From: Bacteroidales bacterium
Lineage (GTDB): Bacteria; Bacteroidota; Bacteroidia; Bacteroidales; UBA7960
Length of the DNA stretch: 34,350 nucleotides
Reading direction: 5' to 3'
Assembly: GCA_007131245.1 (NCBI GenBank)
Contig: SLQX01000292.1
Location: 1-34,350 of the forward strand
The notes beneath the pieces were generated by a model. The model was not told the origin of the DNA. It ran no database searches and saw only the letters and a list, made by a program, of their open reading frames with translations. Each line of letters opens with the position of its first letter. Position 1 is the first letter of the stretch. The translations under genes and the position numbers were made by a program. Positions 1-34,350 of the stretch are shown here, piece after piece.

Positions 1-1669
1 CACCATATTCAAAGTTGAAAAGGGCCGATTCACCTCCCATAGCCCAAACACTTACTTCGGGGGCATCAGTAGCCCCGTGGAAAGCCAGAATGTCGGTTTC
101 TCCGGCATCTTGTCCTGCTTCACGTGCGGGGGCAAATGGATATAGGTTGAAATCCATTACAGGGTCATATCCCTCTTCACTTACAATACCATTGGCCACG
201 ATAACGTAAGTTTCGTCCTGGTCCAAAGTAACTGCAAACGTACCCACAGAGTTTTCAATACCAGCAGCGGCGGGTGCAATGTCGATTTCCAGTTCAACTC
301 CGGCAGGTACATCCACGAAAGGAGTAGCGGTGCGGAAGTCAAAATCTTCAACGAAAGCATCACCATTTACAAATACATCCACACTGGCAGCGGCCAGGTC
401 GGCAGCGTTGTGAATAATTTGAGCGCGGGCTGTGGCAATGGGTGCTTCATCCATTTCTGGTACAGCAACAGGCCATACACCAGGTGAGGGGACACTTACC
501 CCCTTGTTGTCACCACGTTCCTCGTCGCTGTTGAAGTAGTATAGAGGCCATCCTCTGTATGTAAGTTGCGTTTCACCATACACGTCTATTACAGAAAAGT
601 CATTTGAAGCCAGAGTTGATGGAATTACTATTCCGGTCTGGTCATAAATAGGCCAAATATGGTTGTTAGAAAAATCTTCATTTGTGAAGGTGTTCATATT
701 GAAATAGTCTTGCACAAAGGTATACAGGGTAAACCCATAATCGTCCACAAGGTATTGAATGATCTCATCGCCGGGATCATAGTTACCGTCATAATTAACA
801 CCATCTGAACCTACAAGTTGATTGTCAACCAGCATAACGGTGTAGTCGGGTTTGGCTACAAACCATTTGTCAATAACCCCTTCGCCATTTACATCTCCGG
901 CATCATTGTCGTTGACAAAGTAGTACAGCGGCCAGCCCTTATAGGTTGTTTGCATCGCGCCGTCCCCTCTTTCTATGGCGTCAAAATCTTCCGGATTAAG
1001 TCCTGTAAAAACAACGGGTTGCTCAGCATAAAAAACCGGCCAGTTATCAATACATCCCCCTTCGCAGGCTGATGTGCCATCTGCATCAGGGGTGAAGAAG
1101 TACAGTGTATGGCCATCTGCATCGGTTATAATAGTACCCAATTCAGGGGTTTCATTCAAAACCACATCGAATTCAGGCAACAATACAGCATCAATCACAT
1201 GAACTACGCCATTATCTGCTGTAATGTCACTGATGGTGACCAGGGCGTTGTTGATATAAATATCATCATCCCCGTCAATGGATACTGAGATATCTTGTCC
1301 AAGTAAGGTCGTTACATCTTGTGGGCCGCTAATATCATCTGAAAGGATGGTTTCTCCTACAACATGATAAAGAAGAATGCTGGTTAGGGCACCTTCCGGA
1401 ATTTCAAGGAGATCCGCCAAAACGCCTTCGGGAAGAGCGTCAAAGGCATCGTCAGTGGGTGCAAAGACGGTAAAGGGTCCGTCTCCGTTGAGTGCACCAT
1501 CTAGTTCTGCTGCAAGGATTGCAGCCTCCAGAGTTTCATGGTTCTCACTGTTCTCAATAATATTGAAAACAGTTTGAGCTTTCACTGTAAACCCTGAAAG
1601 CACAAAGACAGCCAATAGCAAGGTTACCCTTGTAGCCTTTGCAAGCAATGGTTTGATAAAGTGTTTCAT
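1..1669 (-). CDS. Secreted FAS1 / Lipoprotein_15-like / DUF4397 mosaic protein (partial, C-terminus beyond left edge)
   Basis: The frame opens with ATG at 1669 and stays open to the window edge, giving about 556 residues with no stop. It begins with a signal peptide (MKHF, then a hydrophobic stretch ending near VKAQ). A fasciclin (FAS1) domain follows at about residues 30-165, with the typical 'TVFAPTDDAF' block and an 'NGVVHVIDAVLLP' end. Next come two copies of a repeat carrying 'GWPLYYF', like the secreted Lipoprotein_15/COG4315 repeat; the first also has 'DGHTLYFFTPD' and 'CEGGCIDNWP'. The visible C-terminal part resembles DUF4397 ('IIHNAADLAAASVDVFVNG'). These domains are usually extracellular and linked to adhesion or surface display; the exact function is unknown. 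The protein is very rich in Asp and Glu. No sorting domain is visible because the end is missing. I found no exact TAnnTTTG element upstream. Confidence 0.88.
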   Translation of the reverse strand, partial: MKHFIKPLLAKATRVTLLLAVFVLSGFTVKAQTVFNIIENSENHETLEAAILAAELDGALNGDGPFTVFAPTDDAFDALPEGVLADLLEIPEGALTSILLYHVVGETILSDDISGPQDVTTLLGQDISVSIDGDDDIYINNALVTISDITADNGVVHVIDAVLLPEFDVVLNETPELGTIITDADGHTLYFFTPDADGTSACEGGCIDNWPVFYAEQPVVFTGLNPEDFDAIERGDGAMQTTYKGWPLYYFVNDNDAGDVNGEGVIDKWFVAKPDYTVMLVDNQLVGSDGVNYDGNYDPGDEIIQYLVDDYGFTLYTFVQDYFNMNTFTNEDFSNNHIWPIYDQTGIVIPSTLASNDFSVIDVYGETQLTYRGWPLYYFNSDEERGDNKGVSVPSPGVWPVAVPEMDEAPIATARAQIIHNAADLAAASVDVFVNGDAFVEDFDFRTATPFVDVPAGVELEIDIAPAAAGIENSVGTFAVTLDQDETYVIVANGIVSEEGYDPVMDFNLYPFAPAREAGQDAGETDILAFHGATDAPEVSVWAMGGESALFNFEYG

Positions 1670-2222
1670 AAGTTGAAAATTTGAGTTAATAATCGAATTA
1701 ATTTTTTAGTTTGTTGTATTTTCCAAATTCAACACTTGTTTTAACATGATAACAACCATTCTGTTCAACCATAAGTCTTAAAAGTTAAACAGAAACAAGT
1801 CGTTTTTTAATTAATTATTACTTTGAAGATTTGTATAGGATTGATAAACAGTGTTTTGGCCCCGGATATATCTTTTGGTTAAATAGTGTTAATTAATTTT
1901 GCTGAGCAGAAAAAAGATAGCACTGGTTTTAAGAATATGTCTAAAAGAGATTTTGGTTCAGCAGCACCAAGAGACCAAAATTCTTATATTATGGCTTGTA
2001 GGGGAGTAAGTTCAAAATGAATTTAAAAAGGTCTGTCTGTTTTATCTCAAATAAGATGAGATATCAGCATCTGTACTTAAATAATCGGGGCATGTTCTGA
2101 TTTAAGCCTTATGGCTTTATGTTTAATCAATGGTGATTGCCAACAATTAGCTGTTTATTTTTTTTGAATTGTTAGAAAAAATACCGTAATTGCATGAAAA
2201 ATTAAAAAAACACCCTTAAATT
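1670..2222. other. AT-rich intergenic region, no gene seen
   Basis: This 553-base gap separates two divergent genes, the FAS1 protein (-) and fructose bisphosphatase (+), so it should hold both promoters. No convincing coding frame is present. An inverted repeat (ATTTTGGT at 1950-1957, ACCAAAAT at 1974-1981) is the only clear structure and has no T-run after it. I found no exact TAnnTTTG element for either gene; TATGTTTA near 2119 is the closest candidate for fbp. Confidence 0.5.
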
Positions 2223-3257
2223 ATGACTCCAGCACATAGAATCAAAACACTAACGCAATTTATTGTGGAAAGGCAGGCTCAGTACCCCCATGCCAAGGGT
2301 GCTTTGACACGCCTGCTAAATGACATTGCAACGGCAGCTAAAATAGTGAACCGCGAGATTAATGCTGCCGGCTTGGTTGATATCCTGGGATATGAAGGCT
2401 CGGATAACATCCAGGGAGAAGCCCAGAAAAAATTGGATGTATATGCCAATGAGCGGTTTATTGAAGCTTTAAAGGGCGGCGGAGAGTGCTGCGCCATTGC
2501 ATCAGAAGAAAATGAGAAGATTATTTCTTTTCAGAACGAATTTTCTGACCTGGGCAAATACGTTATAGCCATCGACCCTCTGGACGGGAGTAGTAACATA
2601 GATGCCAATGTCTCCATAGGTACGGTATTTTCCATTTACCGCCGTCGTTCAGAGTCAGGCCCCGGGGTCCTTGAGGACATGCTGCAACCGGGTGTAAACC
2701 TGGTAGCTGCAGGCTATGTAATTTATGGTTCTTCTACCATGCTCGTCTATACTACGGGTAAAGGTGTCAATGGCTTCACCCTCGATCCCAGTGTGGGTAT
2801 TTTTTGTCTTTCTCACCCTGACATGCGCTTCCCGGAAACGGCCAACATTTACTCAATCAATGAAGGCAATTACATTTATTTTCCTGAAGGGATAAAGCGC
2901 TATCTCAAATATTGTCAGGAGGATGACCCTGCCACGCTTCGACCCTTTACTTCAAGGTATATTGGTTCGATGGTGGCCGACTTTCATCGGAATCTCATTA
3001 AAGGTGGTATATTTATGTACCCGGGAACCAAAAAGCAACCCAGTGGTAAGTTGAGGCTTTTATACGAATGCAACCCCGTGGCATTTATAGCGGAACAGGC
3101 TGGGGGAAAGGCAAGTGATGGGATAAGGCGTATTATGGAGATTCAGCCAAAAACCCTTCACCAAAGAGCTCCTTTCTTTGTAGGTCCTAAGGCGATGGTT
3201 GAAAAAGTGGAAGTACTGCTTAAAACCTATTCTTCGGAAGAGCTTCACATAAAATAA
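2223..3257 (+). CDS. fbp: Fructose-1,6-bisphosphatase, class I
   Basis: This cytosolic enzyme removes the 1-phosphate of fructose 1,6-bisphosphate to give fructose 6-phosphate, a committed step of gluconeogenesis. The 344-residue length is normal for class I FBPase. The metal-binding signature DPLDGSSN lies at residues 118-125, preceded by 'YVIAI' as expected. The C-terminal half contains the sugar-phosphate-binding region ('[20 protein letters not shown]') and the family's '[10 protein letters not shown]' and 'EQAGGKAS' blocks. Many other Bacteroidota carry the unrelated class III enzyme, but this sequence is clearly class I. The gene stands alone: the upstream neighbour is divergent and a strong hairpin terminator follows 30 bases after the stop. 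The ATG start is the first in frame and fits the family N-terminus; no Shine-Dalgarno sequence is visible. Confidence 0.97.
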
Positions 3258-3286
3258 AAAAACATAGAAAGTAAGAGTCACCTCCT

Positions 3287-3321
3287 AAAAGCCCTGTAGT
3301 ATTTATTGCTGCAGGGCTTTT
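3287..3321 (+). terminator. Rho-independent terminator after fbp
   Basis: A 13-base-pair stem (AAAAGCCCTGTAG with CTGCAGGGCTTTT, one G-U pair) closes a 9-base loop and ends in a T-run. It lies 30 bases after the fbp stop and separates fbp from the mfd promoter. Confidence 0.85.
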
Positions 3322-3372
3322 GGTGGGTGGTTATAGTGGTGAATGTAGCAACATATAAATATGATCCAATGA

Positions 3373-3404
3373 TTTGTGCATGAGGGTCAGATTAGGTATC
3401 TTTG
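3373..3404 (+). promoter_or_regulatory. Bacteroidota-type promoter of mfd
   Basis: TTTG at 3373-3376 and TATCTTTG at 3397-3404 are 20 bases apart, an exact match to the TTTG / TAnnTTTG promoter of Bacteroidota. Transcription should start near 3410, downstream of the ATG at 3376, so that ATG cannot be the mfd start. Confidence 0.8.
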
Positions 3405-3435
3405 CACGATTTTTCACCAGCCAAGAAATCCAATC

Positions 3436-6400
3436 GTGAAGCCCACCGAGTTTATTCTAAAATACAAGCAAACTCCTGCCATTAAAGATCTTTCGGCACT
3501 ACTCAAGCAGGGTGATTTGCAATTTGTAAATCTGTCGGGAATGGCAGGCTCCGCAGCATCGGTAGTAGCTGCAGCCACCTATAAATCCCTGACCAAGCCC
3601 TTTGTGGTTATTCTTTCTTCCAGGGAGTCAGCGGCATACTTTTTCAATGATTTAGAGAATCTGCTGGATGAAAAGGATTTGTCCTATGAAAAAAGGAGTA
3701 TTTTTTTATTTCCCTCCTCTTATAAAAAACCTTATCAAACCACAGATACTGACAATGCCAACGTATTGCTTCGCTCAGAAGTAATCAACCGGCTCTCTTC
3801 GGAAACCAAAAAGTTTATTGTGGTTACATACCCCGATGCACTTATCGAAAAGGTGGTTTCACGAAAGGTCTTAAAGAAGAATATATTAACTCTTCACCAG
3901 GGTGAAGATACCTCAGTGGATTTTATCCTGGAACTATTGTTGGAGTATGGTTTCTATCGGGTTGATTTTGTGGTGGAGCCAGGTCAGTTTTCGCTGCGGG
4001 GAGGTATTGTGGATGTGTTTTCCTATTCCAACGACTTCCCTTTTCGTATTGAAATAATGGGTGATCAGGTAGAAAGTTTGCGAACATTTAATCCTGAAAG
4101 CCAAGTTTCTGTTGAAAAGCTGGAAAAAATAAGTATTTTACCTGATGTTAGTGAACTGGCAGCCACCCACGAAAAGGAAGACTTCTTTTCCATCCTGCCC
4201 TCTCATACAATATTTTGGGATGAAGACCTGCACTTTGCAAAAGAAAAAATCCAGGCAAATTATGATAAAGCCCTGGATGTTTTTGAGGACTTTTTTTCAG
4301 ACCGCCCGCACAGTACACCTGGAGAGCTCTTTATTCAAGGGGAAGAGTTTGTTCAAAAGATTCAAAACTTTACCAATGTAGAGTTCCGCAGACATTACTT
4401 TACGGAGCAAAGTACTGGCTCTGTGGGTTTCGATTTTAGTCCACAGCCCTCCTTCAATAAAAACTTCGAGTTGCTCATACGCAATTTGATGGAGAAAACA
4501 TCTCATGGATTCACCAATTTTATTTTGTCTGACAATCCACGCCAGGTAAGCCGTATACATTCCATTTTTGAAATTGTGGCCGAGGAGAAACAGCAGGAAG
4601 GATACCTAAGGCATGAAACCCTCCCGGTGTCGCTTCATGAAGGGTTTGTGGATCACCTGGAGAAAGTTGTTTGCTATACCGACCATCAAATTTTTGAGCG
4701 TTATCATCGTTTTCGCATCCGGGATAAGTTTACCGGGAAAAAGGCCATTACGCTTAAAGAACTCAATAACCTTCAACCCGGAGATTATATTACACATATT
4801 GATCATGGAGTAGGTATATACAGCGGATTGGAGAAGATAGAAGTAAACGGAAAGTTACAGGAAGCCATACGTTTGATTTATAAGGGAAATGATGTGTTGT
4901 ATATCAGCATCCACTCCTTACATCGAATCAGTAAATACTCAGGAAAGGAAGGGGCTGAGCCAACATTAAATCGTTTGGGTTCGCCTGCCTGGGCTAATTT
5001 GAAGAAAAAAACCAAGAGTAAAGTAAAAGATATTGCAAAGGATTTGATTCGGTTATATGCTGAACGCAAGGCTCAAAAGGGCTTTGCTTTTTCACCAGAT
5101 TCCTACCTGCAAAATGAATTAGAAGCTTCTTTTATATATGAAGATACTCCCGACCAGTTAAAAGCTACCGAAAATGTAAAGCAGGATATGGAAAAGCCTT
5201 ATCCTATGGATCGCTTGATCTGCGGCGATGTGGGTTTTGGGAAAACCGAAGTGGCAATCAGAGCTGCCTTTAAAGCCGTTACGGAGAGTAAGCAGGTGGC
5301 CGTATTGGTACCCACTACCATATTGGCTTTGCAACATTTTCATACGTTTACAGAGAGGTTAAAAGAGTTCCCCTGCAATATTGATTATATCAACCGCTTT
5401 CGCACCCAAAAACAAAAAAAAGAAATCATTCAAAATGTCAGGGATGGGGATATTGATATTCTTATAGGCACACATAGGCTGGTAAGTGGTGATATAAAGT
5501 TTAAAGATCTTGGATTATTGGTAGTGGACGAAGAGCAGAAGTTTGGAGTTTCCACAAAGGAGAAATTAAAAAAGCTAAAGGTGAATGTGGACACCCTTAC
5601 CCTGTCAGCTACTCCCATTCCCCGGACCTTGCAATTTTCCATGATGGGGGCACGTGACCTGTCATTGATCAATACTCCACCGCAGAACCGTTATCCTATC
5701 ATTACAGAGTTGCATGTGTTTAACGAAGGTTTGGTTCGTGATGCAATTATGAATGAGATAAGCCGGGGTGGCCAGGTGTTTTTTATTCATAACCGGGTGC
5801 AAAATATCGAAATGCTTGCTGATATGGTGAAGCGCTTATGCCCTGACCTACGAATTGCCATCGGACATGGGCAAATGCCCGGTGCCAGGTTGGAGGAGGT
5901 GATGATAGACTTCATTGACGGTCAGTATGATGTACTTATAGCAACGACCATTGTGGAGTCGGGCCTGGATATACCCAATGCCAATACCATTATCATTAAC
6001 AATCCTCATCATTTTGGCTTGAGCGATTTGCATCAGATGCGCGGGAGGGTTGGAAGGACCAACAAAAAAGCTTTTTGCTATCTCCTGGCACCCCCTTTGA
6101 CTACCCTGACTGATGATGCCCGAAAGCGGCTGAAAACCATTGAAGAGTTTTCTGACCTGGGAAGTGGATTTAACATTGCCATGCGGGATCTGGATATCAG
6201 AGGTGCAGGAAACCTGCTGGGAGCCGAACAGAGTGGATTTATTTCGGAGGTAGGTTTTGAGATGTACCATAAAATACTGGATGAGGCCATAATGGAACTG
6301 AAAGAAACGGAATTTAAAGACCATTTTGCAGGGGAGCCCAAAGATGGTGAACAGCAGCGCTATGTTAGTAATTGCGTGCTGGAAACCGATCTTCAATTAT

Positions 6401-6816
6401 TAATTCCAACCCATTATGTAGAAAATACACAGGAGCGTCTGAGCCTTTATAAAGATTTGGATAATTTGGATCAGGAAGATCAATTGAAAAAATTTATTGA
6501 GCAGATGGTGGATCGTTTTGGACCAGTCCCTGAAGAAACCACAGGCTTGTTTATGGCCATCCGCCTGAGATGGAAAGCGGCACAGCTGGGCTTTGAAAAG
6601 GTGATTCTTAAATCAGGGAAGTTTATAGGGCATTTTATTTCCAATCAGGATTCAGCCTTTTACAGCAGTGAAACGTTTCCCGCCATACTGGCTTATGTTC
6701 AGCAAAATCCCCGGAAATGCATGATTAAAGAAAACTCCAAAAAACTTGTGCTCACCGTTAAGGATGTGAAAACCATTGAAGAAGCCTATGATTTTTTGCT
6801 TAAAATGAAGCCCTGA
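3436..6816 (+). CDS. mfd: Transcription-repair coupling factor Mfd
   Basis: Mfd pushes stalled RNA polymerase off damaged template using ATP and recruits the UvrABC excision machinery. The UvrB-like N-terminal part is followed by the CarD-like RNA-polymerase-binding module ('HIDHGVGIY', near residue 454), Walker A 'GDVGFGKTE' (near 596), the DEEQ box (near 698), 'LSATPIPRTL', the motif VI region 'QMRGRVGRT' (near 868) and the C-terminal TRCF domain. I chose GTG at 3436 (VKPTEF, 1126 residues) because the promoter lies at 3373-3404: the frame extends upstream to ATG 3376, but that codon overlaps the -33 element. A long inverted repeat that can act as a terminator follows the stop. Confidence 0.96.
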   Translation: MKPTEFILKYKQTPAIKDLSALLKQGDLQFVNLSGMAGSAASVVAAATYKSLTKPFVVILSSRESAAYFFNDLENLLDEKDLSYEKRSIFLFPSSYKKPYQTTDTDNANVLLRSEVINRLSSETKKFIVVTYPDALIEKVVSRKVLKKNILTLHQGEDTSVDFILELLLEYGFYRVDFVVEPGQFSLRGGIVDVFSYSNDFPFRIEIMGDQVESLRTFNPESQVSVEKLEKISILPDVSELAATHEKEDFFSILPSHTIFWDEDLHFAKEKIQANYDKALDVFEDFFSDRPHSTPGELFIQGEEFVQKIQNFTNVEFRRHYFTEQSTGSVGFDFSPQPSFNKNFELLIRNLMEKTSHGFTNFILSDNPRQVSRIHSIFEIVAEEKQQEGYLRHETLPVSLHEGFVDHLEKVVCYTDHQIFERYHRFRIRDKFTGKKAITLKELNNLQPGDYITHIDHGVGIYSGLEKIEVNGKLQEAIRLIYKGNDVLYISIHSLHRISKYSGKEGAEPTLNRLGSPAWANLKKKTKSKVKDIAKDLIRLYAERKAQKGFAFSPDSYLQNELEASFIYEDTPDQLKATENVKQDMEKPYPMDRLICGDVGFGKTEVAIRAAFKAVTESKQVAVLVPTTILALQHFHTFTERLKEFPCNIDYINRFRTQKQKKEIIQNVRDGDIDILIGTHRLVSGDIKFKDLGLLVVDEEQKFGVSTKEKLKKLKVNVDTLTLSATPIPRTLQFSMMGARDLSLINTPPQNRYPIITELHVFNEGLVRDAIMNEISRGGQVFFIHNRVQNIEMLADMVKRLCPDLRIAIGHGQMPGARLEEVMIDFIDGQYDVLIATTIVESGLDIPNANTIIINNPHHFGLSDLHQMRGRVGRTNKKAFCYLLAPPLTTLTDDARKRLKTIEEFSDLGSGFNIAMRDLDIRGAGNLLGAEQSGFISEVGFEMYHKILDEAIMELKETEFKDHFAGEPKDGEQQRYVSNCVLETDLQLLIPTHYVENTQERLSLYKDLDNLDQEDQLKKFIEQMVDRFGPVPEETTGLFMAIRLRWKAAQLGFEKVILKSGKFIGHFISNQDSAFYSSETFPAILAYVQQNPRKCMIKENSKKLVLTVKDVKTIEEAYDFLLKMKP

Positions 6817-6866
6817 ATCACAGGAGGTTGGTGTTTATCCAGTACCTAATATTTCCTCGCCGGAAA

Positions 6867-6933
6867 GGTTTTGGCTCCGGGTGTTGATGTTAAGGCTATT
6901 TGCTTCAACGTTGCAACACCCGGGGCCAAAACC
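6867..6933. terminator. Bidirectional terminator between mfd and glmM
   Basis: Two 20-base arms (6867-6886 and 6914-6933) are inverted copies with a single G-U pair and enclose a 27-base loop. T-runs flank both sides (CTCTTTTT on the mfd side, a shorter TTT on the other strand). It lies between two convergent genes and probably serves both. Confidence 0.75.
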
Positions 6934-6957
6934 TCTTTTTGTATTGTAAAAGGGCTA

Positions 6958-8352
6958 TTAACTTTCTTTTATGAGATTGCTGATGTCGTTTAAAAGTTTT
7001 TTAGCCAGTGCTTCAGACTTCACCTCACTATCGCTTTCGGCATAAATCCTGATGATGGGTTCGGTATTGGATTTACGCAAGTGCACCCACTCTTTGTCGA
7101 AATGGATTTTCACGCCATCGGTTTTGTCAATTTTTTGTTTTTTATATTGGTTGGCAATCTTTTCGAGTATGGCCCCCAGGTCGATGCCCTTGGATAACTC
7201 AATTTTATGTTTTGAAATGAAGTAATCTGGTAAGCCTTTTTTAAGCCCTACCACCGTTTTTTTTGATTTTGCCAGATGGCTTAAAAATAATGCAATTCCA
7301 GTGAGTGCATCACGACCGTAATGTATGGCAGGATAAATAACTCCCCCATTGCCTTCACCACCAATCACAGCATTAACGTCCTTCATCTTTTCCACCACAT
7401 TGATTTCACCAACAGCTGATGCATAATGATGTTGTCCATGTTTTTCAGTTATATCTTTGAGTGCTTGTGTTGAGGAGAGGTTGCTTGCAGTATTGCCGGG
7501 CTGGTGTTGCAATATGTAGTCGGCTACAGAAACAAGTGTGTATTCTTCACCAAACATTTCACCATTGTTACACACTATGGCCAACCGATCCACGTCGGGG
7601 TCAAGGGCAAAACCCACCTGTGCTGTGCTTTTTTCTACTTCACCGGACAGTATGCTCAGGTTTTCGGGCAGGGGCTCGGGGTTATGGGGGAAAAGTCCGT
7701 TGGGATCGCAGAAGAGTTCCGTCACTTTTTTTACACCCAGCGCATCGAGCAGCATGGGTACGGCAATACCTCCAACTGAGTTTACCGCGTCAACGACCAC
7801 ATGAAAGTTTGCAGCTGCAATGGCTTCGGTATCCACCAAATCCAGCTCAAGGATTTTTTCAATGTGCATTTCAATGACCCCTTCTTCCAGGGTGTAGCTA
7901 CCTGTTTTTTCCACAGGGGCAAACACCGCATTTTCAACATGGGAATACTTCATCATCTCTTCACCCTCTGCGGTGTTAAGAAATTCCCCTTTTTCGTTGA
8001 GCAGTTTTAGGGCGTTCCAGTTTTTGGGGTTGTGGCTGGCCGTAAGAATGATGCCTCCATGGCACTGGTATTCTCTTACTCCAATCCCAATAGTAGGGGT
8101 TGGAGCCATCCCTGCATCTATGATGTCAATTCCCATAAACTGGAGGGTGGAGGTTACTAGTTTATTTACAATGGGGCCCGATATCCGGGCATCACGGCCA
8201 ATCAGAATTTTTATCCGTTTTTCCGGGAAACGGTTCTTCAGCCATTCTCCATAAGCCACTGTGAATTTCATGATATCTACAGGACTTAACCCCTCTCCGG
8301 GTTTCCCTCCCAATGTTCCGCGTATTCCTGAAATGGATGTGATTAGTGTCAT
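6958..8352 (-). CDS. glmM: Phosphoglucosamine mutase-type phosphohexomutase
   Basis: This alpha-D-phosphohexomutase most likely converts glucosamine 6-phosphate to glucosamine 1-phosphate on the way to UDP-GlcNAc, peptidoglycan and lipopolysaccharide. The four signatures are present: the phosphoserine loop 'TASHNP' with Ser106, the metal loop 'DPDVDR' (251-256), the sugar loop 'GGEGNGG', and the phosphate-binding 'RKSNTEPIIR' near the C-terminus. Length (464 residues) fits. Phosphomannomutase/phosphoglucomutase activity cannot be excluded from sequence alone, but Bacteroidota proteins that start 'MTLITSISGIRGT' are usually assigned to GlmM. The ATG at 8352 lies about 27 bases below a TATCTTTG promoter element. 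The gene is convergent with mfd and appears monocistronic. Confidence 0.9.
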   Translation of the reverse strand: MTLITSISGIRGTLGGKPGEGLSPVDIMKFTVAYGEWLKNRFPEKRIKILIGRDARISGPIVNKLVTSTLQFMGIDIIDAGMAPTPTIGIGVREYQCHGGIILTASHNPKNWNALKLLNEKGEFLNTAEGEEMMKYSHVENAVFAPVEKTGSYTLEEGVIEMHIEKILELDLVDTEAIAAANFHVVVDAVNSVGGIAVPMLLDALGVKKVTELFCDPNGLFPHNPEPLPENLSILSGEVEKSTAQVGFALDPDVDRLAIVCNNGEMFGEEYTLVSVADYILQHQPGNTASNLSSTQALKDITEKHGQHHYASAVGEINVVEKMKDVNAVIGGEGNGGVIYPAIHYGRDALTGIALFLSHLAKSKKTVVGLKKGLPDYFISKHKIELSKGIDLGAILEKIANQYKKQKIDKTDGVKIHFDKEWVHLRKSNTEPIIRIYAESDSEVKSEALAKKLLNDISNLIKES

Positions 8353-8378
8353 AATAATTTTGGGTTAAAATGAAAGTG

Positions 8379-8386
8379 CAAAGATA
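8379..8386 (-). promoter_or_regulatory. Promoter element (-7 box) of glmM
   Basis: On the minus strand this reads TATCTTTG, an exact TAnnTTTG match, about 27 bases upstream of the glmM ATG. A matching -33 TTTG is not evident. Confidence 0.6.
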
Positions 8387-8857
8387 CGCTTTAGCACGTT
8401 TTAAGCCTAGGATTAACTGGCAATATTTTTCAAGGGTATAAGATAGTGCGAAACAAGAGATATGCTTTGTGAAAGGCTCTGGAGTAATGGTTTGTTTGGT
8501 TTGGTAAGACCAAAGCAGGTGTGAGCAAACCAAATTAAGTGTGCAAAGTGAAAAAGCGAAGGAGGTTTGCCGTTTTGGATGAAATAAATGGAAGACAAAA
8601 TATTTAGATTTATTTCGTAAGTGTCTGTTAAAAAGTTGTTTGCCACAACTGGCAAAGGTGCGATGGTTTTTTGGGAGGGTGAAAGCGCTTATTGAACAAG
8701 ATTTCTGAGCTTGCATGAAGATTTTTCATAAATTTATCACAGGGAAAGGGCATGCCTAAAACCTTATGCTTTAAGGTGTGTTGATATAAACTGATTCAGT
8801 TTGTTGCTTTTTTTCAGCCAATTCCGCTTACAGGAAAACATTTTATAGTTTATACAT
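8387..8857. other. Intergenic region with two palindromes, no gene seen
   Basis: The gap lies between divergent glmM and protease genes. Open frames on the minus strand here (for example 8413-8655) show no family features. Two inverted repeats lie close to the protease gene: ACCTTA / TAAGGT at 8761-8777 and the palindrome AAACTGA-T-TCAGTTT at 8788-8802. They could be operator sites or RNA hairpins. No exact TAnnTTTG element was found for the protease. Confidence 0.4.
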
Positions 8858-11800
8858 ATGCAGTTTTATACATACATGATAAACAGGTTCTTATTTTTGT
8901 TTTTGTTCGTACTTGCTTTTTCGGCATTTTCACAAACGCCCCAGCAGAAAGAGTACCTGATACAACTTTCATCAGAACTTGAAGCCGACTACCACAAGAG
9001 CTGGCATGTAGCCAAAAAAAAGGCGGACTCCCTGGGAATTCCCCTGAGGATTGAAACCCCTGAAGGGGTAATGGAGCTTCAGGCGTTTGAGAGGGGAATG
9101 CCTGTTTATTATACAACCTACAATTATCAAGGGGCTGTTGCCATAAACAGTAGTCAGGTATGGCCAGGTGGTAATGCAGGGCTCAATCTTACCGGTCAGG
9201 GACAAACTCTGGGGATGTGGGACGGGGGTGCAACACGGCTTACCCACCAGGAATTTGGCGATAGAGTAGTTCAGGCAGATGGTGCCAGCGCACTTAGCAA
9301 CCATGCCACCCATGTAGCGGCTACCATGGTGGGGGGAGGGTATCAACAGGATGCCAAAGGGATGTCATATCTGGCTAATCTTGATGCCTACGACTGGAAT
9401 AATGATGTTTCGGAAATGGCTGAGGCTGCTGCAGAGGGCTTGCGGGTTTCCCAGCACTCTTATGGCTTTACCGCAGGATGGCGATGGGATGATGGTGATT
9501 GGTATTGGCATGGAGATTTGTCCATAAGCACTGAGGAAGATTACAAGTTTGGATTTTATGATGATATTGCCCGTACATGGGATTTGATTGCCAATAATGC
9601 CCCTGGTTATTTGATTGTAAAGTCGGCGGGCAACGACAGGGGCCGTGGCCCAGAGCCCGGGACCGGTCATTATGTTTGGAGTGAGGGAGGTTGGACATGG
9701 TCAACAGATGTTCGCCAACTGGATGGTGGTGAGGATGGCTTTGACTGTATATCTAGGAACGGTAATGCCAAAAACATTCTTACGGTGGGTGCTGTAACTG
9801 CACAGGGCGTAATGTCAGACTTCAGTGGCTGGGGCCCCACAGATGATGGACGCATTAAACCCGATATTGTAGCCAAAGGGGTAGGGGTCTACTCTGCTAC
9901 TGCTGCAAGCGATTTTGCCTACGACACATGGAATGGTACCTCCATGTCAGGCCCCATGGTAAGTGGTTCAGTGGGGCTATTGCTTGAACATTACCAAAAC
10001 CTCCACGGTCCTTTTTCTTCTTTGCGCTCTGCCTCCATGAAAGGCCTGATCCTACATACAGCCGATGAAACCGGCAGTCATCCTGCCCCGGATTACAGCT
10101 ATGGCTGGGGGATGATGAACACCCAAAGTGCTGCTGAACTCATCAGTCATGATGCGCTGGCAGGCGGAGATTTTAATATTAGGGAGTTGACCCTTGAAAA
10201 TGACCAAACTGTTGAGCTGGAAGTTGTTTCTGATGGGACAGCTCCTTTGAAAGCTACCATAGTTTGGAACGACCCGGCTGCGTCTCCTTTACCTCCTGCA
10301 CTTAACCCAACAACGCCTATGTTGGTAAACGACCTGGATTTGCGCATTTATGATGAATCCGATACTGCGTATTTTCCCTGGATTCTTGACCCCGCTAACC
10401 CTGCTGAAACAGCCACTACGGGTGACAACTTTCGCGACAATGTGGAGCAGGTGTTTATTGAAAACCCCGTGGAGGGAGAAACCTATACCATCACGGTCTC
10501 TCATAAAGGGACTCTCAGCGATTCCCAGGAGTTTTCACTGATTGTTAACGGTATTCATTGGGAAGACCTGAATAAACAAGTGACTTTTACGGTGTCCAAT
10601 GAGGCGGGCCAACCTCTGGAGAATGCCAGGATTACGATCGATCCCCAAAGTGAAAAAAAATATGATTCCCTCCAGCTGCCAAAATCTGGTAATAGTAGCA
10701 GCAGGGAAGCTGATGTTCCTGCAAAAGAATGGTTATCCAGCCTGGCAAGAGGTTTTGAAATGGAACTACAAAACAAGGATTCAGATGACTTTGTCAAAAC
10801 ACCCCCTGGTATTGAAAATAAATCCGGCTATTGGTTGCACTGGGACACAGGTGTAAATGAGGGTTCCATTGGTATTGGAAACGGGGGGATTTTTTACGTG
10901 GCTGCCCGCTGGCAACCAGATGAGCTGCAGGCTTTCCAGGGGATGTTAATAAGTAAACTCAGGGTTTATATTAGTGACCTCCCCACAAATGTAACTGCCA
11001 AAATTTGGCAGGGAATGAATGAGTACAGTTTGCAGGAGATGGTATCAAAGTCTTTTGTGCCCGCCGAAACTAGTTGGAATGAAGTATATTTCGACCAGGC
11101 ATACCCGGTTAATGTTGAGGAGGAGTTGTGGATAGGACTTGAAATTGATGATCCAGGCGATGATTTGTACCCCATGGGCAGGGATAATGCCACTTTGCAC
11201 GACGGCAAAGGAAACAAAGTAAAAATAGGCCATGATGGGGATTGGGACAATTTATCCGGGTATGATATCGCAGGCAACTGGAATTTGCAAGCTTTTCTTG
11301 AAGAATCCCAGGAGTCGGTATTGTTTACTGATGCCAATGGTCAGGCAGCTTTTCTTTCCACGGGAGGAACGTACAATTATATGATTGAAAAAGATGGTTA
11401 TCTAACTTATGAAGGGACCTTTTCTGTTACCGAAAACGATCTTGACATTGATGTTATATTGCAATATGATGAAAATCCACCAGAGCGTTATCTCCTGGAA
11501 CTTGTTGGTGAACCTGAACCTGCAGGAACATTAAGTGGAGCTGGAGAATACGAGCAGGGCACCCTTGTGGATGTTGGTGCATTGGCTGCTGATGGTTATG
11601 AGTTTTCTCACTGGACTGACATTCATGAGAACACTATAAGTGCACAGGCTAACTTTGAGTATGCCATGCCCGCATCAGATATGGTGCTGACCGCTCATTT
11701 TCAACCTACAATGCATACCCTGGAAATAGACACCCAGGGGGGTGGCGAAGTTTTAGTTGATGATAGCGTTTATGATGGAGTGGTTGCCTTTGAATATGGG

Positions 11801-12427
11801 AGCCAGGTTATTTTGAAAGCTATGGCTGATCCGGGATGGCGGTTTGATAGCTGGAGCGGGGATATTATGTCGGATAGTTTGGAGGAAACCTTGCTGATTG
11901 ACCAGGATAAATCAGTTACAGCCCATTTTTCAGAGCTCCCGCTTTTTGAGCTGAAACTCATGGCTAACCCCGCTTATGCTGGTGCCACAGAGGGAGAAGG
12001 GCTGTACTATGAAGGTCAAGAAGTGGTCGTTGAGGCAATTGCCCATCAGGGCTACATATTCCAACAATGGAGTGATGTGTACAACAATGAAGTTGCGGGT
12101 CAGTCAGAATATACCTTTGATATGCCTGCCAATGAATTGACGCTTGTGGCCCATTTTTATACAGAAACATTTACCCAGGAACAATCTGCAGAAGAGATAA
12201 ATATGTTTCCAAATCCGGCCCGCGGATATATCGTTGTTATTTCTGATATGGAAATACAGCAGGTGATGATAAAAGATATCACGGGCAGGGAAATTCTTGC
12301 AGAAAGGGTAACTGGTAAAAGTATTCGGATTGAATTGGCTGGAGTACATCCAGGTGTGTATATGGTCACCCTTAAAACGATGTATGGCCCTGTTGTAAAG
12401 AAATTGCAGATATTGGGAAGGGATTAA
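8858..12427 (+). CDS. Secreted S8 subtilisin-like serine protease with InlB-like repeats and T9SS sorting domain
   Basis: This is a large exported peptidase (1189 residues). A signal peptide ends near 'FSAFSQ'. The subtilase domain shows the catalytic Asp in 'LGMWDGG' (Asp122), His in 'HATHVAA' (His149), the oxyanion Asn in 'SAGND' and Ser in 'NGTSMSGP' (Ser362). A beta-rich domain like those after other subtilases follows, then a region of unknown fold. Three divergent InlB B-like repeats lie at about 876-948, 951-1027 and 1028-1104, each with a 'GY/GW-x-F-x-x-W' block and ending in 'AHF'. The C-terminal 75 residues form a type A T9SS sorting domain ('MFPNPARGYIVV', 'DITGREI', 'GVYMVTL'), so it should cross the outer membrane through type IX secretion and be surface-bound or released. 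A second ATG at 8876 (MINRF) gives an equally good signal peptide. Substrate unknown. Confidence 0.93.
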   Translation: MQFYTYMINRFLFLFLFVLAFSAFSQTPQQKEYLIQLSSELEADYHKSWHVAKKKADSLGIPLRIETPEGVMELQAFERGMPVYYTTYNYQGAVAINSSQVWPGGNAGLNLTGQGQTLGMWDGGATRLTHQEFGDRVVQADGASALSNHATHVAATMVGGGYQQDAKGMSYLANLDAYDWNNDVSEMAEAAAEGLRVSQHSYGFTAGWRWDDGDWYWHGDLSISTEEDYKFGFYDDIARTWDLIANNAPGYLIVKSAGNDRGRGPEPGTGHYVWSEGGWTWSTDVRQLDGGEDGFDCISRNGNAKNILTVGAVTAQGVMSDFSGWGPTDDGRIKPDIVAKGVGVYSATAASDFAYDTWNGTSMSGPMVSGSVGLLLEHYQNLHGPFSSLRSASMKGLILHTADETGSHPAPDYSYGWGMMNTQSAAELISHDALAGGDFNIRELTLENDQTVELEVVSDGTAPLKATIVWNDPAASPLPPALNPTTPMLVNDLDLRIYDESDTAYFPWILDPANPAETATTGDNFRDNVEQVFIENPVEGETYTITVSHKGTLSDSQEFSLIVNGIHWEDLNKQVTFTVSNEAGQPLENARITIDPQSEKKYDSLQLPKSGNSSSREADVPAKEWLSSLARGFEMELQNKDSDDFVKTPPGIENKSGYWLHWDTGVNEGSIGIGNGGIFYVAARWQPDELQAFQGMLISKLRVYISDLPTNVTAKIWQGMNEYSLQEMVSKSFVPAETSWNEVYFDQAYPVNVEEELWIGLEIDDPGDDLYPMGRDNATLHDGKGNKVKIGHDGDWDNLSGYDIAGNWNLQAFLEESQESVLFTDANGQAAFLSTGGTYNYMIEKDGYLTYEGTFSVTENDLDIDVILQYDENPPERYLLELVGEPEPAGTLSGAGEYEQGTLVDVGALAADGYEFSHWTDIHENTISAQANFEYAMPASDMVLTAHFQPTMHTLEIDTQGGGEVLVDDSVYDGVVAFEYGSQVILKAMADPGWRFDSWSGDIMSDSLEETLLIDQDKSVTAHFSELPLFELKLMANPAYAGATEGEGLYYEGQEVVVEAIAHQGYIFQQWSDVYNNEVAGQSEYTFDMPANELTLVAHFYTETFTQEQSAEEINMFPNPARGYIVVISDMEIQQVMIKDITGREILAERVTGKSIRIELAGVHPGVYMVTLKTMYGPVVKKLQILGRD

Positions 12428-12464
12428 TGGATTTTGTTGGGTGCTCACCTTTACGATAACCCTG

Positions 12465-12508
12465 AAAGAAAAAGCCCTTGTGTTGGCAAACACAAGGGCT
12501 TTTTCTTT
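12465..12508. terminator. Perfect 18-bp hairpin terminator shared by the protease gene and tRNA-Met
   Basis: The arms at 12465-12482 and 12491-12508 are perfect inverted copies around an 8-base loop. The stem contains GCCCTTGTG/CACAAGGGC flanked by A-rich and T-rich ends, so it can stop transcription from either side. It ends 2 bases from the tRNA 3' end. Confidence 0.9.
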
Positions 12509-12509
12509 G

Positions 12510-12583
12510 TGGCGGGAACGAGAGTTGAACTCGTGACCTTCGGGTTATGAATCCGACGCTCTAACCACCTGAGCTACCCCGCC
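12510..12583 (-). tRNA. tRNA-Met (anticodon CAT)
   Basis: The minus strand folds as a 74-base cloverleaf. The acceptor stem is GGCGGGG with TCCCGCC (one G-U pair) and A as discriminator base. The D arm contains AGCTCAGGTGGTTAGAGC, the anticodon loop is TTCATAA, and the T arm is ACGAG-TTCAACT-CTCGT. CCA is not encoded. The CAT anticodon with this body fits elongator tRNA-Met; a lysidine-modified tRNA-Ile2 also carries CAT and is a less likely reading. The T loop reads TTCAACT rather than the usual TTCGA/TTCAA form followed by A or G. Confidence 0.92.
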
Positions 12584-12659
12584 ATTTTTTTGATATGATA
12601 TTGTAATGAACTGTGCCGGGAGCAACCCTTTGAATTGCCTCCCTTGTTTTAAAGTGGTG

Positions 12660-12667
12660 CAAAAATA
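12660..12667 (-). promoter_or_regulatory. Probable promoter element of the tRNA-Met gene
   Basis: The minus strand reads TATTTTTG, a TAnnTTTG match, about 77 bases upstream of the mature tRNA 5' end. CTTG lies 18 bases further upstream as a possible -33 box. Confidence 0.5.
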
Positions 12668-12810
12668 GTAAAGAATTTTTAAATACAAGGAATAATTTGG
12701 AAAAGTTTTTGAGAAGGCACTCGTGTAAAAACTTTAAGCCCACGCCTCTAAAAAACGTGAATAAACCATGAAGATAATAAGGTGTTTAACCTTTTTCAGA
12801 AAACATTTAT

Positions 12811-12818
12811 TATTTTTG
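12811..12818 (+). promoter_or_regulatory. Probable promoter element of the exbB operon
   Basis: TATTTTTG matches TAnnTTTG and lies 67 bases upstream of the exbB ATG. TTTA at 12785-12788 is a possible weak -33 box. It is divergent from the tRNA promoter. Confidence 0.55.
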
Positions 12819-12885
12819 CCAAGGCAAAATAAATGCCCTCATTCTTAGTTATTAAACCAAATGTAACCGGAAAAATTAACCATTA

Positions 12886-13587
12886 ATGATAAATACTTTT
12901 TTACTACAGGTTCAGATGGCCAATGAGGCCACAGATACATTGGCCGCTGATACACCAGCGGAAGAAACGCTGAGTTTCTTTTCACTTGCTCTAAGGGGAG
13001 GGATTGTAATGATTCCTCTTGTGATTTTATCAGTTGTTGCCGTTTATATTTTTATTGAGCGGTATCTGGCTATTGCCAAGGCATCTAAGGAGGAGTCAAA
13101 CTTTATGAATAATATCCGTGATTTTATTCATGAGGGTCGAATTGATAGCGCAAAATCCTTATGTCGTAACAATCAATCACCCCTGGCCCGAATGATTGCA
13201 AAGGGTATAACCCGTATCGGAAGACCCCTGGGAGATATCAATGCAGCCATAGAAAATGTGGGTAAGCTTGAGGTGGCCAAGCTGGAAAAAAACATTGCTT
13301 TTTTGTCGACTGTAGCCGGGGCTGCACCAATGATTGGTTTTCTCGGTACTGTGATGGGAATGGTTAGAGCTTTTTACAATATGTCTATGGCGGGAAACAA
13401 TATCGATATTTCCCTGCTTGCCGGTGGTATTTATGAAGCGATGATTACCACTATCACAGGGTTAACTGTTGGTATTATCGGTTACATTTGCTACAATATC
13501 CTGGTATCGCGTATCGAAAAGGTTGTTTTCATGCTGGAAGCCAGGGCAACTGAATTTATGGACTTGCTGCACGAGCCCGCATCCTAA
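12886..13587 (+). CDS. exbB: MotA/TolQ/ExbB proton channel family protein
   Basis: This inner-membrane subunit forms the proton channel that, with ExbD, powers a TonB-type protein. The 233-residue protein has an N-terminal membrane segment ('GGIVMIPLVILSVVAVYIFI', about 39-58), a cytoplasmic loop, and two further membrane segments in the conserved ExbB core ('FLSTVAGAAPMIGFLGTVMG' and 'TITGLTVGIIGYICYNILV'). The core motif G-x-x-G-T-V-x-G-M is intact. An 11-base gap separates it from exbD, and the tonB-like gene follows at once, so the three form an operon. TolQ of the Tol-Pal system is a close relative, but no tolB or pal lies nearby, which favours ExbB. Confidence 0.92.
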   Translation: MINTFLLQVQMANEATDTLAADTPAEETLSFFSLALRGGIVMIPLVILSVVAVYIFIERYLAIAKASKEESNFMNNIRDFIHEGRIDSAKSLCRNNQSPLARMIAKGITRIGRPLGDINAAIENVGKLEVAKLEKNIAFLSTVAGAAPMIGFLGTVMGMVRAFYNMSMAGNNIDISLLAGGIYEAMITTITGLTVGIIGYICYNILVSRIEKVVFMLEARATEFMDLLHEPAS

Positions 13588-13598
13588 AAAAACAAACT

Positions 13599-14012
13599 AT
13601 GGCAATTAAACTCAGAAACCCCAGAAAAGCCGAATTTAACATGGCCTCCATGTCTGACCTGGTTTTCCTGTTGCTGATATTTTTTATGTTGACATCCACA
13701 CTGGTTGCTCCCAATGCCATTAAGCTTTTGCTCCCATCAAGCGATAGCCGCACCATGGCCAGCCAAACCATTACCGTCTACATCAATGATGAGTATAATA
13801 TCTTCCTTGAAGAAACACCTGTTGATTTGGATGCACTGCAAACTGGTTTGATTGGGGTTCTTGAGGGGCAAACCCAGGGGTCGGTTGTATTGCGCTCTGA
13901 TCAGAGTGTGCCTGTTCAGTATATTGTAAGTGTTATTGACGTAGTAAATAATATCAATAGTATGAATCAAACCCAACATCGGGTTATCCTGGCTACGCAG
14001 CCACATCGTTGA
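13599..14012 (+). CDS. exbD: ExbD/TolR biopolymer transport protein
   Basis: This is the partner of ExbB in the proton-driven energizing complex. The 137-residue protein has a short cytoplasmic N-terminus, one membrane segment ('LVFLLLIFFMLTSTLV', about 22-38) preceded by the family's conserved Asp in 'MSDLVFLLL', and a periplasmic domain ending in 'MNQTQHRVILAT'. The membrane Asp is needed for proton use in this family. It starts 11 bases after exbB and ends 2 bases before the next ATG, which fits tight co-translation. Confidence 0.92.
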   Translation: MAIKLRNPRKAEFNMASMSDLVFLLLIFFMLTSTLVAPNAIKLLLPSSDSRTMASQTITVYINDEYNIFLEETPVDLDALQTGLIGVLEGQTQGSVVLRSDQSVPVQYIVSVIDVVNNINSMNQTQHRVILATQPHR

Positions 14013-14014
14013 GT

Positions 14015-14830
14015 ATGACTGAAGAAAAACAAAAATATAAAAACAATGCTCTCATTGGCACCCTGATTTTTCATGGGTTGCTGCTGTTGGGTTTTATCTA
14101 CTTTGGGCTGTCAACTCCTTTGCCTTTGCCAGAAGAAGAGGGAGTGCTGGTTAATCTCGGATACACAGAGTCCGGAGCTGGTCAGCGTCAACCCCTTACT
14201 TCATCTCCACCGCCACCTCAGCCAGAACCTGCGCAATCGGATCAGGCTACAGAAGATATTGCTACCCAGAACACAGAGGAGACGGTGGCATTACCTGATT
14301 CGGAGCAGGACAGGGAGCAACCCAGAGAGGATACACAGCAGGATACTCCACAACCAGCGGAGGAAAGCACACAGGAAGAGGTACAGCCCGAACCCGAACC
14401 CGAGCCCCAGGTGGATCCCAGGGCGATGTTCCCGGGACGTGACAGGAGAACCACTGAAAGTCAAAACCAGGGAGAAGGAGGTGCCCCCGGGAATCAGGGC
14501 CGGCCAGATGGAACCACTGATGGTACTGCCACCGATGGTGGCGGTCAGGGGGATGGAGTAGAGTTCAGCCTGGCTGGCAGATCAGCCAACAACTTGCCTC
14601 TGCCTGACTATACCACGCAGTCGCAGGGCAAGGTGGTGGTTAGGATTTGGGTTGACCGAAACGGGCAGGTGACCAGGGCCGAAGCCGGTGCCCGGGGTAC
14701 AACCACTTCTGATCAAGCTTTGTGGCGAGAGGCTGAAATAGCTGCCAGAAAAGCCAGCTTTGATTCAAAAAGCGATGCGGCCCATGAGCAACAGGGAACA
14801 ATTACCTATAATTTTATCAGGCTGAATTAA
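14015..14830 (+). CDS. TonB-like energy transducer
   Basis: The protein probably transmits ExbBD energy to outer-membrane TonB-dependent receptors. It has an N-terminal membrane anchor (about 13-33, 'LIGTLIFHGLLLLGFIYFGL'), a long periplasmic spacer rich in Pro, Glu and Gln (about 60-140, with repeated 'EPEPEP'), a Gly-rich stretch, and a C-terminal domain from about 195 ('GKVVVRIWVDRNGQVTRAEA') that resembles TonB/TolA C-termini. I start it at ATG 14015 (MTEEKQKYK, 271 residues). The frame can be extended two codons to a TTG that overlaps the exbD stop, but the ATG is more natural. A TolA-like role is the alternative. The spacer composition differs strongly from the neighbours, as expected for this family. 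Confidence 0.85.
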   Translation: MTEEKQKYKNNALIGTLIFHGLLLLGFIYFGLSTPLPLPEEEGVLVNLGYTESGAGQRQPLTSSPPPPQPEPAQSDQATEDIATQNTEETVALPDSEQDREQPREDTQQDTPQPAEESTQEEVQPEPEPEPQVDPRAMFPGRDRRTTESQNQGEGGAPGNQGRPDGTTDGTATDGGGQGDGVEFSLAGRSANNLPLPDYTTQSQGKVVVRIWVDRNGQVTRAEAGARGTTTSDQALWREAEIAARKASFDSKSDAAHEQQGTITYNFIRLN

Positions 14831-14832
14831 AT

Positions 14833-14867
14833 ATGCGATGAGCCGTTAATATGGCTTACGCATTTTT
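14833..14867 (+). terminator. Probable terminator or attenuator between the tonB-like gene and folC
   Basis: ATGCG-A-TGAGCC pairs with GGCTTACGCAT (one bulged A, one G-U pair) around an 8-base loop and is followed by TTTTT. It lies directly after the tonB-like stop and 33 bases before folC, so read-through may lower folC expression. Confidence 0.55.
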
Positions 14868-14899
14868 GATAATCATAACCCCTCCAACCTTTTGTTTCA

Positions 14900-16198
14900 A
14901 TGAACTACTCACAAACACTGGAATACCTGTATGCCCAGCTTCCTATGTTTCACCGTGTGGGAGCGGCAGCATATAAGGCCAATCTTGACAACACCATTGC
15001 CCTGGCAAAGCATCTCGGAAACCCCCAGGATGATTTCCCATCTATTCATATCGCAGGGACGAATGGCAAAGGGTCGGTTGCACATATCCTGGCTTCTGCA
15101 CTTCAGCAGGCCGGGTACAAAACAGGGCTGGCCACATCTCCACATCTAAAGGATTTCAGAGAAAGATTCAGAATTAATGGAAGACAAATTCCTGAGGAGT
15201 ATATTACGGGGTTTGTTTTGAAACATAAAAACTTCCTGGAAAAAATTCAGCCCTCCTTTTTTGAAATGACCATAGCTATGACTTTTGACTTTTTTTCCCG
15301 GGAAAAAGTGGATATAGCCGTTGTTGAAACTGGCATGGGGGGCAGGCTTGACTCAACCAATATCATTCATCCTGAACTGTCGATCATAACCAATATCGGT
15401 TTGGATCATATGAATTTGCTTGGGGATACTTTACCCAAAATAGCCAGGGAAAAAGCTGGAATTATTAAGACAGGTGTGCCTTTGGTTGTGGGACGCAGGC
15501 AAATTGAAACCATGCCTGTTTTTGATGAAAAAGCAAAGGATATTGGGGCACCCATTGTATATGCTGAGGATAGCTATAAACTGGAAAACCCGAAGTATAC
15601 AACCGTTGACGGGCAGCCCATGATAGAAGCCCGGCTTAGATGTCATGAAGATGTTATAGATATTCGAAGCCCTTTGACGGGAACTTATCAGTATGAAAAT
15701 ATTTGTACGGCTTTTGCAGCCATTGAGCAGATTAACAAAGCAGGTAGATTTCGACTACCCCTGGATGCAGCTGTTAAGGGGTTAGCAAAAGTAGTAGAAA
15801 ATACCGGAATGGCCGGGCGTTGGCAGCAGCTGAGCAAAAATCCCCTTACTATCTGTGATACCGGACACAACCATGATGGCATGGTTCGGATACTGGAAAA
15901 CATCAGAATGACCACTTTTGGCCATTTACACTTTGTGCTTGGCATGATGAATGACAAAGATATTTTGGGGATACTGAAACTGTTACCGGTAGATAATACC
16001 ACTTATTATTTTTGTAAACCCGATGTTCCCAGGGGACTGGATGTATTGAAACTAAAAGAAAGTGCACTTCAGCTGGGAATGAAAGGGGAATCCTATTTTT
16101 CGGTTGAGGAAGCATTGGCATCTGCAAGGCAAAAAGCCCATAACCGTGACCTGGTTTTTGTGGGTGGAAGCACTTTTGTGGTAGCCGAAGTTGTATAA
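14900..16198 (+). CDS. folC: Bifunctional folylpolyglutamate synthase / dihydrofolate synthase
   Basis: FolC adds glutamate to dihydropteroate and then to folates, using ATP, in the cytosol. The 432-residue protein has the Mur-ligase-type P-loop 'GTNGKGS' (residues 53-59), then 'ATSPHLKDFRERFRINGRQI', the metal-binding 'VVETGMGGRLDSTN', and 'SIITNIGLDHMNLLG', all standard FolC signatures. The C-terminal domain contains 'AGRWQQLSKNPLTICDTGHNHDG', the typical GRWQ and DGAHN-like region, here with His in place of the usual Ala (DTGHN). It follows the exbB-exbD-tonB genes in the same direction, behind a hairpin that may partly stop transcription. No terminator was seen after its stop. Confidence 0.95.
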   Translation: MNYSQTLEYLYAQLPMFHRVGAAAYKANLDNTIALAKHLGNPQDDFPSIHIAGTNGKGSVAHILASALQQAGYKTGLATSPHLKDFRERFRINGRQIPEEYITGFVLKHKNFLEKIQPSFFEMTIAMTFDFFSREKVDIAVVETGMGGRLDSTNIIHPELSIITNIGLDHMNLLGDTLPKIAREKAGIIKTGVPLVVGRRQIETMPVFDEKAKDIGAPIVYAEDSYKLENPKYTTVDGQPMIEARLRCHEDVIDIRSPLTGTYQYENICTAFAAIEQINKAGRFRLPLDAAVKGLAKVVENTGMAGRWQQLSKNPLTICDTGHNHDGMVRILENIRMTTFGHLHFVLGMMNDKDILGILKLLPVDNTTYYFCKPDVPRGLDVLKLKESALQLGMKGESYFSVEEALASARQKAHNRDLVFVGGSTFVVAEVV

Positions 16199-16275
16199 AA
16201 TTGAAGACAGTTACAGATAGATTGGCCTGAATGTATTGTATTCTTTGCTATGAAAAACGCCAGGCTCTTTGGGAG

Positions 16276-16524
16276 TTACTCTTGATAGGTTAATTCCATC
16301 TGCGAACGAATCTCTATTTCCCTGTTTGACATAAGAGAATTGGGCATTATAAAATCAGGGCAATCTCCATGATTTTTATTAAAGTTATGTCGTGAACACT
16401 CTTTCCATTGCATTGAGTTATTCAAGCAGTAGTGATACTTATACATTAGACGGGTATCCTCAGGCATATTGATAATCCCGTTAAACAACCTGCATTGATT
16501 TCTGAATAAACAGCGGTTAATCAT
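16276..16524 (-). CDS. Small cysteine-rich protein, possible metal-binding (hypothetical)
   Basis: I do not recognise a named family. The 82-residue frame has five Cys at 5, 11, 33, 43 and 55, with 'YHYCLN', 'KECSRHNF' and 'GDCPDFIMPNS' around the last three. The order C-x5-C, a gap, YC-x9-C-x-R, then a short segment ending PN resembles small four-Cys bacterial proteins whose Cys probably bind metal; this resemblance is from memory, not a search. There is no signal peptide or membrane segment, so it should be cytosolic. An exact minus-strand TACTTTTG element (16680-16687) lies about 155 bases upstream, supporting transcription. The C-terminal tail is charged. It lies downstream of lpxH in the same direction but appears to have its own promoter. 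Confidence 0.55.
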   Translation of the reverse strand: MINRCLFRNQCRLFNGIINMPEDTRLMYKYHYCLNNSMQWKECSRHNFNKNHGDCPDFIMPNSLMSNREIEIRSQMELTYQE

Positions 16525-16679
16525 TTTTTTTAAACTTTGTTTCAGACACTAATGCAAAACCTATAAAAAGCGGTAAAAATCTTTTGAAAAAAAATACCGA
16601 ATTTGGGCAGATATGCATTTTGGTGTTTGTCTGCAAAAATCACTTTTTTATTTGATGATTTTTGTTGTTTAAACACATG

Positions 16680-16687
16680 CAAAAGTA
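16680..16687 (-). promoter_or_regulatory. Probable promoter element of the small Cys-rich gene
   Basis: The minus strand reads TACTTTTG, an exact TAnnTTTG match, in the gap after lpxH. The implied leader before the ATG at 16524 would be about 150 bases. No clear -33 TTTG is visible. Confidence 0.45.
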
Positions 16688-16753
16688 CAAAAAAAATTCA
16701 TGTACAATATCAATTATTCTCTTGAAGATGAAAAAAGAAGATACAGCGTGTTT

Positions 16754-17527
16754 TTATTTTGATAAAGGCTTTTTGGGATCTAAAAAATAATTGAGGGATA
16801 GTTTTTCTCCGTCGAAAACAGCATATGAAAAGTGGTTAACCCAGTCACCTGTATTGATATAGCGGGTTTTTGGACCTATCTCAATATCCAAGGGAAGGTG
16901 TCTGTGACCAAAAATAAAATAATGAATGTTTTTGGTACGTATGGTATGTTTACAAAAGGAAATGAGGTACTCCTTATCTTCCCCCATAAACTTTTCATCG
17001 TTTTTGCCATTGGCCAGGCGGCTTCTGCGCGAAAAGTATAAGGCCAGAGATGTGCCAAACCCTGGATGAAGCCAGGAAAATAATGTTTGACAAACCCTGT
17101 TTGCAAAAACTTTTTTTAACAACTTATAACCTTGATCCCCCGGGCCCAGCCCATCGCCATGAGCAATAAAGAAATGTTTTCCATTGATGCTTTTTTCAAG
17201 GGGTTTGCGGTGCATGACAACGCCCAGCTCTTTTTCAAAATAAGAAAAAATCCACATGTCATGGTTGCCTGTAAAATAATGGACAGGTGTGCCTGCATCG
17301 GTAATTTCTGCAATTTTTCCAAAAAACCTTACAAAACCCCTGGGCACCACAGTTTTATATTCAAACCAAAAATCAAAAATGTCCCCCAGGAGGTAAATTT
17401 CCGCGGCATCTTCTTTAATTTGATCAAGCCACTGTACAAGCAGTTTCTCACGCTCAAGGCTTTTGTCATAACTGGGTATGCCCAGGTGGGCATCAGAAAC
17501 AAAGTAGGTGTATTTCTTATTCGACAC
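16754..17527 (-). CDS. lpxH: UDP-2,3-diacylglucosamine diphosphatase (LpxH-type)
   Basis: LpxH removes UMP from UDP-2,3-diacylglucosamine to give lipid X in lipid A synthesis, at the inner face of the inner membrane. The metallophosphoesterase motifs are in order: 'SDAHLG' (Asp12, His14), 'GDIFDFWFE' (Asp49), 'GNHD' (88-90 region), 'AHGDG' and 'FGHRH'. Length is 257 residues. The frame extends upstream to ATG 17566, but a TATCTTTG promoter element lies inside that extension (17544-17551), and its predicted RNA start is downstream of the ATG. The first plausible start in the transcript is GTG at 17527 (VSNKKYTYFVSDAH), which also matches the usual N-terminus. The gene is divergent from the cupin gene. 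Confidence 0.88.
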   Translation of the reverse strand: MSNKKYTYFVSDAHLGIPSYDKSLEREKLLVQWLDQIKEDAAEIYLLGDIFDFWFEYKTVVPRGFVRFFGKIAEITDAGTPVHYFTGNHDMWIFSYFEKELGVVMHRKPLEKSINGKHFFIAHGDGLGPGDQGYKLLKKVFANRVCQTLFSWLHPGFGTSLALYFSRRSRLANGKNDEKFMGEDKEYLISFCKHTIRTKNIHYFIFGHRHLPLDIEIGPKTRYINTGDWVNHFSYAVFDGEKLSLNYFLDPKKPLSK

Positions 17528-17543
17528 GCCAGATAATTTTAGG

Positions 17544-17551
17544 CAAAGATA
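17544..17551 (-). promoter_or_regulatory. Promoter element of lpxH, inside the extended reading frame
   Basis: The minus strand reads TATCTTTG, an exact TAnnTTTG match. Transcription should begin near 17537, below the ATG at 17566, which makes GTG 17527 the likely start with a short leader of about 10 bases. Confidence 0.6.
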
Positions 17552-17658
17552 AAAAATCAAAACCATTATATAGGATAGTTTTCAGATACTTGACTTCTTC
17601 TTTCCCCTTTTATAGGTATTTTAATAGATTTATGCCATAGGTTTTTTTTAATTTTTGC

Positions 17659-17666
17659 TATCTTTA
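17659..17666 (+). promoter_or_regulatory. Possible promoter element of the cupin gene
   Basis: TATCTTTA differs from TAnnTTTG only at the last base. It lies about 125 bases upstream of the cupin ATG; no -33 box was seen. Confidence 0.3.
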
Positions 17667-17790
17667 GTGGCTTAAGAGCATGATTTGATTTCTATTATTA
17701 ACACGCGTATCATTGACTATGATTAAAGTTTAAGTTAGAATATAAACCAAAGGAGTTTATTATAATAGTTCACCAAAAAAGCCAGTAATT

Positions 17791-18378
17791 ATGAAAAAAG
17801 TACTTGAAAAACTTAAAACACTCAAGACGGATCAGATAGATCCCAATATTCTGAAAACTACTTTAAGCCGCTTTGACTTCTCACGCGTTGACTATTTAGG
17901 GTATCTTGAGGGTGTTGATTTGGAAAAATATAATCGGATTTTTTTAATGGAGTCACCCATAAAGGTATTTTTAAATGTATGGCCTGCCCAACATCAGCTA
18001 ACGGCACATCAGCATAATAACTTTTGGGGGTATATTGCTGTTTTAAAGGGGTTGCTGACAGAAACGTCGTTTGTGTTCGATGCTGATGATGCTCAACTTT
18101 CCTGTCATCCGCCCAAAAGCTATCGTAAAGGAGAAGTTGTTTTTGAGCCATTGAACGTTATTCACCATTTGCAGAATCCATCTCCCTCAAAACCACTTGT
18201 AACAGCTCACTTTTATCACCCACCTGTTTATAATTATGATGGAGTAATGATATTTGATATCAAAAACAAAAGAATTGCTGAACTCAATGAAAAAGCTCCG
18301 GGTGTTTCCTGGGAGCATCCTGCTGATAATTATTACAGGGTGGAAGAAGATGCTTTTTCTGTAGTAAACCTATGGTAA
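17791..18378 (+). CDS. Cysteine dioxygenase-type cupin protein
   Basis: This protein looks like a mononuclear iron thiol dioxygenase of the cysteine dioxygenase family, which oxidises cysteine to cysteine sulfinate with O2. The ligand motif is 'TAHQHNNFWGYIAVLKG' (His73, His75), and the third His is probably 125 or 126 ('NVIHHLQNP'). That spacing agrees with known cysteine dioxygenases, as does the downstream 'HFYHPPV', whose Tyr142 sits near the family's cross-link Tyr. The position of the mammalian cross-link Cys is Gly80, as in bacterial members. Length 195 is normal. The thiol substrate (cysteine or 3-mercaptopropionate) is not settled by sequence. The gene stands alone between lpxH (divergent) and a convergent lipoprotein gene. 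Confidence 0.8.
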   Translation: MKKVLEKLKTLKTDQIDPNILKTTLSRFDFSRVDYLGYLEGVDLEKYNRIFLMESPIKVFLNVWPAQHQLTAHQHNNFWGYIAVLKGLLTETSFVFDADDAQLSCHPPKSYRKGEVVFEPLNVIHHLQNPSPSKPLVTAHFYHPPVYNYDGVMIFDIKNKRIAELNEKAPGVSWEHPADNYYRVEEDAFSVVNLW

Positions 18379-18439
18379 AGGTGAGACAATTTTTCTGAGT
18401 TCACTTTTGTGCAGGACAAACTCTTTACAATAGATAATG

Positions 18440-18477
18440 AAAAAGGTGGCCTGATATCTTTCAGACCACCTTTTTTT
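18440..18477. terminator. Bidirectional terminator between the cupin and TlpA-like genes
   Basis: AAAAAGGTGG-C-CTGA pairs with TCAG-A-CCACCTTTTT (one mismatch) around a 6-base loop. T-runs occur on both strands, and the flanking genes converge on it. Confidence 0.8.
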
Positions 18478-18521
18478 GAACGATTACGATAAACACAAGC
18501 AAAACAAATTATACAGTATGC

Positions 18522-19727
18522 TTAATAAGCAAATGCTGTGGAAGAAAAGTATCTTTCCAGTTTATTTTCAAGTTCCTGAATGGAGAAATTCCTGGAGATA
18601 ATATTTCCTTCCCGGTCAAGGAGTACATAATGCGGGACCTCATTGATGTTATATAAGCTAACTACAGGAGAGTTCATAAACCGTAAATCACTGACCTGGG
18701 TCCAAGTCACTTCATCTGTTTCGATAGCAGTCAACCACTGTTCACGTGTTCTGTCAAGCGAAACTCCATAAATTTCAAAACCCAGCTCATTGTATTGCTC
18801 ATAAAGGTTTCCCAGCACGTGGTTGGCTTCACGGCAGGGTGGGCACCAGGCGGCCCAAAAATTAACTAAAGTGATACTTCCTTTGAAGGAAGACAATCTG
18901 ATGTAGTTTCCCTGTGGGTTGGGCAGGGATATTTCGGGTGCAGGCATCCCTGGGGCAAGGGTAGACTCATTTTGCATCCTTTGTTGTTCATTCCTTTTGA
19001 AATCGTTTACCCGCTTTTTTAAATTGATAACATGCTTGTTTGATGAGTAATTTCTGCAGAGAGATTCACTGAGTGTGTTAAAGTACTGGAAATGGTCAGT
19101 TATATCCAGCATGAGGTTATCTTCAAAGTGATGATAAAGCACAAGGATGGATGCAAGTGAGCCGGGGTTCGTTTCGATGAGGTTGATGGTGAAATTTTTC
19201 AGTTCTTTTTTAACCGACCGGTATTCCTTTTTTAGTTCGCTTCGTAGCTGGGCAAAGTTGGGCTCGTAACGGCTTTCACGGTATTCCTTTCTGAGTGAGT
19301 CAGTCTTTTCTTCGGCCAATAAAGTCTTACGATTCAATTGCCATAGCAGGTATGAGCCGGGAGAGTCTTCGACATTGTAAGATTCTCTGAGGTTAGCAGC
19401 ATTGGCTGTAAGGGTGATGTGCTCATTGGGTTCGGCTGCCAGAGTGATAAAATCACTGGGGCTGCCTGCGCCTAATCGGTAAAATCCAGCGTCAGTTGCC
19501 TCTGTGCTGTAAACAAAATTGCCATTAGCATCAGTGATAATGGTGTCCAGAGGGATAAGCTCTGATGGGGTTAGTTCCCAAATGTAGATGGGCATTGATG
19601 CCCCATTTTCCAACTTTCCTGAGATGGTTAAGCCTTTGTTGTCTTCAGCGTATTTTTCCTGACAGGCACTGAAGATAAATAGGATGAGAGGTATGAATAT
19701 GTGTGACAAATACTTTTTCACCGGCAA
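18522..19727 (-). CDS. TlpA-family thioredoxin-like lipoprotein with DUF4369-like N-terminus
   Basis: This is a membrane-anchored disulfide oxidoreductase facing the periplasm. The N-terminus carries a lipoprotein signal ('LILFIFSACQE', lipid-attached Cys22). A DUF4369-like domain follows (about 32-130, 'GLTISGKLENGASMPIYIWE'), then a charged helical linker, and a TlpA/AhpC-TSA thioredoxin fold from about 255 ('PGMPAPEISLPNPQGNYIRL') with the redox motif WCPPC near residue 292. The cis-Pro region is 'INEVPHYVLLDREGNII'. Such proteins are abundant in Bacteroidota; the partner is unknown, and extracytoplasmic thiol reduction is the likely job. It lies after mreD but a separate promoter-like element upstream suggests an independent gene. 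Confidence 0.9.
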   Translation of the reverse strand: MPVKKYLSHIFIPLILFIFSACQEKYAEDNKGLTISGKLENGASMPIYIWELTPSELIPLDTIITDANGNFVYSTEATDAGFYRLGAGSPSDFITLAAEPNEHITLTANAANLRESYNVEDSPGSYLLWQLNRKTLLAEEKTDSLRKEYRESRYEPNFAQLRSELKKEYRSVKKELKNFTINLIETNPGSLASILVLYHHFEDNLMLDITDHFQYFNTLSESLCRNYSSNKHVINLKKRVNDFKRNEQQRMQNESTLAPGMPAPEISLPNPQGNYIRLSSFKGSITLVNFWAAWCPPCREANHVLGNLYEQYNELGFEIYGVSLDRTREQWLTAIETDEVTWTQVSDLRFMNSPVVSLYNINEVPHYVLLDREGNIISRNFSIQELENKLERYFSSTAFAY

Positions 19728-19816
19728 AATAATTAATGAGTTTGTTGCTGGTGGTAAACTATCTCCCGCCTAGAAATCCTGTCTTTTGTTTTCTGTCTTT
19801 TAGTTTTCCACTGATG

Positions 19817-19845
19817 CAAAATTAACCCAATGTGATGGTATCAAA
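19817..19845 (-). promoter_or_regulatory. Probable promoter of the TlpA-like lipoprotein gene
   Basis: On the minus strand TTTG (19842-19845) is followed after 17 bases by TAATTTTG (19817-19824). The spacing is slightly shorter than the usual 19-21. It lies about 90 bases upstream of the ATG and separates this gene from mreD. Confidence 0.5.
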
Positions 19846-19990
19846 TATGGTTTAAGAATTTTTAACCCGTGTTTTATAGATTTATAAGGTGTGTTTAGCT
19901 AAAAAATATTGACTTAATTTTTGGTTTTTTGGCTGAGTGTGTAAGGCATAATCAAAGTAATGGTTGTTCTTTTCAACGATTTTGAAACGG

Positions 19991-20512
19991 TTATATTCTT
20001 ACCTTTTTTGTTCTTCCAGAAAATAAAAAAGCCAGCATAATAACCACCACTGAGGCTATGGTGCTAAATAATGACCGCATAAACACAGCCCCGATTTCGT
20101 CAAGTCTGAATGTTTCAAGTAAAAACATGGAGAAATGATGAACAAATATAAGTATCAAAACATAAAAAAACACACCGGTTTTGCCCATTACCGAAAATGA
20201 AGGTTCAGTGCTGGTTTCAAATTCTTTTTTGGTGGAAATAAAATTGATGACGGCTGGTCGCAGGAATGCAATCAAAACGGTAGCCGAGGAATGCATTCCG
20301 GGTGTGTTTGAAAACATATCCATGGTAAGACCTGAAAAAAAAGCCACAACCAGTAAAACCCATCCTTTGATGCTGAAGGGCATCATTAATATAAATAAAG
20401 GATAAATGTACGGGGTGATATAACCTCCGAAATAAATGTGGTTTAGTATCATTATTTGAATAAAAATAATGACAATAAACCTTCCAAAATATTTCAATGC
20501 AGTAAATTCCAT
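19991..20512 (-). CDS. mreD: Rod shape-determining protein MreD
   Basis: MreD is an integral inner-membrane protein of the elongasome that works with MreB and MreC in guiding side-wall peptidoglycan synthesis. The 173-residue protein is almost entirely hydrophobic, with about five membrane segments and the family-like 'PYIYPLFILMMPF' and 'FFSGLTMDMFSNTPGMHSSAT' region. MreD sequences are poorly conserved, so the name rests partly on position: it starts 26 bases downstream of mreC in the same direction. The genes mrdA (PBP2) and rodA, which usually follow in Bacteroidota, are absent here. Confidence 0.88.
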   Translation of the reverse strand: MEFTALKYFGRFIVIIFIQIMILNHIYFGGYITPYIYPLFILMMPFSIKGWVLLVVAFFSGLTMDMFSNTPGMHSSATVLIAFLRPAVINFISTKKEFETSTEPSFSVMGKTGVFFYVLILIFVHHFSMFLLETFRLDEIGAVFMRSLFSTIASVVVIMLAFLFSGRTKKVRI

Positions 20513-20538
20513 TTGAATATTTTTTAATAAAGGCCCTG

Positions 20539-21360
20539 CTATTGGCTTTGCTCAAGCTCCGTTAACTCATCCCTGAAAACATTTTTTACAATATTGACAT
20601 ATTCTATCTGGTTAAAGTCGATAAAAAGATCAACCTCAATTGTAAAAAAGTAATCACCTCTTTTCACTTCAAATTCATCAATGGTGCCTATGGGAATCCC
20701 TTCCGGGAATATGTGTGAAAAACCGCTTGTAATGATTGTGTCACCACGTGCTAGTTCAAGATGGGGTGGAATATAAAGCATGGTAGCTTTTTGATAATCA
20801 TATCCTTGCCAGGTAATAGTTCCTAAATGGTTGTTTTTTTTGATTTTTGCACTGATTTGTGTCTCTGAATGCAGAAAAGACATCACTGTGCTAAAATTTC
20901 TCGACACATTCTGCACGATACCTATTACTCCTTCTGTGGTAATTACACCCATATCTGGTTGTACGCCATGCATACTCCCTTTGTTGATGGTCAGATAGTT
21001 GTTCCTGTTTCTGACAGAATTATTGATGATTTTTGCATTGATATAGCGAAATTGTTTCTGGTGAAGGGTATCCCTGAATTCAAATATTTGCTGATCTGTT
21101 TTCATAAAGCTCTCTGGAAACTTTTCCATCAGGGCCTGATTTTCCTGGGCAAGTTGCTCATTAATGCTTTTGAGGGCAAAGTATTGAACCACATTGTTAC
21201 GCATATCATATAGATTGCCTGCCAGAAAGTTGGATGAGTTGATAAAAAGCGATCGATGATAATGGTGATTTTGAATAACAAGCATAATAGAAATCACCTG
21301 TAAAAAAACAAACAGGAAAAAGAAGTGATACTTTGCTATGTAGTTAAATAAATTACGCAT
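20539..21360 (-). CDS. mreC: Rod shape-determining protein MreC
   Basis: MreC is a bitopic protein whose periplasmic part links MreB to the cell-wall synthases. The 273-residue sequence has an N-terminal membrane segment ('FFFLFVFLQVISIMLVI', about 13-29), a coiled-coil stretch ('LKSINEQLAQENQALMEKF'), and the two beta-barrel parts of the MreC domain ('NYLTINKGSMHGVQPDMGVI', 'GVIGIVQNVSRNFSTVMSFL', 'DTIITSGFSHIFPEGIPIG'). It follows mreB after an unusually long 181-base structured gap and precedes mreD closely. Confidence 0.95.
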   Translation of the reverse strand: MRNLFNYIAKYHFFFLFVFLQVISIMLVIQNHHYHRSLFINSSNFLAGNLYDMRNNVVQYFALKSINEQLAQENQALMEKFPESFMKTDQQIFEFRDTLHQKQFRYINAKIINNSVRNRNNYLTINKGSMHGVQPDMGVITTEGVIGIVQNVSRNFSTVMSFLHSETQISAKIKKNNHLGTITWQGYDYQKATMLYIPPHLELARGDTIITSGFSHIFPEGIPIGTIDEFEVKRGDYFFTIEVDLFIDFNQIEYVNIVKNVFRDELTELEQSQ

Positions 21361-21405
21361 CGGTCATTTGCTGAACCTCTATTACTATAATTTGATGGGA
21401 GCGGC

Positions 21406-21532
21406 GTGGATTTAGGAACAAAATCAGTAGAAAGGCCAGCACTAATGTTCCCAAATTGTAAATCCACTTTGCTTGCTATTATTTAGGAGCTGAACGGACA
21501 CTTAATCAGGAAACGGACAGTGTTCTGTTTCC
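21406..21532. repeat. Inverted and direct repeats in the mreB-mreC gap
   Basis: GTGGATTTA (21406-21414) pairs with TAAATCCAC (21459-21467), and directly inside it GGAAC (21415-21419) pairs with GTTCC (21447-21451). A second inverted repeat, GGAAAC / GTTTCC, lies at 21509-21514 and 21527-21532. TTAATCAGGAA occurs at 21503-21513 and again at 21546-21556, inside the last codons of mreB. These could be an RNA processing or attenuation structure. Confidence 0.5.
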
Positions 21533-21541
21533 CGGACCAAC

Positions 21542-22564
21542 TTATTTAATCAGGAATGGAAACTTATCAAAGTTTTTAAGTGCAATTCCTGTTCCTCTGG
21601 CCACAGCTCTCAGGGGGTCTTCTGCAACATGGACGGGAAGTTTTGTTTTATTGGAAATACGCTTGTCCAGTCCTCTGAGCAGAGAGCCTCCTCCTGCCAT
21701 GTAAATACCTGTACGGTATATGTCTGCTGCAAGTTCCGGAGGAGTCATTTCAAGGGCGTTCAATACGGCTGCTTCAATCTTGGTGATGGATTTATCCAGG
21801 CATTGTGCTATCTCTGTATAACTAATAACAATTTCTTTGGGTATGCCTGTCATCATATCTCTACCATGAACGGCGATGTCTTCGGGAGGGTTGTCGAGCT
21901 CTGTGGTAGCCGAACCCACCTCAAATTTAATTTTTTCAGCCGTTCTTTCTCCAATAAGGATGTTGTGTTGCTTGCGCATATATTCTTCAATATCATTATT
22001 AAAGTCATCTCCTGCAATGCGGATAGACTTGTTGCAAACAATTCCTCCCAGCGCGATTACAGCTATTTCGCTGGTCCCTCCTCCAATATCCACTACAATA
22101 TTACCGGTTGGCTCCAACACATCAATACCAATGCCTATGGCGGCCGCCATGGGTTCGTGGATAAGTCGCACTTCCTTGGCTCCTGCCTGCTCTGATGAGT
22201 CGCGCACTGCTCTTTCTTCCACTTCTGTGATGCCTGAAGGAATACAAATAACCATTTTGAGTGAAGGAGGGAAAAAGGGCTTCTTGGTATCACACATCTT
22301 GATCATCTCCCGGATCATGGATTCGGCAGCCTGAAAGTCTGCAATTACGCCATCACGCAGTGGACGAAGGGTTTTTATATTTTCATGGGTTTTGCCATGC
22401 ATCATCATGGCTTTGCGCCCTACAGCGATTACTTTGTTGCTTGCCCGGTCTATGGCCACGATAGAGGGCTCCTCTACTACAACCTTATCATTATGAATAA
22501 TAACGGTATTGGCCGTTCCGAGGTCAATTGCGATTTCTTTGGTTAAAAAGGAAAATAAACCCAT
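21542..22564 (-). CDS. mreB: Rod shape-determining protein MreB (actin homologue)
   Basis: MreB polymerises on the inner membrane and organises lateral wall growth. The 340-residue protein carries the actin-fold signatures: phosphate 1 'IDLGTANTVI' near the N-terminus, 'IVDVGGGTSEIAVI'-type phosphate 2 (here 'NIVVDIGGGTSEIAVIALGG'), and the adenosine motif 'GIYMAGGGSLLRGLD'. The N-terminal 'MGLFSFLTKEIAIDLG' includes a short hydrophobic start that fits the membrane-binding part. It begins 27 bases after purH, so purH and mreB are probably co-transcribed, a recurrent order in Bacteroidota. Confidence 0.98.
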   Translation of the reverse strand: MGLFSFLTKEIAIDLGTANTVIIHNDKVVVEEPSIVAIDRASNKVIAVGRKAMMMHGKTHENIKTLRPLRDGVIADFQAAESMIREMIKMCDTKKPFFPPSLKMVICIPSGITEVEERAVRDSSEQAGAKEVRLIHEPMAAAIGIGIDVLEPTGNIVVDIGGGTSEIAVIALGGIVCNKSIRIAGDDFNNDIEEYMRKQHNILIGERTAEKIKFEVGSATTELDNPPEDIAVHGRDMMTGIPKEIVISYTEIAQCLDKSITKIEAAVLNALEMTPPELAADIYRTGIYMAGGGSLLRGLDKRISNKTKLPVHVAEDPLRAVARGTGIALKNFDKFPFLIK

Positions 22565-22591
22565 TGTATGTTATTTTTAAGTAAGTGATTG

Positions 22592-24121
22592 TTAATGTTT
22601 AAAATGCCTGATGCCTGTCATCACCATGGTGATGTTATGATTGTTACAAAAGTCGATTGATTGCTGGTCTCTTACCGAACCTCCTGGCTGAATAACAGAA
22701 TTTATTCCCTCTTTGCCGGCAATTTCCACTGAATCGGGGAATGGGAAAAAGGCATCTGATGCCATCACTGCTCCTTCAAGGTTATGTCCAAACTCTTTGG
22801 CTTTGCTGATTGCCTGTTTTAGTGCATCTACCCTGGATGTTTGCCCTGTACCTGCGGCAAGCAGTTGTTGTTCCTTTGCCAGTACAATGGCATTGGACTT
22901 TGTGTGTTTTACAATTTTGTTGGCAAAAAGCAAATCCTGCTCTTGTTTGCTGTTGGGAGTATTTAGAGTTGCCGGAGTCCATTTATCTGCAGGGGTTTGA
23001 GCATTGTCAACTGATTGGGCAAGGATTCCGTTTAATGCGGAACGGTATTGCCAGGCTGGTTGGTGTAAATTGTTGAGCTGAAGGATAATTCTTTTTTCTT
23101 TTTGTTGCAGCAATTGCAGGGCTTCTTTATCAAACCCGGGTGCCAGTATAACTTCAAAGAACAACTTATTGATATCATACGCAGTATCCCGGTCAATGTT
23201 TCGATTGGCAATAAGTATTCCGCCAAAAGCAGAAACCGGGTCCGAAGCCAGGGCTGTCTGGTAAGCCTGTTGTATGGTAGAGCGTGAAGCAACTCCACAT
23301 GCATTGGTATGCTTGATGATGGCAAATGTACAATCATCAAACTCTGAAATTAAGGATACAGCACCATGTATATCCAAAAGGTTGTTGTAAGAGAGAGCTT
23401 TGCCATGTAGTTGTGAGAACACCTCCTGAACATTTCCGTAAAAAATACCCTTTTGATGCGGGTTTTCACCATATCTGAGGCTGTTGGCCTGTGGAATGCT
23501 GATTTTGCAGGCTTGTTCTTCGCCCTGGGCCATGTATGAGTAAATGGCTGTATCATAATGAGATGAAATGTTAAAAGCCTCCGCAGCAAATTCTTTTCTT
23601 TGTTGGAAGCTTGTTTTCACTCCTTGCTGTTCAATAATCTGTGTTGCTTTATCAAACCATTGAGCCGAAGGCACAATCCAGGTGTCCTTAAAGTTTTTGG
23701 CTGCTGCACGGATTAACGAAACACCACCGATATCTATTTTTTCGATAATTTCCTCTTGTGAAGCACCTGATGATACTGTTGCCTCAAATGGATACAAGTC
23801 AACCACCACCATATCAATGGAAGGAATCCGAAAACTTTCCATTTCCTGTAAATCCTCAGGAACGTCCCTTCTGTGCAGAATCCCACCAAAAATCTTTGGA
23901 TGAAGTGTTTTGACTCTGCCGCCAAAAACAGAGGGGTACTGTGTGATATCTTCTACCGCTAAGGCATCATACCCCATTTCCTGAATGTATTTCAGAGTTC
24001 CTCCAGTGGAATAAAGCCTTACGCCGGCTTCTGCAAGTTTTTGGATGAGATTGCGGGCTGGTTTTTTATGAAAAAGGCTTATGAGAGCACTTTTAACTTC
24101 TTTTTGGCTTGTATGGGTCAT
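22592..24121 (-). CDS. purH: Bifunctional AICAR transformylase / IMP cyclohydrolase
   Basis: PurH carries out the last two steps of de novo IMP synthesis in the cytosol. The N-terminal MGS-like IMP cyclohydrolase domain includes 'STGGTLKYIQEMG', 'HPKIFGGILHRR' and 'DLYPFE'; the C-terminal transformylase domain includes 'LRYGENPHQ', 'FAIIKHTNACGVA' with the catalytic Lys-His pair, and 'SDAFFPFPDSVE'. I use ATG at 24121 (MTHTSQKEVK, 509 residues). The frame reaches up to ATG 24175, but a TACTTTTG promoter element lies at 24152-24159, so the RNA should start below that ATG; the extra 18 residues are also foreign to the family. It probably leads the purH-mreB-mreC-mreD unit. Confidence 0.96.
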   Translation of the reverse strand: MTHTSQKEVKSALISLFHKKPARNLIQKLAEAGVRLYSTGGTLKYIQEMGYDALAVEDITQYPSVFGGRVKTLHPKIFGGILHRRDVPEDLQEMESFRIPSIDMVVVDLYPFEATVSSGASQEEIIEKIDIGGVSLIRAAAKNFKDTWIVPSAQWFDKATQIIEQQGVKTSFQQRKEFAAEAFNISSHYDTAIYSYMAQGEEQACKISIPQANSLRYGENPHQKGIFYGNVQEVFSQLHGKALSYNNLLDIHGAVSLISEFDDCTFAIIKHTNACGVASRSTIQQAYQTALASDPVSAFGGILIANRNIDRDTAYDINKLFFEVILAPGFDKEALQLLQQKEKRIILQLNNLHQPAWQYRSALNGILAQSVDNAQTPADKWTPATLNTPNSKQEQDLLFANKIVKHTKSNAIVLAKEQQLLAAGTGQTSRVDALKQAISKAKEFGHNLEGAVMASDAFFPFPDSVEIAGKEGINSVIQPGGSVRDQQSIDFCNNHNITMVMTGIRHFKH

Positions 24122-24151
24122 GATGGTCGTACTGTAATGTAATTGAGAAGG

Positions 24152-24159
24152 CAAAAGTA
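24152..24159 (-). promoter_or_regulatory. Promoter element of purH
   Basis: The minus strand reads TACTTTTG, an exact TAnnTTTG match, 31 bases upstream of ATG 24121. It excludes the upstream ATG at 24175 as the start. Confidence 0.6.
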
Positions 24160-24225
24160 ATAATATTGATGCCAATATCTAGCGTAATATTACTTAAAAA
24201 GCAACCTGAACAGGAAAAATCTACT

Positions 24226-24233
24226 TACCTTTG
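24226..24233 (+). promoter_or_regulatory. Promoter element of the YitT-family gene
   Basis: TACCTTTG, an exact TAnnTTTG match followed by CGG, lies 44 bases upstream of the ATG at 24278 and is divergent from the purH promoter. Confidence 0.6.
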
Positions 24234-24277
24234 CGGCCTCAAAACTTATTAAGTTAAAAAATCTTAATCGAAGACAT

Positions 24278-25177
24278 ATGGCTTTTGTATCAAAAGAAAA
24301 GATATTTTCCCGCAGATGGTTTGTATCTTACTCTCTTATTTTGCTGGGTTCGTTTATTTTGGCAGCAGGGTTTGTGTTTTTTATAACCCCATATAAAATT
24401 GTTCCCGGGGGTGTATACGGGATAGGTATTGTATTGTATCACCTTTGGGGAGTGCCTGTAGGCTTAACCGGGCTGGCACTAAATATCCCGCTTACTTTGT
24501 TGGGGATAAAAATTCTTGGACCTCGTTTTGGCATTAAAACGGTTGTAGGGTTTATCCTTGCTTCTGTATTTATTGATTTACTGGCTTACTACTGGGGAGA
24601 TATGCCCCTTGTGGAGGATGATGCGCTATTGTCATCCATTTTTGGCGGCGTGCTGATTGGTTTTGGGCTGGGTTTGATCTTTAAATCCAGGGCTACCTCT
24701 GGTGGATCGGATATTATAGCTATGATAGCTGCTAAATATACACGCATGCCTTTGGGTCAGCTGCTGATAATCGTGGATTCCATCATTGTACTTTTTGGTT
24801 TGGTTGCTTTCGGTGATTGGCGGATACCTCTGTATTCGTGGATTGTAATTTTTGTTACCGGAAAGGTGATAGATATTACCATGGAGGGGGTTAGTTATGA
24901 GAAAACCTTGTTTATTATATCCGATAAATATGAGGAGATAAGCCAAAAGATTTTGCATGATTTAAAGCGTGGAGGTACCATACTGGAAGGCAAAGGCATG
25001 TACAACAAAGCAGAAAAGAAAATTCTATTTGTGAATGTAAACAGGCGCGAGCTGGCCATTCTAACCGATTACGTAAATCAAATTGATCCAGGTGCATTCC
25101 TTACGGTAATTGAGGCATCAGAAATATTGGGACATGGTTTCAAGTCCCTGGAAAGAAAAGTATCTGAGGAGGTGTGA
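24278..25177 (+). CDS. YitT-family membrane protein (DUF161 / DUF2179)
   Basis: This integral membrane protein of unknown transport role has 299 residues. The first two thirds hold about five hydrophobic segments with the family blocks 'FFITPYKIVPGGVYGIGIVL', 'GFGLGLIFKSRATSGGSDII' and 'LGQLLIIVDSIIVLFGLVAF'. The C-terminal soluble part, from about residue 205 ('YEKTLFIISDKYEEISQKIL'), is the DUF2179 domain with the characteristic 'GGTILEGKGMYNKAEKKILF'. YitT proteins are widespread and poorly characterised; the name is a family call only. The gene is divergent from purH and its stop codon abuts the stop of the convergent MFS gene with no spacer. Confidence 0.92.
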   Translation: MAFVSKEKIFSRRWFVSYSLILLGSFILAAGFVFFITPYKIVPGGVYGIGIVLYHLWGVPVGLTGLALNIPLTLLGIKILGPRFGIKTVVGFILASVFIDLLAYYWGDMPLVEDDALLSSIFGGVLIGFGLGLIFKSRATSGGSDIIAMIAAKYTRMPLGQLLIIVDSIIVLFGLVAFGDWRIPLYSWIVIFVTGKVIDITMEGVSYEKTLFIISDKYEEISQKILHDLKRGGTILEGKGMYNKAEKKILFVNVNRRELAILTDYVNQIDPGAFLTVIEASEILGHGFKSLERKVSEEV

Positions 25178-26413
25178 TCATGAAGCCAAGCGGCTTGTAT
25201 TACTGCGGCTTCGCAGAAATACGAACACAATATTCAGCAGGATGACACCTGAAAGGATTAAGTGGATCTGGTTAAAGTTAAAATTGCTCTCCAGTATTGA
25301 ACTGTAAACAACAGGGCCTGCAGCGGTACTGATAACCATTACAAAGGTAAAGATGCTGCGGATACTCCCCAGGCTTTTTACCCCAAATGTTTCTGCATAC
25401 AATGCATTGGAAACAGTGGGATTTGCCCCTGCTGACATCCCTACTAAAAACCAAAAGATGGTTGTCGTTGCCGGATGTGAATGCAGGGCAAGTGTTGCAA
25501 TACCCAAGGCCATAGGAACCAAAACAAAAGGGAAAATTTTCCTGGCTGTGAACCTGTCGGTTAGGGGGCCTGCAGCGATGGAGAATACCAAAGAAGAGAC
25601 AGCATAGGCGCCGATGTTTAATGCCATCCACTCTATGGTCCATCCCTTGAATTCAGCTATAAAAGTTTGGAAGAAAAACAAAGCTGTAAGGGTAAAACCT
25701 GTAATAAAAGCCGTAGGCGCAAAGGTGTAAAAATCTGCTTTCCTGATAATATCCCGTTGACTCCAGTAACGATCCTGTTCCGGGCTGGCTTTTGCCTGGG
25801 GTGCCAGTATGCCTTCTTCCCGGATTTTACTTTTATTGAAATTTTTAAGCAGAAAGAAAACCAGTGGCAATAGAACTACTAGTATTACTGCTGCGCTCAA
25901 AAGAAAAGACTCCCGCCATCCCAGCAACATGATAACCGAAACCACAGAAATTGGGAAAACAGCTTCTGCCATTGGAAATCCCAGGTAAGCGATACTCAGG
26001 GCTTTACCCCGTGCCTTGGAAAAATACCGTCCCATAGCGGTCATGGATGTGTGAGTCAACATCCCCTGTCCGAAAAAACGTAGCATGAAAATCGCCACAA
26101 AGAGCATGTAAAGGTTTATGGATATGCCAGCTAAGAGATTGGCCGCAATGATGCCGGTAATAACCAAAAGGGTAAACCTTTGAAGCGGTATTCGATCGAT
26201 GAACTTACCCGCAAAAATGATGGTAATGCCGCTGCATAGTGTTGCGATAGCATAAATACGGCTATAGGCCCCCTGGCTAATGTCAAATTCTTTAATGATT
26301 TCAGGGATATACAAAGACAGAAGGAATGTTTGCCCAAAGCCCGAAAAAAAAGTAAGAATAATGGCAAAAATCAGAATTCTGCTGTTTGAAACGAAGAACC
26401 TGTAATAATTCAT
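25178..26413 (-). CDS. Major facilitator superfamily transporter
   Basis: This is a 411-residue inner-membrane secondary transporter with about twelve hydrophobic segments and a charged central loop near residues 195-225 ('KNFNKSKIREEG', 'SPEQDRYWSQRD'). MFS features include 'GKFIDRIPLQRFTLLV' after segment 2, 'RYFSKARGKALSIAYLGFPM' and 'GPLTDRFTARKIFP'. The overall pattern resembles the oxalate/formate antiporter-like and related monocarboxylate branches, but substrate cannot be told from sequence. It follows prfC in the same direction after 93 bases. GATCTTTG on the minus strand (26457-26464) differs from TAnnTTTG at the first base and could be a weak promoter of its own. Confidence 0.9.
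   Translation of the reverse strand: MNYYRFFVSNSRILIFAIILTFFSGFGQTFLLSLYIPEIIKEFDISQGAYSRIYAIATLCSGITIIFAGKFIDRIPLQRFTLLVITGIIAANLLAGISINLYMLFVAIFMLRFFGQGMLTHTSMTAMGRYFSKARGKALSIAYLGFPMAEAVFPISVVSVIMLLGWRESFLLSAAVILVVLLPLVFFLLKNFNKSKIREEGILAPQAKASPEQDRYWSQRDIIRKADFYTFAPTAFITGFTLTALFFFQTFIAEFKGWTIEWMALNIGAYAVSSLVFSIAAGPLTDRFTARKIFPFVLVPMALGIATLALHSHPATTTIFWFLVGMSAGANPTVSNALYAETFGVKSLGSIRSIFTFVMVISTAAGPVVYSSILESNFNFNQIHLILSGVILLNIVFVFLRSRSNTSRLAS
25183..25216. repeat. Two small hairpins at the yitT/MFS 3' junction
   Basis: AAGCC/GGCTT (25183-25196) and CTGCG/CGCAG around GCTT (25203-25216) lie within the last codons of the MFS gene, just past the YitT-family stop. They have no T-run and may act as weak stops for the + strand transcript. 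Confidence 0.35.
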
Positions 26414-26506
26414 TAAATATTTTTTCCTTTAGGATGAAAATGCAGTTAAATAAATTCAAAGATCCTGGTCGTACTTGCCAATACCGGAGTTATAAAAGGC
26501 TCCCGT

Positions 26507-28123
26507 TTAAATCACTTCCCAGGAAAAATGAAACTTCAAATCGGGGAAGTTTTCCATGGACCTTTTTAGTAGCCATTCTGATTCGGCAAGAAAAACGTAG
26601 TTTCCGTATTTGTCGGTGGCAATATTGCGGTACTTTTGGGTTACAAACTCTTCAAGCTGGCGGGCATTGTCGGAGGTAACCCAAACGGCTTTGTGAAAGT
26701 TGATAAAATCGAACCTGCAGGATGCTCCATATTCATGCAAAAGCCTGAATTGAATAACCTCAAACTGCAGTTCTCCCACTGTTCCAATGATTCTGCGGTT
26801 TCCGGGCTGCTGTGTAAATAGCTGCGCCACTCCTTCATCTGTAAGCTGCTTGATCCCTTTTTCAAGCTGTTTGGATTTCATCGGGTCGGTATTTACCAGC
26901 TCTTTGAAAATTTCGGGAGAGAAAGTGGGAATTCCTTTAAAAATGATCTTTTCTCCCGTGGTGAGGGTATCGCCTATACGGAAATTGCCCGTATCATGCA
27001 GCCCCACAATATCTCCCGGGAAAGCTTCTTCAATTACGGATTTGTCATTGGCCATAAAGCTTGTGGGGTTGCTGAACTTAAAAGTCTTTCCTTGCTTTAC
27101 GTGCAGATAGTTTTTGTTTCTTTCGAATTTGCCTGAGCATATACGCAAAAAGGCGATACGGTCACGATGCCTGGGATCAAGGTTGGCATGGATTTTAAAC
27201 ACAAAACCACTGAAGTCCTCTTCTGTGGGATCCACCTGGCGCATATCTGAATTTCGTTCCATAGGCGGGGGGGCAATTTTCACAAAAGTATCCAGCAATT
27301 CTTTTACTCCAAAGTTGTTTAAAGCACTTCCAAAGAAAACCGGGGCCACATCGCCGCTCAAATAGGAGTTTTCATCAAAAGGATCATACACCCCTTCCAC
27401 CAGGTCAGCATCATCTCTTAAGGTTTGTGCATGGTCGTCAATGAGCTCATCCAAAACAGGGTCGTTAATAGAGTCAATTTGGGTGATTTCATCCCCCAGC
27501 TTTTGCTTGTTGGGCTTAAAAAAGTATATCTGGTTATTTATAAGATGATAAACCCCCTGGAATTCTTTACCCATGCCAATGGGCCAGGTAACAGGCCTTA
27601 CTTTGATTTGCAGCTTTTCTTCTATTTCATCAAGGATATCAAAAGCGTTCTGACCGTCTCGATCAAGCTTATTCACAAAAATGATAACCGGGGTGTTGCG
27701 CATGCGGCAAACCTTCATGAGTTTTTCGGTTTGGGTTTCCACACCTTTTGCGCAGTCAATAACCAGTATTACACTGTCTACAGCAGTCAGGGTGCGATAG
27801 GTGTCTTCGGCAAAGTCCTGGTGACCCGGGGTGTCCAGCAGGTTGATTTTGATGCCCTGGTACTCAAACCCCATAACCGATGTGGCTACCGAAATTCCTC
27901 TTTGTCTTTCTATCTCCATAAAATCAGATGTGGCTCCCTGCTTTATCTTGTTGGATTTTACAGCTCCTGCCGTTTGGATGGCGCCTCCAAAAAGCAACAG
28001 CTTTTCTGTAAGGGTGGTTTTGCCGGCATCGGGGTGACTGATGATGCCAAAGGTTCTTCTGCGGGTGATCTCTTTACTCAATAAAGCGTTTTTTTTCTTG
28101 CTGCTGACTGTTTTTGTTTCCAA
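26507..28123 (-). CDS. prfC: Peptide chain release factor 3
   Basis: RF3 is a GTPase that removes RF1 and RF2 from the ribosome after peptide release. The 538-residue protein shows the GTPase motifs G1 'HPDAGKTT' (30-37), the G2 region 'IERQRGISV', G3 'DTPGHQDF' (97-104) and G4 'NKLD' (151-154). The central domain has '[19 protein letters not shown]', and the C-terminal domain has '[18 protein letters not shown]', both typical of RF3 rather than EF-G. The ATG at 28123 gives a normal N-terminus. A TACTTTTG element on the minus strand lies about 125 bases upstream. The MFS gene follows in the same direction. Confidence 0.97.
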
Positions 28124-28247
28124 TGTATGTTAAATGTTTATGGGTTTGCTGGGAATGAAAAATTGTTGTAAGGGTGTTGGATTATAGTTGCTCGTGTCTT
28201 TATGAGTCTCATAAAAAACACCCCATCTTCCTGTTTTTATTTTTTTG

Positions 28248-28255
28248 CAAAAGTA
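28248..28255 (-). promoter_or_regulatory. Probable promoter element of prfC
   Basis: The minus strand reads TACTTTTG, an exact TAnnTTTG match, giving a leader of roughly 115-120 bases before the prfC ATG. Confidence 0.5.
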
Positions 28256-28344
28256 CACATAATTCCCGAAGGTAAAAGGGATTATCCTTTTAGCCACTTT
28301 GTTGATGAAAAACTTTGGCCCGATAGGGTTAGCGCATACAATGG

Positions 28345-30813
28345 CTATTGTTTGAGTTCAAAGACAAGACCTTGCAGATGGTGTATTTCGCCCGATTTGT
28401 CCATGAGCAAAGAGCCATGCTCTCCCACATGGTGGTAGTTTCCTTTATTATCTTTGATTCGGTATTCGGTGTAAAAGTTGGATTTTTTCTGCATGGCTTC
28501 CTCGATGGCCTTGTTTACTTTGTCAATGTCATCGGGGTGGATTAATTCGGCAAATACTACCGAACGATGTTTTACAAAGTCATCAGCTGTATAACCGGTA
28601 ATTTTTTCACAATAATCACTTATGTAATCCATAGTGAAATCTTCATCCGGCAAGCATTGATATACAATTCCCGGCATATTGTCTACCAGGGCTCCTAACT
28701 CGTTTTTCACCCGTTCTATCTCGGCCTGGTTGTCCTCCATGGCCTCCATGGTTTGGCGTAGTTCCTCTTCCTGAGCATGCATCTCTTCCATTTTTTGTTT
28801 CAGATCGGCCTGTACTTCTTCATCTTTCACTTTTTGTTCTTCACTTTTACGGGCCATTTCTTCCTGTGTGGCTTCCAACTCTTCCATGTTTTGTCTCATC
28901 TCTTCTTCCTGTGCTTTCATCTCCTCTGCTTGTTGCTGCGACTGTTCAAGCAACTGTGCTGTTTTAAGGTTGATCTTTACACTTGAAAGGGTAGATGCAA
29001 TGCTTTCAGCTATTTTTTCCAAAAATTCTATTTCATGAGGCTCCAGCTCACGGAATGAGGCAAGCTCGACCACCCCGTAAATCTCCTCATTGAGTTTTAA
29101 GGGTACTATCAGAAGTGTATTGGGGGATGCATCTCCCAAGCCACTGGTAATGTTGATATAATCATCGGGAATTTGCTTCAGGTAGATGGTTTGCTTTTCA
29201 AGGAAACATGTCCCGGTTAAACCTTCTCCTATTTCCACCTTTTTGGTAAGAAACTTTTGCCGATCAAAAGCATAGCAAGCCATCAATTCCAAAAACTTGT
29301 TGTTTTCATCTTCATCATTGAGGATGAAAAGTCCTCCCTGGTTGATATTCAGGTATTTTACAAGGTTTCGGATAATGTCGAAAGAAAGGACCTCCAGATT
29401 GTCGTTATTTTGTCTCAAGATGTCGCTGAACCGGGCCAGACCTTCCGTTGTCCAGTTTCGTTTCTCATCTTCTTTACGGCGTTTCTCATCCTCCAGCTCC
29501 GCTTTTTTCAGGCTCTCCTTCATATCTATAAGTGCATTGCCCAGTATATCTTCATCACTCAAAGGTTTGAATTCATGGTCAAAATTCTTTTTCTCGATTT
29601 CATTGGCAAAAACAGCCGTTGCATTCAAACCCTCTATGAGCTTATTGAGTGACTGAGCAATTTTCCCAATTTCATCTTCACGCTGTGTTTGGTAGGTTGC
29701 CGTTTTAGTTCCCAGAGCAAGGGTTTCAAGCCTTGAAGATATATCAATGATAGGGTCTGTTATTCTTTTCATAATAAACCGCAGAAAAATAATCAGAACG
29801 ATAACGGCGCTGAAGATTCCAATAAGCACCAGGTTACGCGACTCTGCCAGTGCGCGTTTGAGAAAATCATCTTCGGAAACGGTTACTGCAACCCAGGTTT
29901 CATAGGGTTCAAAATACCTGAAAAAGAGTCGTCTCTCCTCGGCCGATGGATCGTCCTCCGGCCATTGGTAGAAATATCCACCCTGCTGCATTTGCTGAAT
30001 GGTTTCAAAAAGACTGGAACCCGATATATCGATACCTTCCTGGGTGGGGTGTATGAGGATATTACCTTGGTTGTCGATGAGCATGGGGTAGCCCGATTCC
30101 AAATAATTAATTTCCGAAAACATTGTTTGCAGATATGCCAGGTCTTTATCAGGCACCCTCACCGAAAGGCCTGCTTCCACCTGACCATCAATAATGATGG
30201 GTTGGGCGGCTGTTAGATAGCTTTCATCCTCTAATTCAATCCTTCCCTGGTGGTTTTCGTTGTTAACAAATGCCTGGGCCATAGGCGAACCATCTGGAAT
30301 GTAGGTGCCGGTAAGTCGCTGCCCCCTGCTGTCTCTTGCGCTGGTGGACAACATTAAAAATCCTCCGTCAATTCTTTGGTAAATGGTAACCTCTGCGTCT
30401 GTCTGTGAGGATATCCTGTCAACCAGAGAATAGTTATTCCAAAGCGGGCGGTTGTCGACCAACAAGGGATAAATATCCACATTTCGCGCCTGGTTGCTTT
30501 GTTGATTGATGGCAGAAACACCTATGCTTAGGGTGTCATAGGTAATTGTCCCGGCATGGTTGAGTATCTCATCAGCAACTTGCAGGGCCAGGTTGGCATA
30601 TTCCAACTTCCCCTGGTAGTGAACCTGCAGTAATGCATGCAAGTCGTTGGTATGTGATTCGAACCTGTCGGTATTCTGTTGAATTTCGTCTGACTGCCGA
30701 CTTACATAAACGACCACGCCCAGTGCTGATATGATAAATATTACCAATACTAAAATCATCACAGTAAACTTGGTGTTTATGGTCAGCTTGTTCCAATTTT
30801 TTCTCAGGCTCAT
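28345..30813 (-). CDS. Membrane sensor with Cache, HAMP, GAF, coiled-coil and PAS domains, no kinase domain
   Basis: This 822-residue receptor has membrane segments at about 16-38 and 328-348. A periplasmic Cache-type sensor (about 40-325) lies between them ('GYPMLIDNQGNILIHPTQEG'). Inside the cell follow HAMP (about 348-402), a second HAMP-like helical pair ('FKPLSDEDILGNALIDMKESL'), a GAF domain (about 465-612, 'IGEGLTGTCFLEKQ'), a Glu/Gln-rich coiled coil (about 612-708) and a C-terminal PAS fold (about 708-820, 'DNMPGIVYQC', 'ITGYTADDF', 'IHPDDIDKV'). The frame ends cleanly after the PAS fold. I see no histidine kinase, GGDEF, EAL, HD-GYP, PP2C or methyl-accepting domain, so it must signal through protein contacts or a separate partner. 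It starts 44 bases after the ankyrin gene, so the two are probably co-transcribed. Confidence 0.88.
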   Translation of the reverse strand: MSLRKNWNKLTINTKFTVMILVLVIFIISALGVVVYVSRQSDEIQQNTDRFESHTNDLHALLQVHYQGKLEYANLALQVADEILNHAGTITYDTLSIGVSAINQQSNQARNVDIYPLLVDNRPLWNNYSLVDRISSQTDAEVTIYQRIDGGFLMLSTSARDSRGQRLTGTYIPDGSPMAQAFVNNENHQGRIELEDESYLTAAQPIIIDGQVEAGLSVRVPDKDLAYLQTMFSEINYLESGYPMLIDNQGNILIHPTQEGIDISGSSLFETIQQMQQGGYFYQWPEDDPSAEERRLFFRYFEPYETWVAVTVSEDDFLKRALAESRNLVLIGIFSAVIVLIIFLRFIMKRITDPIIDISSRLETLALGTKTATYQTQREDEIGKIAQSLNKLIEGLNATAVFANEIEKKNFDHEFKPLSDEDILGNALIDMKESLKKAELEDEKRRKEDEKRNWTTEGLARFSDILRQNNDNLEVLSFDIIRNLVKYLNINQGGLFILNDEDENNKFLELMACYAFDRQKFLTKKVEIGEGLTGTCFLEKQTIYLKQIPDDYINITSGLGDASPNTLLIVPLKLNEEIYGVVELASFRELEPHEIEFLEKIAESIASTLSSVKINLKTAQLLEQSQQQAEEMKAQEEEMRQNMEELEATQEEMARKSEEQKVKDEEVQADLKQKMEEMHAQEEELRQTMEAMEDNQAEIERVKNELGALVDNMPGIVYQCLPDEDFTMDYISDYCEKITGYTADDFVKHRSVVFAELIHPDDIDKVNKAIEEAMQKKSNFYTEYRIKDNKGNYHHVGEHGSLLMDKSGEIHHLQGLVFELKQ

Positions 30814-30857
30814 GGCATTTCTTTTTAGATGTTTATAATTAACAGCCCTTGTTGAAA

Positions 30858-31709
30858 CTATTCTTTAAGCGAATCAAAATACTCCCTGATTTCCATTTGC
30901 ACGAGGGCGTAGTCAAGGGCTGAGGCTCCTGTGTTATCCTTAATGTGAGGATCAGCCTCGTTTTCAATGAGTATTTTTACCATTTCCAGGTTCCCTTCCA
31001 GTACTGCTTTAATGAGGGGTGTTTGCCCTTCTTTATCCTGGATATTAACGTCAGCTCCCAGGCGGATCAGTTCCTGATGCGCAGGAATTCTGTTTCTGTA
31101 AGGATAAATCATTATTACAGGCTTGCCTTCGGGATTCCTTTCATCCATATGGGCTTCGTGCTCTACCAGCAGGTTAACAAGTTCAATATTATCACCAATA
31201 TGCATGGCACGCATAAGGGGGGTAACTCCATTCATATCTGTTGTGTTGGGTTCTGCCCCGTTTTCAAGTAACATCCTGGCTTCCCGTGTGTTATTTGCAT
31301 TGACTGCTACGATAAGTGCAGTGGCTCCATTATTGGCCTGCAATTCAAGGTCTGCTCCGTTGTTAATGAGAAAGTTCATTATCCGGCGATTGCGTTGAAT
31401 GGTTGCTTCCATCAGCGGCGTAAAGCCAATGTGGTTTTGAATATTGACGTTGGCATTGTTTTCAACCAAAATTACGGCTATGCGATAGTGGTTCACCTCC
31501 GCGGCACCTATAAGGGGGATGTACTGCGGATTACCATCTCCATTGGGGTTGTCTCCCCGCGACAGATATCTGTTGGTGCGTGATCTGTTGTTGTCCATTA
31601 CTGCATTATAGAGGCGTGACTGACTTATTAGTTCTCCTGATATAAGAATTAATAAGGAAAAGAGTAAAATCCCGGGAAAAACTGAAAAACCTGTTTGATT
31701 TTTACGCAT
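30858..31709 (-). CDS. Secreted ankyrin-repeat protein
   Basis: The 283-residue protein has an N-terminal signal peptide ('FPGILLFSLLILISGELISQ', cleavage near 30) and then about seven ankyrin repeats of 31-34 residues. Each has the 'TPLMEA/ALIVAV/TPLMRA/TPLIKA' helix start and the '...LLxNGAD/VENNANV/IENEADP' end. One repeat near 195-215 is degenerate ('NPEGKPVIMIYPYRNRIPAH'). Ankyrin stacks bind other proteins; the target is unknown. With the signal peptide it should act in the periplasm or outside. It precedes the Cache sensor gene by 44 bases in the same direction, and an exact TAnnTTTG element is found upstream, so this gene probably leads a two-gene operon. No lipobox Cys was seen. Confidence 0.88.
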   Translation of the reverse strand: MRKNQTGFSVFPGILLFSLLILISGELISQSRLYNAVMDNNRSRTNRYLSRGDNPNGDGNPQYIPLIGAAEVNHYRIAVILVENNANVNIQNHIGFTPLMEATIQRNRRIMNFLINNGADLELQANNGATALIVAVNANNTREARMLLENGAEPNTTDMNGVTPLMRAMHIGDNIELVNLLVEHEAHMDERNPEGKPVIMIYPYRNRIPAHQELIRLGADVNIQDKEGQTPLIKAVLEGNLEMVKILIENEADPHIKDNTGASALDYALVQMEIREYFDSLKE

Positions 31710-31751
31710 AGTTGGATAAGATTTAACTTGTTGATTGAATGGTTTGTTTTA

Positions 31752-31759
31752 CAAATGTA
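31752..31759 (-). promoter_or_regulatory. Promoter element of the ankyrin-sensor operon
   Basis: The minus strand reads TACATTTG, an exact TAnnTTTG match, 42 bases upstream of the ankyrin ATG at 31709. Confidence 0.55.
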
Positions 31760-31906
31760 GACTAAAAAAAGCTTTTAAAAATCAGTATTCTTATGGAAAT
31801 TTCCACTTTTGTCATTGGGTTATTGAGGAAAAAGTAATTCATCGCAACGGACTCCCTTACCATCCATGTGAGTTTTCATCTCTGAGCTTGCTGGAAACAT
31901 CTGTTT

Positions 31907-32141
31907 ATGAATAAAAAAGATGTGGTTTGCAAATCAATAATCCTGCCAATTGTGGCATACCAACCCTCTACGACACTTGGTGTTGGGGCTGGATTTTATT
32001 TGGGCAGTCGGCAATGGACCTTTATCCCTATTTGATAGATAATAATGTAAGGGTCTCAAAAACTACCTGCATTGTTTTCACAATTACGTTATCTTAGTAC
32101 CAGAAAAATGTATGATATTTTGACCTTTCAGGACAAAGATA
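31907..32141 (+). pseudogene. Degraded fragment resembling a BamA-like outer-membrane barrel protein
   Basis: From ATG 31907 a 42-codon frame reads MNKKDVV..., then 'LPIVAYQPSTTLGVGAGFYL', and stops at TGA 32033-32035. The block 'LP-aYxPxTxxxxGaGxYL' resembles the start of the BamA/TamA-like barrel region of Bacteroidota surface proteins. In another frame from 32038 the text continues 'DNNVRVSKTTCIVFTITLS', then a TAG, 'YQKNV', a TGA and 'YFDLSGQR'. This recalls the next conserved block (R-x-S ... YT ... Q). Two consecutive blocks in the right order, split by a frameshift and stops, suggest a remnant rather than chance. The match is from memory of the family. No complete copy lies in this window. 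Confidence 0.4.
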
Positions 32142-32187
32142 AGTTAAGGGTCAAAATGGGATTATCCGTAATACTAATAAGCAGACA

Positions 32188-32592
32188 ATGAGAATTTTTT
32201 GTGCATTTGTTTTTAGTTTGATTTCGGTTTGCCTGGTGGCAGATGAGCCCGGCGAACTCGTTTTTGATGGAAAAGCATTGATTTTGCAGGGTGAAACAGA
32301 ATATATTGACCTGGGAACCTTACGCCAGGGTGAAACCGCTCTGAAAAACATTACCATTCATAACCGCTCCGAAAAGATTCTACGGATTGTAAATGTACGC
32401 GGGGGTTGTGGGCTGTCGGTGCCAGCCTGGCCCCGTGGACTGATGCAGCCCGGGCAAAAAGAGAATTTGCAATTCCGGCTCAATACATCAAGGATTGGCC
32501 CCATCGACAAGGTGCTAACCCTACATGCCAATACCTGGGCAACCACCACACTCATCAAAATCAAGGGAAACGTAAAACCCGCCAAAGATTGA
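32188..32592 (+). CDS. Small secreted DUF1573 protein
   Basis: The 134-residue protein has a signal peptide ('MRIFCAFVFSLISVCLVADE') and a single DUF1573-type immunoglobulin-like domain. Typical pieces are 'IDLGTLRQGETALKNITIHN', 'ILRIVNVRGGCGLSVPAWP', 'LMQPGQKENLQFRLN', 'GPIDKVLTLHAN' and 'TTLIKIKGNV'. In this family the central 'CGC' is common; here it reads CGL, so only one of the two Cys is kept. DUF1573 proteins are frequent in Bacteroidota envelopes and their function is unknown. No lipobox was seen. The neighbouring aminotransferase gene lies 250 bases downstream and looks separately transcribed. Confidence 0.82.
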   Translation: MRIFCAFVFSLISVCLVADEPGELVFDGKALILQGETEYIDLGTLRQGETALKNITIHNRSEKILRIVNVRGGCGLSVPAWPRGLMQPGQKENLQFRLNTSRIGPIDKVLTLHANTWATTTLIKIKGNVKPAKD

Positions 32593-32818
32593 AAGTTGTT
32601 TACGTCCTTTACCCCAAAAGGGGATGAAACCCATAAAGAAGATCTAACAGAATTTATTACTGTCTTTTACAGGAATGGTTTTTCTTTTTACAGGCCTGGG
32701 TTAAAAGGTGGTGTCATTTATCGCCACCCCCGTGATCCTTTATTTTACTTTCTACAGGTTATCCCGCGAAATTCTATGAACTGGCTCTGGGGGGTTAGGT
32801 AATTAGTGAAATATTTAC

Positions 32819-32826
32819 AATCTTTG
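32819..32826 (+). promoter_or_regulatory. Probable promoter element of the aminotransferase gene
   Basis: AATCTTTG differs from TAnnTTTG at its first base. It lies 43 bases upstream of the ATG at 32870 and only 16 bases upstream of the alternative ATG at 32843. Confidence 0.4.
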
Positions 32827-32869
32827 CCGGACTTATGAATCAATGTCAATTTCAATAAAAAGTACAGTT

Positions 32870-34069
32870 ATGCCTAAAATATCAGATAAAGGCCGTCAGA
32901 TGCCTGAAAGCCCCATACGCAAGCTGGTTCCCTTCGCGGAGAAAGCAAAAAAAGCGGGCAGAAAAGTTTATCATTTGAATATCGGGCAACCCGATATCCC
33001 CACTCCAAAGTCGATGATCGATGCCATGCACAATCTGGATATTGATGTAATTGCTTACAGCCATTCGGCCGGAATTCTTTCTTATCGTGAGAAAATGTGT
33101 GAATATTACCGCAAGCACAATATTCACATAGATCCTGAGCAGATTATTGTTGCCGCAGGAGCTTCAGAGGCTATCCTTTTTGGTGTGCAATCCTGCCTCA
33201 ACCCCGGTGATGAAATCATTATTCCCGAGCCTTTTTATGCCAACTACAACGGATTTGCCATTAGTGCCGGAGTAAAGGTTAAACCCATCATTTCCAGCAT
33301 TGAATCAGGCTTTGCTTTGCCTCCCATCTCTGAGTTTGAGAAGGCCATTGGTCCAAACACGAAGGCAATCATGGTATGCAACCCCAACAACCCTACGGGT
33401 TATCTTTATTCTGCCGATGAGTTGGAGGTGCTTCGTCAGATTGTGAAAAAGTATGACTTATTTTTATTTGCCGATGAAGTTTACCGGGAGTTTTGCTATG
33501 ATGGTACAGTACATCATTCAGTGATGAATCTTGAGGGCATTGAGGATAATGTGGTATTGTTCGATTCCGTTTCCAAACGTTACAGTGCCTGTGGTGTGCG
33601 CATCGGAGCCATGATTTCCCGCAATAAAGAGGTTATGTCTACTGCCCTGAAGTTTGCACAAGCCAGACTGAGCCCCCCATCCCTGGGTCAAATCGCCGCC
33701 GAAGCTGCCATGGAAACTCCTGATAGTTATTTTACCGAGGTAATGGGAGAATATCTAAAACGCCGTGATGTTGTGGTAGAAATGATGAGTAAAATGGAAG
33801 GGGTGGTTTGTCCAAAGCCTAAAGGTGCCTTTTACGTAACAGCCAGCCTGCCCATCGATGACTCTGACAAATTCTGTCAATGGTTGCTTGAAGATTTTGA
33901 GCATGAAAATCAAACGGTAATGATGGCGCCTGCAACCGGCTTTTACTCTACTCCCGGAGCAGGAAAGAATGAAGTGCGAATTTCGTATGTACTTAATGTA
34001 GATGATCTGAAAAATGCAATGAATGCTTTGGAGAAAGCACTCGGGCAATATCCCGGGAAAACGCTTTAG
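32870..34069 (+). CDS. PLP-dependent class I/II aminotransferase
   Basis: This cytosolic fold-type I aminotransferase belongs to the aspartate/aromatic aminotransferase group. Visible features are 'YHLNIGQPDIPTP' near the N-terminus, 'AAGASEAILFGVQSCLNPGD', 'MVCNPNNPTGYLYS' (the NPTG block), 'LFADEVYREF' (the PLP-contacting Asp), 'DSVSKRYSACGVRIGAMIS' with the Schiff-base Lys, and 'NEVRISYVLN' with the substrate-carboxylate Arg. The lysine context 'SVSKRYSACGVRIG' is characteristic of a Bacteroidota subgroup. I start it at ATG 32870 (MPKISDKGRQMP, 399 residues), the usual N-terminus of close relatives as I recall them; ATG 32843 would add nine residues with a leader too short for comfort. The exact amino acid substrate is not settled. 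A strong terminator follows. Confidence 0.94.
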   Translation: MPKISDKGRQMPESPIRKLVPFAEKAKKAGRKVYHLNIGQPDIPTPKSMIDAMHNLDIDVIAYSHSAGILSYREKMCEYYRKHNIHIDPEQIIVAAGASEAILFGVQSCLNPGDEIIIPEPFYANYNGFAISAGVKVKPIISSIESGFALPPISEFEKAIGPNTKAIMVCNPNNPTGYLYSADELEVLRQIVKKYDLFLFADEVYREFCYDGTVHHSVMNLEGIEDNVVLFDSVSKRYSACGVRIGAMISRNKEVMSTALKFAQARLSPPSLGQIAAEAAMETPDSYFTEVMGEYLKRRDVVVEMMSKMEGVVCPKPKGAFYVTASLPIDDSDKFCQWLLEDFEHENQTVMMAPATGFYSTPGAGKNEVRISYVLNVDDLKNAMNALEKALGQYPGKTL

Positions 34070-34139
34070 GACCTGATGAGATTGATGAACAAACTCTCAC
34101 AGTTAAAAGAACGTAGAATCGGATAAAATTCATCCATAC

Positions 34140-34178
34140 AAAAAAGTCCGCAAATCCAAATTGATTGCGGGCTTTTTT
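34140..34178 (+). terminator. Rho-independent terminator after the aminotransferase gene
   Basis: AAAAAAGTCCGCAA pairs with TTGCGGGCTTTTTT (one G-U pair) around an 11-base loop and ends in six T. It is 70 bases after the aminotransferase stop and immediately precedes the group II intron. Confidence 0.88.
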
Positions 34179-34181
34179 AGC

Positions 34182-34350
34182 GTGCCGTGCATGGCCTGTA
34201 ACTTGGTGGTGAAAGTCCACTATGGGGGGTTGTAGTCGCCAACTATTAGCCAAAGGCAAGGGTGTCCATCGCGAGGTGGAATCTGAAGGAAGCCGGAGGC
34301 AAACTACTTTATTTTCCTCCTACTCGATTTGCCGTATAATGAAAAAACGG
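34182..34350 (+). mobile_element. 5' part of a group II intron (runs off, or breaks near, the right edge)
   Basis: The sequence begins GTGCC, close to the 5' consensus GUGYG. It then carries a run of domain I elements I recognise from bacterial group II introns: 'ACTTGGTGGTGAAAGTCCAC', 'TTAGCCAAAGGCAAGGGTG', 'GTCCATCGCGAGGTGGAATC' and 'TGAAGGAAGCCGGAGGCAAA'. Small stems expected of domain I can be drawn (GTGG/CCAC, GTTG/CAAC, GCC/GGC, TCCA/TGGA). These introns normally encode a reverse transcriptase/maturase further downstream, which would be beyond the window. After about 34304 the text ('CTACTTTATTTTCC...') no longer looks like the usual continuation, so the element may be truncated there. 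It starts 3 bases after the T-run of the preceding terminator. Confidence 0.75.

Follow-up and report, generated by a model that had tools for sequence, protein, structure and literature searches.

The target of group IIC (bacterial class C) introns is laid out as a stem-loop, a spacer, IBS1 and a T at +1 (PMC10190682, PMC8919778, PMC4424553), with a stem of about 12 bp and with the T pairing with EBS3 (PMC10190682). A passage of PMC8919778, citing Robart et al. (2007), places class C introns right behind terminators genome-wide, and terminator targeting by this class is also described in PMC4424553. According to the latter source, most bacterial group II intron copies are truncated or inactivated. 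A literature search under the terms IIC introns and Bacteroidetes found no paper on such introns in that phylum.

We analyzed a stretch of 34,350 nucleotides from a Bacteroidales bacterium (the window), which is an entire contig (C80) of a metagenome-type assembly of 3.88 Mb in 292 contigs. At its right end lies a short group II intron sequence. Full-length relatives of this sequence have the same domain I-VI text as the described IIC introns (E. rectale/MarathonRT, GsI-IIC, O. iheyensis O.i.I1 and B. halodurans B.h.I1), and like them they have a reverse transcriptase (RT) free of an endonuclease domain and sites behind terminator stem-loops, with a T-rich IBS1 and a T at +1. The window copy, in contrast, is about 1.75 kb shorter, lacking RT, EBS1 and domain V, and its 5' end reads GTGCC. 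The introns of Draconibacterium orientale, Algoriphagus and Arenibacter belong to the same Bacteroidota sub-lineage (RT 71-79% identical over a 65-aa query) but, unlike the window copy, are mostly intact and RT-bearing; the D. orientale chromosome has nine intron loci, each behind a different terminator-like stem. Like truncated or deleted bacterial group II copies, the window copy is internally deleted and has lost the ribozyme core. Nothing essential sets it apart from them; it happens to keep both termini.

The intron remnant and its surroundings

The features of the locus are as follows.

32843..34069, + strand: aminotransferase class I/II gene, the upstream neighbor (PF00155, 7.5e-52)
34140..34178: bidirectional intrinsic terminator, the target-site stem-loop of the intron (sequence and fold)
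34173..34181, + strand: 5' exon end TTTTTTAGC (IBS1 region), from the window sequence
34182..34304, + strand: domain I remnant, intron positions 1-123, 97% identical to the intron 5' ends in G010:C50 and G016:C46
34295..34304, + strand: putative deletion junction GGAGGCAAAC, with L065 as reference for the 5' part and C45 for the 3' part
34301..34328, + strand: domain VI remnant and intron 3' terminus, ending in CTACTTTATTTTCCTCCTACTCGAT and matching the intron 3' ends of C45 and C176 at each of its last 28 nt
34329..34350, + strand: 3' flank with T at +1, common to contig C146, where it leads into the 3' end of an oppositely oriented uvrA

The terminator AAAAAAGTCCGCAAATCCAAATTGATTGCGGGCTTTTTT spans exactly 34140-34178 and consists of an A-run, a GC stem and a T-run; its fold has an energy of -17.3 kcal/mol. 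It is expected to end the transcript of the aminotransferase gene, orthologues of which were found in 10 of 11 other genomes of the genus. The intron 5' end (GTGCC) starts at 34182, 3 bases past the T-run. Related genomes carry intron copies whose 5' ends match 34182-34304 with 97% identity over 123 nt; L065 differs by four substitutions across these 123 nt, all before the junction. An earlier note on this DNA had placed a terminator at 34140-34178, an intron boundary at 34182 and thus group II sequence directly behind a terminator, all of which held up, also in that relatives lie behind terminators. It had taken the element to run from 34182 to 34350. The start stands, but the element ends at 34328, the remaining 22 letters being the flank shared with C146.

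Positions 1-123 of the intron are followed at once by the final 25-28 nt of domain VI, giving an element of 147 nt (34182-34328), while intact relatives measure about 1.9 kb (e.g., L129, 1984-3908). The EBS1 region, domains II-V and RT are missing. Domain V, which lies upstream of the intron 3' ends in C45 and C176, had no RF00029 match anywhere in the window. Likewise, no RT/maturase was found in the 147-nt element, and uvrA comes next in C146, so that the RT or domain V that the earlier note sought to the right is not there. When the organism's own genome was searched for RVT_1, only one stop-containing fragment was obtained, located elsewhere. This binned genome is without any full-length RT-bearing copy, and the intron interior is known from relatives only.

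The group II covariance match proposed as a check was obtained, but just under threshold: RF02001 (group-II-D1D4-3) matched 34265-34350 with 31.1 bits (E 9.7e-5; gathering score 32). Full-length copies in relatives reach 132-156 bits with this family and also match RF01998 and, in some cases, RF00029. Other sub-threshold Rfam matches in the window (Thr_leader, ncr1175 and others) were attributed to the terminator hairpin or to chance. From its sequence, the window element appears to be an internally deleted, dead group IIC remnant, a scar that should be unable to splice or move because EBS1, domains II-V and RT are gone.

Elsewhere in the window, 8858-12427 (+ strand) encodes a large, probably secreted subtilase, in which InlB-type repeats are combined with a type IX-like C-terminal sorting tail.

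Insertion sites of related introns

The survey of sites covered 80 distinct insertion points of related introns. An earlier, loose terminator test was positive at 76 of them, with a high background (shuffles 32.6; controls 44/227), and was therefore replaced by a strict test for a stem plus T-run. By the strict test, a terminator lies directly upstream at 54 of the 80 sites, compared to a mean of 0.72 and a maximum of 4 in dinucleotide shuffles and to 0/376 upstream control windows. Terminators in the 5' flanks of relatives, which the earlier note had predicted, were thus found. The remaining 26 sites show mostly imperfect stems by eye. They include the window's own, whose stem is interrupted and therefore fails the strict test while passing the looser one. 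On average, the 60-nt flanks folded at -21.8 kcal/mol, as against -10.1 kcal/mol in controls.

The 5' exon is T-rich in 43 close copies, with G at -2 in 40 and, at -1, T in 41 and C in two; both own-genome copies (C80 and C27) end their 5' exon in AGC. On the 3' side, the first base (+1) is T in 57/66 copies. Counting the T after CTCGAT as an intron base was considered and rejected, since its frequency at +1 indicates a site preference. A T-rich 5' exon with terminal GT and a T at +1 would fit short IBS1 plus IBS3 recognition, as judged from the exon side. The site data agree with the published IIC target and with the position of class C introns behind terminators.

Several other introns were observed on the way. 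The second own-genome intron 5' end (C27, 15066-15181, G000) lies behind another hairpin and the same TTTTAGC, and its contig ends inside domain I. Tandem IIC introns occur at L116:1359-3881 (Algoriphagus chordae) and L151:892-3472 (Bacteroidia PG1894_40), where an RT-less intron (627 and 659 nt, respectively) adjoins a full-length one. In both, the second intron begins one base (T) after the end of domain VI of the first, whose domain VI hairpin may take the place of the terminator. Literature searching under the phrase tandem group II introns yielded no paper on such arrangements. In own-genome contig C261 (L029, reverse strand, 4222-3953), a decayed domain I lies behind a domain VI-like hairpin, with no recognizable domain V ahead of this stretch. 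The arrangement is probably another such tandem in a decayed state; circular permutation of an intron (PMC8637638) was considered as an explanation of the order of domain VI before domain I and set aside. At L148 (Bacteroidia MS502-62, reverse strand from 889), an intron sits in the 3' part of another in opposite orientation, behind a hairpin-like stretch. Finally, own-genome contig C17 (L030, reverse strand from about 862) has a different IIC-like intron, with the beginning of an RT, downstream of a tRNA and the terminator after it. The contig is possibly contamination; the class argument makes no use of its intron.

Class of the intron

In relatives that share this domain I, the intron encodes an RT/maturase of about 475 aa. 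When compared with solved structures, this RT scored 390 bits with the E. rectale IIC enzyme (7uim) and 385 with GsI-IIC, well above LtrA (147) and 6me0 (103), so that its closest match does not come from classes A, B, D, E, F, ML or CL. Pfam detected RVT_1 and GIIM only, with no endonuclease domain. Window-type RNA matches the same Rfam families as GCGCCC-type IIC copies such as L116, and the sites of relatives are laid out as stem-loop, spacer, IBS1 and T at +1. Because the RT is nearest to IIC enzymes and free of an endonuclease domain, and because Rfam families and target layout are of the IIC kind, we assign the intron to group IIC, a call made by similarity of the relatives' RT. The earlier view that domain I looks like that of another bacterial class is not upheld.

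The putative deletion junction and the 3' side

The junction coincides with an imperfect 10-nt repeat GGAGGNAAAC that occurs once in domain I and once in domain VI. Both parent stretches contain GGAGG[C/A]AAAC, with exact microhomology AAAC at 34301-34304. About 1.75 kb may have been lost through deletion at this microhomology, as the repeat suggests, and an internal deletion is the simplest reading of the junction. The same junction was absent at any other locus in 47 genomes of the family.

The final 121 nt of the window contig recur, without a mismatch, as the first 121 nt of C146 read on its reverse strand. C45 and C176 overlap by the same length, which points to the word length of the assembler. 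The overlap of C80 and C146 crosses the junction and takes in the locus-specific 3' flank. In C146, uvrA (named from its sequence) is convergent with the aminotransferase gene, and in two relatives (G003 and G007) the aminotransferase gene is followed by convergent uvrA with no intron between them. Because the overlap crosses the junction and these intron-free neighbors exist, both flanks belong to one locus.

Proposed history of the locus

We consider it about 90% probable that an IIC intron of about 1.9 kb inserted behind the terminator and was then deleted to a 147-nt scar. A full-length intron with a class C RT would have entered just after the terminator, between the aminotransferase gene and convergent uvrA. 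Its RNP would have recognized the terminator stem-loop, with EBS1 pairing to the T-rich IBS1 and EBS3 to the T at +1, and the intron would have been copied into this harmless site by the mechanism solved for the E. rectale IIC intron. Some 1.75 kb would later have been lost between the short imperfect repeats of domains I and VI, leaving a scar without EBS1, domains II-V and RT.

It is conceivable that the junction is an assembly error, in which case the locus would hold an active IIC intron of full length and the short form would be a mis-assembly of a multi-copy repeat. The contig does break within the element, several own-genome intron 5' or 3' ends fall at the end of a contig (C27, C45 and C176), and the bin lacks the intron interior. 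However, the 121 nt common to C80 and C146 include both junction and 3' flank, and a de Bruijn assembler working with words of this size would need junction-containing reads. Contig overlap and gene neighborhood in relatives thus speak against an error, as do different internal deletions in relatives (L067 in G002, 431 nt; L074 in G007, 280 nt; domain V kept in both), and we regard it as unlikely. Even if the short form is real, it might be a non-autonomous mini-element mobilized in trans instead of a scar, as it keeps both intron termini. Such an element would need domain V and the EBS1 region for splicing and targeting, and these are gone; nor does any further copy share its junction in the 47 genomes of the family. 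Hardly any weight can be given to it, less than to either of the other alternatives.

The earlier note had also suggested a second lineage at the same safe site, that is, a non-IIC group II lineage independently using terminators. In its favor, GTGCCGTGCATGG at the 5' end and GCGCCCGGCATGGGCG of the Firmicutes copies are not alike in detail. Yet the two forms have RT relatives in common, in one tblastn list, and RT affinity, the missing endonuclease domain, the Rfam families shared with the L116 copy and the target layout are all on the IIC side. At the level of RT similarity such a lineage is already disfavored, and we hold it to be very improbable.

Significance

With the deleted IIC intron as the preferred reading, the locus also illustrates that an intron 5' boundary at a contig end need not imply a whole intron beyond it. 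The class call is corrected to IIC, with no second lineage. The find itself is an ordinary one, one more apparently dead copy of a well-described retroelement class at a typical IIC site. Together with its relatives, it confirms the terminator preference of IIC introns in Bacteroidales and other Bacteroidota.
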